Positions 1-64,000 of a stretch of 64,000 nt of DNA are shown here, piece after piece. The notes under the pieces were generated by a model. That model searched no databases. It was given only the letters and a program-made list of their open reading frames with translations, and was not told where the DNA came from. The position numbers were made by a program, and so were the translations under genes. The stretch comes from Bacteroidota bacterium. Lineage in GTDB: Bacteria > Bacteroidota > Ignavibacteria > Palsa-1295. Location of the stretch: positions 1,439,963 through 1,503,962 of the forward strand of contig JAFDZW010000005.1 of assembly GCA_018266755.1 (NCBI GenBank). The letters are read 5' to 3'. Position 1 is the stretch's first letter. The number at the start of each line of letters is the position of its first letter.

Positions 1-436
1 GTATTACCTGATTCCACATGACAACAAGCGGACGGTTCGGCTTGAGGATACGATACATTTCTCGCAGCGCCGGTGTCTTGTCCACCCAATGGAATGACTG
101 CGCCATCACAGCCATATCGAGCGCTTCGCTCGGGATGCCCGTATTATCGGCCGACACTTCGAGGGTGCGGATGTTCGTGAGCCCCTCGAGTCGCGCATTC
201 TCACTGAGCCGTTCGAGCATGGCGGCTGCGGTATCGACCGCATAGACAGTTCGAACGTACTTCGCCAATTCGAGGGCAATGCGCCCGGTACCCGTACCGA
301 TATCTGCTACTTCGCTGGAGCGGTCGAGTTCGGCGAGCGTCACGAGGAACAGCAACGCTTCTGCCGGATAATGAGGCCGGTACGCATCGTATTGTTCGGC
401 GAGTGCGTTGAAGATCGTTCTTCGGTCTTGCAGCAT
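1..436 (-). CDS. class I SAM-dependent methyltransferase, partial at the window edge
   Basis: The minus strand reads open from an ATG at 436 to the left edge, about 145 residues; the C-terminus lies outside. The translation starts MLQDRRTIFNALAEQYDAYR and carries the SAM-binding motif I, VADIGTGTGRIALELA, at about residues 48-63, then AVDTAAAMLE (motif II, acidic residue binding the ribose) and a post-motif AQSFHWVD. These mark a Rossmann-fold methyltransferase of the Methyltransf_11/UbiE-like kind. The substrate cannot be told from the sequence. The next gene, acylphosphatase, is on the same strand about 27 bases upstream, so the two may be cotranscribed. Confidence 0.85.
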   Translation of the reverse strand, partial: MLQDRRTIFNALAEQYDAYRPHYPAEALLFLVTLAELDRSSEVADIGTGTGRIALELAKYVRTVYAVDTAAAMLERLSENARLEGLTNIRTLEVSADNTGIPSEALDMAVMAQSFHWVDKTPALREMYRILKPNRPLVVMWNQVI

Positions 437-462
437 TGGCGTGATCCCAGGTGAGATGCTAT

Positions 463-738
463 CTACTCGATGATCCTGAATTCGTGATCGTCATCTACCA
501 TAGGGACATTCGCAGTAACCACGCGGTCAACACGGGCGTGGGGTGCCCCTTGATAAGACCATTGTATAAACCGATTCGTCGCGGCTTCGTTTCCCTGTAC
601 TTCGGCTTCGACCGAGCCGTCGGCACAATTTCGTACATAACCCGTGAGCCCAAGCTCGCGAGCTTTTTTTCTGGCAAAACGGCGAAACCCGACCCCTTGG
701 ACGAGGCCGTGGATACTGACTCGAACTCGATAGTGCAT
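463..738 (-). CDS. acyP: acylphosphatase
   Basis: A 91-residue protein starting MHYRVRVSIHGLVQGVGFRRF, the hallmark of acylphosphatases: the GxVQGVGFR loop binds phosphate with its Arg, and the later YVRNCADGSVEAEVQG segment carries the catalytic Asn. It hydrolyses acyl phosphates such as 1,3-bisphosphoglycerate in the cytosol. The open frame runs back to 861, but the extra 41 residues match nothing in the family, and normal length is about 90, so the ATG at 738 is chosen. Transcription runs toward the methyltransferase. Confidence 0.9.
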   Translation of the reverse strand: MHYRVRVSIHGLVQGVGFRRFARKKARELGLTGYVRNCADGSVEAEVQGNEAATNRFIQWSYQGAPHARVDRVVTANVPMVDDDHEFRIIE

Positions 739-872
739 TGAAGTGTGTCCGGGACGGCCGAGGCTGAAACTATGGCTGCGCTGCAACCGTACCGCGGTCA
801 AAATCCGTCCTACGGTTGAACCTTCTCTCAAGAGCGGAGCGTTCATTTTAAATAACATCAATAGGCACCATC

Positions 873-1322
873 ATGGCAAAAAGTCTTAATAAAGCCCAGA
901 TTATCGGGAATGCTGGCAAAGACGCAGAGCTGCGTTATACCAACAACGGCAAGGCTGTTGCCCGATTCAGCGTCGCAACGAGCGATTCCTGGAAAGATCA
1001 GGGCGGCAACATGCAAGAGCGCACCGTGTGGCACAATATTGTCGCATGGGACAAACTGGGCGAAATCTGTGCCAACTACGTTAAAAAAGGCACAAAAGTC
1101 TATATCGAAGGGCGTATCGAGAACCGTCAGTATGACGATAAGGATGGCGTAAAGAAGAATATTTCTGAAATCATTGCAACCGATATGATCCTGCTCAGCG
1201 GCAACCCAGGGGAGCGCAACGGGAGCGGTGGTTCATACTCACAAAGCTCACCTGCCGTCGGTTCGCCGATGCCACAGCCCGATTTCGATCAATCGATTCC
1301 GGACGCCGATCTTCCTTTCTAA
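873..1322 (+). CDS. ssb: single-stranded DNA-binding protein
   Basis: A 149-residue SSB. Residues 1-110 form the OB fold (MAKSLNKAQIIGNAGKDAEL, AVARFSVATS, ERTVWHNIVAWDKLGEICANYVKKGTKVYIEGRIE). A Gly/Ser/Pro-rich linker follows, and the protein ends in the acidic tip DADLPF, the docking peptide for recombination and replication proteins. Length and tip are normal for bacterial SSB. The mlaD-like gene starts 9 bases after the stop and the epimerase gene 13 bases further on, so the three probably share an mRNA. Confidence 0.95.
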   Translation: MAKSLNKAQIIGNAGKDAELRYTNNGKAVARFSVATSDSWKDQGGNMQERTVWHNIVAWDKLGEICANYVKKGTKVYIEGRIENRQYDDKDGVKKNISEIIATDMILLSGNPGERNGSGGSYSQSSPAVGSPMPQPDFDQSIPDADLPF

Positions 1323-1331
1323 GACAACCTC

Positions 1332-2252
1332 GTGCGGCAGCAAGCCAACACCGACCTCAAAGTCGGCCTTATGGTATTGGTCGGCCTTGCCATCCTGATC
1401 TTCGGGATCGGCTGGGCAAAAAGCTGGCGCTACGGCGCAGAGCAGATCGCACTCAATACAACATTTGAATCCGCCTCCGGGATCGAGGTCGGAGACCCCG
1501 TGTTCATCCGCGGCCTCAAGCGAGGGCAGGTCGATAAGATCTCGGAATCCGGAGGGCGCATCGCTGTTCGGATCGAACTCTTCGAGCCGATCACGCTTCA
1601 TAAGGATGCGAGTGCTTCGATCGCGATGCTCGAACTCATGGGTGGCAAGAAGATCGATATCAGTCCGGGCACAACCGGGAGTTTCGATCTCAGCCGCGAT
1701 ACGCTCCTCGGCAATGCAAACGGCGACCTGAGCTCGATCGTCTCGTTTGTCAATTCGCTCACAGGGACGGTCGAGCAGCTTGCACATCGTGTCGATTCGG
1801 TGCTTGCATCGGTCAACGACATTTTCGGCAACGGCGCTCTGAAGTCAAAGAGCTATGCCCTGCTCGACGAGGCGACACGAACCATTGCAACCGTTCATCG
1901 CACGCTCGACGAAAATCGCACCGCGATTGCAAAAACGCTCGGCGACATCGACGAACTCGCGAAGACGGGTTCGACCGCGATCGCCGAAATTCGTCCTGGC
2001 GTCACGATGACACTCGATTCTCTTCGGCAGTTTATCAGCCGTTCGGAAAGTTCGATCAACTCTGCCGATTCGTTACTGCGTTCGATCGGCTCGATCGTTT
2101 CGGAAGCACGAACGAACAAATCGCTGCTCTATAAGCTGACGATCGACAAGCAATTCTCTCGCCAGATCGATTCGACCGTGCGTGCGGTGAATCTGTTGCT
2201 CGAACAGATCCGCACCGAGGGCGCCGATGTGAATATTCACTTGTTCCGTTAA
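1332..2252 (+). CDS. MlaD/MCE-domain lipid transport protein
   Basis: 306 residues with a GTG start 9 bases after ssb. One N-terminal membrane segment (VGLMVLVGLAILIFGIGWA, about residues 12-30) is followed by an MCE domain (about 38-115: ASGIEVGDPVFIRGLKRGQV, then LELMGGKKIDISPG). The rest is helical and probably coiled-coil up to the end. MCE proteins form hexameric rings in the periplasm that pass phospholipids or other hydrophobic molecules between the membranes; the anchor fits an inner-membrane subunit. The partner ATPase and permease (MlaF/MlaE) are not in this window, so the cargo and direction are unknown. Confidence 0.85.
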   Translation: MRQQANTDLKVGLMVLVGLAILIFGIGWAKSWRYGAEQIALNTTFESASGIEVGDPVFIRGLKRGQVDKISESGGRIAVRIELFEPITLHKDASASIAMLELMGGKKIDISPGTTGSFDLSRDTLLGNANGDLSSIVSFVNSLTGTVEQLAHRVDSVLASVNDIFGNGALKSKSYALLDEATRTIATVHRTLDENRTAIAKTLGDIDELAKTGSTAIAEIRPGVTMTLDSLRQFISRSESSINSADSLLRSIGSIVSEARTNKSLLYKLTIDKQFSRQIDSTVRAVNLLLEQIRTEGADVNIHLFR

Positions 2253-2265
2253 TCGAACAGCTCTC

Positions 2266-3246
2266 ATGAATGTCTTTCTCACCGGCGGTACGGGCTTCGT
2301 TGGTTCGCATACTGCAGAAGTACTCCTTGCGCGCGGACACCGCGTTCGTGCGTTTGTACGACCGAGTTCGTCACTACAGTGGCTCGAAAAACTCGACGTC
2401 GAGATCGCTCGCGGCTCGCTCCACGATCCCGATTCGCTCAAACATGCGCTACAGGGGATCGACGCCGTCGTACATATCGCCGGAGTCGTCGCAGCGAAAT
2501 CGAAAGAAGCATTCTACGAGGGGAATCAAGGTGCGACCCACGGCTTGTTACAGGCATGCGCAACGCATGCCCCGAATCTTCAACGCTTCGTCCTGATAAG
2601 CAGCCAAACTGCCGGCGGCCCATCGCTCGACGGCACGCCAGTCACCGAAGAAACGCCGCCGCACCCGATCACCACGTATGGAAAGTCTAAACTGGCCGCC
2701 GAAGAGGATACAAAACATTTTCACGAGTATTTTCCAGTAACGATCCTTCGGCTCCCGGCGATCTACGGACCACGCGATACAGCAACGTTGTCCTTTTTTC
2801 AATCCATCAAACGCGGACTCAAACCATTGATCGGTTTTGAGAACAAGTTTGTCAATCTCTGCTTTGTGGCAGACATTGCCGCGGGCATCGAACTTGGGAT
2901 GACACGGCAGGAAGCAGCCAATCGAACATATTATATTGGGAGCAAACAGAATTATAGCTGGCACGAACTCTCGTCAGCGGCCGCTGAGGTGATGCAACGG
3001 AACGGCATTTTCGTTCGTATCCCGCATAGTGTAGTCAATATCATTGCCGGCGCATCGGAGTTTGCCTCCATCTTTCGAAAGAAGCCAAGCGTTCTCAACT
3101 GGGAAAAGCGACTCGATCTGACACAACAATACTGGACGTGTTCGATCGACCGTGCCGTACGCGAGTTGGGGTACGAACCACAAGTTGGGATCAAACAAGG
3201 ATTTGCAGAGACGATACGGTGGTACGAACAGGCAAAGTGGATGTAG
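2266..3246 (+). CDS. NAD-dependent epimerase/dehydratase (extended SDR)
   Basis: 326 residues beginning MNVFLTGGTGFVGSHTAEVL: the GGTGFVGS fingerprint (Gly-rich NAD(P)-binding turn of extended short-chain dehydrogenases) lies at residues 7-14. The catalytic Ser sits in LISSQTAGG and the YxxxK pair in TTYGKSKLAAE. A LPAIYGP motif typical of sugar epimerases and 3-beta-hydroxysteroid-dehydrogenase-like SDRs follows. The substrate (nucleotide sugar, sterol-like or other) cannot be inferred. It starts 13 bases after the MlaD-like gene, suggesting a shared transcript that may end at the terminator near 3430. Confidence 0.85.
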   Translation: MNVFLTGGTGFVGSHTAEVLLARGHRVRAFVRPSSSLQWLEKLDVEIARGSLHDPDSLKHALQGIDAVVHIAGVVAAKSKEAFYEGNQGATHGLLQACATHAPNLQRFVLISSQTAGGPSLDGTPVTEETPPHPITTYGKSKLAAEEDTKHFHEYFPVTILRLPAIYGPRDTATLSFFQSIKRGLKPLIGFENKFVNLCFVADIAAGIELGMTRQEAANRTYYIGSKQNYSWHELSSAAAEVMQRNGIFVRIPHSVVNIIAGASEFASIFRKKPSVLNWEKRLDLTQQYWTCSIDRAVRELGYEPQVGIKQGFAETIRWYEQAKWM

Positions 3247-3308
3247 TGTGAGCGTTCTGGGGTATTCGATCGCAAGAAGACAACGGACCTAATTCGCGGC
3301 TGAGCGTA

Positions 3309-3438
3309 CCGCAAGCCCCCTGCTCTGTTTTACCAGAGCAGGTTACCATTCTTCCCTCTTCCCCACAAAGAAATAATGGCGGCTTGCGGAAAACAGGGCA
3401 GTGATGCCATTATCTTATCTACTGCTCTGTTTTTTTTT
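3309..3438 (+). ncRNA. structured RNA element ending in an intrinsic terminator
   Basis: In the gap between the epimerase and patatin genes four perfect or near-perfect helices can be drawn. P1 is CCGCAAGCC 3309-3317 with GGCTTGCGG 3381-3389. P2 is CCTGCTCTG 3319-3327 with CAGAGCAGG 3334-3342. P3 is ATAATGGC 3373-3380 with GCCATTAT 3405-3412. The terminator helix is 3394-3402 with 3421-3429. Segments of P2 can also pair with the terminator arms, which would give mutually exclusive folds. No open frame crosses it and no promoter was recognised, so it may be a small RNA or a 3' UTR element. No known RNA family was recognised. Confidence 0.45.
3391..3438 (+). terminator. rho-independent terminator
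   Basis: Stem CAGGGCAGT (3394-3402) pairs with ACTGCTCTG (3421-3429) with one G-U, extended by AAA/TTT, across an 18-base loop, and is followed by nine T. It ends transcripts from the ssb-epimerase run or the structured RNA above. Confidence 0.8.
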
Positions 3439-3598
3439 GGCTACACTATCTGCACTATCAAGCAAGAAGCATGCCACAACACACACTTTTGCGCTCACAA
3501 TAGGCTACTGTATTCATGAAAACAGATCGAAGAATCCTTTTCTTGCTTACTGTCACTATCTCTGATTGATCATTGTATCGTAAACTAATCGAAATCGG

Positions 3599-6160
3599 AT
3601 GTACTGTGTAGGTGTTTCAGGATGCGTGTCAAGACGAGGCCTGGCCACGACGATCCTGTTCACCCTTCTGCTCGGTGCGAATGCATTCGGTCAGTTGTCG
3701 CGCGAACTCCCGAGACCACCGAGAATCGCATTGGTACTCTCCGGCGGAGGTGCACGCGGGCTCGCACACATCGGCGTTCTCGAAATCCTCGACTCGGCAA
3801 ATATCCCCATCGACCTCATTGTCGGCACGAGCATGGGATCGGTTGTCGGCGGACTCTATGCCGCCGGGTATTCGACACATGAACTCGAACGCATTACAAC
3901 GGAAACGAACTGGTCCGATATCCTCTCGCTCGACGACGACTCTCACCGATCCGAACGCTTACCGGGACAGAAGGACGAAAAGACATCGTTGCTTGCCCTT
4001 CGCTTCAACGGTTTTTTTAATCCTGTATTGCCGGTAGCGATCTCCAGTGGTCAGCGCCTGACGATGCTGTTGAACTCGCTGGTGCTTTCATCACCGTACG
4101 GCACGCGTGACGATTTTCTTCATGACCTCAGAGTCCCCTTTATTGCACTTGCAACCGATATTGTCACCGGTACCCGCCGTATGCTCACCAGCGGTGACCT
4201 GACGTCCGCGCTTCGCGCCAGCGCGACGCTTCCGCTTCGCTTCAGCCCGCTCGTGACCGATTCCGCGGTCTTCGTCGATGGAGGATTGCTTGCGAACGTC
4301 CCGATCGATATTGCGCGCGACTCTGCGCATGCGACCTACGTGATCGCATCGAACACCACCGCCGAGCTGCGACAACGTAACGAACTCAATACACCCTGGG
4401 ACGTTGCAGATCAGGTTATCACACTCATGATGCGTCGTGAGAACGCAGCACAACTCAAACGTGCGGACGTCATTATCACCCCCGAACTCGAGCACACACT
4501 CCCGGATAATTTTCTTAACGCGACCTATTACATCGAGCTTGGTCGTGTAGCCGCACGTGCCGCGTTGCCCAAGCTTCGCGCACTGCTCGCATCCTCCGAG
4601 ACCGCAGAGCCGGTCAGTGCGCCGGATTCCGAGATCATTCCTGTTCTGCGTGAAATCCGATTGCATGGCATTAACGGCTCAACGCGCGACTCGCTGCAAC
4701 TCCTTGTCAACCGGGTTCGCGGCAACCGCATCGGTTGGCATAGTCTCGATGCAATGATCCTTGCGCCGGCAACGGAATTCCTTCATCGCAAGGGATATTC
4801 ACTTGCTCGGGTCGACAGTGCCGTGATTGTTTCCCCGAAATCCCGAGTCGATCTGTATCTCGACCCGGGGTATATTTCCGAGATACGCATTAACGGACTG
4901 CATACGATCAAGCCGATCGTCGTGCAGAATCAACTGCCGTTCGCTGCAGGCGATATCCTGCAACGCCGCGATTGCGAACGAGCGCTCAAGAACCTGACGG
5001 CAACCGGGTTCTTCTCGTTCGCGAACATGTCCTTCAGCGAAGTTGGCAATGGCAGACCAATTGTGACGATGCGTATGGATACTCCGATCGTCTCCACGCG
5101 CTCTGTAACAGTACCGACCGGCACAGCCATCGTCATGCTCAATCTCGAAGAACGGGCAACACAAGTGCTCCGACTTGGCGGCCTGGCCGATAATGAATTC
5201 GGGACGCAGTTCTCGATGGAATATGCAAACGAAAATCTGCTTGGCCTCGGAGGCGGGTTCTCGCTCAAAGGAGGCCTCGGACCGCTCTCGCGCTATGCCG
5301 AACTGAGCATCGGCGGCGGCCCGCCGCTCTTTCGCGTCGAAGCGGCTGCATATTCCACTCTTCGAGACATTACCGTCTACACTTTTCACGACGACATCCC
5401 CCACGGCACGTTTACCAGCAGCGCCGACGATGTCGTGCGCGAGATCCGCGACTTCGGTGCCAGCGCGCATGTCAGCTTGAACATCGGGCGCGATGCCTCG
5501 TTTGCAGGCGAATATCATATCGAACGGCAGCGGAGCTATTCGTTACACACTCGCGAGTATGTGTCGCCCGCACAACTGGTCGCCGGACTTCGTGGCATTG
5601 TAACCTACGATAGCCGTGACGATGAAGACTATCCCCACGTAGGCGAATTTGTCGAAGGATTCTATGAAATCGGCGGGCATTTCCTCGGGGGCGAGGTAGG
5701 ATACACCAAGTTTGGAATCACACTCGAAGAAGCGCTGCCGCTCTCGCGGTTGCACAACGTACTCTTGAAAGCGTCGCTCGGCGTTGCCGATCGCACGACG
5801 CCGAGACAAGATCAATTCAGTCTCGGTGGAATTACGTCGTTCTTCGGGCTCAACGAATACGAACTTCGCGGCAAACAGTATGTAACCGGAAGTGTGGGCT
5901 ATCAAATCGCTATTCCGAATTCATTATTATTTCCGACGTTCGTCTTGTTCCGATATGACTTGGCGGGCACGTGGACCGAACCGACATCGATCAAATTTCA
6001 GTCGTTCATCCACGGGGTCGGCGGGGAGATCGGCTTCAAGACGCCGATCGGACTCGCACGGTTCGGCATCGGTGAGAACTTCCGGTTCGCTCAGAGCATG
6101 ACGAACCCGCTGCTACTGAATACCCCGCGCTTCTACTTTTCTATCGGAAGCAATCTGTAA
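3599..6160 (+). CDS. patatin-like phospholipase fused to a POTRA/BamA-type outer-membrane barrel
   Basis: 853 residues. A signal peptide (LATTILFTLLLGANAFGQ) is followed by a patatin domain (about 42-330): oxyanion GGGARG at 49-54, nucleophile Ser78 in GTSMG, and catalytic Asp227 in VDGG. About 340-500 resembles POTRA repeats (YISEIRINGLHTIKPIVVQNQLPF), and the remainder is a 16-strand-type BamA/Omp85 barrel ending in FYFSIGSNL. This PlpD/FplA architecture, a type Vd autotransporter, places a lipid acyl hydrolase at the cell surface or outer leaflet. All catalytic residues are present. The SDR gene starts 8 bases downstream, so cotranscription is likely. Confidence 0.92.
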   Translation: MYCVGVSGCVSRRGLATTILFTLLLGANAFGQLSRELPRPPRIALVLSGGGARGLAHIGVLEILDSANIPIDLIVGTSMGSVVGGLYAAGYSTHELERITTETNWSDILSLDDDSHRSERLPGQKDEKTSLLALRFNGFFNPVLPVAISSGQRLTMLLNSLVLSSPYGTRDDFLHDLRVPFIALATDIVTGTRRMLTSGDLTSALRASATLPLRFSPLVTDSAVFVDGGLLANVPIDIARDSAHATYVIASNTTAELRQRNELNTPWDVADQVITLMMRRENAAQLKRADVIITPELEHTLPDNFLNATYYIELGRVAARAALPKLRALLASSETAEPVSAPDSEIIPVLREIRLHGINGSTRDSLQLLVNRVRGNRIGWHSLDAMILAPATEFLHRKGYSLARVDSAVIVSPKSRVDLYLDPGYISEIRINGLHTIKPIVVQNQLPFAAGDILQRRDCERALKNLTATGFFSFANMSFSEVGNGRPIVTMRMDTPIVSTRSVTVPTGTAIVMLNLEERATQVLRLGGLADNEFGTQFSMEYANENLLGLGGGFSLKGGLGPLSRYAELSIGGGPPLFRVEAAAYSTLRDITVYTFHDDIPHGTFTSSADDVVREIRDFGASAHVSLNIGRDASFAGEYHIERQRSYSLHTREYVSPAQLVAGLRGIVTYDSRDDEDYPHVGEFVEGFYEIGGHFLGGEVGYTKFGITLEEALPLSRLHNVLLKASLGVADRTTPRQDQFSLGGITSFFGLNEYELRGKQYVTGSVGYQIAIPNSLLFPTFVLFRYDLAGTWTEPTSIKFQSFIHGVGGEIGFKTPIGLARFGIGENFRFAQSMTNPLLLNTPRFYFSIGSNL

Positions 6161-6168
6161 GTACGAGT

Positions 6169-6882
6169 ATGAACATCGTCATTACCGGTGCATCGAAAGG
6201 AATCGGCCTTGCTGTAACCGAGCGATTCGCTCGTGATACCACCCGCACACATACATTCATGTTATGTGCGCGCAATGGCTCGGAGTTAGAGCGAGCCCAT
6301 GCTCAGCTCATTGAGCGGTTTCCCACACACCGGTTCATTACCGAAACATGCGACGTCTCGAATGAGCAAGATGTAGAACGGTTTGCCAACCACTGCAGCG
6401 ACCTCGGAACGACCGACCTTCTGGTTCACAATGCGGGCTTTGGGTTGTTCAAACAGGTCACGGATCTTTCGCTTGCCGAATTCAAGTCTGTTCTCGATAC
6501 AAATCTGCGCGGTGTCTTTCTCCTGACACGAGCGTTATTGCCACCGATGCGGGCCGCCAAAACGGGGACGATCGTAGCGATCTCTTCGCTGGCAGGCAAA
6601 GCCGGTTTTGCCGGGGGCGCTGCGTATTGCGCTTCAAAGTTCGGGGTTCGCGGATTCATGCAGAATCTGTTCCTGGAAGTTCGGTCCGATAATATTCGCT
6701 GCGTCACGATCTGCCCGGGCAGCGTGGATACGGCATTCTTTGCAACAATTGAAAACCCCGGAGGATCGGTTCGTATGCTTGCTGCCACCGACGTGGCCGA
6801 ATCCGTCTGGTTTGCCGCCAACCTCCCGGCCGGCGCAACCGTTTCCGAGATCGAAATCCGCCCTACCAACCCAAAAGGATAG
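6169..6882 (+). CDS. short-chain dehydrogenase/reductase
   Basis: 237 residues, classical SDR. TGASKGIG (residues 6-13) is the cofactor loop, CDVSNEQDV the nucleotide-specificity region, HNAGFG the NAG motif, and the catalytic set is Ser in ISSLAG with YCASK (Tyr and Lys). The C-terminus (SEIEIRPTNPKG) resembles 3-oxoacyl-ACP reductase-like and sepiapterin-reductase-like SDRs. The substrate is not determinable. It follows the patatin-barrel gene by 8 bases, so a role near lipid metabolism is possible but only inferred. Confidence 0.88.
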   Translation: MNIVITGASKGIGLAVTERFARDTTRTHTFMLCARNGSELERAHAQLIERFPTHRFITETCDVSNEQDVERFANHCSDLGTTDLLVHNAGFGLFKQVTDLSLAEFKSVLDTNLRGVFLLTRALLPPMRAAKTGTIVAISSLAGKAGFAGGAAYCASKFGVRGFMQNLFLEVRSDNIRCVTICPGSVDTAFFATIENPGGSVRMLAATDVAESVWFAANLPAGATVSEIEIRPTNPKG

Positions 6883-7103
6883 ATTTTCTTGGGAGCAAAA
6901 GAATTCACCGACAGTGGTGTGTAACAATCCACTGGGCGCTAAGTTGGTATTTTCAGTAACGACAACTGCCCCCTCATTCGTACGGCACGCAGGACGGTGG
7001 TTCTGCGCGATTGCCCGACACGAATGTCTTCAGGTTCATAGGTCGACCATGTCGCCGGCATCTGCGCACGGGCGAGGGGGCACGCGTTCATCATACATCG
7101 GAA

Positions 7104-7682
7104 ATGAACATTATTGTGACTCCCCGGTTGCTGCTGCGTCCGTTCGAACCAGCAGACTTGCCCGACGTGGCGCGACTCTTCGCCGATCCCGAAGTGATGC
7201 GCTTCATCCGTGCGCCACGAACGTTAGTCGAATCGGAAGCGAAATTCCGGTCCATGGTTGCGGATTTCACTCGTGACGGCTTCGGCATGTTCGCCGTCAT
7301 CGATCGCCGTGAAAAGGCGTTTATTGGCCGTTGTGGGCTCCAACCCCTGCCTGGGACCGGGCTCTATGAACTAGGCTATACGTTTTTCCCCAATGCATGG
7401 GGGAAAGGATACGCGACGGAAGCATCCAAAGCCGTACTGCACCGTGCATTCGAGGAATGGGGGCTCGACGAGGTTGTTGCCGTTGCCGATCGCGAGCATA
7501 TCCGCTCGATTCGGGTTATGGAAAAACTCGGTATGCAATTTGAACGAAATGACGTGTTTTACGAGAAAGAATGTGTCCTGTACTCCATCGTGAAAAAAAA
7601 ACTAATCCAGCCTTCGACGCGCCCCTTTAGTAGCCCCTTCATACCATCATCACAATCCGGGAGGAATATCTTCGTAAAATAA
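7104..7682 (+). CDS. GNAT-family N-acetyltransferase (RimJ/RimL-like), tail possibly frameshifted
   Basis: From the ATG at 7104 the protein reads MNIIVTPRLLLRPFEPADL, the usual start of RimJ/RimL-type acetyltransferases; the frame extends upstream to 7011 but those 31 residues are atypical. Acetyl-CoA-binding motif A is GYTFFPNAWGKGYATEASKAVL, followed by VADREHIRSIRVMEKLGM. A run of nine A at 7593-7601 lies where the family usually ends. One A fewer would give ...SIVKKN and a stop, whereas the frame as given adds about 25 low-complexity residues. Either a homopolymer sequencing error or transcript slippage would explain this. Confidence 0.8.
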   Translation: MNIIVTPRLLLRPFEPADLPDVARLFADPEVMRFIRAPRTLVESEAKFRSMVADFTRDGFGMFAVIDRREKAFIGRCGLQPLPGTGLYELGYTFFPNAWGKGYATEASKAVLHRAFEEWGLDEVVAVADREHIRSIRVMEKLGMQFERNDVFYEKECVLYSIVKKKLIQPSTRPFSSPFIPSSQSGRNIFVK

Positions 7683-7795
7683 GCCAAAATCCTAATTCTG
7701 AGAAGAGTCTTCCACCCTTCGGGAGGTCCGTTTTTCGACGTGGAATTGTAACAATTCGACGATTCGGTTGTTTTTAAAGTGCAGACTATGCCCCC

Positions 7796-10700
7796 ATGCT
7801 CCTGCACCTCGACCTGGCCCTTAAATCTAGGTATCGGGGACCGTGGATTCAAGCTAATTCGTCGAAGATCGTGCACCTGACCAGACCGTATTCGCGCGCA
7901 CGGCGCATCTCCATATTTGCCGCCGTCTTATTGCTGTCCTGCTACGCAGTGCAGATCGGTGCGCAACCAAAATGGCGCATCTCCACGCCTCGCGATACGG
8001 TCAATGTTGACGCCAAAGGCAATGTAGCCAACGGGAAGATCCAGCTCTCAGCCGGCACCGATTTCTACCTGCAGATCAGCGGCACCTACAGTTTCTGGCA
8101 GTCTCAGCCTTCGAGCGGTGTCGATGCCGACTATACCTACAAAGTACCGAGTTGGAATATCTTCTCCCCGCTCCAAAATCCCCCGACATATAACTCCTCC
8201 CTCTTCGATTGGGGACTCTGGATCGACAATACAGTCACCCGCGGATACTATAAGAGTTTTTCCCCGTCCGACGCCTACCAAAGTTCGCACGTCTATACGT
8301 TGCGTATTCCGAGCCAAGCGAACAGACTTGCATTTCGCATCAAAGCGCCCTCGCAGGCATATTATAACAGTGCCTCCGGCGGACTCACGATCCGAAGTGC
8401 CCGCTGGACTGCCGGTATTGCCATCGAGAGCACCGTGCTTGATTTCGGCTCCGTGCTCGTCGGGCAGCCATCGATCAAGATCGACTCGATCGCCAGCTAC
8501 GGCATCGATCCGCTGCAAGTCGATAGCGTCGTCGTTCGTGCCATCAGTCCTGCGAACAATTCCGTCTTTACAGTCGTATCCGAAAAGGGCAACAAGTTCA
8601 CGCTGCCGAACGAATCGGCAAATGCATTTCGCGTGACGGCACAGCCGGATACCACCGGGCAGATCGTTAGCGAACTGCTTGTGTATTCCCATAACGCCGA
8701 TGCAAACAATCGCATCGTCCGCGTCAACCTGCGAGTCACCGGCGTAGCGCCAAAACTGGGTGTCGGCCCCGACTCGATCAATTTCGGCCTCGTTCGCATC
8801 GGAACGAACCCATTCGGCAAGGCATACGTCGCGAACACCGGCAGCAGCGTATTGAAGGTGACAAGTGCAACCCTCCTTCCTGCCCCTCCTCCTACAGACA
8901 CCGGAGTGTTCAGCGTCGATCCTAAGAAAGTGATCCCCTTCGATGTATTTAGTGGCGACATCGGTCAGATCAAGGTCTATTTCAATCCAAAAAAACGCGA
9001 GCATTACCACGGCAAACTGTATGTCAAAGGCATCGGCGTACCGTCCGATTCCGTCGACCTTCAGGGTGACGGTGCAGAACCTATCCCCCAGCTTTCTGCG
9101 CGAACCTTGGATTATGGTCTGGTTTATAAGGACGATGATTCGACCCAGCAGCTGACATTGCATAACGCCGGCGACTGGCCCTGTACCGTGGACAGCGCAT
9201 ATATCACCGGGACTGCAAAGGCCGCATATTCATTCGCTCCGTCGGACGTGTCGTTCTTTCTTCGATCGGATTCAACCCGTGGCTTCGATATCACGCTGCA
9301 TGCAGGCGCCGGCGTACAAGGATATTTATACGACGCATACTTTGTACTGTTGTACGACGACAATACAAAAGATTCGGTTCATCTCACCGGCATCGAAAAA
9401 GAGCCACTGCTGTCGTATGGCTCGAAGGAGTTTGATTTCGGGAAGGTAAAAGTCGGAGCTTCGTCGACGAAGCAAGTCACTACGGTTCACAATACGAGCG
9501 CCAACACAACGGCGTCGATATGGGACCAGTATGTCAGTCCCATCGATCAATATTTCTCACAAGCGGTATTATTGCCAAAAACGATCGCTCCGAATGCGAC
9601 CCTCCCGCTGATGGCAACGTTCGCTCCGCTCGGACCGGGCGCCTTTCAGGCATACATCGTCACCAACACGGCGGGGAAACGGGATTCTATTCACTTGCTT
9701 GGTATCGGAGCCGTTGCAAAAGCCATCTTCAATCCGAGCCCAATGGCATACGGCATCGTGAAGTCGGATTCGGCAGATACACTCATCTCGATTCTCCATG
9801 ATTCCGGCGATTATCCGCTCAACGTGATTCGTATCGAAATCACCGGCACCGATGCAAAAGATTTTTCCGTACTGTACCAAACGAACGGAAAGACGCCGGT
9901 GCTGCCCTATACGATCCAGGAAGATACTACCATGCCGATCGAAGTACGATTCGTGACGCATGCCCGTACCGGCTTGGTACACCGTGCAACACTCTGTGTG
10001 TACTATGACGACTCGACAAGCGACTGCATTCCGCTCGAAGCGATCGAGGAGGCACAATATCTGCAGTTCGGCCAGACATCCGTTGACTTCGGAAAGGTTC
10101 GTGTCAAGACTACCGCACTGCAAAATGCGATCTTCAAAAATTATTCCGGCAAACCACTCTCGGTCGATTCGGTATCCGTTACCGGCAACGCCTTCCGCGT
10201 CTTGAATCAACTCGGACCAGTAGCATCGCGCGATAGCGGCGCCGTCGGCGTTACCTTCACGCCGGCTACACGAGGACCGTACGTCGGCTACCTCACCGGA
10301 CGTGGCGGCGACTTCCGTACCGATTCCATCCAGGTTCGTGGCACCGGTGTAGCTCCAATCCCAGCATTTTTGCCTGATACCGTGATCGATTTCGGCATCG
10401 TCCAACTCGGAGCGCCGAATTCGAAACCCCTGTCGCTGCTGAACATCGGCGACTTTAAGTTACACGCAACCGATATCCGCATCATCGGTGATCCGTATGG
10501 CGAGTTCTCCTATGCGAAGCTGAGCGGCTTCGATCCGACTCAGGATACGGTCGACGTCAATGCGTCGCCGTCTCAATATCTGGTGACGTTCACCCCGTCG
10601 CAGCCGCTTGTGTTTCATACGGCGCGTTTGCTCTTTACCTTCGACGACAGTTCGCAACGCATTATTGTCCTCAAAGGCTACGACGAATCTCCGTATCTGG

Positions 10701-12103
10701 TGCTCGATGTCGATACGCTGAACTTCGGCAAGGTCAGGATCGGCAGTGCACCGAGCGACAGCATTCGGTTAGTCAGTACGTCGCACGATACGCTGACGGC
10801 GTATAATGTGTCGCTTAACGGCGCTGTGGAATTTACGGCGGCCCCGTTGGCGTCGACCATGCCCGTCCCGCCTCGCACCCTTTTCGGAATCGCGGTAACT
10901 TTCAAGCCACTGACGATCGGCTCCTTTGCGGCGCGGCTGACAATGATCAACGATTCGTCGCGGCATCCGGATACCACATTCATTTATGGTGTCGGTGCAA
11001 AAGCGATCCCGACGTTCCTTGCGGATTCTGCGACACACATCGATACGCTCGACTTTGGCGCGATGTTTAATGGATATAGTGCCACTCGAACAATCATGCT
11101 TGCAGACAGCGGCAACTGGGAAATCAACACCCTCAGCTCGACGCCGACCGGAGCCAATGCCGGTGATTTCACGCCTAACTTCCCCCAACAGTTTACGATT
11201 GCACCGGGGGGCGGGCGCACGATCTCGATCACATACAAAGCCTCGACCGCATTTCAAGCAGGGGCGCGTACTGCGAAGATCGACTTCATCATGGACGATA
11301 GCTCGACGTTCACGCTCTACCTCAAGGCACAGGACATTCCGCCGATCCCCGTCCAACTCAAATTCGACAATATGTCGATGCGACCGGCCGATGTCGTATA
11401 TCCGAATCTGCGTCTGCGTTCGACCGTGCCCGATTCTCTGAAGCTCAATCATCTTTCGGGTGTTGTCACGTGGGATCCTGCCGTCGCGGCCATGCTTGGC
11501 GCGAGCGTGAGTCCGCAATTGCAGACCCAGTCGAGCACCTGGACACTCGTACAGGCACCGAACGACCCGCCGGGACAACTTACCTACGATCTCTACGATA
11601 GCCTTGGAAGCGGACATTTATCCGCTCCGTCATCGCTTATCCGAATGAAATTCAAAGCAACGGCCAATGCAAAGACCGGCGCGCAAACGACGCTCACGCA
11701 TTCGGTCGTTTCTTTCCCCTACAGAAATGAAGTCACTCCGCTTGAAACGCAGGGTGTACTCATCGTTGACGATGTCTGTGGGAATACGCATCTGGTCGCC
11801 AACGGAAGTTCTACCGCGAACTTCATCGAGATGAATATGCCGAATCCGTTCGGAGCAAGCGCAGAGAATGACGTAACCACGATCCCATTCAACGTCGGAT
11901 CGGATGGGACGTCCGTTACCATTCGCATTCTCGACGTCACCGGTGCGGAAGTATCGCGACCGATCGATCACCAGAGCTTTGCCCACGGATTTTATAATCT
12001 GCAACTCTCAGGCCAGGAGCTGCCGAATAGCGGCGTGTACTTCTATGAGTTCAAGGCTGGCGCCGATGCACCGGTTGTCAGAAAGATGCTGGTCACGAAG
12101 TGA
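7796..12103 (+). CDS. choice-of-anchor D repeat protein with T9SS sorting domain
   Basis: 1,435 residues. After a signal segment (ISIFAAVLLLSCYAVQIGAQ) comes a ~180-residue beta-rich region, then at least nine ~100-residue Ig-like repeats of the ASPM/HYDIN (choice-of-anchor D) type. Each opens with a [LVI][DN][FY]G.V..G signature (for example LDFGSVLVGQPS, INFGLVRIG, VDFGKVRV, LNFGKVRIG). A cohesin-like stretch (about 1180-1300) and a type A T9SS sorting domain (ILDVTGAEV...YFYEFKAG...KMLVTK) end it. It is probably a fibrous cell-surface or secreted protein. The N-terminus before the signal is long; a GTG at 7871 would give a normal signal peptide and may be the true start. Confidence 0.85.
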   Translation: MLLHLDLALKSRYRGPWIQANSSKIVHLTRPYSRARRISIFAAVLLLSCYAVQIGAQPKWRISTPRDTVNVDAKGNVANGKIQLSAGTDFYLQISGTYSFWQSQPSSGVDADYTYKVPSWNIFSPLQNPPTYNSSLFDWGLWIDNTVTRGYYKSFSPSDAYQSSHVYTLRIPSQANRLAFRIKAPSQAYYNSASGGLTIRSARWTAGIAIESTVLDFGSVLVGQPSIKIDSIASYGIDPLQVDSVVVRAISPANNSVFTVVSEKGNKFTLPNESANAFRVTAQPDTTGQIVSELLVYSHNADANNRIVRVNLRVTGVAPKLGVGPDSINFGLVRIGTNPFGKAYVANTGSSVLKVTSATLLPAPPPTDTGVFSVDPKKVIPFDVFSGDIGQIKVYFNPKKREHYHGKLYVKGIGVPSDSVDLQGDGAEPIPQLSARTLDYGLVYKDDDSTQQLTLHNAGDWPCTVDSAYITGTAKAAYSFAPSDVSFFLRSDSTRGFDITLHAGAGVQGYLYDAYFVLLYDDNTKDSVHLTGIEKEPLLSYGSKEFDFGKVKVGASSTKQVTTVHNTSANTTASIWDQYVSPIDQYFSQAVLLPKTIAPNATLPLMATFAPLGPGAFQAYIVTNTAGKRDSIHLLGIGAVAKAIFNPSPMAYGIVKSDSADTLISILHDSGDYPLNVIRIEITGTDAKDFSVLYQTNGKTPVLPYTIQEDTTMPIEVRFVTHARTGLVHRATLCVYYDDSTSDCIPLEAIEEAQYLQFGQTSVDFGKVRVKTTALQNAIFKNYSGKPLSVDSVSVTGNAFRVLNQLGPVASRDSGAVGVTFTPATRGPYVGYLTGRGGDFRTDSIQVRGTGVAPIPAFLPDTVIDFGIVQLGAPNSKPLSLLNIGDFKLHATDIRIIGDPYGEFSYAKLSGFDPTQDTVDVNASPSQYLVTFTPSQPLVFHTARLLFTFDDSSQRIIVLKGYDESPYLVLDVDTLNFGKVRIGSAPSDSIRLVSTSHDTLTAYNVSLNGAVEFTAAPLASTMPVPPRTLFGIAVTFKPLTIGSFAARLTMINDSSRHPDTTFIYGVGAKAIPTFLADSATHIDTLDFGAMFNGYSATRTIMLADSGNWEINTLSSTPTGANAGDFTPNFPQQFTIAPGGGRTISITYKASTAFQAGARTAKIDFIMDDSSTFTLYLKAQDIPPIPVQLKFDNMSMRPADVVYPNLRLRSTVPDSLKLNHLSGVVTWDPAVAAMLGASVSPQLQTQSSTWTLVQAPNDPPGQLTYDLYDSLGSGHLSAPSSLIRMKFKATANAKTGAQTTLTHSVVSFPYRNEVTPLETQGVLIVDDVCGNTHLVANGSSTANFIEMNMPNPFGASAENDVTTIPFNVGSDGTSVTIRILDVTGAEVSRPIDHQSFAHGFYNLQLSGQELPNSGVYFYEFKAGADAPVVRKMLVTK

Positions 12104-12733
12104 TCAATCTCCGACCGTTTCACGAGGCATTTGTTCCCAGTGCGCCTCGTGGCGGAGGGCATCGTCCAGAAGGCGCATATACTCGGTTTGACTGACCGTG
12201 TAGAGTCCGAACTGCTTTAGATGCTCACTTTCCATCTGTGCGTCGAGTACTCGGAATCCTCCTACCCGAAGCCGCTCGACAAGCGAAACTAACGCAACCT
12301 GCGACGCATACGGACGTCTGCTGAACATCGATTCGCCGCAGAACGCCGCGCCGAGCACCAGACCGTATAACCCTCCGACCAATTCATCGCCGTCGAACAC
12401 TTCGATCGAATGCGCGATCCCCATCTCGTGCAGACGACAATAGAGGCCGATCAGCTCTTCGGAGATCCATATTTCATCCGGAGCTCGATCGCCGTGTCGC
12501 GAACACCCTCGCATAACTGCCTCGAACGCAAGGTCGGATGTGACGCGAAACGAAGATGAGGCGATGAATTTGGCGAGTGATTTTCGGACCGCGAACCGTT
12601 CGTCGAGTGGAATAATACCACGCGGATCGTAATGGTAGAATCCGATCTCGCCGTGGATGCCGGCAGCCATTGGGAAATATCCTGCGCGGTAGGCGCCAAC
12701 GATCAACTCAGGCGTGATCGCATCCCGACTCAT
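12104..12733 (-). CDS. aat: leucyl/phenylalanyl-tRNA-protein transferase
   Basis: 209 residues matching the Aat family along its length: LIVGAYRAGYFPMA at the N-terminus, FYHYDPRGIIPLDE, the signature LVGGLYGLVLGAAFCGESMFSR, then ASQVALVSLVERLR and LDAQMESEHLKQFG. Aat moves Leu or Phe from tRNA to N-terminal Arg/Lys of proteins, marking them for ClpS/ClpAP degradation. Its start overlaps the stop of the upstream VWA-OmpA gene by 4 bases (ATGA), so the two are translationally coupled. Catalytic regions are intact. Confidence 0.95.
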   Translation of the reverse strand: MSRDAITPELIVGAYRAGYFPMAAGIHGEIGFYHYDPRGIIPLDERFAVRKSLAKFIASSSFRVTSDLAFEAVMRGCSRHGDRAPDEIWISEELIGLYCRLHEMGIAHSIEVFDGDELVGGLYGLVLGAAFCGESMFSRRPYASQVALVSLVERLRVGGFRVLDAQMESEHLKQFGLYTVSQTEYMRLLDDALRHEAHWEQMPRETVGD

Positions 12734-14130
12734 TTGGCAAGAATCAAGAACTCGATACGACGATTGAGTCTGCGCCCTTCTTCGGTGGAGTTGGTGGCGA
12801 TCGGTCGGGTATCGCCGTAACCTGCAACTTCGAGTCTCGACGGTTGAATGCCGCTGCCGATCAGATAATTTCGCACTGCTTCTGCGCGTTTTTGCGAGAG
12901 CTCCATATTCTTCTCATGCGGCCCGGTCGAATCGGCATGACCTTCGATCCGCAGCTTCATCGTCGGACGAACAAAGAGCAAGCGGACGACACGTTCGAGC
13001 TCTTCGATAAATTCCTGTGCAAGCGACGCCTGGTTTGGCTGGAACAGCAGGTCTTCGAATACAAATCGTTTCCCTTCGTCGAGCGCCTGAAGTTTTCGTG
13101 AGGCGAGCGGCGATTGATCGTCGCTGCGAAGAATATCGAGCCGGACGCTGTCGGGAGCGAGCGTCGATTGCGAAAGATACCGCAGGGCATACAGGCTCGT
13201 GATGTTCGACGCGACTTGCGTAATCACGCTATCGAACGGCTTGTGAATATCGAAACTGGCGCCTTCGGTCGCACCGGACATTTGCTGGTATTCCGTGAAT
13301 TCGGGCGGGGTGATCGTGATCAGTTTTATTTCATGATCATACAGAAACTCACCCATTGAGGCTGTCGTGAAATCCGTGGTGCCGTCGCCATGCTCGCCTT
13401 TGAGATGATATTGGGCATCGGAAATGACGATCGCTAACTTTAACGCGATATTGCGCATCGGCATCTTGGTGGCCGCATGTATTCCTTCGAGCGCATTTTC
13501 TTTGATATCGCCCCCTCCCATCGCTTCGATATCGCTGATCCACTTTTCGAACTCGGCAATATCTTCGGTCATGTGCGGACTCACCCAGTCGATGGTATCG
13601 CTGAAACGGACTAAACCGAGACGGAAGTCGAATCCATGTGTACGCAGTTGTTCGGAGAATCGGCGGACGTTATCTTTCACCGTCGCGATCAGATCGCGCA
13701 TCGATGCGGTTTGATCGATGACGAAGACGATATCGACCGGGACACGGTTCGATGCACTGATCAGATCGAGCGAGATGATCGGCCGCTGGATCCCATTCTC
13801 CATGACGATCATATCCTCTTTCTTCAGATTGCCGACGAACGCATTGTGATCGTTGAGGGCGCTGAAGATGACGCTCATTTGCGGGAAGTGCGTAATATCG
13901 ACACTCTTGATTTCGAAGAAGACATTCCCCTTTATGCTGTGCAAACCGGACCCACCTCTGTGCCGGGATACCGAGTCGCGTCTGTGGGAAACCTCCTGGG
14001 CGTTGGCACGGGACAGGAGCCCGAGCGTCGCAAGCAACGCCAGTAACACTATATGATAGAATGGTTTGCGCAAGAGCGTCGTCGGCAGTCTTCGATCTGG
14101 GATACCCATACAACCCAAAAACTCGCCCAA
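12730..14130 (-). CDS. von Willebrand factor A domain protein with C-terminal OmpA domain
   Basis: 466 residues. Signal segment FYHIVLLALLATLGLLSRANAQ (about 24-45). A VWA domain starts about 131 (VDIVFVIDQTASM) with the MIDAS triad D139-x-T141-x-S143, and a GGGDIKENALEG loop follows. The last ~110 residues are a peptidoglycan-binding OmpA domain (LRIEGHADSTGPHEKN, GYGDTRPIATNSTEEGRRLNRRIEF). It is likely a periplasmic or outer-membrane protein that tethers to peptidoglycan and binds a partner through the metal site. An internal ATG at residue 8 is an alternative start. It is coupled to aat by a 4-base overlap, an unusual partnership with no clear functional reason. Confidence 0.85.
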   Translation of the reverse strand: MGEFLGCMGIPDRRLPTTLLRKPFYHIVLLALLATLGLLSRANAQEVSHRRDSVSRHRGGSGLHSIKGNVFFEIKSVDITHFPQMSVIFSALNDHNAFVGNLKKEDMIVMENGIQRPIISLDLISASNRVPVDIVFVIDQTASMRDLIATVKDNVRRFSEQLRTHGFDFRLGLVRFSDTIDWVSPHMTEDIAEFEKWISDIEAMGGGDIKENALEGIHAATKMPMRNIALKLAIVISDAQYHLKGEHGDGTTDFTTASMGEFLYDHEIKLITITPPEFTEYQQMSGATEGASFDIHKPFDSVITQVASNITSLYALRYLSQSTLAPDSVRLDILRSDDQSPLASRKLQALDEGKRFVFEDLLFQPNQASLAQEFIEELERVVRLLFVRPTMKLRIEGHADSTGPHEKNMELSQKRAEAVRNYLIGSGIQPSRLEVAGYGDTRPIATNSTEEGRRLNRRIEFLILAK

Positions 14131-14206
14131 TGTTACACAAAAGTAGAAGAACTCTTTCGAGATTGCATTTGAAACTCTTTACGTGAGCGTGTGTCTTTGG
14201 AATAGA

Positions 14207-15985
14207 ATGATAACTCGGATATCGACCATCGTTTTATTGGTACTGCTCGGTACCGCCTCACTGGCGAGCTCCGCGTGGAAACAGGTCGTCCGATTCAAAC
14301 AACCGGCATCGTGTGCATTCTTCTTCGACGCATCGCACGGATTGGTCGGCCTCGGTTCGATCAATCTTGATAAGCAATCACGCACCGGCATTTATTTGAC
14401 GACCGATGCCGGGCTTTCTTGGACGCAGTGTGCAATTCCGTCGAATATCGGTGCGATCACTTCGATCTATATGCAATCGAAAACCGTCGGGTATGCCTCC
14501 GTCATGTTCGGCCCGTATGCACTGTTACAGACGATCGACGGCGGCCTTACATGGAACGGGATCAAGAATCAGGACGGATTTGGGAGCACCTGTGTGTATG
14601 CGACCCCTACCGCGATCACGATGACAAGCTGGTTTGCGACCGGCGGTTCGTCAATCAATGGCGGACAAACGTTTTCCCAAGTGCTTTTTAGCCAGGACAA
14701 CTCCGACCGAAGTAATGGCATCGACTTTCTCGACGATCGCAACGGAGTCGTCACTATGGGGCCGGATGCCACTCGGTGGACCGCCCCCGATTCGTACACA
14801 TATTATACGACCGACGGCGGAGTCACGTGGAAGCGTGGGGGCATGCTCTATGAATCGTGGGGAGTGTATGCCGACAAACAAACTGGCAATTACTTCTCCA
14901 TGGCCGAAGATGCAGCCAACAATCCAGGGAATACACTCTACTGGTCTCGTGACGGAGGAAAATCCTGGAGCGCACGATACGGCTTCAACAAGCTCGAATT
15001 CACAGGCCACATTGCCGGGGTTGGGAAGACGATGTATGTTCAAACCGCAGTCTCGAATTTGGGCAACATGGGTTTGTACCGCTCGGATGACGATGGCGCG
15101 ACGTGGCATCGTGTCTTCGGGCCATCCAACACTCGCGACAGCAGATTCTTTGTGACCGGCTGCCGAGGCGAAGTCGTGTATGCATTCGATAATACAGGCG
15201 GCGTGTGGCTTACCACCGATGGTGGCGATGGCACGCTTATTCCCGCCCCATATATCGGCGCGATCAATGCTGTGCGTGCCGGACAAAGCACACTGATCCC
15301 GATCAAGTACGATACCCTGACCGTCCCGACGATCATTCCAGAACTCGCCGGAAGCATCCTCCTCAATGATAATCTTCTCACACCCGATTCTCTGGAGTTC
15401 ACCGGTTCGCAATTCGCCGATAGCGTCAGCTTCGATACGATCTACCGCTCGCAAACGGGCGTGTGGTCGTATGACATCAAATTCAAACCGAAGACCAAGC
15501 TTACCGGGTCGTCCACGCTTCCGATGTTTCAGATACGCGCTCGAGCGTATCTGACCGATACGAACCATACGACGGTCGATCTCGGGCCTATGTTTATTGT
15601 GAACGGTTCGATTTCAACGGAGCTGATGGACTGCCCGACAATACAGGGATCCGTCAACGGGGCGTTCGATCTGTTAATGGCATGCGGCGATACTACGTTA
15701 TATCAGTATCTCCGTGGGGTATCCGTTCAGACAATGTTCTCGGTGTACCCCAACCCCGCGCGAGATATGATTACGCTCAGCGGCCAATTACCTGCTGCAA
15801 TGAGTATGCAAGTAACGTTCTACTCCGAGGACGGACGCGAGGTCAGTGCCACCGAGTTCTCCCACGCTGCAGGGCATCTTGAGCAACACATTTCTACGAA
15901 CGCGCTGCCGGCCGGTTCGTATCTGATGCAGATCCGTACCGTACTTGGCGGCACATATACGCTCAAAGTGAATATCGAGCGTTGA
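14207..15985 (+). CDS. Ycf48/BNR-repeat secreted protein with T9SS sorting domain
   Basis: 592 residues from the ATG at 14207 (MITRISTIVLLVLLGTASLASSAW, a normal signal peptide); a GTG at 14183 would add eight residues. The body has beta-propeller repeats of the BNR/Ycf48 kind: TDAGLSWTQC, IDGGLTWNGI, TDGGVTWKRG, RDGGKSWSAR, DDGATWHRV. A cohesin-like stretch follows (about 355-460). The end is a T9SS sorting domain (VYPNPARDMITLSG...GSYLMQIRTVLGGTYTLKVNIER). The protein is likely exported to the cell surface. The ligand or enzymatic role is unknown; sialidase catalytic residues were not recognised. Confidence 0.82.
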   Translation: MITRISTIVLLVLLGTASLASSAWKQVVRFKQPASCAFFFDASHGLVGLGSINLDKQSRTGIYLTTDAGLSWTQCAIPSNIGAITSIYMQSKTVGYASVMFGPYALLQTIDGGLTWNGIKNQDGFGSTCVYATPTAITMTSWFATGGSSINGGQTFSQVLFSQDNSDRSNGIDFLDDRNGVVTMGPDATRWTAPDSYTYYTTDGGVTWKRGGMLYESWGVYADKQTGNYFSMAEDAANNPGNTLYWSRDGGKSWSARYGFNKLEFTGHIAGVGKTMYVQTAVSNLGNMGLYRSDDDGATWHRVFGPSNTRDSRFFVTGCRGEVVYAFDNTGGVWLTTDGGDGTLIPAPYIGAINAVRAGQSTLIPIKYDTLTVPTIIPELAGSILLNDNLLTPDSLEFTGSQFADSVSFDTIYRSQTGVWSYDIKFKPKTKLTGSSTLPMFQIRARAYLTDTNHTTVDLGPMFIVNGSISTELMDCPTIQGSVNGAFDLLMACGDTTLYQYLRGVSVQTMFSVYPNPARDMITLSGQLPAAMSMQVTFYSEDGREVSATEFSHAAGHLEQHISTNALPAGSYLMQIRTVLGGTYTLKVNIER

Positions 15986-15995
15986 TCTGCTATCG

Positions 15996-18062
15996 TTAGC
16001 GGGCTACTCTGACTTTCGTCGTCAATACGGATTCATCGCCAACGTATCGCACCAAGTAGACTCCGTCTGCAATATCGCTTGTCGATAAAGTCCCTTCCTG
16101 TATCCCAGCTCCGAACGTGAGCGTTCGGAGGGTTCGTCCGAGTATATCCACGAGATCGAGACGACCGGTCGATCCATGCAAACCTGTGACCGAACAGAGA
16201 ATGCTGCGGCTGCCATTGTCATACCGAGCATGAAGCTCGCTCGCAACATTGTTGGTAGATGCAGGCACCGAAAGTTGCGGATCAAAATGCAACTGATGGA
16301 AATTCAGGATCACCGCCTCATTATCGAACCCGAGCGAATCAATCGTATACGGATATGACTGAGCAAACAGTTGGTCGCGCTGGGTATTTTGCAATACGAT
16401 TGTATCTTTCTGCGTGCCGTGGTACACAAAGAATCGTACCGGCATCGTGAAATGATCTCGAGTCGTTTGGCTCTGAACGATATGGACATTCAACATTCCC
16501 GCTGGCGACTGTCCCCAACCGATATCATACACCGGATGCCCGGGACCGTAGATCCACTCATCGATAAATTCGGTAAGATCCATGCCAAGCTCCGAGCTCA
16601 TGACCCGCTTGAAGTCCTCCGTCGTCGCTGTGGAATATGCGAAGGTATCGGTATAATCGCGCAACGCTTTGAAAAAGAGTGCGTCGTTGTTTACCTGCCG
16701 ACGTAGCATGTGAATAACTGACCCGGCCTTTGAGTAAAATAGGAGGGTCGTTGGCAAACCGAACATATCATCCGCTCCAGGCGGATCGTAGATCGGAACG
16801 GTGCTGTCTGCCGAATTGGAGTACAGGTATTGGTTTGCTGCATTCTGCATAGTACTGACATACCACCCATCTCCACCCCATCCTTCAGTCCAGATTGCCT
16901 CCGAGAACGTTGCAAAGCCTTCGTTCAGCCAAATGTCCTTGAACGTCTCGCACGTCACTTTGTCGCCAAACCAGTGATGTGCCATTTCGTGAGCCATCCC
17001 TTGTTCATCGTCCGTTCGGATCCATACACGATTGACTGAGGTGATCGACTGATGTTCCTGTCCGCCGGCCCAAAACTGTTGCAGCACCACTTGCCCATAC
17101 TTTTTGAATGGGTAATCGCCATATCGCGATTCGAAGTTGGACATGATCGATGCCGTATTCCGGAACGAGTGACGCGCATTGTACCACGATCCGTCGGTGA
17201 TACTGTCTTGCAAATAATCTTCCGGCCAGGCATAGTACACGAGCGGCACGGTATCGGCGGGGTTACTCAAACGATGATACGTATCTCCCCAAACCGTATA
17301 GACGCTTGCGTCCGCAACCATCAAATACGTCGCGATCGGTCGGTCGCTGCGCCAGTGCCAGCGGGTTGAGTTGGCATCGTAGGCGGTCTTCTCGATCAGG
17401 TCGCCGTTCGATGCGGTGGTAATGCCATTGGGTGCGATGATCGTGATATCCGCATCGGCTTTGTCATACGGCAAGTCCACGCACGGCATCCACGACCGCG
17501 CATCGAGCGGTTCGCTCATCGTGTACATAATATCCTCGGCGATGCGCACCGTATCGTTCCCATTCAACGTACCGACGAACTGACCTTTCGGATAGAAATA
17601 CGCTCCTCGTTGGGTGGTATTTGTGCGATGATATGCAATCGACACGACAATGTCCGTCCCAACCTGACGAAACGAAGCATCGATCGGGATCACAAGCGTT
17701 TCGTTCGTATCCGGTTGGGGCACGGGCGATACGGCAATCCCGTTCACGGTCACAGTATCGATCGTCATCAGCGCTGCATCGAGCGTAATACTCGGGACCG
17801 CATCGAGTAATCGAAGCGTGATAATATTCTTTGCGGCAAACTGTTGCGACTTGATCTCGAATGCGTGACGCCAATCGAGCGTAAGATCGTATTTACGTAC
17901 GTCAAATGGGCGCTTCGGCAGCGTCGGGAATGCCTGCGGTCGTTCGATCGGCGCGCCATAGAGGAACACCGAGTTGCTGCGGGTCGTCGAGTGCGCATCG
18001 CGCACCAGTGACATCGCAAGCAGAAGGCATACAATACTTGAAGACAGGGTTCGTATGTTCAT
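15996..18062 (-). CDS. M1-family metallopeptidase with T9SS sorting domain
   Basis: 688 residues from the ATG at 18062. That start follows the signal peptide pattern MNIRTLSSSIVCLLLAMSLV and avoids a frame that would run back into a terminator hairpin at 18084-18129. Gluzincin zinc site: HEMAHHW (His358, Glu359, His362) with Glu381 in LNEGFATF, 18 residues later. The upstream GGQEHQ takes the place of the GAMEN exopeptidase motif. A C-terminal T9SS domain (LVDILGRTLRTLTFGAG...TTKVRVAR) sends it to the surface. M1 enzymes remove N-terminal amino acids from peptides. The altered GAMEN motif is noteworthy, but the general acid/base Glu is retained. Confidence 0.9.
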   Translation of the reverse strand: MNIRTLSSSIVCLLLAMSLVRDAHSTTRSNSVFLYGAPIERPQAFPTLPKRPFDVRKYDLTLDWRHAFEIKSQQFAAKNIITLRLLDAVPSITLDAALMTIDTVTVNGIAVSPVPQPDTNETLVIPIDASFRQVGTDIVVSIAYHRTNTTQRGAYFYPKGQFVGTLNGNDTVRIAEDIMYTMSEPLDARSWMPCVDLPYDKADADITIIAPNGITTASNGDLIEKTAYDANSTRWHWRSDRPIATYLMVADASVYTVWGDTYHRLSNPADTVPLVYYAWPEDYLQDSITDGSWYNARHSFRNTASIMSNFESRYGDYPFKKYGQVVLQQFWAGGQEHQSITSVNRVWIRTDDEQGMAHEMAHHWFGDKVTCETFKDIWLNEGFATFSEAIWTEGWGGDGWYVSTMQNAANQYLYSNSADSTVPIYDPPGADDMFGLPTTLLFYSKAGSVIHMLRRQVNNDALFFKALRDYTDTFAYSTATTEDFKRVMSSELGMDLTEFIDEWIYGPGHPVYDIGWGQSPAGMLNVHIVQSQTTRDHFTMPVRFFVYHGTQKDTIVLQNTQRDQLFAQSYPYTIDSLGFDNEAVILNFHQLHFDPQLSVPASTNNVASELHARYDNGSRSILCSVTGLHGSTGRLDLVDILGRTLRTLTFGAGIQEGTLSTSDIADGVYLVRYVGDESVLTTKVRVAR

Positions 18063-18083
18063 AGCCGATCTAGTAAAAAGGAA

Positions 18084-18129
18084 AAGACACCTGACGCACT
18101 TCCTTGGGGGAAAGAACATCAGGTGTCTT
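18084..18129 (-). terminator. rho-independent terminator of the BNR protein gene
   Basis: An 11-bp perfect inverted repeat (AAGACACCTGA 18084-18094, TCAGGTGTCTT 18119-18129). On the minus strand it is followed by TTTTCCTTTTT. It lies just after the gene at 18151-20700. Confidence 0.8.
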
Positions 18130-18150
18130 GGGGAAACTCAAGAGTTTGTA

Positions 18151-20700
18151 TTAGTCGATGACGAGTTTCGACGAAATCGTCCGGCCGGACGAGACGAGCA
18201 TCACAACATACGTGCCGCTTGCAAGTCCCTCCCGCGAGAAGCTGAGGACATGCGAACCTGCCGGATAATAGTTCTTGTCAAGGACTTTGACCTCCCGCCC
18301 GAGCATATCGAACATCCGCAATTCTGCGTATCCCTCGGACGGTGTGGTGAAGCGTATCGTTGCTGTCGAAGCAGACATCGGGTTCGGCGAGATTGCGTCG
18401 ATGCTCAATCCGCTGGCAGCAGTTGCAGACGTCACGCCATTGATCTGCGACATATCGAGGTAATACAACCCGCGGCCATACGTCGACGCCAACAGGTAAT
18501 TGCCTTTGATCTTCAACGATGAAGCGCGTGTATACGGCATGCCGTTCGTCAGCGGATACCAAGTTACGCCGCCATCCTCGGAATAGAGTACGCCGTTATC
18601 GCTGCCGACGAAAATGCGATTCGTCGGGGCATCGTAGGCAACCGACCAACATGGAATCCCGACAAGCTGCGTGCTCGGGGTCGTCCACGTTGCACCGCCG
18701 TCTACGCTTGCATAAAAATGTTTGAAGCTCGCGCTGGTCCCTTGAGTAACCGCCCAAACTCGGTTATGGTCGTGCGGATCGGAAGTGATCCCGGTAACAA
18801 GCTCACCGCCGGCACCGACGATCTTACTCTGCCATGTCGCACCGAAATCGGTGCTCCGATAGACCGCAATACCCGAACCGGCGAACATGTACGTCGGGTC
18901 CTGTTTGGAAAGGTGGATCGTGTACGTTTGCGTGATCGACTTATCACTATGGTGGTCGTTAAATGCATCCGCTCCACCGTTCATCGAGACCCAAATGTGG
19001 CTATTCCCGCCGTAGGCGATGACAGAACCATCGGATGAGACGTCGTACGCCGGATAAAACGGGGCGCCCTCTCCGTTACCAGGTTGATTGCCGACGTCAT
19101 CCCGATAGAGACCTGCATTTGCTTGGACAAGATTGGTCGCTCCGAACGTTTTTCCGCTGTCGAGAGACTTATAGAAGCTCGAGTAGACATACGTCGTGTA
19201 CGCGATGCTTCCGTCATCCGGCGAGATCCAGGTGCGGCCACCGTCGCCGCTGCGTGTCAGGTGATACTCGGCAGCTCCGATAGGAGCACGCAATGTCCCG
19301 TTATCCTGGCATCCACCAAGAGTGTACGTCAAGTTCTTATCGGCGTCGGCTCCGACAAATTGGAATGTCGAGATCCCGAGGTTCATATCTGTCTGCCACG
19401 AGGAGAGGTTCGTCGTCTTGGCAAGTCCGCCATCGGTACATGCCCACAACGTAGAATTGTCTGCAAAGACCAGATTGTGAATATCTGCATGGACGTAGCT
19501 GCTGCTTGTCGGTGCTGCAACCCAATCACTGATCTTCTGGTACGACTTACCGCTATTACCAACTTTGTATACATCCAATCCACCAACGAAAATCTGTGTT
19601 GGCACCGTTGGGCGTACCGCGATCGCGTTACACCATTCCTGCTGATTGCCCAATGGATTCGGCGAGCCAGATACCGTTGGGTCGAACTGACTCATCATTG
19701 TCCAGCTGACACCGGAATCCTGAGACATCCAAATTCCAAGTGTTTGACGAGTCGAGCCGTTGCCGATAGAGGCATACACGATCGACGGATCTGACGGAGC
19801 GACTGCAACCGAAATGCGGCCGAAACTGGTCTTGCTCGGTGCCGTCAGGCCTGTGGTACACTTTGTCCAAGTGTCGCCATAATCAGAAGAACGATAGATC
19901 GATCCGAAGCCCGAAAGGTACAGCCGATTGGGTGCTATTGCTGCATACGAGATCGAAAGCGCCACCACCGGTATGCTCACACTCTTCCACGTCGCTCCGC
20001 CATCCTCTGTCTTTAACAAAGCATTGGCTCCGCTACTGCCGGTCGCCACATACACTCGCTGTGGGTTTGTAGCATCGACAAGAATCTGCGAACAGTAGTA
20101 TCCTTTCGTAACGTCTACAACTTTGGTCCAGTTATTTCCACCATCGGTAGATTTATACAAACCAGCCCCATAGAGATCCTGATATCCGTCCCCCTGCGAT
20201 TCGCCAGTGCCCGCATAGACAATATCATGGTTGGTAGGGTCGATGGCGATCGAGCCGAAGTTGGTGGTTGGCAGACGATCGGAAAGATTGATCCAATTCA
20301 CCGGCCGCGCAGAAATGTCCGTCGTTTTCCATATGCCGCCGCTGGCAGCAGCGATATATACAAAGTTCGGATTTGCAGGGTCGATCGCCATTGCACGGAT
20401 ACGCCCGCTGCTGTGACCATCGGCGCTCGAACCGATGCTAACCCATGCTGCAGAATTGAGCGTCTTGAACCGTGTGCGGTTCTGTAGTTGCTGCATCGCC
20501 TCGAACGCCTTGCGCTCGATGACCGCAAGATCCTTCTCATCGCCGGCTGTCCGGATCGAATTCCAATACTGGTTACGAGCTTTCTCCAATGCCCCGTCGT
20601 CATAACGGTCATTACCCTGCTCGACTAACTCTTGTGCACGAGACACCCCAACGCTACCGATACAGAGCAGTGCTGCAAACAATAAAAAATGCTTCGTCAT
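18151..20700 (-). CDS. sialidase-like BNR/beta-propeller protein with T9SS sorting domain
   Basis: 849 residues from the ATG at 20700; GGAG lies about 12 bases upstream, whereas a GTG four codons earlier overlaps the SD region. Signal peptide MTKHFLLFAALLCIGSVGVSRA. A short TPR-like helical part (about 25-65) precedes a large two-propeller region of the sortilin/BNR type with repeats such as KSTDGGNNWTKV, KTEDGGATWKSV, RSSDYGDTWTKC, SVDGGATWTTP and SEDGGVTWYPL. The C-terminus (ISPNPMSASTATIRF...TISSKLVID) is a T9SS sorting domain. Exo-sialidase or xyloglucanase activity is possible for this fold, but no catalytic residues were identified. Confidence 0.85.
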   Translation of the reverse strand: MTKHFLLFAALLCIGSVGVSRAQELVEQGNDRYDDGALEKARNQYWNSIRTAGDEKDLAVIERKAFEAMQQLQNRTRFKTLNSAAWVSIGSSADGHSSGRIRAMAIDPANPNFVYIAAASGGIWKTTDISARPVNWINLSDRLPTTNFGSIAIDPTNHDIVYAGTGESQGDGYQDLYGAGLYKSTDGGNNWTKVVDVTKGYYCSQILVDATNPQRVYVATGSSGANALLKTEDGGATWKSVSIPVVALSISYAAIAPNRLYLSGFGSIYRSSDYGDTWTKCTTGLTAPSKTSFGRISVAVAPSDPSIVYASIGNGSTRQTLGIWMSQDSGVSWTMMSQFDPTVSGSPNPLGNQQEWCNAIAVRPTVPTQIFVGGLDVYKVGNSGKSYQKISDWVAAPTSSSYVHADIHNLVFADNSTLWACTDGGLAKTTNLSSWQTDMNLGISTFQFVGADADKNLTYTLGGCQDNGTLRAPIGAAEYHLTRSGDGGRTWISPDDGSIAYTTYVYSSFYKSLDSGKTFGATNLVQANAGLYRDDVGNQPGNGEGAPFYPAYDVSSDGSVIAYGGNSHIWVSMNGGADAFNDHHSDKSITQTYTIHLSKQDPTYMFAGSGIAVYRSTDFGATWQSKIVGAGGELVTGITSDPHDHNRVWAVTQGTSASFKHFYASVDGGATWTTPSTQLVGIPCWSVAYDAPTNRIFVGSDNGVLYSEDGGVTWYPLTNGMPYTRASSLKIKGNYLLASTYGRGLYYLDMSQINGVTSATAASGLSIDAISPNPMSASTATIRFTTPSEGYAELRMFDMLGREVKVLDKNYYPAGSHVLSFSREGLASGTYVVMLVSSGRTISSKLVID

Positions 20701-20876
20701 GAATATTTGCACTCCAAGAATGGTACAATAATACTAATACACTTTCATGGGAGATAAGTTCTAACGAGCGAATTCACGGCGAGAAGTTTTTTGGGAGCGC
20801 AGATGGGGAATTAGGGGCGCTTCGGTGAGAGAGATAACCTGTTGAATCCCTCCCATTTATAAACGCCTCTGGACAC

Positions 20877-20908
20877 CAAAGTTACAGACAACCCGGAAAA
20901 AAGAGCAA
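20877..20908 (-). promoter_or_regulatory. Bacteroidota-type promoter candidate for the BNR protein gene
   Basis: On the minus strand TAACTTTG (20877-20884) matches the TAnnTTTG -7 element, with TTG (20906-20908) 21 bases upstream as a -33 element. It lies in the 200-base gap before the gene starting at 20700. Confidence 0.4.
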
Positions 20909-20912
20909 AATT

Positions 20913-22838
20913 CTAAGAAAATAGTTTTCTGGCCGTTTGCTCGCTTCGGACAAACCCGCGGATGGATTCACGGATTCCTTCCCTTGTAAGTCCTTCATCC
21001 TTAAGTAATTCCGACGGCGCGCCGTGCTCGACGAAGTGATCGGCAAGACCAAGCATTTTTATCCGCGGAGACAACCCCTTTGCAGCGTAGAATTCCGCTA
21101 CAGCGCTTCCAAAGCCCCCCAAGACCACATTTTCCTCCAAAGTGACCACCACCGAGAAACGGTGTGCCAAGCCTTCAAGGAGTGCCTCATCGAGCGGTTT
21201 GACGAATCGTGCATTGGCAACGGCGACTGAAATCCCCTCATGAGCCAAGTCCTCAGCAGCTTTCATCGCTTCGTAGAGTAACGGACCGACCCCGACGACC
21301 ACGACGTCTGTCCCGTCGCGGAGCATCTCGCCCTGAGCGATCGCAACGGCATTGAAACCAGAGGCTGCCAGCGGGACACCAATCCCGCTTCCGCGGGGGT
21401 AGCGCAACGCAACGGGCCCCTTGCGGTACTCTGTCGCCGTATAGAGCATATCGCGCAACTCCTGCTCATCCTTTGGCACCATGATCGTCATGTTGGGGAT
21501 CAGGCGCATGTACGACAGATCGAACATCCCATGGTGGGTATGTCCGTCCGCCCCTACCAAGCCGCCACGATCCAACGCGAAGACGACGTTCAAATTTTGA
21601 ATGCAGACGTCATGGATCACCTGATCGAACGCTCGTTGCAGGAAGGTCGAGTAGATCGCGCACACCGGCGTGAACCCCTGTGTGGCCATGCCTGCGGCAA
21701 AAGTCACCGCATGCTGTTCGGCAATTCCTACATCGAAGAACCGCTCCGGCATTTCCTTCTGGAGGATATTAAGACCGGTGCCGTCCGGCATGGCAGCCGT
21801 GATGCCGACGACCTTCGGATTTTCTGCGGCGATCTCCAACAACGCGTTGCCGAACACCTTGGTATAATCCGGCGGCGCCGGTGTCGTTACCGGCTTAGCG
21901 ATTGCCGCGCCGGTTAGTTTATCGAACGCTCCGCCGGCTGCGTGGTATCGCTGGACGTGCGATTCTGCCGGGGCGTAGCCTTTGCCTTTCTCGGAAATCA
22001 CATGCAGCAGGATCGGGCCCTTCTGGTCCTTCACGAATCGAAGCATCTCGACAAGCTTCGTCACATTATGCCCATTGATGGGGCCAAAATATCGGAATCC
22101 GAGTGCTTCGAAGAGCATCCCCGGTGTAAAGGTCGCCTTCAAGCCGTCGATAAGCTTGCTGCCTGCCGTGCGAATACGGTCACCGGTGTGATCCCAGATC
22201 TTGTCCTTGATCCGGCGCAATGCCGGATTCGTGATCACATCGTTAAAATAGTTGTGTACCGACCAGACATTCGGTGCAATCGACATCCGATTGTCATTGA
22301 GAATGACGATGACATCCTTTTTAAGAAGGCCGCAATTATTGAGCGCTTCGTAGGCCATTCCGCCCGTCATTGAGCCGTCACCGATGATTGCAACGACCTT
22401 GTAATCAGCTCCATCGAAATCGCGGGCGGTGGCCATCCCGAGTGCGGCACTGATCGAGGTAGAGGCGTGCCCCGCTCCGAAGGTATCGTATTCGCTTTCG
22501 TCCATGCGAAGGAACGGAGCAAGTCCATCCTTCTTGCGGATCGTATGGAGCCGCTCTTTGCGGCCCGTCAGGATCTTGTGCGGATAGGTTTGATGCCCGA
22601 CATCCCACACGAGTTTATCGTTCGGGGTATCGAAGACATAGTGAAGCGCGACCGTCAGTTCGACGACGCCGAGCCCGGCACCAAAATGACCGCCGACCTT
22701 TGAGATCGTATCGACTAAATATTCGCGGACATCCGACGACACGGCGCGCAGTTCGGATTCCGGCATGGCCCGCAGGTCAGCAGGAACCGAGATCTTCTGT
22801 AGGTGCGGGTACTGATCGAACGATACGTCTTCTGCCAT
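20913..22838 (-). CDS. dxs: 1-deoxy-D-xylulose-5-phosphate synthase
   Basis: 641 residues, full length. It catalyses the thiamine-diphosphate-dependent condensation of pyruvate and glyceraldehyde 3-phosphate, the first step of the MEP isoprenoid pathway. Visible signatures: HYVFDTPNDKLVWDVGHQTYPHK, the TPP/Mg motif GDGSMTGGMAYEALNN, IGFRYFGPINGHN-like LGFRYFGPINGHNV, FDVGIAEQHAVTFAAG (catalytic Glu) and ALDRGGLVGADGHTHHG, then the transketolase C-domain. The start is 6 bases after the xseB stop, and the order xseA-xseB-dxs forms an operon like the exonuclease VII-isoprenoid clusters of many bacteria. Confidence 0.97.
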   Translation of the reverse strand: MAEDVSFDQYPHLQKISVPADLRAMPESELRAVSSDVREYLVDTISKVGGHFGAGLGVVELTVALHYVFDTPNDKLVWDVGHQTYPHKILTGRKERLHTIRKKDGLAPFLRMDESEYDTFGAGHASTSISAALGMATARDFDGADYKVVAIIGDGSMTGGMAYEALNNCGLLKKDVIVILNDNRMSIAPNVWSVHNYFNDVITNPALRRIKDKIWDHTGDRIRTAGSKLIDGLKATFTPGMLFEALGFRYFGPINGHNVTKLVEMLRFVKDQKGPILLHVISEKGKGYAPAESHVQRYHAAGGAFDKLTGAAIAKPVTTPAPPDYTKVFGNALLEIAAENPKVVGITAAMPDGTGLNILQKEMPERFFDVGIAEQHAVTFAAGMATQGFTPVCAIYSTFLQRAFDQVIHDVCIQNLNVVFALDRGGLVGADGHTHHGMFDLSYMRLIPNMTIMVPKDEQELRDMLYTATEYRKGPVALRYPRGSGIGVPLAASGFNAVAIAQGEMLRDGTDVVVVGVGPLLYEAMKAAEDLAHEGISVAVANARFVKPLDEALLEGLAHRFSVVVTLEENVVLGGFGSAVAEFYAAKGLSPRIKMLGLADHFVEHGAPSELLKDEGLTREGIRESIRGFVRSEQTARKLFS

Positions 22839-22844
22839 GAATTA

Positions 22845-23099
22845 CTACTCCTGTTCATCGAACGGCGAGGTCTCGAACGATGCGAGCTCCTCGTGCACTT
22901 TCGAAAGCGTCTGGACCTTCAGTTCGGCTTTTTTGAGCGTTTCTGCAAGTTTCGAGGCAAGGAGCGTCCCTTCCTCATAGAGCCGGAGCATCTCTTCGAG
23001 CGGGATGTTGCCCGATTCCAACCGTTCAACAATCTCGCCGAGATGCTCGAATTCCTTCTCAAAGCCGGCAAAATCGCTTCCGGCGCTATTCTTTGCCAT
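22845..23099 (-). CDS. xseB: exodeoxyribonuclease VII small subunit
   Basis: 84 residues with the XseB signature FEKEFEHLGEIVERLESGNIPLEEMLRLYEEG and a helical hairpin throughout. It partners XseA in degrading single-stranded DNA to oligonucleotides. It lies 6 bases before dxs and 202 bases after xseA; the gap holds a palindromic repeat (23185-23267), which probably inserted between two originally adjacent cistrons. Confidence 0.95.
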   Translation of the reverse strand: MAKNSAGSDFAGFEKEFEHLGEIVERLESGNIPLEEMLRLYEEGTLLASKLAETLKKAELKVQTLSKVHEELASFETSPFDEQE

Positions 23100-23184
23100 A
23101 GTGGTGCTAAAACAGTACGAGCCAGGGAGGGGTTCGTTACAGCCCTATTTAGTCGCGGCTCCGTTTTGAATGGTTTACGCAGCG

Positions 23185-23267
23185 GTCATTCTGAGCAAAG
23201 CGAAGAATCTCTTCGGCGTAGCCCCACTACGTTTCATCAAGGGATTCTTCGCTTCGCTCAGAATGAC
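23185..23267. repeat. TCATTCTGAGC-family palindromic repeat, two inverted arms
   Basis: Left arm GTCATTCTGAGCAAAGCGAA from 23185 and right arm ending GCGAAGCG-complement TTCGCTTCGCTCAGAATGAC at 23267, separated by about 30 bases. It lies between xseA and xseB. Related copies occur near 43.0, 43.4, 44.2, 48.6, 48.7, 48.8, 49.1, 58.3 and 60.3 kb. Confidence 0.85.
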
Positions 23268-23301
23268 GCCGGTAAACAGCGTGCAGGAGCAACTACTCCT
23301 A

Positions 23302-24552
23302 TTATATACGGCGAATCCGAATGCTTCCCCCATGGATATGGGCGGTCGCTTCTCCATCGACCGCAAGTTGCTCCGGCTGTGTTACGACAGCGCCGTCAGG
23401 GCGCTGCAGGATCGCATAGCCGCGCTCCAAGACCCCTTTCGGATCAAGAGCTCGCAGGGTCGAACGATCGCGATCCAATCGAAGGATAGCCAGTTCGACG
23501 GCACGATCGGCCTGTAGCTTGGCGCTCGAGGCCATACGTGTTACATCCGTGATACGGTCTTCGAGTGCGCGAGAAAGAACATACTTCAGACCATAGCCGG
23601 CGCTATGGGATACAAGCTCGCTGCGAAGGGACGAAAGTTGTGTGCTCGTCTGGTCTTGAATGGCAGAAGCGAACCCAGTAATGGTCCGTACAAGTTCGTT
23701 ACGGTCCGGCGTGATCAACTCCGCGGCTGCTGTCGGAGTGGGAGCTCTCAGATCGGCAACAAAATCGGCAATAGTCACATCGACTTCATGTCCGACGGCG
23801 CTAACCACAGGAATTGCCGAGGCGAATATTGCCCGAGCGACTGCTTCCTCGTTGAATGTCCATAGGTCTTCGAGCGACCCGCCTCCGCGTCCGACGATCA
23901 ATACATCCGGTCGATCGGCAGCAGGCAGACTATTGAACTCCCGAATTGCCTGCGCAACCTGCAGCTCGCTTCCGACTCCCTGTACCGCTGCCGGCCGTAA
24001 CAACACGTCTGCGATCGGATAACGCCGGCGAAGGACAGTAAGAATATCGTGGATTGCTGCACCGGTCGCACTGGTAACGATGCCGATGCGTTTCGGAAAC
24101 TTGGGCAGAAGACGCTTCCTCGATTCGTCGAACAATCCTTCTGCTTTCAGCGAGGCAAAGAGTTTTTCAAACGCAAGCTGTAAGGCACCAACCCCGACCG
24201 GTCGTACCTGAAATACATCGAGTTGGTAATTCCCTCGCGGCGGATAGACCGTCAACCTGCCTCGACACACAATGTGCTGGCCGGAAGCAATATCAAACGA
24301 GGCAGATCGCGATTTCCAAAACACGCATGAAATCTGCGCGTCCTGATCTTTGAGCGTCCAGTATCGATGCCCGGAACGATGATGGAGGAAATTCGAGATC
24401 TCGCCTTCGACGGTCACATCGAGAAATGTCGTCTCGAGGAGGTCGCGGATCTGCTTCGTAAGCCCCGCGACGGTCAACGTGATTGCACGCTCATCTTTCT
24501 GCGTGCTGACCGCGGAGGTGAATAGATCTTCTGCCGGCGGTTGCGTGATCAC
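23302..24552 (-). CDS. xseA: exodeoxyribonuclease VII large subunit
   Basis: 416 residues. An N-terminal OB fold (LTVAGLTKQIRDLLETTFLDVTVEGEISNF, HRYWTLKDQDAQISCVFWKS) is followed by the catalytic domain with KRIGIVTSATGAAIHDILTVLRRRYP, RGGGSLEDLWTFNEEAVARAI and VSAVGHEVDVTIADFVADLRAPTPTAAAE, all conserved XseA blocks. A coiled-coil segment and the short C-terminal LERGYAILQRPDG motif complete it. It forms exonuclease VII with XseB. It starts 3 bases after the stop of the upstream T9SS protein gene, so it may be read from that gene's promoter. Confidence 0.96.
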   Translation of the reverse strand: MITQPPAEDLFTSAVSTQKDERAITLTVAGLTKQIRDLLETTFLDVTVEGEISNFLHHRSGHRYWTLKDQDAQISCVFWKSRSASFDIASGQHIVCRGRLTVYPPRGNYQLDVFQVRPVGVGALQLAFEKLFASLKAEGLFDESRKRLLPKFPKRIGIVTSATGAAIHDILTVLRRRYPIADVLLRPAAVQGVGSELQVAQAIREFNSLPAADRPDVLIVGRGGGSLEDLWTFNEEAVARAIFASAIPVVSAVGHEVDVTIADFVADLRAPTPTAAAELITPDRNELVRTITGFASAIQDQTSTQLSSLRSELVSHSAGYGLKYVLSRALEDRITDVTRMASSAKLQADRAVELAILRLDRDRSTLRALDPKGVLERGYAILQRPDGAVVTQPEQLAVDGEATAHIHGGSIRIRRI

Positions 24553-24555
24553 AGC

Positions 24556-25395
24556 CTATTGGACGATCAGCCTACGGATATAGAGATTCCCGTTTTCTCG
24601 ATTACGAATAGTGACCGTATATGTCCCGGCAGGTACTGAGGAAACACTATTCGGCAGACGGTTTGCCCCTACATCGGCAAGGAGATCATACTGACGAATA
24701 ACCCGGCCGACTGCATCGATCATGCTAATAGTATACCGACCTGCTTCAGAGAGCCACACATGTGCGCCTCCGGTTGCATTGAGCACTGTCGGATAGATTG
24801 CACAGGTACTGTTGCTTTCCGTCGGTTCTACACCGAGAGTATCCTGATTGTATAGCAGTGTGATAATCGTCTGACGGTACTTGCCCAGCCGGAATGTATC
24901 CATTGGGATATTGAATTCCCCGGTCTTGGTCATATCGAGCGTTGCATGGTCAGGTTTTTCCGAAGAGGCCAGATACATATGCTTAATGATCGGCGGGATC
25001 GAGGACTGGTCCCACGATAGTTTCGCAGTAGTGGCAACATTTGCGATTAGATCGACCTCATAGCGAAGTTCAAACCCTCCGCTGGAGGGTTTCTTGCGGA
25101 CATCAATATAACAACCCGATCCAAGATTCGCCCGATTGATCGCTCGACCGCTGAATCTGCAGTCGACATCACCGAAATCATTTGACGGCACTTCGACCAT
25201 TCCTTCCGGATATTCAGGCATCGCCCATCGAGCAGGGAAATCGAACGAATCACTTGCGGTAGGATCATAGCCCATATAGAGTGGGTGTGCCCAGGGCGTA
25301 CCGTCCACTGTATATGTTAATTTCAGCTTGAACTCCTGGGCATGAGCAACGCCAGCAAGCAGGATAATTGAAAGCAGAAGAAATATTCGGCGCAT
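24556..25395 (-). CDS. small secreted protein with T9SS sorting domain
   Basis: 279 residues with signal peptide MRRIFLLLSIILLAGVAHAQ and a good Shine-Dalgarno (AGGAG about 8 bases before the ATG). The middle (about 20-195) is beta-rich and matches no domain I recognise. The last ~75 residues (LNATGGAHVWLSEAGRYTISMIDAVGRVI...GTYTVTIRNRENGNLYIRRLIVQ) form a T9SS type A sorting domain. The gene reads directly into xseA with a 3-base gap, an odd coupling of a surface protein to a nuclease operon. Confidence 0.8.
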   Translation of the reverse strand: MRRIFLLLSIILLAGVAHAQEFKLKLTYTVDGTPWAHPLYMGYDPTASDSFDFPARWAMPEYPEGMVEVPSNDFGDVDCRFSGRAINRANLGSGCYIDVRKKPSSGGFELRYEVDLIANVATTAKLSWDQSSIPPIIKHMYLASSEKPDHATLDMTKTGEFNIPMDTFRLGKYRQTIITLLYNQDTLGVEPTESNSTCAIYPTVLNATGGAHVWLSEAGRYTISMIDAVGRVIRQYDLLADVGANRLPNSVSSVPAGTYTVTIRNRENGNLYIRRLIVQ

Positions 25396-25417
25396 AAGTA
25401 TGACTCCTATAAATCAG

Positions 25418-25451
25418 AAGCGGTAGTTAGTATTACTACTAACTACCGCTT
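25418..25451 (-). terminator. long hairpin after the BACON-like T9SS gene
   Basis: A 15-bp perfect stem (25418-25432 with 25437-25451) and a four-base loop directly downstream of the gene at 25487-28357. There is only a weak T stretch after it on the minus strand, so it could act as a 3'-end processing or stabilising stem rather than a classical terminator. Confidence 0.6.
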
Positions 25452-25486
25452 CGGAAAAAGATTTCACGTAAGCTCGCGAAAGCGGC

Positions 25487-28357
25487 TTAGTGAGCGATCG
25501 TGACCTTCTGCGTCTGGCTGAAGTTGCCGGCGTGGATCGTGAAGAAGTACGTGCCTTCTGCAAGCTTCGAGCCGTCGATCTGCACCTGATGCGAACCCGC
25601 AGCAACCGTCGCATTGACGAGCTTCGAGACTTCCTGACCGAGCGCATTCGTGAGTGTGACGTTCACGAACATTTCCGTCGGGACGCTGTAGGTGAAGTTC
25701 GAGATGCTGCTTGCCGGATTCGGGTAAGCAGACTCGAGAGAGAAGCCGTTTGCGGCAACGGTCGTCGAACCCTTGAGGGCAACGATAACCGTCTTGACGC
25801 TTGCGTCGCGAATGACGACCGAGCCCTTGCCGTTGACCGAACCGATCACGTTACCCGTGAGATCGCGAACTTCGACAGTACCGTTGAGGTTCTCGAAGTT
25901 CATCGTCACAGGATAATCGGTCGACGAGATCTTCACTGCCTGCGCTTCGGAGCCAGTAACGATGTTGCCGTTGTTCGCCGTGAAGCGAGCATCGAACGAC
26001 ATGAAAGCCGGCGGCATTTCGTAGTGCGATGCCGGCTGAGCGTTCTCTGCATTACCGAAGTAGAGATCCTGAGCATTCTGAGCCGCATCGCGAACCGTTA
26101 CTTTCACGAGCTCGCTCTTGAGCTGTGCCGTCGGATCAGCAATGTTCTTGCAACCTTCGTTCGTCACGCCATGGACATTGTAGAAGCCCTCATCCGAGAC
26201 CTTTACGAAATAGCCATGACCCGGGACGATATACCCAACCGTCTGGTAGCCATGACCCGGAACGTACTCGAAGTACTCCGAAAGCGGATTCGGGTTGCTG
26301 CCAGCGACCGGCGTGAAGAAGATATAACCCTTACTCGGATCGGTGCACACCGGGGTGCTGCAACCGCCGACGCTGTTCCAACCAGCATGAATGCGGAGGT
26401 TTGAAACATTGTACGAGCGGGTACCGGCCACGAGATTGTCGTTACCAATGACCGAGCCGTAGTGGATCATATATCCACGACCGAACTCAAGCTGGTTCGC
26501 AGCCGTCCAACCTGCGTTGGATGCATACGAAAATGCAGGGCCTGTTGCGTTCGGGAAGATCGTTGCCGGCGACTGGTCCGGAGCGACAACCGGGAGCGAC
26601 ACGAAGTTCCAAGCCTGCTTCTGCAGCTCGGCGAACTGGCCCTTCGTACCACGAGTGTATTCGATAATGAAGCTCGTGATGCTCGGATCGCGGAGCACGA
26701 TGCAACGCTGACCACCAACCGGTGTTGCTTCACGCATATTGAACGAGAAGTTGCCACCGTTGAGGATATCGCGGATAACGACACGTGATCCTTCCGGAAG
26801 ATCCGTCGGATCGAGACATACCGTGATCGGGTAGCACAACGGGCCGCCGCTGCCGAAGGTCACCTTGTAGAGGATCGTCGAATCCGTCGTATTCGAACGA
26901 ATGTCGCGAAGCGTACCAAGGAAGTTCGGGTTCTGATACTCCGGATCCGCATTCGGATTGAGCGGCTCGAAGTATGCATAGCAACGCTGGGTGGTATCCG
27001 GGTTGCTCTGAGCGAGAGCGCGGTCACCGACCGTGAACTCGGTCTCACCATAGAGAAGATCGATGCCTTCCGAAGCACCGGCACCGGTACCAAACACGAG
27101 CGTACGCGTGCAGGTTGGGGTGCAGGAGTTCGTGATGTTCAAACGGATACCCGTTCCGCCAGCCTCGCTCGGTTCATCCGGACGGGCACGGACAACAAAC
27201 ATCACGCGGATACGAGCCGGCGAGTTCGATGCACCATCGCTGGTGAGAGTGACATATCCATAGTACACACCCGGCAACAAACCAGCCGGATTAGCCGTGA
27301 TCCAGAGATTAACTTCCTGTGAGGAAATTGACCCCGGATAGTCGATCTTCTGAATGAAGATCGAGTGCTGACCACCGTTCGATGACGTACCAACCGTCAA
27401 CCAATCCTGATCGGTTGTGATGGTAACGTTCGTCAAGCGGGTAGAAGCAACGGCATCACGAAGCTGAATATTGATCGACGGCGGCTGTGCGTTAGGATCC
27501 GTCGGGTCGAATACGAGCGTCGGCAACAGGTCATAGTTCTTGTTATCCTGGGTCGAGAATACCGAGAACGGACGGAATTCAAACGCCGGCTGTGCTGTGA
27601 TATAGACCGGAAGCTGACCACGCTGGTACAAGCGGTGACCCGCAAGGTTGCCACGACGCCAGTTGTTCGGATCGTACTGCGGATCGCCGAGGTGATCGGC
27701 GAACACAGCTGAATCGAGCTGCATGATCGTCGTATTGACGGTCCAGTTCGGGATAATCTTAAATCGAATGTAGAGCAACACCTGATCCGAGTCGACGGCC
27801 GGGATCGGGCTTAACGGAAGCGGAACCTCGCTCGCACCCGTCACACGGATGATACGATGGAACGGGTTTGTGGTGTCATTTGCTGATTGCTCAGTGTAGC
27901 GGAAATAGAACGGAGCAGCGAGCGTCGGGCTCGATGCTGAGCTCTTATCCGGCCCGAGGGTCACGATCGGCGAACCGTGTGCCGGGTCGTCATCAAGCAT
28001 GACAGCCTGGTTCGGGTAGTGAAGTTGGAAGGAGAAGCTACGGATCGGCACAAGGAACTGGCCGTCAACGCCCGAGATACGGGAGTTATCGTCCTTCCAC
28101 GTACCATCCTTCGTGTTCGGGTTCTTGAGCGGATCGGCGACATTATAAATGAACACCGGCACAAGGAAATACCGAGCACCACCCGGGAGTGCATCCGGGA
28201 CGAGATAGTTACCGTCCTGGTAGTAGGTCTCCTGGTTGATCGAAATGAATGGATACGGGGTATAATTGAACAACTGAGCAAAAGACGACCCAGCGCTCAG
28301 AATGACCCCCAACAGTGCTATCGCGAAGATAGCTGCAAAGCTGGTACGCTTACGCAT
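25487..28357 (-). CDS. large surface protein with BACON-like domain and T9SS sorting domain
   Basis: 956 residues from the ATG at 28357, chosen because AAGGAG sits eight bases upstream and a normal signal peptide follows (RTSFAAIFAIALLGVILSAGSSFAQ). A ~250-residue beta-rich N-terminal region (LFNYTPYPFISINQETYYQDG) precedes a BACON-like Ig domain at about 300-410 (VTITTDQDWLTVGTSSNGGQH...GYVTLTSDGAS). Later regions carry paired Cys motifs (NSCTPTCTRTLVFG; GGCSTPVCTDPSKG). The final ~85 residues are a T9SS sorting domain (AYPNPASSISNFTY...GTYFFTIHAGNFSQTQKVTIAH). BACON domains often bind glycans or mucin. Ligand unknown; no enzyme motif seen. Confidence 0.83.
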   Translation of the reverse strand: MRKRTSFAAIFAIALLGVILSAGSSFAQLFNYTPYPFISINQETYYQDGNYLVPDALPGGARYFLVPVFIYNVADPLKNPNTKDGTWKDDNSRISGVDGQFLVPIRSFSFQLHYPNQAVMLDDDPAHGSPIVTLGPDKSSASSPTLAAPFYFRYTEQSANDTTNPFHRIIRVTGASEVPLPLSPIPAVDSDQVLLYIRFKIIPNWTVNTTIMQLDSAVFADHLGDPQYDPNNWRRGNLAGHRLYQRGQLPVYITAQPAFEFRPFSVFSTQDNKNYDLLPTLVFDPTDPNAQPPSINIQLRDAVASTRLTNVTITTDQDWLTVGTSSNGGQHSIFIQKIDYPGSISSQEVNLWITANPAGLLPGVYYGYVTLTSDGASNSPARIRVMFVVRARPDEPSEAGGTGIRLNITNSCTPTCTRTLVFGTGAGASEGIDLLYGETEFTVGDRALAQSNPDTTQRCYAYFEPLNPNADPEYQNPNFLGTLRDIRSNTTDSTILYKVTFGSGGPLCYPITVCLDPTDLPEGSRVVIRDILNGGNFSFNMREATPVGGQRCIVLRDPSITSFIIEYTRGTKGQFAELQKQAWNFVSLPVVAPDQSPATIFPNATGPAFSYASNAGWTAANQLEFGRGYMIHYGSVIGNDNLVAGTRSYNVSNLRIHAGWNSVGGCSTPVCTDPSKGYIFFTPVAGSNPNPLSEYFEYVPGHGYQTVGYIVPGHGYFVKVSDEGFYNVHGVTNEGCKNIADPTAQLKSELVKVTVRDAAQNAQDLYFGNAENAQPASHYEMPPAFMSFDARFTANNGNIVTGSEAQAVKISSTDYPVTMNFENLNGTVEVRDLTGNVIGSVNGKGSVVIRDASVKTVIVALKGSTTVAANGFSLESAYPNPASSISNFTYSVPTEMFVNVTLTNALGQEVSKLVNATVAAGSHQVQIDGSKLAEGTYFFTIHAGNFSQTQKVTIAH

Positions 28358-28456
28358 TGCCGATTTCTCCTTCGTAATTGATGAATTTACAATCATAGGT
28401 CTATACTAAAAACTTTCTATCCGCGTCCTTGTTACGCGCGGTTTTCAACAATATAG

Positions 28457-29734
28457 TCAGTGAACGACTGAAATTCTAAATACTTGTTCTACTTCGCCCC
28501 GTTCATTGGTGATTCGAACTATGAAACAGCCTGACGCCGGAATCCGCATATCTGCACTATTCGTCCCTGCAATCATCGCTTGTTCGATGAGACGGCCACC
28601 CAGATCATAAAGATCGGCGGTACTGTGCATATCGACATCCAACGAACGACGAACGAGGTGCGCTATCCCATGCTCAACAGCAATGCTCCAACGATTACCT
28701 GATTCGTCTGATCTGACCGACGCATTCGATGTATCTCGCATACCTTCGACGCACACTGCGCCGAGATGATACCCAACCTGAGAGACGAGCTCGTCAGGAT
28801 TTGTCACTTGAAAATTTGGTGCGGAGATCACGGAGCACAATGTGTCGCTACGTTTCTTCGCGCTGAGAACGATCGCGAAAAGATACTCGACTGAATGAAT
28901 CGGGATCGTTGACGCATATCGAACACGAAGCGTATCTCCGGACATTGAGCTGGATATTGTCGAACTTGTCACACTAGGCATCACCTGTAAAAGGCGTACT
29001 GCCGATGTATCGATGATACATTGGAAGTCCGCCGATCGCACAGAGGCACTATCGCCCCCGACTAGCGAAACACCAGAGGATCCAACAGAATCCGATCGTA
29101 GTTGTACCGAATCGATAACAACGGTTATTGGAAATCGCTTAGGCGTTGGCGTCGATGTTGTATCCAACACCGCGACGGCTACCGGCCCCCATCCGAGATC
29201 CGGATTCCCAGATGCCCCCTCAATGATCACAGTGTCAATACCACTATTAACGCTCGTATCGGCAGATTTCCCCGCGTCAACTTTAGAAATCAACACCGAG
29301 GCAGAATCGGCGAGCGTATTCTTTACCAGCGCGCGATATTGAAACAGGATATGCTTGCTCGTATCGAATGTCGACCCCGATGCAAGGGCGATCACAGTCA
29401 GATGCCCACTTGCACCATCGTAGGTCGCCTGATGGTAGGCGGCATTCGCTGCAACAGATGCATCGAAGATTGCCTTATTGTCACCGACCGGCTCGAAACC
29501 TATCACTGAATTTTGCAGAACCATATCCACCTGATAGCTATGAAAGCGACTCGGCTTCGGGCACTGCAATCGACAGTATACGCTGAAGATCGAATCAGCC
29601 GGCAAATTCGCCTGCTTAATGATCTTCTTTTCGAACCGCAGGAAGAGCACATTCTTCCCGCTAAACTGGGATCTACTACTACCAACACCAACCATCGTCA
29701 GAAGGAGGAGGGCCAGTGTGATAGTTTTGTTCAC
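28457..29734 (-). CDS. cohesin-like secreted protein with short T9SS sorting domain
   Basis: 425 residues; the frame begins at a GTG (29734) followed by a signal peptide (NKTITLALLLLTMVGVGSSRSQ). Two cohesin-like beta-sandwich stretches can be read: about 25-165 (VYCRLQCPKPSRFHSYQVDMVLQ, AAYHQATYDGASGHLTVIALASGS, ILFQYRALVKNTLADSASVLI) and about 190-320 with a similar pattern (ADFQCIIDTSAVRLLQ, YLFAIVLSAKKRSDT). The C-terminus (DLYDLGGRLIEQAMIAG...CFIVRITNERGEVEQVFRISVVH) is a T9SS sorting domain. The next protein downstream carries a dockerin-like motif, so a cohesin-dockerin contact is possible. Confidence 0.75.
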   Translation of the reverse strand: MNKTITLALLLLTMVGVGSSRSQFSGKNVLFLRFEKKIIKQANLPADSIFSVYCRLQCPKPSRFHSYQVDMVLQNSVIGFEPVGDNKAIFDASVAANAAYHQATYDGASGHLTVIALASGSTFDTSKHILFQYRALVKNTLADSASVLISKVDAGKSADTSVNSGIDTVIIEGASGNPDLGWGPVAVAVLDTTSTPTPKRFPITVVIDSVQLRSDSVGSSGVSLVGGDSASVRSADFQCIIDTSAVRLLQVMPSVTSSTISSSMSGDTLRVRYASTIPIHSVEYLFAIVLSAKKRSDTLCSVISAPNFQVTNPDELVSQVGYHLGAVCVEGMRDTSNASVRSDESGNRWSIAVEHGIAHLVRRSLDVDMHSTADLYDLGGRLIEQAMIAGTNSADMRIPASGCFIVRITNERGEVEQVFRISVVH

Positions 29735-29758
29735 TGTCTATTTGTCAAAGAACGTAAT

Positions 29759-29794
29759 GTCTGGCTCCCGATGTCATAACATCGGGAGCCAGAC
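29759..29794. terminator. 16-bp perfect hairpin between two T9SS protein genes
   Basis: Stem 29759-29774 pairs without mismatch with 29779-29794 around a CATA loop. It follows the gene at 29806-31692 on the minus strand. No T tract follows, so it may be a processing or mRNA-stability stem. Confidence 0.6.
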
Positions 29795-29805
29795 GAAAAC
29801 AACTA

Positions 29806-31692
29806 TTACTGCATCAGGTTGATCTTACCGACCAACACCGACGAACCCGCCGACAAGTTGTAGTAGTATACACCTGCGGGGACAACCGCACCACTATTAT
29901 CATGACCATCCCACTGGATCGAGTGCGAACCGGCGGAGAATGTCTGACCTGCAGTGATCGTGCGAACTTCCTTACCGAGCAGATCGAAGATCTTTGCGGT
30001 AACGACATTCGATTCGCTCATGGAGAAGTGAACCGTGGTCGCAGCGTCGGCCGAGACACTGAACGGATTCGGAGCGACTTTCTCGACCGAGAAATTCGTA
30101 GCCGAAGCCGATGTCACATCCATTTCAAGAGCGGAGCGCTGAGCCGGATATGCCTGGTCATTAATCGAAATGTTATTCAGCTCGATCGACGTCGGAACAT
30201 GCGTATCGTTGGAAACGAACTCGAGGTAACCGAGCACGTCGCCTTCTGCAAATTGTCCCGTAGCAGCAAATGCAACTTTACCCGACTTCGCATTACCATA
30301 GATCATTCCGACCTTGGTCTGCGTACCGGCAAACTCGAGTGCCGACGGATTGTTCGAAGCAACATTGCACTCCAAGCTGACTGCGCCGTTGACAGAGCCA
30401 TGCAGGACGAGCGGCACCATAATCGTACGGTCGTTCATCACTGCCTGCTTTACATCAGCTTGAATCGAAGCGATGTTCGTCTCTGCACCGGCCGCTTCCT
30501 TCCAGGACGGAAGAACGTGGAGCCACGGCAGGAACGGGATCTTCGCAGCAAGATAGGTCAGGATGTACGCAGCATCGTACGGGGTCACACGGTAAAAGAA
30601 ATACGGTGCGAACTGCGGATTCTGGTACTGTCCGTTGTGATTACAATCCCCATGGAAGGCGTTACGACCTTCGACACTATCGAGCGGCGGATATGCCTGT
30701 GCGGTAGCGCCAAGAATAAGGTCAGCGTCCGCAATCGTTACGAAACGGTTCTGATTATTGACAACCTTCGGATCGAAGCTCGTGAGCTGAGTAAGGTCGG
30801 CATCACCATCACCCCACTGTGCCAACGTACCGCGACCTTCGGGATCGAAAGAAATCACGCGGCCGGGCAAGCAGCTCGCCGGCGGCCAGCAGGTCGTCAA
30901 CGAGTCCGTGTTTGTACGGGCCGGGTTCTCTCCGTCGACCAACGACGGGAACAGGCCGTTCATAAAGCTGTAGCCGGTGCTATCATCGATACCAACCGTG
31001 CAGCCCTGCGTCTTGACGTTGCCGAGATTACCGATTGGTCCATAGTGGAACTGAATCGTGGCGCGATGGTCGGGAAGATCAAGATCATTCGCCATCGAGT
31101 TTTCAACGATTTGAATCTGGAACGTTGCAATCGAGTTCGGATTGCTCTTATCGTTGATGTTCAGATTCTTCCATTCCAAGATAAAAGTATGAAGAAACGA
31201 GCCTGGAGCTGCGTTCGGATTCGGATCGGGAACACTGTTGGTCGTGTACCAGATCACGGTCGGCGTGTACCCAGCCGGCTTATCGGCAAGCGTACGATAG
31301 ATATGGTCGCCGAAGAACGGAGCAAGCGTATTGTTTGGCTCGTTCGGCAAGAAAATGTAGTACTTGTCGTGCGTGATTACCGGACGATCGCGATGTCCTA
31401 CGGTGGCCCAACCATTCACACAGACATTAACCGTGTTATAGCTATTGCCATTGTAGTCAAACGTAAATCCAGTCGGAACGTCGTTTGCCACACCGTCATC
31501 GAGATCGACGACGCCAGCAAACGTCTTAAAGTCCAGGATATTAATGACCGTCCCGTTCGGAAGCGGGTTATAGAAGGCATTCTCAATGCCCATATTGAAA
31601 TCTGCCCAGATCTGTGCATGAGACTGACCGGCGAGCGTGCCGACCAGGGCTACACAAACCGCAAGGCCCAAGATCCGCTTGAAGAGCTTCAT
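29806..31692 (-). CDS. surface protein with dockerin-like and cohesin-like modules and T9SS sorting domain
   Basis: 628 residues; the ATG at 31692 has GGAG about 9 bases upstream and a signal peptide (LGLAVCVALVGTLAGQSHAQ). Residues ~25-285 form a beta-sandwich found in gliding/adhesion-type proteins (FTFDYNGNSYNTVNVCVNGWATVG, HRATIQFHYGPIG). About 315-400 is dockerin-like: FVTIADADLILGATAQ, then DCNHNGQYQ with TPYDAAYILTYLA. About 410-520 is cohesin-like (MVPLVLHGSVNGAVSLECNV...GDVLGYLEFVSN). A FlgD-type/T9SS domain ends it (IFDLLGKEVRTITAG...WDGHDNSGAVVPAGVYYYNL). Having both halves of a cohesin-dockerin pair suggests self-assembly; inferred only. Confidence 0.8.
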   Translation of the reverse strand: MKLFKRILGLAVCVALVGTLAGQSHAQIWADFNMGIENAFYNPLPNGTVINILDFKTFAGVVDLDDGVANDVPTGFTFDYNGNSYNTVNVCVNGWATVGHRDRPVITHDKYYIFLPNEPNNTLAPFFGDHIYRTLADKPAGYTPTVIWYTTNSVPDPNPNAAPGSFLHTFILEWKNLNINDKSNPNSIATFQIQIVENSMANDLDLPDHRATIQFHYGPIGNLGNVKTQGCTVGIDDSTGYSFMNGLFPSLVDGENPARTNTDSLTTCWPPASCLPGRVISFDPEGRGTLAQWGDGDADLTQLTSFDPKVVNNQNRFVTIADADLILGATAQAYPPLDSVEGRNAFHGDCNHNGQYQNPQFAPYFFYRVTPYDAAYILTYLAAKIPFLPWLHVLPSWKEAAGAETNIASIQADVKQAVMNDRTIMVPLVLHGSVNGAVSLECNVASNNPSALEFAGTQTKVGMIYGNAKSGKVAFAATGQFAEGDVLGYLEFVSNDTHVPTSIELNNISINDQAYPAQRSALEMDVTSASATNFSVEKVAPNPFSVSADAATTVHFSMSESNVVTAKIFDLLGKEVRTITAGQTFSAGSHSIQWDGHDNSGAVVPAGVYYYNLSAGSSVLVGKINLMQ

Positions 31693-31753
31693 ATTCGATA
31701 TCTCCTTCAGAGAAATTGACACAATATACGTTAAAAGTCCTGTACTATGATCA

Positions 31754-31792
31754 ACCGTATGCGGGGTGGCTTGTTACACCACCCCGCCGGTT
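31754..31792. terminator. GC-rich hairpin after the giant T9SS protein gene
   Basis: GCGGGGTGG (31761-31769) pairs with CCACCCCGC (31779-31787), with flanking AACCG/CGGTT extending the stem. It is directly downstream of the gene ending at 31801. No T tract. Confidence 0.55.
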
Positions 31793-31800
31793 GAAATAGA

Positions 31801-34800
31801 TTACTTGTTCAGAGTCATCTTGATGGTCGACGTGTAGTCCGCGGCCGACATCTTGCAGATGTACGTGCCGTTCGCCACAGCGTTGCCAGAGGCATCCAGA
31901 CCATCCCATACCGCAGGGTACGTACCTGCGTCGACCGACTCGTTGACCAAGGTACGGATCAACGTACCCTTAATGTCATAGATCTCGATCTTCACATTCG
32001 AGCGATTTGCCACACTGAAGTTGAGCGTGGTGCTCGTCGAGAACGGATTCGGCGAATTCGGCTCGAGCGAGAATACCGGCGTGGCAGTCTTCTCGACACC
32101 CGAGTTCGTCGGGACGAACACGATCAGCGCATTCGAGAGGCCGACATTACGGATCTCGAGGCATGCACTGTCATTGCTACCGCCGACATTGGTCATCAGC
32201 GTATAGCTGGTGTTATTGATCAAGTGGTTCGCCGGCGTCGCCATGTCGATGGAGAATTCACCTGCATCGAACGGATGGCGCAGATAGAAGTGGCCCTTCA
32301 TCGTGCCGGTGCTATTCAAGCAGCTCGGCTTCCAGCAGATACGGATCGGGTAGAGGAAGCCTCCATTATCCGAACCAGCATTGAAGCGCATCTGCCACGT
32401 GATATCGGTAACCTGTGCCGTGTCATGACGAATATCGACATAACCGCCCTTGAGCGAGCCACCGACCGGGTACTCCCAGCGTCCGTCGAACACTTGCGAG
32501 TTCGGAGCTGCCGGAATTTCGAATTCGCAATAACGAACGTCGAGCGAATCGGTACCGTAGCGGCCTGCACCGAAGCAGAGGCGCGCAACGTCAGAAGTCG
32601 GGTGCGTAAGCGAGTCAGCCTTGTTGTAGACATAGACTGCGCACTCGAAGGTCGGAACATCACCGACGAAGACGCGATAGCGCAACGTATCGGTATTGCC
32701 ATGACCATCGTCTACACCAACGTTCAAGTAGATCGGCGGCGGCGGATTCGACGAGAAATATGTATCGTCGAGTGTAAACGTACCGCAGACAGCGATCGCA
32801 ACGGTGTCAGTAGACTGTGTCTGACCATCGGTGAATACCGGTGTCACAGAACCCGTCCAGCCATTTGCCGGATCAGCGGTGACCGTGAACGCAAGGCTAT
32901 CCGGACCGCAATCACGCAAGAGATCGTGGTCATGGATCGGAATCGTGTCACAGAACTGAACATTATTCTGCACGCAGACAATGTTCGGGCCGCGCAAGAA
33001 GCTCGGCAAGTGCTCGGTCGAATCGACGTTAAGCGGGATCTGGGCCCATGCCGTCAGACCGCACTGATCCTGGACGATAACCGTCACAGTCTCAGCCGTG
33101 TCACAAGCAGCACCCGATCCGGTACCACGCGGAGCATCCTTGATACCCGGGGTACCATAGAGCACACCCGAAGCAGGATTGATCTGCAACCAAGCCGGCG
33201 TCGTACCGTTGAGGGTCGTCTTGCCAGTCTTGTAACGGTTATCGCGATACACATCCTGCGTCTGGCCCTGATAGAGCAACTGGAAGGTGTGCGTATCTCC
33301 GAAGTTCGGATCGAAGATATTGATACGACGCAGACCGAGGGTGTCCTTCGAATTTGCGCTGTAGTCAGAATCTTCCTTCGCATTCGGCAGCGATGTCGTC
33401 AAGATTTTCGGCTCGACGTTAATCACTGCATGCCACTGCTGCTGAGACTTGCCGGCGTGGCCGTCATCAGCTTGGATCGAGACGATCGTATCAAGCAAGA
33501 GCTCCGAGTTGACCTGCGGAACCGGCGTGATCAACGAGTACGCCGTAGCGGAATCGATTGCCACATGGATGATACCCTTCGTCTTAAAGTTTGCATCTGC
33601 AAACGCACCCTTCAACCACAGCGGCGTAACAAGGCCACTGTACGATGTGCGGCCGTAGCGGAAATCCCACGGCTTACCAGCAGCGGTCGTGATGGCCGCA
33701 GCTGTCGAATCTTCTGTTTCGTCATCCGTCTGGACGTCATAGTCGTAACGGAGGCTATCGGTCAAGTTCGCCGTACCGACGCAACCCGTTGCCGGGGTGG
33801 TCGTGAAGACAGGCAAGCTATCGCGAACGAAGATGCGGAAGTCATATGTGCTATACGTGCGACGAACATCGATCGTATCGCTCAAGAAGCCCTGCTGACA
33901 ATTCATGTATGCAGGATAGATCCACATCGAAAGCGTATCGGCATTGTCACCGAGATCAGCAGCCGTATGATTGTTATACGGCGGGATCGGGCCGCTCGTC
34001 GTGAGTGAATCGAGCAACAAGTGTTCCGAACGCTTGTTCGGCGGCCAGTTGGTCATGACGACATGAACCGGCTCTCCACCAGGCACGACATCAGGATTGT
34101 GCGGGGTACCGAAGAGTTGGATATAACCGTTCGAACCGCCGCTCGGATTAACGTTGCGCACGGTGTCGCGCTGCAACCACCATGGCAAGCGATAGTTCAG
34201 CGAATCCATCCCGGCCGGGAAGGTCACTGAGTAATCCAACATCGTGTAGTACGGATTCCACAGCCAACGCGGGTCGTAGAAATTATTCATATCGTACCCA
34301 CCGATACGGAACAGAACGTTATTGAGGTTCTGGTTCGAGCTGTACGGAACGTACACATTATCCTCACGAGCGTAGAGACGGTTCGGATTCAATGTGTCAT
34401 TCTGAAGCGCCGGGACGTCACCAGCCCAGAACGGAGCCATTACGTCACCGATCTTGAAGCTCAAGCCACGTGCCTTTGCACCGGCAAAGCCATACTTCCA
34501 AAGCTGCGTACGGCTGAAGACCGAGATCTGGTCACCAGGACGTACCGGAAGCGTATGGTAACGCTCGCCAGCATACCACAAGGTCTGTGCCGGGCTACCC
34601 GAACCCTGCATACCGATAGTAGCGATCGTGTCCGGACCAACCACATTCTGAAGCTGGTTCAGACCGAGATTGTATGCACGACCGTCAAGAGCTGCGCTAT
34701 CTTCAAGCTTTGCAGCGCGAGCGATCTCATTGTAGGTCGTGTTGGTCGGACGGATAAGTGTCGGGCTCCAGAGCACCTTCGCGCGTGCAAACGGATTGCG

Positions 34801-37776
34801 CGAACCAACCGTCGAATCCGGAACGAAGTCCAAACGACCACGGTACGGAATGCTCGACGAATCGGCATGGTCTGCAAACTCTTCCTTGAGGTTCACACGA
34901 ACATACTCCTGCGTCGTCTCATTGAGAACGAACACCGTCGTGTAGTTACGTGCATAGGCATCGCGGTTGCGATCTGCAACGTCGACATCAGCCGACAGGA
35001 ACAGCGGATAACCAAGCGGATGATTACCGACGAACTGCGTCTGGTAACGCATGATCTTCGAGAGATAGACCGGGTCCTTCTCAAAGATATCGCGAGTCCA
35101 GCGGCGCAGGCCAGTGTGATTGTTGGCTGCATTACCGATATCGGTCGGCAGACCAAGCGAGAAGGCTTCTGCGATTGCAAGGCGGCGATTGCTGTAATCA
35201 ACCGTCTTGATATCGAGACCGCGATCGAAGATATCATAGATGCGACCCTCGAAGAGGAGCGTATCCGGAATCGTACCGATCGGAACGTAGGTGTACGAGC
35301 TTGCCGGGAAGCGGTTTGGCTCATACACGTTCGTGAAGCAGTCCTTGGTATAATAATCAATGAAGAACGTCGACTGGATCGCGCCGATCGGCAGCGTCGG
35401 GAGCTGCGTGATCAGATCCGGACCCGACTCGCCCCAGAAGTTACCACGGAGCGTATCAACACCACCAAAACCATGCGGGCCATCCGGCTCGCGAAGGATG
35501 TAGCGTGCGACGTTGTCATAGATGGCATTACCGCGCGAGTTGGTCTCGTGCTGCGGTGCCGGTCCTTCAAAATCAGCCCAGATCGTTGCGCCTGCGCTCT
35601 GATCGCCCGGATTGTTCTTGTTCGGGTTTTCGAGGTCGACCGAAGCAACGTGCTGGCTGGTAGCAAAGTTATTTGCGACCAACGTCTGGTTTGCAGTAAC
35701 CTGCAAACGGAAGTTATCCGAATGGATCGCCGAACCGGTGAATGCCTGGTTGTGCTCAAAACGAGCGCGGCTCAGGATCAACGTATCGAGCAGGATCAGC
35801 GGGTTGGGCGAGTTGTTGATGTCAACATACAACGCACCACCACGGCCATTACGAACTTCGAGCGCCGCCGAGTCATTTGCAACGGCAACCGTCGCAACGT
35901 TCTCGATGAAACGAGTAAGCTCACGGCGATCGTACGGGAGCGGCGAGAGCGACGGGGTCGTTGCATTATACTTGTCTTCAACCATGAAGCGATTGTATGC
36001 AAAGACACCCGGGCCCGACTGGCCCATATTCATATATACCGCACCACCATTGCCACCATGGACATAGTTGCGGAAATACTCGACTGCGAACGCACTGTCG
36101 CGCGTACCGATGAATTCAGCGCCACCACCCTTTACAAGGTCATAGTACTGCGGACGAGCGATACGTGTATCCGACGGATCGACGAAGTTGGCGATGTGCC
36201 ATACGCGACGGCTCTGAATGTCGGGATTGGCGTTCGGATTGAGGTAAATAGAACCACCGGCGACACCGGCGGCATTACCTGCAAACTTCACACGCATTTC
36301 AACGGAATCGAAGAGCGGAGCGACCTTGGTCGACGGCTCGAGATAACCGGTGATAAACGTGTACCAGTTCTGATAGATGGCGCCACCAGCATAGTATGCG
36401 GTGTTAAGCGCAAATTCGATATTACCGGAATCGCGGAGCGTGAACGGCGAGGTCTGAACAACATTTTCACCGTCGATCACAAGAGCCGAGCCATTCTGGA
36501 AACCATTGCCACTCGGCAAACCGCCAGTACCGCCATTGTTCTGCCAATCCATAAAGATGGCACCACCCATACCGGCAACGTTTCCGAGGAAACGGGCACG
36601 CTTAATGATTGCAAGACCCGGACGGCGCGACTGTGCGCTCGGCGGAGCCTGCCAAGCCGGATCAGAAGACGTGCGGCTGACATAAATAGCACCACCGCGC
36701 ATATTCTGGTCACCGGAGGCGGCAATTGCACTATCAGTATTACAACCGATAAGCGATGCGGTCAAGGCAGTATAGTCACCGACATAGATTGCGCCGCCGT
36801 ATGCTTGCTGTTGCAAGGAACCCTGCGACTTTGCAGGATTATTTACCGTACAACGCTCGAACTGCATGCTGTCGACGTTCTTCGGCAAGCTGGCCGGAAT
36901 GCCAAGCGGGTAAGCAACACTATCCGTGTAGCCAAGATAGCAGGAGCGGAAATCGCTGACCGTCGCGCCGAGACGCGCCGACATATAGATTGCGCCGCCA
37001 TACGCGCCGGTATCGGCCCAGTTGGCGTGCGAGTTCGGATTGACGGTTTCGTTAAGAACTCGGCAATCGCGGATCAAAAGCTTGCGGACCTGATGGTTCA
37101 CGAGCGCCATACGGCCGTCGTCCCCCGGGAAGTATGAAGCGGAGGGGGCCTGTAGGAACGCGAATGCACCACCACGATAAATCGCCTGACAGCTGTCGGC
37201 AATCACATCGAGCAGATAGGTCTTAGCGGAGAATGTCGTCATGACAGCACCGGTACCGTTCGACGCGCGAATAAGAGCGAGCGAATTCGTGAGCTTCGGG
37301 CTACCCGGAATGTCAGCCACACCGTAGATCAACTGATTGTCGATCGACTCCTTCTTACGGAAGAACGCGAACCGGCAGTTCGCAAAATAGACAGAGTCAG
37401 CGCCCGGCAGAACGAGGATATGCCCCCATTCGTATGAATTGCCGTTGACGTTGAAGCCTCGGAATTGAATCCGTCGCTGCAAGCCGGAAAAACCATTTGC
37501 AACGATCTTTCCGCCGACCGAGTCCATGATACGGCCACCCGGAAGGAAATGCACTTCGGCACCTTCCTGAATGATCAGCTTTCCGGAAATACTATAATTT
37601 CCGGAAATACGATAGATCGTATCGGTATTGCTGTTGCCTGGCGTGCGAGAATAGAACGTCCTCGTCTGACCAGACGTCAGATAGCCGCTGACATCGACGA
37701 TACGTTGCGCTTTCGCATCCTGGAGAATTCCCAGAAATACGAGAGAGAACATAAATGCAATCAATAAACGCTGCAT
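31801..37776 (-). CDS. ~2,000-residue Pmp-like beta-helix surface protein with T9SS sorting domain
   Basis: 1,991 residues from the ATG at 37776, which has GGAGG six bases upstream and a signal peptide (QRLLIAFMFSLVFLGILQDAKAQ); the frame extends to 37875 without similar support. Residues ~30-750 form a right-handed beta-helix with at least eight GGA[IVL][YF] repeats, some with a preceding FxxN (FLGNVAGMGGAIF, FALNTAYYAGGAIY, FAGNAAGVAGGSIY), the signature of chlamydial polymorphic membrane proteins. The middle is of unknown fold. The C-terminal third has repeated Ig/cadherin-like domains (HAGKSQQQWHAVINVEPK, HGNTDTLRYRVFVGD) and a FlgD/T9SS sorting domain (IYDIKGTLIRTLVNE...WDGLDASGNAVANGTYICK). 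It is likely a very large adhesin or surface-layer protein. Confidence 0.85.
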   Translation of the reverse strand: MQRLLIAFMFSLVFLGILQDAKAQRIVDVSGYLTSGQTRTFYSRTPGNSNTDTIYRISGNYSISGKLIIQEGAEVHFLPGGRIMDSVGGKIVANGFSGLQRRIQFRGFNVNGNSYEWGHILVLPGADSVYFANCRFAFFRKKESIDNQLIYGVADIPGSPKLTNSLALIRASNGTGAVMTTFSAKTYLLDVIADSCQAIYRGGAFAFLQAPSASYFPGDDGRMALVNHQVRKLLIRDCRVLNETVNPNSHANWADTGAYGGAIYMSARLGATVSDFRSCYLGYTDSVAYPLGIPASLPKNVDSMQFERCTVNNPAKSQGSLQQQAYGGAIYVGDYTALTASLIGCNTDSAIAASGDQNMRGGAIYVSRTSSDPAWQAPPSAQSRRPGLAIIKRARFLGNVAGMGGAIFMDWQNNGGTGGLPSGNGFQNGSALVIDGENVVQTSPFTLRDSGNIEFALNTAYYAGGAIYQNWYTFITGYLEPSTKVAPLFDSVEMRVKFAGNAAGVAGGSIYLNPNANPDIQSRRVWHIANFVDPSDTRIARPQYYDLVKGGGAEFIGTRDSAFAVEYFRNYVHGGNGGAVYMNMGQSGPGVFAYNRFMVEDKYNATTPSLSPLPYDRRELTRFIENVATVAVANDSAALEVRNGRGGALYVDINNSPNPLILLDTLILSRARFEHNQAFTGSAIHSDNFRLQVTANQTLVANNFATSQHVASVDLENPNKNNPGDQSAGATIWADFEGPAPQHETNSRGNAIYDNVARYILREPDGPHGFGGVDTLRGNFWGESGPDLITQLPTLPIGAIQSTFFIDYYTKDCFTNVYEPNRFPASSYTYVPIGTIPDTLLFEGRIYDIFDRGLDIKTVDYSNRRLAIAEAFSLGLPTDIGNAANNHTGLRRWTRDIFEKDPVYLSKIMRYQTQFVGNHPLGYPLFLSADVDVADRNRDAYARNYTTVFVLNETTQEYVRVNLKEEFADHADSSSIPYRGRLDFVPDSTVGSRNPFARAKVLWSPTLIRPTNTTYNEIARAAKLEDSAALDGRAYNLGLNQLQNVVGPDTIATIGMQGSGSPAQTLWYAGERYHTLPVRPGDQISVFSRTQLWKYGFAGAKARGLSFKIGDVMAPFWAGDVPALQNDTLNPNRLYAREDNVYVPYSSNQNLNNVLFRIGGYDMNNFYDPRWLWNPYYTMLDYSVTFPAGMDSLNYRLPWWLQRDTVRNVNPSGGSNGYIQLFGTPHNPDVVPGGEPVHVVMTNWPPNKRSEHLLLDSLTTSGPIPPYNNHTAADLGDNADTLSMWIYPAYMNCQQGFLSDTIDVRRTYSTYDFRIFVRDSLPVFTTTPATGCVGTANLTDSLRYDYDVQTDDETEDSTAAAITTAAGKPWDFRYGRTSYSGLVTPLWLKGAFADANFKTKGIIHVAIDSATAYSLITPVPQVNSELLLDTIVSIQADDGHAGKSQQQWHAVINVEPKILTTSLPNAKEDSDYSANSKDTLGLRRINIFDPNFGDTHTFQLLYQGQTQDVYRDNRYKTGKTTLNGTTPAWLQINPASGVLYGTPGIKDAPRGTGSGAACDTAETVTVIVQDQCGLTAWAQIPLNVDSTEHLPSFLRGPNIVCVQNNVQFCDTIPIHDHDLLRDCGPDSLAFTVTADPANGWTGSVTPVFTDGQTQSTDTVAIAVCGTFTLDDTYFSSNPPPPIYLNVGVDDGHGNTDTLRYRVFVGDVPTFECAVYVYNKADSLTHPTSDVARLCFGAGRYGTDSLDVRYCEFEIPAAPNSQVFDGRWEYPVGGSLKGGYVDIRHDTAQVTDITWQMRFNAGSDNGGFLYPIRICWKPSCLNSTGTMKGHFYLRHPFDAGEFSIDMATPANHLINNTSYTLMTNVGGSNDSACLEIRNVGLSNALIVFVPTNSGVEKTATPVFSLEPNSPNPFSTSTTLNFSVANRSNVKIEIYDIKGTLIRTLVNESVDAGTYPAVWDGLDASGNAVANGTYICKMSAADYTSTIKMTLNK

Positions 37777-37985
37777 ACTTCCTCCGTGAGTGAGTAAATT
37801 ACGGATTGACAAAAAACTTTCTGGTTGACGCTCAGGCTGTGGCGTCGGATCAGTTGTTGCTCGCTCGATCAACATTGTACCGATTATCCTTACTATCGTA
37901 TTAATATTAAAACAGTTACGCCGGCGCAGAATGCACCGGCATCACCGTATCTCGTTACTAAAGTCCTGCAAATATACGGAAGAAA

Positions 37986-38717
37986 TTACAGGGAGACATT
38001 AAGCCGAATAAGCGCACGTCGTGCGCCATCGTCAAAATACGTACCCTGATAGTCTTCCAATATCTTGCGATACACTTTTATGGCCTCATCCTTTTTGCCA
38101 GCCTGCTCGAAGTTACGGGCAGCGGCATAAGAGTAGTCGGCGTTCATCGGATTGACCGCCTCTACCGAAGCGGCTGACATGAATAACTTCGCAGATTCCT
38201 CTTTGTTACCCTTATCTGCTAAAATTGCGGCTTTCCCGGCCTGGCCCGACGCCTTGATCAGCGGAAGATCGGTCGAAATGGCGTCAAATGCCATCAGAGC
38301 GCTATCGAGCTTGCCCAGATAATAGTAGCAATTACCGAGACAGAGCTTCGCGAGCTGGCCTGCCTTGGTCGAGCCATAGTCGGCTGCAATCTGGCGAAGG
38401 CCGAAAATCGGCTCATTCTGGATCTTGGTGTGCATATCACCGTCAATCGCCCCGCGCCAGTCACTCCCTTGGTAGACGGGCATAATGCGCGACAGAAGAG
38501 CTTCGGCGTGATCGGCCTTTTCCTGTTCGGTAGAGCGCCAGTAGAAAAATAGGGCGACCGCAGCCACAAGCACCACAGAGGCGCCGATGACAATGCGGCT
38601 ATTGCTTGCGAGCCATGAAGCGGTCTTTTGATAGTTCAGAATGACTTTGTCACTCTGGCTCAATTCCTGCTCTGTAGGCTGAACAGCGTCGTTCAGTTGT
38701 TTTTGCGAACGAATCAT
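37986..38717 (-). CDS. membrane-anchored TPR protein (YfgM-like)
   Basis: 243 residues. One membrane segment (IVIGASVVLVAAVALFFYW, about 42-60) with a short cytoplasmic N-terminus and a periplasmic TPR region of about three to four repeats (AKLCLGNCYYYLGKLDSALMAFD, GQAGKAAILADKGNKEESAKLF, YAAARNFEQAGKKDEAIKVYRKIL). The layout matches the YfgM/TPR_21 family, ancillary to the Sec translocon and periplasmic chaperones in some bacteria. That role here is only inferred from architecture. tRNA-Arg lies 45 bases upstream on the same strand. Confidence 0.75.
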   Translation of the reverse strand: MIRSQKQLNDAVQPTEQELSQSDKVILNYQKTASWLASNSRIVIGASVVLVAAVALFFYWRSTEQEKADHAEALLSRIMPVYQGSDWRGAIDGDMHTKIQNEPIFGLRQIAADYGSTKAGQLAKLCLGNCYYYLGKLDSALMAFDAISTDLPLIKASGQAGKAAILADKGNKEESAKLFMSAASVEAVNPMNADYSYAAARNFEQAGKKDEAIKVYRKILEDYQGTYFDDGARRALIRLNVSL

Positions 38718-38761
38718 GTACTAGTACTAGTGACAGTAATACGGTAAAACGGTATATCGAG

Positions 38762-38835
38762 TGCGCCCGGAAGGACTTGAACCCTCAACCTTTGGAACCG
38801 GAATCCAACGTTCTATCCAGTTGAACTACGGGCGC
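38762..38835 (-). tRNA. tRNA-Arg (anticodon CCG)
   Basis: A complete cloverleaf on the minus strand: 7-bp acceptor stem GCGCCCG/CGGGCGC, D arm GTTC...GAAC, anticodon stem TTGGA/TCCAA with loop TTCCGGT giving CCG (reads CGG), and T arm GAGGG TTCAAGT CCTTC. The discriminator base is A, and CCA is not encoded. Single isolated tRNA gene. Confidence 0.95.
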
Positions 38836-38888
38836 CGTTATGCCGAGTCTCGCGGCACATGTGGCACCAAGAGACGAGTATAGTTATG

Positions 38889-38896
38889 CAAATATA
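38889..38896 (-). promoter_or_regulatory. candidate -7 element of the tRNA-Arg promoter
   Basis: TATATTTG on the minus strand matches TAnnTTTG and lies about 53 bases before the mature tRNA. No clear TTG -33 element was seen. Confidence 0.35.
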
Positions 38897-38989
38897 CTCA
38901 ATATCCGTCCCAAAAACCGTAAAACTGTGCTTCGGATAAACTTCAAACAGGGCATTTTGTTACACCCGCCGAAACATTTTCTTACGATT

Positions 38990-39394
38990 TTATTTGCCCC
39001 AGTCGATCACCTCGAGGCGGACGCGGGTCAGGCCTAACTTATCTAATCCTATTGCTTTGGCGGCTCCATACGATAGATCGATGATCCGTTCCGGTTTGAC
39101 AGGGCCGCGATCGTTTACCGTTACGTCGACCTGAGCGCCATTTTTAAGGTTCGTGACCCGTAGAAGTGTCCCGAACGGATAGCTCCGGTGGGCGGCGGTG
39201 AGCTTATTCATATCGAACACCTCACCACTGGAGGTTCTGAGGCCATTAAATTCCTTCCCGTAGAAGGACGCAAGCCCTTCCTGTGTTGCAAGCCCTCGCA
39301 CAACGGGTGCGGAGCAACTGGCAAGAAGACCGCAGAGCATCATCGCGGTGACAATACCCCCGAATGGCCGTCTACAGGTACTCCGTGCGGCCAT
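38990..39394 (-). CDS. rlpA: RlpA-like double-psi beta-barrel lipoprotein
   Basis: 134 residues. The N-terminal region with MMLCGLLASCSAP carries a lipobox (LLASC), so it should be a lipoprotein. The mature part is a double-psi beta-barrel of the RlpA family: GLASFYGKEFNGLRTSSGEVFDMNKLTAAHRSYPFGTLLRVTNLKNG, then VTVNDRGPVKPERIIDLSYGAAKAIG. RlpA proteins bind or cleave peptide-stripped peptidoglycan at division sites; this copy lacks a SPOR domain. Its ATG overlaps the 3' end of manC by 23 bases; an ATG at residue 18 is an alternative that would give a shorter signal. Last gene of the atpC-to-rlpA run. Confidence 0.85.
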   Translation of the reverse strand: MAARSTCRRPFGGIVTAMMLCGLLASCSAPVVRGLATQEGLASFYGKEFNGLRTSSGEVFDMNKLTAAHRSYPFGTLLRVTNLKNGAQVDVTVNDRGPVKPERIIDLSYGAAKAIGLDKLGLTRVRLEVIDWGK

Positions 39395-40493
39395 TTCGTT
39401 TGAGATAATCAGCTACATCCTTGACGGTTTGCGCTCTCTCGCGGTGAGTGATCAGGATCGCATCGCCCGAATCGACGACAACGATATCGTTAACGCCGTT
39501 CAGCACGATCAGCTTCTCCGAACGAGACATTGCAAGGCACCCCTTTGAATTACGCACGATCACGTTAGCGTCGGCATCAACGACATTGTTTTGCATGTCG
39601 CGTTCCGAGAGCCGCCACACTTCGTCCCAACTTCCGAGATCGCTCCACCCGAGCGTGTTTGCGCGAAGAACGTACACATTCTTCGCCCGCTCCATGACGG
39701 CATAATCGATCGACACGCCACGAACTTTGCTATATGCGTCTGCGAGGCCGGCAGCGAATGCATGGTCTGAAAGCGGCGGGACACGGTCGATATGCTCCAT
39801 GATCCCTTCGGTATAGGTACGCAATGCGGCGTCGATCGCATCGACACGCCAAATGAACATCCCGCTATTCCAGAGGAAGTCGCCGGATTCGATAAAGCGC
39901 TGGGCCGTATCGGTGTCCGGTTTTTCTGCAAAACGATGCACACGGAATACATCTCGAAGTTCGAACTCGGAGAATGCCGGCAGATCTTGGTGCGACGGCA
40001 GGTTGCTGTCGTCAAGCTGGATATATCCATATCCGGTTTCCGGTCGTGTCGGATGAATGCCAAGTGTGACGAGGCCATGCGTTTGCGACGCCAGCCGAAC
40101 TCCGACTTCGATCAGTCTGGTAAATTCTCGGTCGTTTTTGATTAAGTGGTCTGCGGGGAGCACGACCATCACTGCATCGTCGCCATGGCGCTCTCTGATC
40201 AATTTCGCGGCGAGCGCAATACACGGAGCCGTATTCTTGCCGAAAGGCTCGGCGATAATATTTTCGGCCGGAACACCCTTCGCCTGCTCCTTGAGCGGCT
40301 CGATGTGTGTCCTGCTGGTAATGATCATTGTATCCGACTCCGCCGCGAACGTCTTGGTCCGTTCGAGCGTGCTTTGCAAGAGTGACTTCCCGTTGTGCAG
40401 TACGTCGAGCAATTGCTTCGGGCGGGCCTCGCGGCTATAGGGCCAGAATCTGGTCCCGACGCCGCCCGCCATGATCACAGCGCAAATCTTCAT
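39372..40493 (-). CDS. manC: mannose-1-phosphate guanylyltransferase
   Basis: 373 residues from the ATG at 40493 (MKICAVIMAGGVGTRFWPYS), which overlaps the alr stop by 4 bases (ATGA); the frame runs back to 40589 but that part lies inside alr. The nucleotidyltransferase signature GGVGTRFWP plus RPKQLLDVL, VLPADHLI and FAEKPDTDTAQRFIESGDFLWNSGMF are typical of GDP-mannose pyrophosphorylases. A C-terminal left-handed beta-helix-like part ends it. It makes GDP-mannose from mannose-1-phosphate and GTP for glycans. The length is that of the single-function enzyme without a fused isomerase. Confidence 0.93.
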   Translation of the reverse strand: MKICAVIMAGGVGTRFWPYSREARPKQLLDVLHNGKSLLQSTLERTKTFAAESDTMIITSRTHIEPLKEQAKGVPAENIIAEPFGKNTAPCIALAAKLIRERHGDDAVMVVLPADHLIKNDREFTRLIEVGVRLASQTHGLVTLGIHPTRPETGYGYIQLDDSNLPSHQDLPAFSEFELRDVFRVHRFAEKPDTDTAQRFIESGDFLWNSGMFIWRVDAIDAALRTYTEGIMEHIDRVPPLSDHAFAAGLADAYSKVRGVSIDYAVMERAKNVYVLRANTLGWSDLGSWDEVWRLSERDMQNNVVDADANVIVRNSKGCLAMSRSEKLIVLNGVNDIVVVDSGDAILITHRERAQTVKDVADYLKRNGRTEYL

Positions 40494-41620
40494 TCGGTGG
40501 TTCTTTCCGAGATCACTCGCGGTACGCGAGCAGTGATATTGGTTAATACTTCGTAGGGGATCGTACCGATCCGCTCGGCGATTTTCCACGCATCAAGTGC
40601 CTCGTCGCGTGACGAGATCAGCGTCACGTCGTCGCCGATATGCACACGGACATCGCCGGTTTCTACCATCAGTTGGTCCATACAGATGGTGCCACGGACA
40701 GGGTACCGATACCCTCCGATCAGCGCTTCAGCCTGGCCCGTCAGGAGCCGCGAGTAGCCGTCGCCATACCCTGCCGGGACCGTGGCAATGTTCGTCGGGT
40801 TCGTTGCATGCCAGCGGAGATTATAACTGACTCCTTCGCCTGCCGCAATGTGTTTCGTAAAACCGACTGCACTTACCAGATCGAGCACGGCGTGCAACTC
40901 ATGCCGATGCAGCGCATGCTGCTGGAGCGAGGGCGCGTACCCATAGAGCAGGATGCCAGGGCGTACCATATCGAATGCCGTCTCGGTTGGTCGCTGCAGA
41001 ATCGCTCCTGAGTTCGCCGCATGAGCGATCGGGACCGATATCCCATCGGCTCGCACCGTATGCACGATCGAAGCGAAGATATCGAGTTGCTTGCGAAAGA
41101 AGGCCGAGCCTTCTTCGTCGCTCGTCGCAAAATGTGTCGAGATGCCGACGAAATCGATCTCATTGCGATGCGTCGCGATCGTCCTCGCAAAGTGCAGTGC
41201 ATCGGCCGGTTCAACTCCAATACGGCGCATGCCGGTATCGACCTTCAGATGCACTCTGGCCTTCCTGCCGAGTGCCGCAGCTCGTGCAACAATTGCCTCG
41301 AGCTGATGGTAATCGCATAATGTGAAGTCGAGCGCGTGGACAATAAATGCGTCGATCTCGTTATCCATCGCTGTGGTCAGAACCTGAATCGGCAGCGTCG
41401 TCAGCGAGCGGAGGATCAGCCCTTCCTCTTCGGTTGCAACGCCGAAGTACCCGACCTCGCCGCTGTCGATCGCGGCCTTCGCGATGATCTCAAGGCCATG
41501 ACCGTATGCATTGGCCTTGATCACCGCCATGATGATCGGCCCGGCGCCGATACGACGACGAACGAATCGAAGATTCTCGTGGAATGCGGTGGTCGAGATC
41601 AGTGCGCGGGTCGGGCGCAT
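40490..41620 (-). CDS. alr: alanine racemase
   Basis: 376 residues. Lys35 in VIKANAYGHG is the PLP Schiff-base lysine. KVDTGMRRIGVEP, IAHAANSGAI, FDMVRPGILLYGYAP, GVSYNLRW (with the catalytic Tyr) and GDDVTLI are the other conserved blocks. It interconverts L- and D-alanine for peptidoglycan. It is coupled to manC by ATGA overlap and follows the dnaJ-like gene by 58 bases, so it forms part of a cell-envelope operon. Confidence 0.95.
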   Translation of the reverse strand: MRPTRALISTTAFHENLRFVRRRIGAGPIIMAVIKANAYGHGLEIIAKAAIDSGEVGYFGVATEEEGLILRSLTTLPIQVLTTAMDNEIDAFIVHALDFTLCDYHQLEAIVARAAALGRKARVHLKVDTGMRRIGVEPADALHFARTIATHRNEIDFVGISTHFATSDEEGSAFFRKQLDIFASIVHTVRADGISVPIAHAANSGAILQRPTETAFDMVRPGILLYGYAPSLQQHALHRHELHAVLDLVSAVGFTKHIAAGEGVSYNLRWHATNPTNIATVPAGYGDGYSRLLTGQAEALIGGYRYPVRGTICMDQLMVETGDVRVHIGDDVTLISSRDEALDAWKIAERIGTIPYEVLTNITARVPRVISERTTE

Positions 41621-41678
41621 TGCAGGTGTATTAGTACAAGCGGACGAATAACACGGTGCGTCGAACCTTTAGTTTGTA

Positions 41679-42542
41679 TCAATTCGCGATGCCGGACTTC
41701 GCGCGACGAATCGCCTCTTGTACCGCTATCTTCGATGTGTCGCTCTTCGGAGCATATTCGAGAGCTTTGTGATACGCATCCGATGCATCGATCGGCTGCA
41801 ATTCCGATCGGAAGAAATCGCCGAGTGTCGTATAGATCAGCAACCGATGTTCCGGACTCGTCACGTATGCTTCGACATCGCCCATTGCTGCGGCATATTC
41901 CTTGAGCCGAATATGGGCCAATACCAAATTGGTCACCGTCGATAACCGGTACGATCCTCGCTTCAGCAACGTCTCCCAATAAGCTGCTGCGGTGCGGTAA
42001 TCGCCGAGCATTGCGGAGACCGACGCGATTTGCTCTATTGTCTCCAGTGAATCCGACGGCGTCGACAAGTTCTCTTTGACTGCCGGCTGTGGCAACGGCG
42101 CGGCATGGCGTTCGACGATCCGCTGTGCCGGGTCGGCGGCAAACTCTTTCGAGCCCGACATACTCCAGATATATCCGATGCCACCGATAACTATAATAAC
42201 TGCCCCAATAATCATCGCGACCTTCGTCCGATTGAACGGATACCGAAGTTCGATCTCGGGACCGGCACCGTCGCGGTCGTCTTTATACTTCTGACGGATG
42301 CGCTGCAGGTTCTCGTAGCTGAGCGTATCCTGCATATCGAGGAGCCGTCGGTAGTCCTCGCGGGTTTCGCGTTCGAAGAGTACTTCCTTCGCGCGGTTGA
42401 GGTCCTGCATCATCCGTTCGGCGTCATCGGAACCGACGTTGAGATCCGGATGCCATCGCAGAGCCAGGCGACGATAGGCCTCTTTGATCTCCTCCTCGCT
42501 GGCATAGCGCGGGAGGCCGAGGATCGAGAAATAGTCTTTCAC
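41679..42542 (-). CDS. membrane-anchored J-domain protein with TPR tail
   Basis: 287 residues. An N-terminal J-domain ([33 protein letters not shown]) has the HPD motif at 31-33, which activates DnaK ATPase. A single membrane segment follows ([21 protein letters not shown], about 110-130), and the C-terminal part holds TPR-like helices ([36 protein letters not shown]). It lacks the Gly/Phe-rich and zinc domains of DnaJ, so it is a specialised class C co-chaperone. It is located between atpC and alr. Its client is unknown. Confidence 0.85.
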
Positions 42543-42584
42543 GCTACAGCCGTATGATGGCGTCCGGCTGGTCGGGAAGCCGCG

Positions 42585-42983
42585 TTACGCTTTTGCCACG
42601 AGCAGCTTGGCATTGAGAATGTCAAGCTCGTGGTGAAACTGTGCGTTGTCGATCTCGTGATCGGCGTAGCGACGACGCAGCGTGGCGATCTCGCTTTCGA
42701 CCTGGGAAATATTGATCTTGCTTGAATGCTCGGCGCTATCGGCAAGAATCACGCCGATATCGTCATGCAACTCGACGAACCCGCCGGCAACATAATAATG
42801 CTCTTCGCCACCGCCCGATTGCTTGAACTTCAGCAGACCCGGCACCAGCTTCGTCACGATCGCGGCGTGGTTATGGAGAACCTGAAACGGCCCCAACGCT
42901 CCCGGAGCGGTAAATTGGTCAACGTCGCCCTCGAACACCGTGTTCGTCGGCGTGACGATCTTCAGCGAGATATTCTTTGCCAT
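42585..42983 (-). CDS. atpC: F1F0 ATP synthase epsilon subunit
   Basis: 132 residues: SLKIVTPTNTVFEGDVDQFTAPGALGPFQVLHNHAAIVTKLVPG is the beta-sandwich domain of AtpC, and the end is the helical hairpin. The subunit couples the central stalk to the c-ring and can restrain hydrolysis. In many relatives atpC directly follows atpD; here atpD (49227-50633) lies 6.2 kb upstream on the same strand with an accessory block between, and atpD has its own terminator. atpC therefore needs a separate promoter, and subunit stoichiometry may be set differently. Confidence 0.95.
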   Translation of the reverse strand: MAKNISLKIVTPTNTVFEGDVDQFTAPGALGPFQVLHNHAAIVTKLVPGLLKFKQSGGGEEHYYVAGGFVELHDDIGVILADSAEHSSKINISQVESEIATLRRRYADHEIDNAQFHHELDILNAKLLVAKA

Positions 42984-43046
42984 AGTGCGCCTCTTAACAA
43001 TGACGTTCGGCCTATTGTTCTATTCACAAACTGCCCCAAAAAACCG

Positions 43047-43370
43047 TCATTCTGAGCGAAGCGAAGAATCCCTTTCGGCTTGCCCGGATCCCCAATCCAG
43101 ACTCAGATCCTTCCACCCGGGATTCATCCCTTCGATCAGGGCGATCTTCTTCGAACGCAGCCACCCTTTCAATTGCGTTTCCCTTGCAATAGCTTGACTC
43201 GGCGTCGAGAATAGTTCGAAGTATACCAACTTGTCGATATTGTACCGTTTGGTGAAGCCTTCATTCAGCTTGTTCTTATGCTCATATAATCGACGGTCGA
43301 GATCATTCGTCATCCCGATGTAGAGACGCTTCGAGTTGCTGGATAGAATGTAGACAACGTAGTTCTCCAT
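43047..43370 (-). CDS. GIY-YIG nuclease domain protein (UPF0213-like)
   Basis: 107 residues. YVVYILSSNSKRLYIGMTND has the GIY-YIG core (here VYI...YIG), with the conserved Arg in DLDRRLYEHK and the metal-binding Glu in AIARETQLKGW. Single-domain members are small and mostly of unknown role. The last seven residues plus the stop (RDSSLRSE-stop) are encoded by a TCATTCTGAGC repeat arm, and an inverted arm lies 26 bases before the start, so the gene is boxed by the repeats. The family end is normally variable, so the protein is probably functional. Confidence 0.85.
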   Translation of the reverse strand: MENYVVYILSSNSKRLYIGMTNDLDRRLYEHKNKLNEGFTKRYNIDKLVYFELFSTPSQAIARETQLKGWLRSKKIALIEGMNPGWKDLSLDWGSGQAERDSSLRSE

Positions 43371-43422
43371 ACTTGGGCGTTCTGGTGATCCTTAAGGGAT
43401 TCTTCGCTTCGCTCAGAATGAC
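43047..43422. repeat. inverted TCATTCTGAGC repeat arms boxing the GIY-YIG gene
   Basis: Left arm 43047-43072 (TCATTCTGAGCGAAGCGAAG...) and right arm 43396-43422 (...CGCTTCGCTCAGAATGAC) in opposite orientation, perfectly complementary over about 25 bases. The arms provide the stop codons of both the GIY-YIG gene (43047) and tag (43413). Confidence 0.85.
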
Positions 43423-44015
43423 GTGCTGCTTCTGAGTTCCTTATACCGAAAGCACCCTACCAGATGGTCATTGACCATGCCGGTGGCTTGCATGTGGGCG
43501 TACATGATCGTCGAGCCGACGAACTTGAAGCCACGGGAGATCATATCCTTGCTCATCGCATCGGATTCGTTTGTTCGAGCCGGCAGCGTCCCTTGCTCCT
43601 TCCAGCGGTTGTGAATGACCTGGCCGTCGGTGAATTGCCAGATGTACTTGTCGAACGAACCGAACTCCCCCTGCACTTCGAGGAATGCCTTCGCATTCGT
43701 CACGGCCGAGCGGACTTTCAGATTGTTGCGGACGATCGACGGATCCTGCAATATTTTTTCGATTCGTGCCTCGGTGAACCGCGCTACCTTCTCGGGATCG
43801 AAATTGGAAAAGGCCTTGCGATACCCTTCGCGCTTGCGTAGGATCGTGATCCACGACAACCCGGCTTGCGCTCCCTCGAGTACAAGAAATTCAAAGAGCT
43901 TCCTATCGTCGTGTACCGGCACACCCCATTCGTGGTCATGGTAGTGAACATAGAGCGGATCGGTCCCGCACCAAAGGCAGCGTGTTGGTTCTGTTGTCAT
44001 TGTCGTCGTTGTCAT
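43413..44015 (-). CDS. tag: DNA-3-methyladenine glycosylase I
   Basis: 200 residues. TRCLWCGTDPLYVHYHDHEWGVPVHDDRKLFEFLVLEGAQAGLSWITIL matches the Tag family: Cys13 and His26 (in YHDHEWG) with His and Cys of NDHLVGCF near the end form the zinc snap, and the Glu/Trp of EGAQAGLSW line the base pocket. It excises 3-methyladenine from alkylated DNA. The final residues STSF plus stop are read from a palindromic repeat arm, so the tail after the zinc snap is not original, but all functional residues precede it. Confidence 0.94.
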   Translation of the reverse strand: MTTTTMTTEPTRCLWCGTDPLYVHYHDHEWGVPVHDDRKLFEFLVLEGAQAGLSWITILRKREGYRKAFSNFDPEKVARFTEARIEKILQDPSIVRNNLKVRSAVTNAKAFLEVQGEFGSFDKYIWQFTDGQVIHNRWKEQGTLPARTNESDAMSKDMISRGFKFVGSTIMYAHMQATGMVNDHLVGCFRYKELRSSTSF

Positions 44016-44059
44016 ACTATTGTGGTGCCCCTCAATTAGAGCTGAAAGATACGAACTCA

Positions 44060-44200
44060 GTAGGACGGACTCTTAGTCCGTCCTCAGTGGCACGGACTCT
44101 CAGTCCGTGCTCTTTCGGCATCCACGAACATTCGGCCCTGCCCCGAACCCCGCCCACGAATAAATTCGTGGGCTACGCATGTGGCCGTCCTGCCGGACTC
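44060..44200. repeat. left copy of a ~141-bp inverted repeat bounding the accessory block
   Basis: It contains two GGACGGACT...AGTCCGTCC-type palindromes (44063-44083 and 44092-44109), CCACGAATAAATTCGTGG and GGCCGTCCTGCCGGACTC. The reverse complement recurs at 48903-49044 with roughly ten percent differences and small gaps. Between the copies lie the RecA-fold-like gene, the DGQHR operon and the haemoglobin gene. Confidence 0.85.
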
Positions 44201-44234
44201 AACACGGAGAAGGCGCAATGCCCTTACCCAACAC

Positions 44235-44332
44235 GTCATTCTGAGGTCGCCGCCGCGACCGAAGAATCCCTTTCGGTTTGCCTCGACCTTCCGTACACTC
44301 CCAAAGGGATTCTTCGCGTTGCTCAGAATGAC
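44235..44332. repeat. TCATTCTGAGC-family palindromic repeat, variant left arm
   Basis: In the left arm the usual GAGCGAAGCGAAG core is replaced by GAGGTCGCCGCCGCGACCGA, which forms its own small hairpin (GGTCGC/GCGACC). The right arm (ending GCTCAGAATGAC at 44332) is standard. Confidence 0.8.
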
Positions 44333-44358
44333 AGGCTTATAAACTTGCATGGCACCCA

Positions 44359-44389
44359 ATTTTACATTTTACATCGTACATTTTACATT
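44359..44389. repeat. TTTACAT heptamer array
   Basis: Four consecutive or nearly consecutive copies of TTTTACA/TTTACAT with one variant unit (TCGTACA). The same heptamer, in both orientations, makes up the element at 61231-61342. Confidence 0.75.
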
Positions 44390-44434
44390 CCCCGCGCGAA
44401 GCGCGAATCGCCGGGCACCCTCCGCCGCAACGCA

Positions 44435-45271
44435 TTATGCTGCAAGAGCTTCACTATACACACTCCGCCTTACGTGCTCCTCATCGTACTGATCTTCGTA
44501 CTCATGCTCGCTCTCATCGGTGCCCTCATCGTCCGCACCGTCATCATCGAGATGCACGCCAACACCGCGACGGTAGCTTTCGCCATACCCGTCGCCGTCA
44601 TCGACGTACTTCCCGACATACTTCTCGCGCTCGGCGCTCTTTTCGTCGCTATCGTCGAGTCGCTTCGCGTCCTCGCCCGCACGATCGAGCATGACTAAGC
44701 GGTACGTGTCTCCCCTCAGTTGTTCTTCGCGCGTGAAGCGCACTACTCTGGCGACGATCCCCATCAGTTTCCCCATCCACCCGCGTTCGTAGCGGCCTGC
44801 CGTCACTTGGCGCGAACCCAACTGCTGCGCAAAGACGATCACCGTCACGTTCATTTCCGCTGCCCACCGCAGCAGCAGGAATAGCAACCGTTCGCGCGTG
44901 CGCGCATCCTTCGCCGCGAACTCCCACGAGTTGATGACGACCGTCCCGATGTTGAGCCTCGGGTCCTCCAGCAGCGCCATGATCGCCTGATGATCGCTCG
45001 GGACCTCGCCGACGCGCGAATGCAGCAGCGCGAACGTCTTGCGCGCCTGACCCACGAACTCCGGGCCCACCGCCTCGGCGCACGCCTCGTCGAATTTGTA
45101 GCTCGACTGAAACGCATTGATGAACAGCACCGCCCGCTCCGGCTGCGCCTTCGCGATCTCATAGGCCACCCGAACGCTCGTCACCGCGTTCTCGCCCACC
45201 GTATCGCCCAAACAAAGATTGATCTCATGCGGGACGATGTCCCCCTTGCGAATTATGTTCTGCGTAGTCAT
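44435..45271 (-). CDS. RecA-fold-like protein lacking a Walker A motif, with acidic tail
   Basis: 278 residues, no family recognised with certainty. Residues 1-200 read like a RecA/RadA/KaiC core: a beta strand and helix (AVLFINAFQSSYKFDEA), FALLHSRVGEVPSDHQAIMALLEDPRLNIGTVVINSWEFA in place of Walker B, then RERLLFLLLRWAAEMNVTVIVFAQQ resembling the strand ending in the sensor Gln. The P-loop position holds LGDTVGENAV, without GK[ST], so ATP binding is doubtful. Residues ~205-278 are very acidic, rich in Asp, Glu and Tyr, and probably disordered. It may be a non-catalytic partner for DNA or for another ATPase; this is speculative. A TAnnTTTG promoter element lies just upstream. Confidence 0.6.
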   Translation of the reverse strand: MTTQNIIRKGDIVPHEINLCLGDTVGENAVTSVRVAYEIAKAQPERAVLFINAFQSSYKFDEACAEAVGPEFVGQARKTFALLHSRVGEVPSDHQAIMALLEDPRLNIGTVVINSWEFAAKDARTRERLLFLLLRWAAEMNVTVIVFAQQLGSRQVTAGRYERGWMGKLMGIVARVVRFTREEQLRGDTYRLVMLDRAGEDAKRLDDSDEKSAEREKYVGKYVDDGDGYGESYRRGVGVHLDDDGADDEGTDESEHEYEDQYDEEHVRRSVYSEALAA

Positions 45272-45298
45272 ATCGTGTTGATAGAATTGTGAATGTTA

Positions 45299-45306
45299 CA
45301 AACATA
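45299..45306 (-). promoter_or_regulatory. candidate -7 element upstream of the RecA-fold-like gene
   Basis: TATGTTTG on the minus strand matches TAnnTTTG, 28 bases before the start codon, in an AT-rich stretch (45280-45480). No clear -33 TTG at the expected distance. Confidence 0.35.
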
Positions 45307-45500
45307 CATCCAAATATGTATTTTTGTTCTAACAAATCACAATATATCAACCCATATTATATATTATTCAGCAAATTGGCACCTCACGAACCTATTGATA
45401 AGCAATATATTTATCAAATCAGTACAGCCAAGCCCGATACGGAAGATGTGTATTTGGTGGGAGGCGAAGATTTAATATTGCGGGCACCTATGGAGCCGAC

Positions 45501-45658
45501 TCCCCCACCCGTTGCGGGAGGGGGTTGGGGGGTGGGGCATTCATCTCTGCCCCGGCAGGGGCGATGTACTCCTAGCCCAGGGTGGAGGCCGAAGGCCGGA
45601 ACCCTGGGTAGATCACGGACTACCGGTGTGGAGGGTTGCCACCCCGCGAGCTAGTAGG
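45501..45658. repeat. two adjoining GC-rich palindromic repeats
   Basis: 45501-45538 is a C-run/G-run palindrome around CCCGTTGCGGG. 45546-45658 contains TGCCCCGGCAGGGGC, CCCAGGGT...ACCCTGGG around GGCCGAAGGCC, and a GC-rich end CTAGTAGG. The last bases supply the stop codon (45651) of the all-alpha partner gene. Such elements look like the short dispersed repeats elsewhere in the window but no second copy is present here. Confidence 0.7.
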
Positions 45659-46685
45659 TTTTTGACATAACAAGCAAGTTGGCACTCGGTTGAGACATGC
45701 TTGACTTGTATTTCGACCTCTTCAGCTCCCACCTTGAGTCGATGAGACGCCGATCAAGAAGCTCCGAATAGAGTTGGCGGGTGAGCAGAAATAGCGTATT
45801 TGCGAAAGCGTACAGAAACCCGACATGGCTTTCGATAGATGTCTTTTTCACTGGTGAACATCCGACCTCGGCCGCAGTAATAGTAGCCAATAATTCAGCC
45901 ATAGTCGCAGCACGCCAGTTCGTAGTGAGCTTTCGAACATTCACCAATGACTTTCGCTCAACCTGTCGGTAAATATACCCCGGCCAATAGTTTGCACGAT
46001 TTCTAAGCTCGGATGGCCAACTGTAGTTGCCATACATGCTATGAAGAACCTTACTTGTCAAGAAATCGAGGATCCGTTTCTCCTCTTGATTTCCGGCCCC
46101 GGAATTCACGTTTACTGACTCAAGATATGAGAAGAGTGCGTTCCATACGGCGTCGTGAACTCTACCCATCGTTGATTTCTTAAGTAAATACTCCACTGTG
46201 CCGTCGCTCGGTGGAGTCAATCGCTTGAAATGATACGCACCCGCTCCCGCACTTTTGCTAGGTCCGCCGGTTACAAGGAGCGCCAAATCAGAAGCTTCGT
46301 TTTTGTTGACATAGGTAATCGGCGACCCAACAAGACGCAAGAGAGTCTGTGCGCAGTAGAACGAGAAGTAGTAGACGGTAACGATATTCCATGCGTCACT
46401 TCGTACACCCGACCCAGAGCTGAAGCCAAAGACTTCTTGAAGGTGCTCGAAGCACCCATTTGTTAGCAGTTCGACATCAACCAACAAGTGGCGAGCGAGC
46501 CCGACTGAATCAGCTGAGATAGAATAGCCTGATGAAGTGCCGGATCGTACAGTATAGCTTCCCTTTTTCGCCAGTAACCACTCCTTGAACCCCGAGCGTT
46601 CGTCAAGTCGCAAATGGCAGGCAGACGCGAAAGTGGTCAACAAGTCCTCGCGCATCTTAATGTAACTGGGGCCAATTGGGATCAT
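45651..46685 (-). CDS. all-alpha protein of unknown function, partner of the DGQHR protein
   Basis: 344 residues, mostly helical by composition; no family recognised. Residues 105-120 (YYFSFYCAQTLLRLVG) look like the first helices of HEPN domains, and ELRNRANYW at 226-234 weakly recalls HEPN active-site R-x4-6-H or its RNxAxY variants, but the His is absent. Its ATG overlaps the stop of the DGQHR gene by 4 bases (ATGA), a tight translational coupling that implies a joint function. The C-terminal Tyr and stop are read from a GC-rich repeat, so the end may have been trimmed by repeat insertion. Role in DNA modification or defence is inferred from its partner only. Confidence 0.6.
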   Translation of the reverse strand: MIPIGPSYIKMREDLLTTFASACHLRLDERSGFKEWLLAKKGSYTVRSGTSSGYSISADSVGLARHLLVDVELLTNGCFEHLQEVFGFSSGSGVRSDAWNIVTVYYFSFYCAQTLLRLVGSPITYVNKNEASDLALLVTGGPSKSAGAGAYHFKRLTPPSDGTVEYLLKKSTMGRVHDAVWNALFSYLESVNVNSGAGNQEEKRILDFLTSKVLHSMYGNYSWPSELRNRANYWPGYIYRQVERKSLVNVRKLTTNWRAATMAELLATITAAEVGCSPVKKTSIESHVGFLYAFANTLFLLTRQLYSELLDRRLIDSRWELKRSKYKSSMSQPSANLLVMSKTY

Positions 46686-47728
46686 ATCATGTCTTCGCTC
46701 ACCTCGAGTTGACCTGCGAGCGCACCGTGGAGCACTTTTAGTATGGGCCCCTTGCTCACGCTGGTCTTTCCTCCAGTCGGTACACTCTCCAAATCAATAT
46801 TTGAAATCGGTGCCAACACATCCTTCAAAGACGATTCCTTATAGTTCTTGTGTTTCTCTCGCGACGCTCTCAATACCTCTGGCAAGAACTCGCAGAATGC
46901 TTCAAAGTATGCTTGCTTTCTTAGCAACAAGGGATTCCTTAGAGTCTCCTCGACAGATCTGAAGTAATTCAAGAAAAGCACGAACTGCTTTTGCTTCCCC
47001 AACTGAATCACGACCTCATTCCCAAGCAACGCTTTGAAGGCTCTGTTGAAAGTCACCCTCGATATCCTACCCCGGGCTGATGTAAACGGGCTCAAATAGC
47101 CGACGAAAGGGGATCGTGCGTCCGCGTTGAAATCGTCGAAGAATTTACGTAGCGTTGACTCGTCCTCGGTTTCCTGTTGCGCAACCTGCTTGATGTCAAG
47201 AAGCAGCGCTGCAGGAACGCCACGCTGATTAGTATTAATGTCAATGAAGAGGCTAGCTTCCTCCTGCCTAGAAAGCCCCACATAGATAGCGACAGGGACT
47301 CGATGCTTCTTCTTGGTGAAACTGTACCCCCAAAGCCTATGCTGGCCGTCAAGAACAAGAAATCCTTTCTCGACTTTCTTGTAACGAACCGACTTGTTCT
47401 TCGAATCGTACTCGAACTCCGCTGATGGCTGCGCAGATAGCACAATGTTTGTTGGGATGGAGCCCCGCGAATCATCAAGGTATTTAGCGATGTCTCTGGC
47501 CCTCTCCTCGCTAAGGTTGCGTTGGAACCCTTCAATCGGGTCATCCTGACGCCTTGCCACGTAGCAGTACGGAAATATGCTCTCCACGGGCATCGTAGCA
47601 AAGTAGAACTTCTGCTTGTTCTGAATCAACTGAAGTGCCGGAAAGGAAAATCGAGAGCGTGGTTGTCGTGCATCTCTCGGAGTGGGCTCATCAATCTGAT
47701 CGGTACTGTTGCGAATGTGTTTTGGCAT
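46682..47728 (-). CDS. DGQHR-domain protein (DndB-like)
   Basis: 348 residues. FLVLDGQHRLWGYSF places the DGQHR motif at 127-131, and FIDINTNQRGVPAALLLDIK (161-180) is the second signature of the family. The N-terminal FYFATMPVESIFPYCYVARR and EERARDIAKYLDD (about 75-87) fit the ParB/DndB-like fold. DGQHR proteins include DndB, a negative regulator and accessory factor of DNA phosphorothioation, but no dndCDE, sspBCD or dpd genes lie nearby. Here it pairs only with the overlapping all-alpha gene downstream. It is transcribed from a likely TAnnTTTG promoter at 47849-47880. Codon use and lower GC than the ATP synthase genes suggest transfer. Confidence 0.85.
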   Translation of the reverse strand: MPKHIRNSTDQIDEPTPRDARQPRSRFSFPALQLIQNKQKFYFATMPVESIFPYCYVARRQDDPIEGFQRNLSEERARDIAKYLDDSRGSIPTNIVLSAQPSAEFEYDSKNKSVRYKKVEKGFLVLDGQHRLWGYSFTKKKHRVPVAIYVGLSRQEEASLFIDINTNQRGVPAALLLDIKQVAQQETEDESTLRKFFDDFNADARSPFVGYLSPFTSARGRISRVTFNRAFKALLGNEVVIQLGKQKQFVLFLNYFRSVEETLRNPLLLRKQAYFEAFCEFLPEVLRASREKHKNYKESSLKDVLAPISNIDLESVPTGGKTSVSKGPILKVLHGALAGQLEVSEDMI

Positions 47729-47848
47729 TGCGGGCGTTCATGTAATGGTTGTTGGAGTAGGTTGTCCTCTTGAGCCAACAGTTGTCGGCCTCTCCCAAGA
47801 AGCAACGGTGATCATGGTAACCGTAGATACTCCGCCGACATCTAAGCA

Positions 47849-47880
47849 CAAATATAACTCACTCGGATCTCAAGTCGCAA
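47849..47880 (-). promoter_or_regulatory. Bacteroidota-type promoter of the DGQHR operon
   Basis: Minus-strand TTG (47878-47880), 21-base spacer, TATATTTG (47849-47856), matching TTG/TAnnTTTG. Same spacing as at 20877-20908. The predicted start of transcription is near 47842, giving a leader of about 110 bases. Confidence 0.5.
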
Positions 47881-47943
47881 AATCCCAATTATTCAGACTC
47901 TGCAAACAGTCCCCAGAGAGAACCCAAGTGTGGTGATTTGGCG

Positions 47944-48060
47944 CTAGAGATGCGCAACAAGCGCATGATTCGGCAGATCCAAACTTCTTGCGATCTTATC
48001 CAGCGCGTCGGCGCTGACGTTTACGTTGCCGCGTTCGAGGTTGCTGGTGGTGTTCGGGCT
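47944..48060 (-). pseudogene. remnant of an XRE-family HTH regulator
   Basis: On the minus strand, in frame after the haemoglobin stop, SPNTTSNLERGNVNVSADAL then DKIARSLDLPNHALVAHL and a stop can be read. This is the recognition helix and following helices of a Cro/C1-type HTH domain. No N-terminal helices or start codon are present upstream, so only about 38 residues of the original gene remain. Confidence 0.6.
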
Positions 48061-48081
48061 CGGATGCGATCGGACCGCGAG

Positions 48082-48492
48082 CTACTCCGTCATGCGGAAC
48101 ATCTCGGGCCGGTCGAGGCTCCGGTCTTCTTCGACGCGGTGTTGCATGACGGCGGCGATCTGCCGCGCCCGCGCAAGCGCGAAGTCGGCTTTGGGTCCGT
48201 CGAAGTGTTCGGCGATCGTTTGCTGCCAGAGCGCGAGCCAGCGCTCGAAGTGCGTGGGCAACAAGCGTTCGCGTTTGTCGAGCTCGAGGTGTTTGCGCAT
48301 CGGGTTGCGGCGGTAGGCGCCGGAGTTCAGGAGGATCGAACCCCAAAAGTCGTTCATGATCGGGATGTGCTCGTCCCACGAGAGCGCGACGACGTCGGTA
48401 AAGAGATAGCCGATGACGTCATCGACGACGACTTTTTTGTAGAACGCATCGACAAGCTCGGCGACGTCGGTTTGGGTCAGAATATCGTGCAT
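48082..48492 (-). CDS. group III truncated haemoglobin
   Basis: 136 residues from the ATG at 48492; the frame goes back to 48552 with a non-homologous start. VAELVDAFYKKVVVDDVIGYLFTD, SWDEHIPIMNDFWGSILLNSGAYRRNPMRKH and LLPTHFERWLALWQQTI match group III trHbs; His81 in PTHFERW is the probable proximal haem ligand. These proteins bind O2, NO or peroxide; the physiological role is mostly unknown. It sits inside the inverted-repeat-bounded block next to the HTH remnant, and may have come in with the accessory genes. Confidence 0.9.
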   Translation of the reverse strand: MHDILTQTDVAELVDAFYKKVVVDDVIGYLFTDVVALSWDEHIPIMNDFWGSILLNSGAYRRNPMRKHLELDKRERLLPTHFERWLALWQQTIAEHFDGPKADFALARARQIAAVMQHRVEEDRSLDRPEMFRMTE

Positions 48493-48599
48493 GGCAGTTC
48501 GTCCGCGCGCGCAGCGCGCAACGGCCAATGCTAAACAGTTGGGCGCCAACATATATTCATGGGGTGGGTGTGTTTGGTTTTTGAATGCTTATCACACCA

Positions 48600-49149
48600 G
48601 TCATTCTGAGCGAAGCGAAGAATCCCTTCAGGATTGCCTCAATAGTTCGTACAGACCGAAACGGGACGGACTGAGAGTCCGTCCTACTTCTTCGCCCCAA
48701 CACGTCATTCTGAGCAACGCGAAGAATCCCTTTCGGTTTGCCTCAATAGTTCGTACAGACCGAAACGGGGACGGACTGAGAGTCCGTCCTACTGGCTTGG
48801 GCATGCTGCGTTGCATGAAGGGATTCTTCGCGGAGTTTACACTGAGCACAGCGAATGTGCTCAGAATGACACGTGTGGGGGAGATTGCGGCTTCGCCGCA
48901 TTGAGTCCGGCAGGACGGCCACATGCGTAGCCCACGAATTCATTCGTGGGCGGAGGTTCGGGGCAGGACCGAATGTTTGTGGTTGCCGAAAGAGCACGGA
49001 CTAAGAGTCCGTGCCACCGGGGACGGACTGAGAGTCCGTCCTACTTCTTCGCCCCAACACGTCATTCTGAGCAACGCGAAGAATCCCTTTCGGTTTGCCT
49101 CGACCTTCCGTACACTCCTGAAGGGATTCTTCGCTTCGCTCAGAATGAC
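48600..49149. repeat. dense cluster of dispersed repeats between haemoglobin and atpD
   Basis: TCATTCTGAGC arms start at 48600, 48704 and 49070, with inverted arms ending near 48870 and 49149. GGACGGACTGAGAGTCCGTCC palindromes lie at 48664-48684, 48769-48789 and 49021-49041. An 82-base unit (TTCGTACAGACCGAAACGGG...) is repeated around 48647-48690 and 48751-48795. No gene was recognised in the 680 bases between 48552 and 49227. Confidence 0.85.
48903..49044. repeat. right copy of the ~141-bp inverted repeat bounding the accessory block
   Basis: Reverse complement of 44060-44200: GAGTCCGGCAGGACGGCC, CCACGAATTCATTCGTGG, GGTTCGGGGCAGGACCGAAT, AGCACGGACTAAGAGTCCGTG and a final GGACGGACT palindrome, with single-base differences and one small gap. 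Confidence 0.85.
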
Positions 49150-49173
49150 ACGTGTTGGGGAAGTTTTACCAAT

Positions 49174-49201
49174 AAAAAAGGCGGGTGGTGGCCCGCCTTT
49201 T
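49174..49201 (-). terminator. rho-independent terminator of atpD
   Basis: GGCGGG (49180-49185) pairs with CCCGCC (49192-49197), extended by AAAA/TTTT, and is followed on the minus strand by six T. It ends the atpD transcript 26 bases after the stop, separating it from atpC. Confidence 0.9.
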
Positions 49202-49226
49202 GTAGACTTTGTCGGATCGACGTCGA

Positions 49227-51352
<2,126 letters not shown>

Positions 51353-51366
51353 AACGATCGATAGAG

Positions 51367-51978
51367 TTATTGGATATGGTAGTCAAGCAGCGATTCGGTC
51401 GTATCGCCATTGATAATACGCAGCGTTTCGCCGATCCCGCGAGCAAAATACTGTGTACCGATCACCGTATCCCGGACGCCGCCTTTTGTCGTGTACGCGA
51501 CCCAGGTGAGCGCAAGGTTATTCGCATACGATTTGCCGTTGATGCTCATCGAGCCCTTCACGGGTGTCGAGCGGAACGCCCCGTTGACGAGCGAGTCCTG
51601 CAGCTTCAGCGTCGATCCCCAATTGAGATTCGGCGTTTCGTCGAGGATCAATCCTTCGGAGAGCGGGTGACGTTGTTTGTCGAAGTACAGCGTAAAGTAC
51701 GACGAATCTTCGCGCCGGTAGTAGAGTGTATCGTTCTTGTCGTACTCGTAGATGCGGGTGTATTCTTTGTTACGGATCGTAACCAAACCTCGGACCGCAC
51801 GCGTCGAGGTGCTGTCGTGGGTCTTGTAGCGCCACCACGTACCGGAAGTCATCGGAAAATGTTCGGTGCCGAGCACGGTGTTGTCGGTCGGCGAATTACT
51901 GTCCGAACATGCAGCAAGCAAGAAACAACACCCCACCGCGGCGATCACCGCCGCAACAAACGACCTATTGTGTTTCAT
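51367..51978 (-). CDS. lipoprotein of unknown function (paralogue B)
   Basis: 203 residues; signal peptide and lipobox (VGCCFLLAACSDS). The mature domain starts LGTEHFPMTSGTWWRYKTHDSTSTR and runs through LVTIRNKEYTRIYEY, LILDETPNLNWGSTLKLQD and GIGETLRIINGD to DYHIQ. It is related to the downstream lipoprotein along its length. Both are likely anchored in the outer or inner membrane facing the periplasm. No function can be assigned. Confidence 0.75.
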   Translation of the reverse strand: MKHNRSFVAAVIAAVGCCFLLAACSDSNSPTDNTVLGTEHFPMTSGTWWRYKTHDSTSTRAVRGLVTIRNKEYTRIYEYDKNDTLYYRREDSSYFTLYFDKQRHPLSEGLILDETPNLNWGSTLKLQDSLVNGAFRSTPVKGSMSINGKSYANNLALTWVAYTTKGGVRDTVIGTQYFARGIGETLRIINGDTTESLLDYHIQ

Positions 51979-52327
51979 CGTGACAATAGAGGAATGAACA
52001 CTGCTCGTTGAACTACAACCTCATGCGGGTATTAGTGCCATTGTTCGATCAGACGGAGAAGGGCAAATTGGTTCTCTCGATCCTAAACTGATGTCGACCT
52101 CATACATTGTGCGTTAGAACTTTAATACTCGGATGCAGAGCCGTCGGTTGAACCGGCTGACCGACGAGTTTAGCATGAAGTCAGAGAACATACACGGAGT
52201 TATAGCCGTCCACTTCTATCACCACAACTTCACATAGATTCACTCGTCGGTTCGTAGCATCCAAGCAATGACCGCAGGAGCGCCCCTCGATTTAGAGTCA
52301 CGAAGATTTATTTAACAGAGATCTAAC
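51979..52327. other. intergenic, no gene seen
   Basis: About 350 bases with falling GC content. One hairpin (CGTCGGT...ACCGACG at about 52143-52168) is visible; otherwise no gene, promoter or repeat was recognised. It marks the left edge of the AT-richer stretch. Confidence 0.5.
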
Positions 52328-52564
52328 ATGGGCAGTAGCAACGTAGAGGAATGGTATGTGAAAGAAAGAATGAGAATTCCTCTTATCATCGAGTCTACTC
52401 GCAATCTAATCCTTGCTGACCTCATTCAATTTACGTGGTACATTAGGATCGAGGTGGTTGAACTCTCGGACAAGAAGAAAAATAAAATACTTTACATAAT
52501 GTTCTGCGCTTCAAAAACACAAGTTTATCAAAGGAGCCCAATTCAACCATTGATCAGCTCATAA
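52328..52564 (+). CDS. small hypothetical protein
   Basis: 78 residues (MGSSNVEEWYVKERMRIPLI...). No family recognised. It is AT-rich compared with the flanks, and an AGAGA 8 bases before the ATG is a weak Shine-Dalgarno. It may be real or a chance frame in a low-GC island. Confidence 0.35.
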   Translation: MGSSNVEEWYVKERMRIPLIIESTRNLILADLIQFTWYIRIEVVELSDKKKNKILYIMFCASKTQVYQRSPIQPLISS

Positions 52565-52675
52565 AATTTCATTTCTTGGAAAATTTATGCAGAAAAACCC
52601 ACTCAGTTCATGAACCCCGTATTTTGTGCCATAGTTATTAAATATGGGTACTTTCGGGTGCCTCGTAAAATAACA

Positions 52676-52707
52676 GAGTCGGACAAACCCCACGGGATGC
52701 CCGACTC
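52676..52707. other. hairpin upstream of the SinR-like gene
   Basis: GAGTCGG (52676-52682) pairs with CCGACTC (52701-52707) with an 18-base loop containing a smaller CCCACGGG palindrome. It lies 70 bases before the SinR-like gene; there is no T tract. It could be a regulatory leader stem or a terminator of the small upstream gene. Confidence 0.45.
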
Positions 52708-52778
52708 AGTCCTTAAATAGGGGTAGGGTGTAACTTTTCACTGGAACGCCCTCTCCCAATCTTAGAAAGGTAATGTTT

Positions 52779-53045
52779 ATGGCAGCATTGTTAGTAACCT
52801 ATGACCTAAGGAATCCAGGCCAAGATTATAAAGACTTTCATGAAGTCATCAAATCGTATCCCTGGATCGAGCTATCAGAATCGTCTTATGGAATTGCAAC
52901 CTCGTCATCGCCCGACACCGTCTGGGAGCGATTGCAGCCATACACTGACGCAAATGATAGTGTTGCCATCATCCGGCTGACACGGCCATACCAAGGGTGG
53001 CACAATCAACCTGTCTGGGACTTTCTAAATAAGAACGTCCAATGA
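52779..53045 (+). CDS. SinR/Cas2-like small protein
   Basis: 88 residues from the ATG at 52779; the AGAAAGG at 52764-52770 is eight bases before it but only two before the ATG at 52773, which decides the start. MAALLVTYDLRNPGQDYKDFHEVI, then KSYPWIELSESSYGI, and SVAIIRLTRPYQGW follow the ferredoxin-like fold of proteins annotated as SinR family, structurally close to Cas2/VapD. Many Cas2-like proteins are nucleases or toxin-like, but solitary SinR-like genes have no proven role. There is no CRISPR array or cas1 here. A terminator hairpin follows at 53068-53097. Confidence 0.7.
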   Translation: MAALLVTYDLRNPGQDYKDFHEVIKSYPWIELSESSYGIATSSSPDTVWERLQPYTDANDSVAIIRLTRPYQGWHNQPVWDFLNKNVQ

Positions 53046-53067
53046 CGGGCTTGCCGTAGCACTGGCG

Positions 53068-53097
53068 AAGGGCTTGGACTATGAACTCCAAGCCCTT
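53068..53097 (+). terminator. terminator hairpin after the SinR-like gene
   Basis: 11-bp perfect stem (AAGGGCTTGGA 53068-53078 with TCCAAGCCCTT 53087-53097), then TCCCTTG. T-poor but well placed, 22 bases after the stop. Confidence 0.6.
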
Positions 53098-53266
53098 TCC
53101 CTTGTCCAAGGAAGTAGGCTTTAATATCCTCTTCCCTTACTCAACAAAGATACGGATTGTCGTTCTTTAGTCCAAATCATTTGTAATTAAAAAATAGTAC
53201 AGCTTCAGTTCCCGAAACGTTGATGTAGAGATACACAGGCACGTTCATCTCAAAACTCATACTCAA

Positions 53267-53479
53267 ATGACAGACATTACGCTCATCGACGCGCTACACA
53301 ATGCTAAAATTATCCAAGAGAGTTCTACCACCTTAATGACAACTCTTGGCGACAGTGGACTTAAAAAAGAGAGTCCGCTTTTCCAGTCAATTCATTACGA
53401 GGTCCTCAAAGTACAGAACTGCGCGAATTCGCTCGTCTCAATACTAACTCTAGCTAATGGCGAGAAAGGGCTCGGCTAA
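53267..53479 (+). CDS. small hypothetical protein, first of a pair
   Basis: 70 residues, helical (ALHNAKIIQESSTTLMTTLG...VLKVQNCANSLVSILTLANG). No family recognised. The next gene starts 3 bases after the stop, so the two are very likely translated together. No Shine-Dalgarno was seen before this ATG. GC content is lower than in the flanking genes. Confidence 0.5.
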   Translation: MTDITLIDALHNAKIIQESSTTLMTTLGDSGLKKESPLFQSIHYEVLKVQNCANSLVSILTLANGEKGLG

Positions 53480-53482
53480 ACT

Positions 53483-53746
53483 ATGGGAGTATTTGACAAA
53501 GTGGGTGGTGCAACTATCGCCGAAATCGACGCAATGTCCGAGGAGGATATGATTGCGGAAATAGAAACAATCGCCAAGTTTTACAGCACCGGTGACCCAA
53601 GACACGCTTTCGCTGTAAATATGTTGCTCCAGCGACGAAACGATAGGCTAACCAGAAGGATGCTACGCGTTGCAATTATTACGCTGGCCGTATCACTCAT
53701 TGCACTTTTGATTTCTTTTATGAACCACACAGCAAGCCATTGCTGA
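53483..53746 (+). CDS. small membrane protein, second of a pair
   Basis: 87 residues. The soluble N-terminal part (GVFDKVGGATIAEIDAMSEE...) is acidic, followed by a basic stretch (LLQRRNDRLTRRMLR) and one C-terminal membrane segment (VAIITLAVSLIALLISFM, about 62-80). No family recognised. The pair layout (soluble helical partner plus tail-anchored membrane protein, small, low GC) resembles toxin-antitoxin or phage-exclusion pairs, but nothing in the sequence proves it. Confidence 0.55.
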   Translation: MGVFDKVGGATIAEIDAMSEEDMIAEIETIAKFYSTGDPRHAFAVNMLLQRRNDRLTRRMLRVAIITLAVSLIALLISFMNHTASHC

Positions 53747-53894
53747 GTTACAATTTTGTCCCCACATACCCGAACTCACACTTGAATTAGGAAGCTACCC
53801 CCCCATGCTGCATTTTACCCTCCCGCGAAACCTGTGTTGGCGGGGTGCGTGAGAGTATGGAATGTATCATCATTCTCTTTCATTTTCTTGCCAC

Positions 53895-56240
53895 ATGAGA
53901 ACACGCGTGTTATTGTTACTCCTCTTGATTGTGGCGGCGGCGCAGCTCGATGTGTATGCGCAACCTGTCGTGCGGCTGAGCGGGACGATTACCGATGCGC
54001 ATACGCACGAAGTGTTGCCACGCGCATCGGTCGCCATCCTCGGCACACGCAGCGGGACGATCGCCAATAGCGACGGCAAGTACTCACTCGCGCTCACAGC
54101 CGGTTCGACGGTACGCTTGCGCATCAGTTCGCTCTCGTACCGGCCGGATACCATCACGATCTCGATCGCTGCCGACACCCGCCGCGACATCGAGCTTACC
54201 CCATACCCCGCAGAACTCGAGACCGTCGTCGTCACCTCCGACGCATCGCGCGAACAAGCGCGCAAGATCATGCGCGAGGTGATCCGGCGCAAAAAACTCT
54301 GGCGCGACTGCTTGCACAGCTATCAATGCACGGCGTACTCACGCTGGAACATGCGCACGATCAGCGGCGACGACACAACGGTTCGCTCGGTAGTCGAATC
54401 GAACGCCGACGGCTATTGGCGTTCGGACAAAGGGCTATACGAACGGGTAACCGCACGTCGCCAGACCGCGAACTTCCCGGCCGAAGCAAACCAGTTCAGC
54501 CTCGGCGAGATCATGAATTTCTACGACAACCGGATCGACTTCGACGAGTTCAGCCTGACCACGCCGGTCGCCGACGATGCATTCTCGTCCTACGATTATG
54601 ATCTCGTCGGGACGGGAACGGTCGGCAACTCGCCGGTCTGGAAGATTCGGCTCTATCCGGGCGTTGCATCCGAAGCATTTGACGGCGTCGTCTGGATCGA
54701 TCAGATCGACTACTCGATCGCATATCTCGACCTGACGCCAAGCGCCGCCGTCAAACTCGGACCGATGAAAGATATTCGCTTGCAGCAAACATTCGATCTG
54801 TTTCGCGATACGTTTTGGATGCCGGTGAATTTGCGCTCGCAGGTGACCTTCAAGCTCGATCTGCCGTTCGTGCCGCAGTTCAAGCTCGAACTCATCACAC
54901 TTATAAAAGACTATTCGATCAACACGTCGATCCCCGACTCGATGTTTATCGGCCCACGACACCGCGCGGCGCCGCAAGCCGACTCGACGAGCAAGACTGT
55001 CTTCGAGGAATCGCGGCCGATCCCACTGGCAACCGACGAAGCCAAGGCGTACCACACGATCGACAGCTCGGTCGCAGCCCACAAGTCCGATTCCTCGGGC
55101 GGCGGATTCTCGCTACTCGACGTGCTCTCGTTTCTCGATATTCCTCGGTACGATCAGATCGAAGGCTTCCGATTCGGGATTGCACAGTCCGTCAAGCCGC
55201 TCGACTCCTGGCCGCTTACGCTTAGCGGCGCGCTTGCGTATGGGCTTCGCGATAAGCAGTGGAAATACGATGTCGGCTTGCGGCAAGGGCTGATCTGGAA
55301 GACACAAAAGCGATCGGTGTTTACGGGTTCGCTCAGCGGCGAATTCTCGGGCGAGTACAAAGACGTGCAGGATGTATGGCTATGGCTATCGGCACACTAC
55401 TTCGACGATCTCGCTGCGCGTGGCGATGCGTACTCATCCGTCGAAACCTCGATCACGTCGCTTATTTACAAACGCGATTACCAGCAGTTCTACCGTCACA
55501 AGGGCTTCAGTGTTGGTCTCGACGGCAGTCCGGTAAGCGGATTGCAGCCCTCGCTCACGTATCGGAACGAGAACATTTGGGATGCCGACTCGCTCCGGCT
55601 CGTCAACGACAGCATACCCTCGCAGAAGCACACGAACGCAACGCTTGCGTTATCGCTCGGGTATGACATTCCGGTGCACGGCATGTCGATCGAACTCGGA
55701 GCGACGCTCACGACTGCATCGCACGGACTTGGCAGCGACTATGCGTTCACGACCGCACAGGTCGATCTGTCGGCCTCAAAGCGGCTTGGCGGATGGGGCG
55801 TGATGCAGATCACGGGTCTCTATCAAACAACGCTTGCGGGGGGATTGCCGCGATGGAATCTGCTCTATTTCGAAACGCGCGACGAGTTCTTTTCGAAATT
55901 CGATCACATCCGCGGGATGAAGCCGTTCGAGTTTATGGGCGACCGAATCTGGTCGGTCGATATCGATCATAACTTCTACGATCTGCCCACGCGGCTGCTG
56001 GGGTTGAATTTCCTCGATCCGCTGAATCTGCAGTGGCGGGTACATGCGGCGATTGCTGCGACAAGCATCACGCACTCGGCAACCGCACCCGCCGCCACGA
56101 CGGGAGAGCGCCCGTACACCGAGATCGGCTTCGGCGTCGGGAACATCTATCACATTATCAATCTGGATGCGACGTGGCGGCTCGACCACAAAACAGGTTC
56201 GGACTTCTACCCGTCAGTAAATTTGCAGTTTGTGTTCTAA
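53895..56240 (+). CDS. DUF5686-type outer-membrane protein with carboxypeptidase-like regulatory domain
   Basis: 781 residues from the ATG at 53895 with signal peptide MRTRVLLLLLLIVAAAQLDVYAQ; an ATG at 53862 adds 11 residues. Residues ~25-105 are a CarboxypepD_reg-like/plug Ig domain (VRLSGTITDAHTHEVLPRAS...GTIANSDGKYSL), followed by the DUF5686 region (REVIRRKKLWRDCLHSYQCTAYSRW, VWIDQIDYSIAYLDL, FKLELITLIKDY) and a C-terminal beta-barrel ending VNLQFVF. It is likely an outer-membrane protein of Bacteroidota type, substrate unknown. The M23 peptidase gene starts 13 bases downstream. Confidence 0.85.
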   Translation: MRTRVLLLLLLIVAAAQLDVYAQPVVRLSGTITDAHTHEVLPRASVAILGTRSGTIANSDGKYSLALTAGSTVRLRISSLSYRPDTITISIAADTRRDIELTPYPAELETVVVTSDASREQARKIMREVIRRKKLWRDCLHSYQCTAYSRWNMRTISGDDTTVRSVVESNADGYWRSDKGLYERVTARRQTANFPAEANQFSLGEIMNFYDNRIDFDEFSLTTPVADDAFSSYDYDLVGTGTVGNSPVWKIRLYPGVASEAFDGVVWIDQIDYSIAYLDLTPSAAVKLGPMKDIRLQQTFDLFRDTFWMPVNLRSQVTFKLDLPFVPQFKLELITLIKDYSINTSIPDSMFIGPRHRAAPQADSTSKTVFEESRPIPLATDEAKAYHTIDSSVAAHKSDSSGGGFSLLDVLSFLDIPRYDQIEGFRFGIAQSVKPLDSWPLTLSGALAYGLRDKQWKYDVGLRQGLIWKTQKRSVFTGSLSGEFSGEYKDVQDVWLWLSAHYFDDLAARGDAYSSVETSITSLIYKRDYQQFYRHKGFSVGLDGSPVSGLQPSLTYRNENIWDADSLRLVNDSIPSQKHTNATLALSLGYDIPVHGMSIELGATLTTASHGLGSDYAFTTAQVDLSASKRLGGWGVMQITGLYQTTLAGGLPRWNLLYFETRDEFFSKFDHIRGMKPFEFMGDRIWSVDIDHNFYDLPTRLLGLNFLDPLNLQWRVHAAIAATSITHSATAPAATTGERPYTEIGFGVGNIYHIINLDATWRLDHKTGSDFYPSVNLQFVF

Positions 56241-56253
56241 CGGTTGTGACACT

Positions 56254-57222
56254 ATGAAACTGCATTCCGGTATCTTCCTTGCCTTCGTGCTGTGGGCGGG
56301 AATTGCATTCGGCCAGAGCGAGCCGCCGGCGTATCATCACGTCGCCGAGCGCATCGTGGCGGCCTTCAACAACGATCAGTTTATCGCCCTTCCCGAACTC
56401 TGCGCGGAGAATCTGAAAGACCAATTGGTCAGCGCCAGGATCGTCAAACTCTTTAAAGACCTGAAAGCCGAACAAGATGCGATACTTTCCTGGGAGTACG
56501 AGTATCGCCGTGGTTCGTATGCGTACTATAAGATATTATTCGCACGGTCGGTCTGGTCGTTGCGCTTCTTACTCAATGGGGAAAACCTGATCACTTCCAT
56601 CACGATGATGCCGCGCCTTGCCTCGCAAACGAACACCGTGCATAATCTCACCCCGATGTCGCTTCCGTTCGAAGGGCAATGGCATGTGATCTGGGGTGGC
56701 GATACGCCGGAGCAAAACCGGATGCATCTGCAATCGAATTCGCAGAAGAACGCATTCGACGTGAACATCGTCGATTCGACGGGCCGATCGTACAAAACAA
56801 CCGGGCGAACGAACGACGACTATTTTGCATTCGGTCGGCCGATACTTGCACCGTGCGATGCCGTGGTGGTCGAGGCGGTTGACGGCGTGCGAGATAATCC
56901 GCCGGGTGCGACAAACTATCTGCATCCGGGAGGGAATACGGTTGTTCTGCAGACAACCAACGGCGAGTATATTTATCTGACGCATCTGAGGCAGTACTCG
57001 CTCATGGTCACCGAAGGCGACGAAGTCCGCCGCGGACAGCTCGTCGCCTCCTGCGGCAACTCCGGCAATTCGTCCGAGCCCCAACTGCACATGAACCTGC
57101 AGAACTCCGATCTGAGCACGGCGACCGGCATCAAATGCTACTTCGATTCGATCGTCGTCGGGGGAACACTCCTGCGCAATTATTCGCCTGTGCGCGGCGA
57201 CGAGATACAAAACCCGCGCTGA
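56254..57222 (+). CDS. M23-family peptidase-like protein
   Basis: 322 residues from the ATG at 56254 (MKLHSGIFLAFVLWAGIAFG signal). Residues ~30-115 are a DUF3887-like alpha/beta domain (AFNNDQFIALPELCAENLKDQLVS). The rest is M23/LytM-like: ILAPCDAVVVEAVDGVRD, HPGGNTVVLQTTNGEYIYLTHLRQYSLMVTEGDEVRRGQLVASCGNSGNS, PQLHMNLQNS. The second HxH appears reduced to LHMN and the metal Asp is not obvious, so it may be a weak or inactive lytic enzyme or a regulator. It lies 13 bases after the outer-membrane gene. Confidence 0.8.
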   Translation: MKLHSGIFLAFVLWAGIAFGQSEPPAYHHVAERIVAAFNNDQFIALPELCAENLKDQLVSARIVKLFKDLKAEQDAILSWEYEYRRGSYAYYKILFARSVWSLRFLLNGENLITSITMMPRLASQTNTVHNLTPMSLPFEGQWHVIWGGDTPEQNRMHLQSNSQKNAFDVNIVDSTGRSYKTTGRTNDDYFAFGRPILAPCDAVVVEAVDGVRDNPPGATNYLHPGGNTVVLQTTNGEYIYLTHLRQYSLMVTEGDEVRRGQLVASCGNSGNSSEPQLHMNLQNSDLSTATGIKCYFDSIVVGGTLLRNYSPVRGDEIQNPR

Positions 57223-57237
57223 AGCCCACCGTTGGCG

Positions 57238-57245
57238 TATTTTTG
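57238..57245 (+). promoter_or_regulatory. candidate -7 element of the PfkB kinase gene
   Basis: TATTTTTG matches TAnnTTTG, 47 bases before the start codon. No clear -33 TTG was found. Confidence 0.3.
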
Positions 57246-57292
57246 CACCCGAATCGTAACGCTCGAACTCTTATTCCTATTTATTACTACGG

Positions 57293-58228
57293 ATGTCAGT
57301 ACTTGTAGTTGGCACTTTGGCGGTTGATACGCTCGAAACTCCGTTCGCAACGAAAGAACGCGCACTCGGCGGCAGCGCAACATATATCTCACTGGCGGCG
57401 AACTACTTCGTGCCGGGCGACGGTGTCGCGATCGTCAGCGTCGTCGGCGAGGATTTTCCCGAGCACGGATGGAATCTGCTCAAAGGCCGCAAGTTCGATC
57501 TCGATGGCGTTGAAGTGGTCAAAGGCGGAAAAACATTCTTCTGGCACGGCCGCTATCACTACGACATGAACACGCGCGATACGCTTGTCACCGAGCTCAA
57601 CGTACTCGCCGACTTCAAGCCGCAAGTCCCGGCGCACGCCGCCTCGCCGGAGTTTCTGGTCCTCGGAAATGTCGCACCGGATCTGCAAGCGGATGTCATC
57701 AAGCAACTGCGCACACAGCCGAAGCTGATCGTGCTCGACACGATGAACTTCTGGATCACCGGCGCGCTCGACGCTCTAATGAGTACGCTCTCGCAGGTCA
57801 ACGCTCTTGTGCTCAACGATAGCGAGGCCCGGTTACTGGTCGAACATCCGAGCTTAATCGTCTGCGGCCGCAAGCTTCAGTCGATGCTCTCGCCGAACGG
57901 TACACGCATCGTCATCATCAAAAAGGGCGAGCACGGAGCGCTGTTGTTCTATGACGACAAATTCTTTTCGGCTCCGAGCTTCCCGCTCGAAGACATCTTC
58001 GACCCCACCGGGGCCGGCGATACGTTCATGGGCGGCTTCGTCGGGTACCTTGCGAAGCGAGGTACCGTGACGTACGAGGATGCAAAACGCGCCGTGATCT
58101 ATGGCACGGTGCTGGCAAGTTACTGCTGTTCGAAGTTCTCGACGGAAGGTATCGAGCAGTTGAATATGTCCGATGTCTACGAGCGCTTCCTGCAATTGCG
58201 CGAGCTCTCGACATTTGAAGAGGAATAA
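57293..58228 (+). CDS. PfkB-family carbohydrate kinase
   Basis: 311 residues. N-terminal GGSATYISLAANYF (sugar-binding Gly pair) and the C-terminal catalytic signature DPTGAGDTFMGGFVGYL with the base Asp. It phosphorylates a sugar or nucleoside using ATP; the substrate cannot be inferred from motifs. The absence of the longer lid of ribokinase-type enzymes hints at a simple PfkB member. It stands alone between a likely promoter and the repeat at 58271. Confidence 0.9.
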   Translation: MSVLVVGTLAVDTLETPFATKERALGGSATYISLAANYFVPGDGVAIVSVVGEDFPEHGWNLLKGRKFDLDGVEVVKGGKTFFWHGRYHYDMNTRDTLVTELNVLADFKPQVPAHAASPEFLVLGNVAPDLQADVIKQLRTQPKLIVLDTMNFWITGALDALMSTLSQVNALVLNDSEARLLVEHPSLIVCGRKLQSMLSPNGTRIVIIKKGEHGALLFYDDKFFSAPSFPLEDIFDPTGAGDTFMGGFVGYLAKRGTVTYEDAKRAVIYGTVLASYCCSKFSTEGIEQLNMSDVYERFLQLRELSTFEEE

Positions 58229-58270
58229 CATCCAGAATTTGGATTGCTCGGATAGGGCCAGCACTATGTG

Positions 58271-58380
58271 TCATTCTGAACGGAGCGTAGCGATGTCAGG
58301 AATCCGGACAAGTTGTATTCTATAAGCGACAGGTGTCTGAAATCGCAGCCAAACCAGATTCTTCCTTCGTCGCAATGACA
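58271..58380. repeat. divergent TCATTCTGA-family repeat
   Basis: Left arm GTCATTCTGAACGGAGCGTA at 58271 and right arm TTCCTTCGTCGCAATGAC ending 58380, with about 60 bases between. It is more diverged than the copies at 43-49 kb. Confidence 0.65.
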
Positions 58381-58437
58381 CCAGCCCCTGCACGACAATC
58401 ACAGACACCCCCCAGCCCGACGAATTCAAGTTCAGAC

Positions 58438-58469
58438 AAAAAAAAGAGCCGGCCATTGGCCGGCTCTTT
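58438..58469 (-). terminator. rho-independent terminator of the DegP gene
   Basis: GAGCCGGCC (58446-58454) pairs with GGCCGGCTC (58458-58466) with loop ATT; eight A before it give eight T on the minus strand. Confidence 0.9.
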
Positions 58470-58498
58470 CGTATAATCAAGAATGATCGTTCGCTTCG

Positions 58499-60133
58499 TC
58501 AGTCATTCGGCAGTTTGATCGAGATCCAACGCGAATCTCCGGCTGCCGTTTTGACCGTCAATCCGACAGCAAGGCCCTTACAGCCCTTCAACAGTTTTTC
58601 GAAGTCGTTGACGTTCTTAATGCTCGTCGTCGTCGTCTTCACACGAAGTTTCGTGATCACCGCATTCGTCCCGAGACCGCGATCGTATGCTTCGGACGCA
58701 GGATCGATACGGGAGATAAAGACACCGCCGTCGGTGCCGAACTTCTCCTTCTCGTTGGACGTCAGGTTGCGCACGGTCATGCCGATGTCATCGAACGTTG
58801 CAGAGGTCTTTTCTGGTACGGCAGCGTCGTTGTCGTCCGTGTTGTCGTTATTCTTATCGTTCGATGCAAGGTCTTCGGTTCTCGGCTTGAGCTTGACGTT
58901 GACGTCGAACTCCTTGCCGTCGCGCCACATGTGCAGCTTGACGTTATCGCCCGCATGATGCAGTGCGATCTGACCCTGCAGTTGGTTCGCTTCGCCGACT
59001 TCCTGGCCGTCAACCGACAGAATCACGTCGTTTTGCTTCAGACCCGCAGCTTCGCCCGCGCCGCCTTTGACGACATCCTCGATGCGTACGCCGCGCGGTG
59101 AGCTCAGGCCGAGCGCTTCGGCTTCCGTGGCATCGACGCCTTTGATCGTTACGCCGATATACCCACGGTTGACCTTGCCGTTACGAATGAGATCGATCGC
59201 AACGGTCTTTGCCAGATTGACCGGGATCGCAAACCCGTAGCCGGCGAACATACCGGTCCGTGTAGCGATAGCGGCGTTGATCCCAACGACCTGGCCCTTC
59301 ACGTTGAAGAGACCGCCGCCCGAGTTACCCGGGTTGATCGCCGCATCGGTCTGAATGAAATTCGTGATCGAGTAATTACCCTTCGACGAACGCGAGGCGC
59401 CCTCCTGGGGCAGGTCGAGCTGACGGCCGAGCGAGCTGACAATACCTTTCGTTACGGTCGATTCCAACCCAAGCGGATTGCCGACCGCGAGCACCCAATC
59501 GCCGACCTGCACATCGTCGCTATTGCCGAGCGCAGCGGCCGTAAGGCCCGTTGCGTCGATCTTCACGACGGCGAGATCGGTCGTCGGGTCCGTGCCGACA
59601 ACCCTGCCGTCGAACGTACGCTTGTCGGTTAGTTTAATCGTGAGGCCGCCTTTCTTTGCGGCATCGGCGACAACGTGATTGTTTGTCAGGATGTAGCCGT
59701 CGCTGGTGATAATCACACCGGATCCAAGCCCTTCCTGCGGACCTTGCTGGCCGAACGGATCGAATCCGTCCCCCTCATCGTCATCTCCCTGGCCCGGGAA
59801 ATTGTGGAAGAAGAACTTGAACGGGTTGCTCGGGTCCATCTGTCCGCCGCCATTGCCCGAGCTCTTCTTTTTCGGAGCTTCGGTTTTGATATGAATGGAA
59901 ACAACGGATGGCTGGATCGCTTTGGAAAGCGCACGGAAGGCTGTGTTCATGTTCTGGAGCGCCGAAGCATCCGGAACGTTCGGCGTCGGTCCGCCGAGTT
60001 GCACCGGATCGCCGGCACCGAAGGCGAGATTGAGCTTCGACACACCGCCGAAGGCCACGACGATGCCCAAGCCCATCAGCACGCCGAACGCAACCATCAT
60101 GAACGGTCGTACTGTCAATTTCTTCATTTGCAT
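58499..60133 (-). CDS. Do/DegP-family periplasmic serine protease
   Basis: 544 residues; the ATG at 60133 has AAGGAG about 12 bases upstream. A signal anchor (FMMVAFGVLMGLGIVVAFGG) precedes the trypsin-like domain with His153 (NNHVVAD), Asp186 (TTDLAVVKI) and Ser271 (NPGNSGGG), all present. Two PDZ domains follow (about 320-410 with ATEAEALGLSSPRGVRIEDVV, and about 450-535 with GTDGGVFISRIDPAS). An Asp/Gly-rich insert (about 115-135) precedes the protease core. It degrades or refolds misfolded envelope proteins. Confidence 0.95.
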   Translation of the reverse strand: MQMKKLTVRPFMMVAFGVLMGLGIVVAFGGVSKLNLAFGAGDPVQLGGPTPNVPDASALQNMNTAFRALSKAIQPSVVSIHIKTEAPKKKSSGNGGGQMDPSNPFKFFFHNFPGQGDDDEGDGFDPFGQQGPQEGLGSGVIITSDGYILTNNHVVADAAKKGGLTIKLTDKRTFDGRVVGTDPTTDLAVVKIDATGLTAAALGNSDDVQVGDWVLAVGNPLGLESTVTKGIVSSLGRQLDLPQEGASRSSKGNYSITNFIQTDAAINPGNSGGGLFNVKGQVVGINAAIATRTGMFAGYGFAIPVNLAKTVAIDLIRNGKVNRGYIGVTIKGVDATEAEALGLSSPRGVRIEDVVKGGAGEAAGLKQNDVILSVDGQEVGEANQLQGQIALHHAGDNVKLHMWRDGKEFDVNVKLKPRTEDLASNDKNNDNTDDNDAAVPEKTSATFDDIGMTVRNLTSNEKEKFGTDGGVFISRIDPASEAYDRGLGTNAVITKLRVKTTTTSIKNVNDFEKLLKGCKGLAVGLTVKTAAGDSRWISIKLPND

Positions 60134-60273
60134 AGTTCGTTGATTCTCCTTGGATAAATTCTACGCTCCGCGGTACGCACGGAACGTATCAATTCAATTA
60201 AACGAGGGGCGTTTCTGGAAGTTTCAGAGCTGATCTTCACCACGCGGCTCCGGTGGAAACGGCATCGGTAACC

Positions 60274-60368
60274 GTCATTCTGAGCCTGAGCAAAGCGAAG
60301 GGGAAGAATCCCTTGATGAAACCCTGCGAGGCTCCGCCAAAGGGATTCTTCGTTTTGCTCAGAATGAC
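60274..60368. repeat. TCATTCTGAGC-family palindromic repeat
   Basis: Left arm with an insert (GTCATTCTGAGCCTGAGC, then AAAGCGAAGGGGAAGAATCC) and a right arm (TTCGTTTTGCTCAGAATGAC) ending at 60368. It lies between degP and recO. Confidence 0.8.
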
Positions 60369-60410
60369 TATTGTACACTGAGCCGCTACCGATCTTCCCC
60401 ACCCCGGCGA

Positions 60411-61196
60411 TTAGTGCTGCTGCTTCCCGTTCTTCATCGCCCCGAATACTCGCTCGGACTTCGCGCGTCCTCGCTGCATTCCCTCGAGATGATTGCCGAA
60501 GTACGTGCGAAAGAGCGTGTCGAGCCCGATACGCGCAGAGGGGCTCAGTCGTAGCGCCGCGGCATGTTCGAGCGGATTCGCGTTGAGATACTTGACCGCA
60601 CCGATGATCTCGCGCGTCAGCGGGACGTATCGCTGTGGGTATTCGTGCCCGCTGCTTCCACCGCCATCAAGTTCGATGATGTCGCCGATCTCGGTATCGA
60701 AGAAAAAATGCTTACCCTCTTGTGGTTCAAATGTGAACGTGATCTCGAACCCGCTCAATGCCGAATAGCGAAGAAAGAACCAGTAGAGAATCGGCCAGAC
60801 AGCCTCGCCGGTTGTCGTCGCATCCATCAACCCGAGCGTCCGACACACGAGATCGAATATTTCCGCATGCCCTTCTTCGTGATGCTGGGAGCGGATCAGC
60901 AACTCGGCGATGCGCGTGGCCGCTTCGATGTGGTCGAGGTCGGCCATAATACGCCGATGCGCGAGGTTCACCTCCGCTGCCGAAAGAAGGTAGAGCTCGG
61001 ACTGCTCCTTGCGATAGAACACGATCTTCGAGTTGGTGAACGGCTCGAGCGCCGAGCCGAACTTCGACTTCTGCTGCCGGGCGCCTTTGGCAATAACGTC
61101 CACCAGCCCGTACTCTTTCGAGTAGAGCGTGACGATCTTCGATGTATCTCCCTGCTTTCGGGAGCGAAGCACGATGGCGTCGGTAGCTACGAGCAT
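60411..61196 (-). CDS. recO: DNA repair protein RecO
   Basis: 261 residues. An N-terminal OB fold (DAIVLRSRKQGDTSKIVTLYSKEYGLVDVIAKGARQQKSKFG) and a helical C-terminal domain (AELLIRSQHHEEGHAEIFDLVCRTLGLM, ARIGLDTLFRTYFGNHLEG) follow RecO. It loads RecA on SSB-coated DNA with RecR. The four-Cys zinc site seen in many RecO proteins is absent, as in several other lineages. It lies alone between two repeat-filled gaps. Confidence 0.9.
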   Translation of the reverse strand: MLVATDAIVLRSRKQGDTSKIVTLYSKEYGLVDVIAKGARQQKSKFGSALEPFTNSKIVFYRKEQSELYLLSAAEVNLAHRRIMADLDHIEAATRIAELLIRSQHHEEGHAEIFDLVCRTLGLMDATTTGEAVWPILYWFFLRYSALSGFEITFTFEPQEGKHFFFDTEIGDIIELDGGGSSGHEYPQRYVPLTREIIGAVKYLNANPLEHAAALRLSPSARIGLDTLFRTYFGNHLEGMQRGRAKSERVFGAMKNGKQQH

Positions 61197-61230
61197 GGGT
61201 TACGTTGTACGAATCGCGTTCGGGAGACGG

Positions 61231-61342
61231 GGAATGTAAAATGTAAAATGTAAAATGTAAAATGGGGTTTCAAGATGCCACTTGATTCGTATGGGCACAC
61301 CCCGTATTCAATTTTACATTTTACATCTTACATTTTACATTC
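61231..61342. repeat. TGTAAAA heptamer palindrome
   Basis: Five AATGTAA-type units in one orientation (61231-61264), 45 bases of spacer, then four units in the opposite orientation (61310-61342). The whole forms an AT-rich inverted repeat related to 44359-44389. Confidence 0.8.
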
Positions 61343-61417
61343 TCCCCCGCCCCTCCCTGTATCTTTTTCAACTAAAAAGCGTTCTTTTAGAGTACTCATT
61401 AACACACAACGAGGCAA

Positions 61418-61804
61418 ATGAAGCATCTCCTTCTGTTCGGATTCGCGCTGGCGATGACGTATATGGTAGCATCGTGCGGTCCAAGCGTGACGACGAGTGA
61501 CCCAATCAATAAGCTTGACACGTTTATTACCGGATCGGTCACCGCTTCCGGTGGCATTCGTTTGTATCAGCTTGATCTGACATGCGGGTGCCCGTTCGCG
61601 ATGCGAATTGACGGTGCGGATACCACATCGATCGTGTACGACACCAGGGACTTGTCGACGATCACGAGGCCGCATGCAGTCAAAGCCTCGATGCGTAGCG
61701 GACTCAGCTCCGGCATGCACACCGGCTGGATACTCCTGCATATGGCGCCGCCGTCGCTCGACACATTCTATGTGACGCTCCGCGATACGGTGATGATCCC
61801 GTAA
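61418..61804 (+). CDS. small lipoprotein of unknown function
   Basis: 128 residues with signal peptide and lipobox (LAMTYMVASCGPS; Cys20). The mature part is beta-rich (TASGGIRLYQLDLTCGCPFAMRIDGADTTSIVYD, WILLHMAPPSLDTFYVTLRD) with a CGC pair. No family recognised. It ends at a clear terminator. Confidence 0.7.
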   Translation: MKHLLLFGFALAMTYMVASCGPSVTTSDPINKLDTFITGSVTASGGIRLYQLDLTCGCPFAMRIDGADTTSIVYDTRDLSTITRPHAVKASMRSGLSSGMHTGWILLHMAPPSLDTFYVTLRDTVMIP

Positions 61805-61827
61805 AGAACGCGAAAGTTCTGTCAAAG

Positions 61828-61853
61828 AAAGGCGCCCTCAGTGGCGCCTTTCT
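61828..61853 (+). terminator. rho-independent terminator of the lipoprotein gene
   Basis: AAAGGCGCC (61828-61836) pairs with GGCGCCTTT (61843-61851), followed by CTTATT. Confidence 0.8.
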
Positions 61854-61863
61854 TATTGCACAA

Positions 61864-61894
61864 CAAAAAAAGGGCGGACAACTTGTCCGCCCTT
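61864..61894 (-). terminator. rho-independent terminator of the Xaa-Pro aminopeptidase gene
   Basis: AAGGGCGGACA (61870-61880) pairs with TGTCCGCCCTT (61884-61894). The A run before it gives seven T on the minus strand. Confidence 0.9.
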
Positions 61895-61920
61895 CTCAGT
61901 TACGACGTTGTGGTCGTTGC

Positions 61921-62997
61921 TTAAAGCACGATCAGCTCTTTCGGCGATTTATTGATCACCTCGACATGATCGCCGCGGACGATGACATCATCCTCGATAC
62001 GAACACCACCAAGACCTTCGACATAAATGCCCGGCTCGATCGTGAACACCTGGTTCGGTTCGAGCATGAAGCGTTCGCCGCGCTGGCTGATGACCGGAAT
62101 CTCGTGCACCTCGATGCCGAGTCCGTGACCCGTACCGTGGCCGAACTTCGAGCCGTAGCCATGCAGCGTGATGTAATCGCGGCAAATGCTATCGACCTCG
62201 CGGCCGTTCATGCCTGGACGAGCTCTGTCAATACCGCGTTGCTGCGCGATCTTGACAATATCGTAGATCTTCTGCAACTCGGTCGATACTTTGCCGAGCG
62301 CAACCGTACGCGTCATATCGGAATTGAAGCCTTTGTAACGGCAGCCGAAATCGAGCGTGATCATCTCGCCCTTCTTGAGCTTCTTGTCGCTGGCATGTCC
62401 GTGCGGAAGCGCCGAGCGCTCGCCGGATGCGACGATGATCTCGAACGCATCGCCTTCGGCGCCGAACTTACGCGTCCAGTACGAGATCTCGGCAGCGACG
62501 TCGTATTCGGTGATGCCGGGCTTGATCAGCTCGATCACTTTCGCAAATACTTTGTCGCCGATGGCCGCCGCAGCCTGGATCATTTGGATCTCGTCTTCCG
62601 TCTTGATCATCGTCATCGACTCGACGAGTTCTTTCTTTGCGACGAGCTTCAGATGACGGAATTTCTTGCGGATAAAATCATAGACCCAATAGGGCATGTG
62701 ATTTTCTTCGAAGCCGACCGCATCGAAATCGCTGAAGAGCTGCTTCTCGGCGATGCAGTCGAGCAGCGTTTGGTTACGATCGACGATCGAGATCTTCGCT
62801 CCTGCGACTTCTACCTTGCATTGCGCTTTGTAGCGGAAATCGGTGAAGAAGTGCGGCTTCCCTTGTGCGGGGACAACGAGGATACCGTTCGAGCCGGAGA
62901 ACCCGATGAGATAATGAATGTTCGGCAGGTGCGTGATCACGAGTGCATCGAGACCGTGATCGCGAACCGTCCGTTGTAGTTTCAAAAGTCTTGCCAT
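61921..62997 (-). CDS. pepP: Xaa-Pro aminopeptidase (M24 family)
   Basis: 358 residues. An N-terminal creatinase-like domain (LDALVITHLPNIHYLIGFSGSNGILVV) and an M24 pita-bread domain with metal ligands Asp216 (TLDFG), Asp227 (NSDMTRT), His291 (GHGTGHG), Glu321 (IEPG) and Glu335 (RIEDD), all present. It removes N-terminal residues before proline. Length fits bacterial PepP/YpdF. Its transcript ends at 61864-61894. Confidence 0.95.
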   Translation of the reverse strand: MARLLKLQRTVRDHGLDALVITHLPNIHYLIGFSGSNGILVVPAQGKPHFFTDFRYKAQCKVEVAGAKISIVDRNQTLLDCIAEKQLFSDFDAVGFEENHMPYWVYDFIRKKFRHLKLVAKKELVESMTMIKTEDEIQMIQAAAAIGDKVFAKVIELIKPGITEYDVAAEISYWTRKFGAEGDAFEIIVASGERSALPHGHASDKKLKKGEMITLDFGCRYKGFNSDMTRTVALGKVSTELQKIYDIVKIAQQRGIDRARPGMNGREVDSICRDYITLHGYGSKFGHGTGHGLGIEVHEIPVISQRGERFMLEPNQVFTIEPGIYVEGLGGVRIEDDVIVRGDHVEVINKSPKELIVL

Positions 62998-63133
62998 GTC
63001 AAAATTCGAACGTCACTTGAGAGAAAATACACGTTGGATAGCGTGGGGAAACACTGAAATAGCCGCTTCCGCTTCGATTATTTTAAACTTTTTTCAAGCC
63101 TGGAGCGGCTCCCGTGGGTAGAAGAGGGGGTAG

Positions 63134-63172
63134 AAAAAATAAATCCCAGCACCCGAAGGCACTGGGATTTTT
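63134..63172. terminator. strong terminator with TTCG tetraloop
   Basis: On the minus strand AAATCCCAGTGCC - TTCG - GGTGCTGGGATTT (13 bp with two G-U pairs) followed by ATTTATTTTTT; on the plus strand the T run is shorter. No gene stops before it on the minus strand within 690 bases, so it most likely ends a non-coding transcript. Confidence 0.9.
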
Positions 63173-63644
63173 CTCTCACCTTGACTCTGGTTACAAACGG
63201 CCTAGATGGAACCCGCCTACAGCCATAAGTCTCACAATCAAATTCTCTAACGCCACCGAACGGGCCGAAGGTTCCGCAACTGGCCACATCCTGCGTTTTT
63301 TTGCTTCCGCGAACACGAGGGTACCGCAGTGGTACCCTCCGTCCAAGCGTGGGGCGCTCCGAAGCCTGCACCCGCTGATGAGGCCGTCGCCTTTCTTAAG
63401 ACGACGAATGAGGTGAAAACCTCCCTGTTGTCAATCAGATCCTGCTTCCGGCAGGATCCCGGGTAGACCCTCGGCGATTTCGCGGCCTGTACCCCGTGTG
63501 GTTGAGTTTTGCCCGATGTTGATGAGCGGCATCGCCGAGGGAGTACATTGTCACACTCAACTGCCACACCCGGAAAACTGGCAGATGAGACACTCTCTCT
63601 TCTAGCAGACCGCAGCGCTCACTAACCCATCACGCTGCGGTCTG
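63141..63644 (-). ncRNA. putative ~500-nt structured RNA with a pseudoknot
   Basis: Between a TAnnTTTG element at 63648-63655 and the terminator at 63134-63172 there is no convincing open frame but many helices: 63606-63617/63633-63644 (12 bp perfect), 63468-63478/63531-63541 (11 bp), 63317-63325/63331-63339 with GGTACC ends, 63438-63445/63451-63458, AGGTGAAAACCT at about 63410-63421, and a long-range helix 63496-63507/63555-63569 crossing the 63468-63541 stem (pseudoknot). Motifs of RNase P RNA, tmRNA, 6S, SRP RNA or group I/II introns were looked for and not recognised. It is GC-rich next to AT-rich flanks. Confidence 0.45.
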
Positions 63645-63647
63645 ATA

Positions 63648-63655
63648 CAAAAATA
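63648..63655 (-). promoter_or_regulatory. candidate -7 element of the putative ncRNA
   Basis: TATTTTTG on the minus strand matches TAnnTTTG; the first helix of the RNA starts 4-11 bases downstream. The -33 position lacks a TTG. Confidence 0.35.
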
Positions 63656-63862
63656 ACCTACGATGAGTACAATCCTACTACTCAGAAAGTACTCAATTTG
63701 AAAATTGACCCATAATAATCCGGCAATAAATCGACGGGTATATTTGACAGACCGATTAATGATAACTATATGATATTAAATGCTTTGGAGAAATTGAAAA
63801 ACCTGAGATTCTACGCGGACGCTTGGAAATACACAATAAATGTTGGTACTCAGACCGAGTAC

Positions 63863-64000
63863 CTATATGGAGGAAAGAAACAAATGCATGCTCTCACTTT
63901 CCGAAAGACCGATCTTTTTCCTCGCGCGATAACGGTGGTTTTCGACACTGCGCTCGGAGATACTGAGAATATTCGCTATCTCTTTAGAAGTCAACTCGAT
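63863..64000 (-). CDS. LuxR/GerE-type HTH regulator, C-terminal part only
   Basis: The minus strand reads in from the right edge as IELTSKEIANILSISERSVENH, then RYRARKKIGLSESESMHLF and a stop at 63863. This is a LuxR-type (GerE) DNA-binding domain: TSKEIA as helix 2 and SVENHRYRARKK as the recognition helix. Its N-terminus lies outside. Bacteroidota-type regulators of this kind often carry TPR or receiver domains upstream; unknown here. The downstream non-coding RNA candidate is on the same strand. Confidence 0.85.
   Translation of the reverse strand: MELTSKEIANILSISERSVENHRYRARKKIGLSESESMHLFLSSI

Follow-up and report, generated by a model that had tools for sequence, protein, structure and literature searches.

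One described arrangement close to the locus examined here is that of MAE_28990, a HEPN protein encoded in an operon with a ParB nuclease and a DNA methylase (Anantharaman 2013, PMC3710099). The histidine of the Rx4-6H motif is missing in AbiV and the AF0298-like HEPN proteins, for which a conserved histidine from the segment inserted after helix 2 and before helix 3 has been proposed as a substitute (PMC3710099). Among ParB/Srx-fold proteins, GmrS-type DUF262 proteins carry a DGQQR motif similar to DGQHR and were placed in this fold (PMC4619093), and binding of both ATP and GTP is reported for a DndB-like protein (PMC12704722).

Here, we analyzed a gene pair encoding a DGQHR-domain protein and a HEPN-like partner in a 64,000-nucleotide stretch of a Bacteroidota genome (assembly GCA_018266755.1, contig JAFDZW010000005.1), hereafter called the window. 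With the DndB/DGQHR family, the DGQHR protein shares the DGQHR, GFQR and FIDIN motifs, a predicted ParB/Srx fold and domain-level scores over the cut-off, but its scores come nowhere near the equivalog cut-offs set for DndB, DpdB and DGQHR_dnd_1, and a partner gene replaces the dndCDE or dpd genes. With SspE, GmrSD and BrxU (DUF262, DGQQR), it has in common the ParB/Srx NTPase-type domain, a DGQxR motif and a defense setting; in GmrSD-type proteins this domain is joined to an HNH nuclease, whereas here a separate HEPN-like protein is encoded. The MAE_28990 locus likewise has a HEPN gene beside ParB-fold and methylase genes, although MAE_28990 keeps the canonical Rx4-6H, which our partner lacks, and no statement assigns its ParB protein to the DGQHR family. 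HepT/MntA likewise consists of two coupled genes, one for a protein that handles nucleotides and the other for an RNase of the HEPN type; by contrast, the present pair has no MNT domain, appears to belong to a different HEPN branch and encodes larger proteins. No description of the DGQHR-partner pair was found in the literature searched, an absence that does not prove novelty.

Results

Two overlapping genes of probable horizontal origin

Both genes lie on the minus strand. The upstream gene (46682..47728) encodes the 348-aa DGQHR protein, modeled as a ParB/Srx fold, and the downstream gene (45651..46685) encodes the 344-aa HEPN-like partner. The DGQHR stop and the partner start share a four-base ATGA overlap (46682..46685), an arrangement of translational coupling. 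Both reading frames are intact at the positions given in an earlier note on this DNA, which had also correctly placed the DGQHR motif at residues 127-131 and FIDINTNQRGV at residues 161-171, and had rightly read YYFSFYCAQTLLRLVG and LRNRANYW in the partner. Its remark that dndCDE are missing here holds in that the pair has no dnd neighbor; a genome-wide search for DndD found none. The DGQHR gene is present in a single copy, and neither an R-M nor a dnd gene adjoins the pair in this genome.

Phylogenetic analysis grouped the window DGQHR protein with Nitrospira- or Nitrosospira-labeled proteins and with proteins from Limisphaerales (Verrucomicrobiota) MAGs, at 56-59% identity and with a support of 0.999. 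Within its own class, only 6 other genomes of 294 had any DGQHR match, all of them distant. The G+C content of the pair is 0.48-0.51, compared with 0.55-0.63 in the flanks. The tree placement outside the own class and the drop in G+C point to horizontal gain of the pair in this genome.

Two further features had been ascribed to the pair, namely a block bounded by inverted repeats and a promoter of its own, and neither withstood scrutiny. The inverted repeats exist (44059-44149 and 48955-49045; 91 nt, 92%) and also enclose genes other than the pair, but we rejected them as element ends. They are copies of a dispersed repeat that occurs in the window at 43045-43423, 44059-44337 and 48559-49177, often as inverted pairs, and whose core, GCGAAGAATCCCTTTCGG, has 26 copies in the genome with at most one mismatch; the repeats are therefore no evidence of an element boundary. 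Promoter-like matches numbered 5, against 3.0 ± 1.9 in shuffled sequence. The flanking ORFs at 48082-48552 (-) and 44435-45271 (-) matched no Pfam family at 1e-5; the former, which may be a truncated haemoglobin, was not present in 12 further genomes belonging to the family.

The DGQHR protein belongs to the DGQHR family and models as a ParB/Srx fold

The window protein scored 136.7 bits against the NCBIfam DGQHR domain (TIGR03187; cut-off 58.85) and 48.5 bits against Pfam DndB (PF14072; cut-off 29.1), scores over the cut-offs that argue against a chance family membership. The equivalog models were far from reached: DndB TIGR03233 gave 24.9 of the 328 bits demanded, DpdB NF041060 gave 52.8 of 300 and DGQHR_dnd_1 TIGR04172 gave 80.6 of 450. 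Across 44 aligned homologues, all five residues of the DGQHR motif (D127, G128, Q129, H130 and R131; codons at 47336..47350) were invariant, as were F161, D163, N165, Q168 and V171 of FIDINTNQRGV (47216..47248) and the Q69-R70 pair.

The AF2 model of the protein (pLDDT 87.2) matched the ParB N-domain 5k5a (probability 0.99) and PadC 6ryk (1.0) in Foldseek, with E-values of only about 0.01, and more weakly SspE 6jiv (0.44) and BrxU 7p9k (0.21). The protein thus models as a ParB/Srx fold. Given these fold matches, the likeness to DGQQR and the ATP and GTP binding of a DndB-like protein, nucleotide-switched DNA binding would be the default expectation for the DGQHR protein. Neither window protein contains an HNH or REase domain (Pfam, NCBIfam and PADLOC) or an HTH family (Pfam).

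The partner resembles HEPN proteins with an alternative histidine

No family model for the partner was found in Pfam, NCBIfam or PADLOC, the latter two having been run on the window protein, and a sequence search of the PDB yielded no family. Among 71 partners searched against PHROGs, one member each matched two unnamed families, and the only Pfam HEPN match was that of one partner to HepT-like at E=0.09. The partner family was aligned with 71 members (A3), and conservation was counted over 97 aligned partners.

An acidic residue at position 70 (D or E), W99, Y105, Y106, H177, R228 and Y233 are kept in 97/97 sequences, and R117, W181, N229 and N232 in at least 84%. The two tyrosines (codons at 46368..46373) lie in predicted HEPN helix 2, and H177 (46155..46157), the candidate alternative catalytic histidine, belongs to the insert that separates HEPN helix 2 from helix 3. 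The R228-N229-x-x-N232-Y233 stretch (45987..46004), with N229 in 90/97 and N232 in 82/97 partners, ends predicted HEPN helix 3. The canonical Rx4-6H motif is absent from the partner, in which R228-N-x-x-N-Y is without a histidine; instead, as in the AF0298/AbiV subtype, a conserved histidine precedes the arginine motif (both H177 and R228 in 97/97). The order YY ... H ... R-x3-[DNQ]-Y was observed in 93/97 partners and in 0/222 neighboring ORFs of similar size, and a short-spaced form of it in 32/34 YY-type HEPN proteins.

The AF2 model of the partner (pLDDT 88.7, pTM 0.91) comprises helices at 60-87, 97-118, 176-194 and 223-233 and a long helix at 284-313, with a strand-bearing insert following 97-118. 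The description of the partner as all-alpha is therefore right in that the model is mostly helical and inexact in that it has about five strands. The helix order is compatible with HEPN, and no HEPN was among the listed Foldseek matches. A Foldseek search of the whole model against PDB and BFVD returned no significant match, no HEPN and no known enzyme fold, so that an unrelated known enzyme, which the earlier note had named as an outcome that would sink the idea of a system, did not emerge.

In a profile-profile comparison with hhalign, the partner alignment matched a profile of 34 YY-type HEPN proteins (AF0298/COG1895-like, a few less typical members included) at P=1.3e-4 and 54% probability, and its core did so at P=6e-5 and 65%; the match spans mainly the helix 1-2 segment, and its probability is only 54-65%. 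The control profiles run against the whole partner (RYP-type HEPN, HepT, 23S IVP, MNT and AbiV) gave P values of 0.12 or worse, although RYP-type HEPN ORFs contaminate the MNT set. Once reversed, the partner alignment gave a P of 0.17 against the HEPN set. As a calibration, YY-type (COG1895-type) HEPN matched AbiV, both being accepted HEPN families, at P=1.1e-4, so that the partner-HEPN match equals a match between two accepted HEPN families.

With AF0298/COG1895-type HEPN proteins (PF05168), the partner thus has in common the YY of helix 2 and, as with AbiV too, an alternative histidine N-terminal to the basic motif and an R-x3-[DN]-Y that ends helix 3. It differs from the AF0298 type in being more than twice as long, with 47-76 residues from YY to the histidine, strands in the insert and extra N- and C-terminal helices, and in lying below any Pfam match. 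AF0298-type proteins are paired with MNT, whereas the partner here is paired with a DGQHR protein; AbiV gives no direct profile match to it. Judging from motif and profile, the partner is quite probably related to HEPN, and RNase activity would follow only by a further inference. The HEPN call, first offered as speculation, has accordingly gained from the motif order and the specific profile match but not from the fold search; since Foldseek finds no HEPN, it stays inferential.

The two genes form a conserved and jointly inherited unit

Used alone as a query, the window partner retrieved nothing from plasmids, phages, GTDB contigs, IMG/VR or the phylum's 394 other genomes; relatives were reached through the DGQHR protein only. 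Directly downstream of each of the nearest plasmid and phage DGQHR relatives, we found a gene for a hypothetical protein of 294-325 aa, and for most of these proteins similarity to one another and to the partner in the window is detectable. Querying with six aligned DGQHR proteins then yielded the 80 closest GTDB genome loci and 31 IMG/VR loci, chosen by the DGQHR protein only. Because 4 of the 80 genome loci stop at a contig end or close to one, 76 were left to be assessed. The partner lay beside the DGQHR gene in 71/76 of these, 70 with an intact gene and one frameshifted (L092). The system idea had been staked on such recurrence, and it came through.

The L092 copy, from Kosakonia arachidis (5983-7900), has frame changes in both genes, reflecting either decay or sequencing errors. 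Five loci have no partner (L038, L082, L068, L076 and L083). At two of these, L038 (5141-6987) and L082 (1195-3003), a divergent FRG-domain gene (PF08867) lies within 100 bases upstream of the DGQHR gene. Judging from these two loci, a single sensor may be able to work with more than one kind of effector, FRG being a possible alternative, which fits a sensor-effector reading of the pair.

Intergenic gaps ranged from -50 to +22 bases with a median of 0, start codons being assigned mechanically, and the exact -4 overlap was present in 28/96 pairs. Over 89 loci, the distance matrices of the DGQHR and partner proteins correlated at r=0.84, and none of 2000 shuffles exceeded 0.13, indicating that the pair is inherited jointly; physical interaction is compatible with this correlation, not proven by it. 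No natural DGQHR-partner fusion occurred among the loci examined. With the 71-partner profile, 3/395 genomes of the phylum were positive, the window genome included; of the other two, one has a DGQHR gene upstream (L249), and at the second (L247) the contig stops too soon for a call. Collectively, these data show that the pair is a conserved, closely spaced and jointly inherited unit that occurs in many bacterial phyla and has been transferred between phyla.

The pair is carried by phages and plasmids and occurs near modification genes

Ten P2-like loci from IMG/VR carry the pair between the Phage_GPA replication gene and the gpQ-type portal gene; Pfam was run on representatives and the others were assigned by sequence cluster, some contigs being near-identical. 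The P2-like prophage of E. coli TW01221 (L261:8670-16235) has the order portal, DGQHR, hypothetical protein, replication endonuclease, and its hypothetical protein matched the partner family profile at 1.4e-89. The pair (L261:11986-13935; WP_059336743.1 and WP_126851998.1) is the only sizeable cargo of this gpA-gpQ site, which otherwise holds one 50-aa ORF. One related DNA query found the TW01221 pair in 1/5,426 complete E. coli genomes. The P2 gpA-gpQ locus is a hotspot of anti-phage systems and the home of old and tin (PMC9122126, PMC9519451), and the pair therefore resides in a known defense hotspot.

Pf phage PfAC19 carries the pair adjoining its repressor gene. On plasmids, the pair lies between umuD and umuC in Providencia and adjoins a NotI-type R-M system in Acinetobacter, and it is also carried by B. 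glumae and Leptospira plasmids. In a single case, on a plasmid of Tritonibacter mobilis (L250:1276-4819), an intact partner was observed without a detected DGQHR gene, possibly a natural loss of one half; the ORFs directly before it are presumably IS21-like transposition genes.

Near chromosomal pairs, we found methyltransferases of the N6/N4 (L015, L062), C5 (L019, L073) and D12 (L078) types, a NotI-type REase (L054) and HsdR (L043). Acinetobacter populi (L053:937-7939) has a complete dndBCDE, all four above the NCBIfam cut-offs, and directly after it another DGQHR gene with its partner; it thus has a true DndB plus the pair. Methyltransferase or R-M neighbors occur in a minority of loci, most pairs being without a modification operon; judged from the rarity of methyltransferases, our estimate is that they are probably enriched near the pair. 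In two Nitrospira-type loci, L015 (2058-10178) and L016, the pair lies between an N6/N4 methyltransferase gene and a UvrD-type helicase, and in L015 an endonuclease-domain gene precedes the methyltransferase gene; this arrangement is possibly a larger defense cluster. The suggestion of a minimal defense module is thus supported by location (P2 hotspot, Pf phage, R-M and dnd neighbors), while its repeat boundary and promoter fell away.

Discussion

Based on the coupling of the two genes, their gpA-gpQ, Pf, plasmid, R-M and dnd locations, the HEPN-like profile of the partner, the ParB/Srx fold of the DGQHR protein and the horizontal gain, we favor, with somewhat better than even confidence, the reading that the pair is a mobile two-gene anti-phage module composed of a nucleotide-switched DGQHR sensor and a HEPN-like RNase effector. 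Given its fold and the family it belongs to, the DGQHR protein may be a DNA-binding switch that binds a nucleotide of the ATP/GTP/CTP type. By analogy with HEPN proteins of the alternative-histidine type, the acidic residue 70, YY105-106, H177, R228, N229 and Y233 of the partner may form a putative metal-independent RNase site. The candidate active sites are intact.

In the mechanism that we propose, the DGQHR protein and the partner would form a complex that is held silent, in which the DGQHR protein would sense invading DNA or a modified or unmodified DNA state. Upon infection, a change in the nucleotide or DNA state of the DGQHR protein may release or activate the partner, which would cleave tRNA, rRNA or mRNA and thereby stop phage production. 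Where an R-M or dnd system lies next to it, the pair may serve as a backup.

The same two components could instead constitute a toxin-antitoxin (addiction) system, in which the HEPN-like partner is the toxin and the DGQHR protein the antitoxin, perhaps modifying or binding the toxin in a nucleotide-dependent way, like MntA on HepT, with phage defense a side effect or absent. Two coupled genes, one of them HEPN-like, on mobile elements and plasmids would suit such a system, and HEPN/MNT is a known toxin-antitoxin pair (PMC7641770). However, the two proteins are sizeable, at about 270-350 aa, and the Tritonibacter partner stays intact with no detectable DGQHR gene; the antitoxin-toxin gene order is common to both readings and by itself cannot separate them. 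We regard addiction as unlikely.

Modification-dependent restriction is, by a hair, less likely still. Here, the DGQHR protein would be a DNA-nicking or NTP-driven nuclease and the partner a non-catalytic subunit for specificity or nucleic-acid binding. A nuclease role would parallel that proposed for GmrS/SspE/BrxU-like ParB/Srx domains, and it draws on the weak Foldseek matches to SspE (6jiv, 0.44) and BrxU (7p9k, 0.21), on the resemblance of DGQHR to the DUF262 motif DGQQR (PMC4619093) and on the methyltransferase, R-M and dnd neighbors. Yet neither protein has an HNH or REase domain, and the acidic, H, R and Y residues that never vary in the partner look like a catalytic or ligand site rather than part of a bare scaffold. 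That the pair is a DndB-like repressor and a helper, tuning a linked modification system or the carrier element, is very improbable: repression of the dnd operon by DndB, in an ATP-dependent manner, has been described (PMC12704722), one pair follows dndBCDE and that of PfAC19 adjoins a repressor gene, but most pairs stand alone with no modification operon, the A. populi locus already has its own DndB, and neither window protein has an HTH family.

Returning to the anti-phage module, the pair is best called a two-gene HEPN-type conflict system, since ParB-fold, HEPN and methylase neighbors were noted together in 2013, in another HEPN family. A narrower proposal, which we put forward tentatively and hold to be rather doubtful, is a widespread class of abortive-infection systems in which a DGQHR nucleotide switch would read DNA modification and control an alternative-histidine HEPN RNase; such systems would be self-sufficient in phages and plasmids and would also provide a fail-safe to R-M and phosphorothioation systems.

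DGQHR-domain proteins are common and mostly stand apart from dnd or dpd operons. Our analysis shows that the close relatives of one DGQHR clade mostly have one regular partner, for which there is no Pfam, NCBIfam or PADLOC model. Many annotations of a DGQHR domain-containing protein next to a hypothetical protein can thus be gathered into a single testable system, of which a copy exists in an E. coli prophage, and the alternative-histidine HEPN proposal becomes directly testable. If the abortive-infection reading is true, it would provide a function for many orphan DGQHR/DndB-like proteins of this clade.
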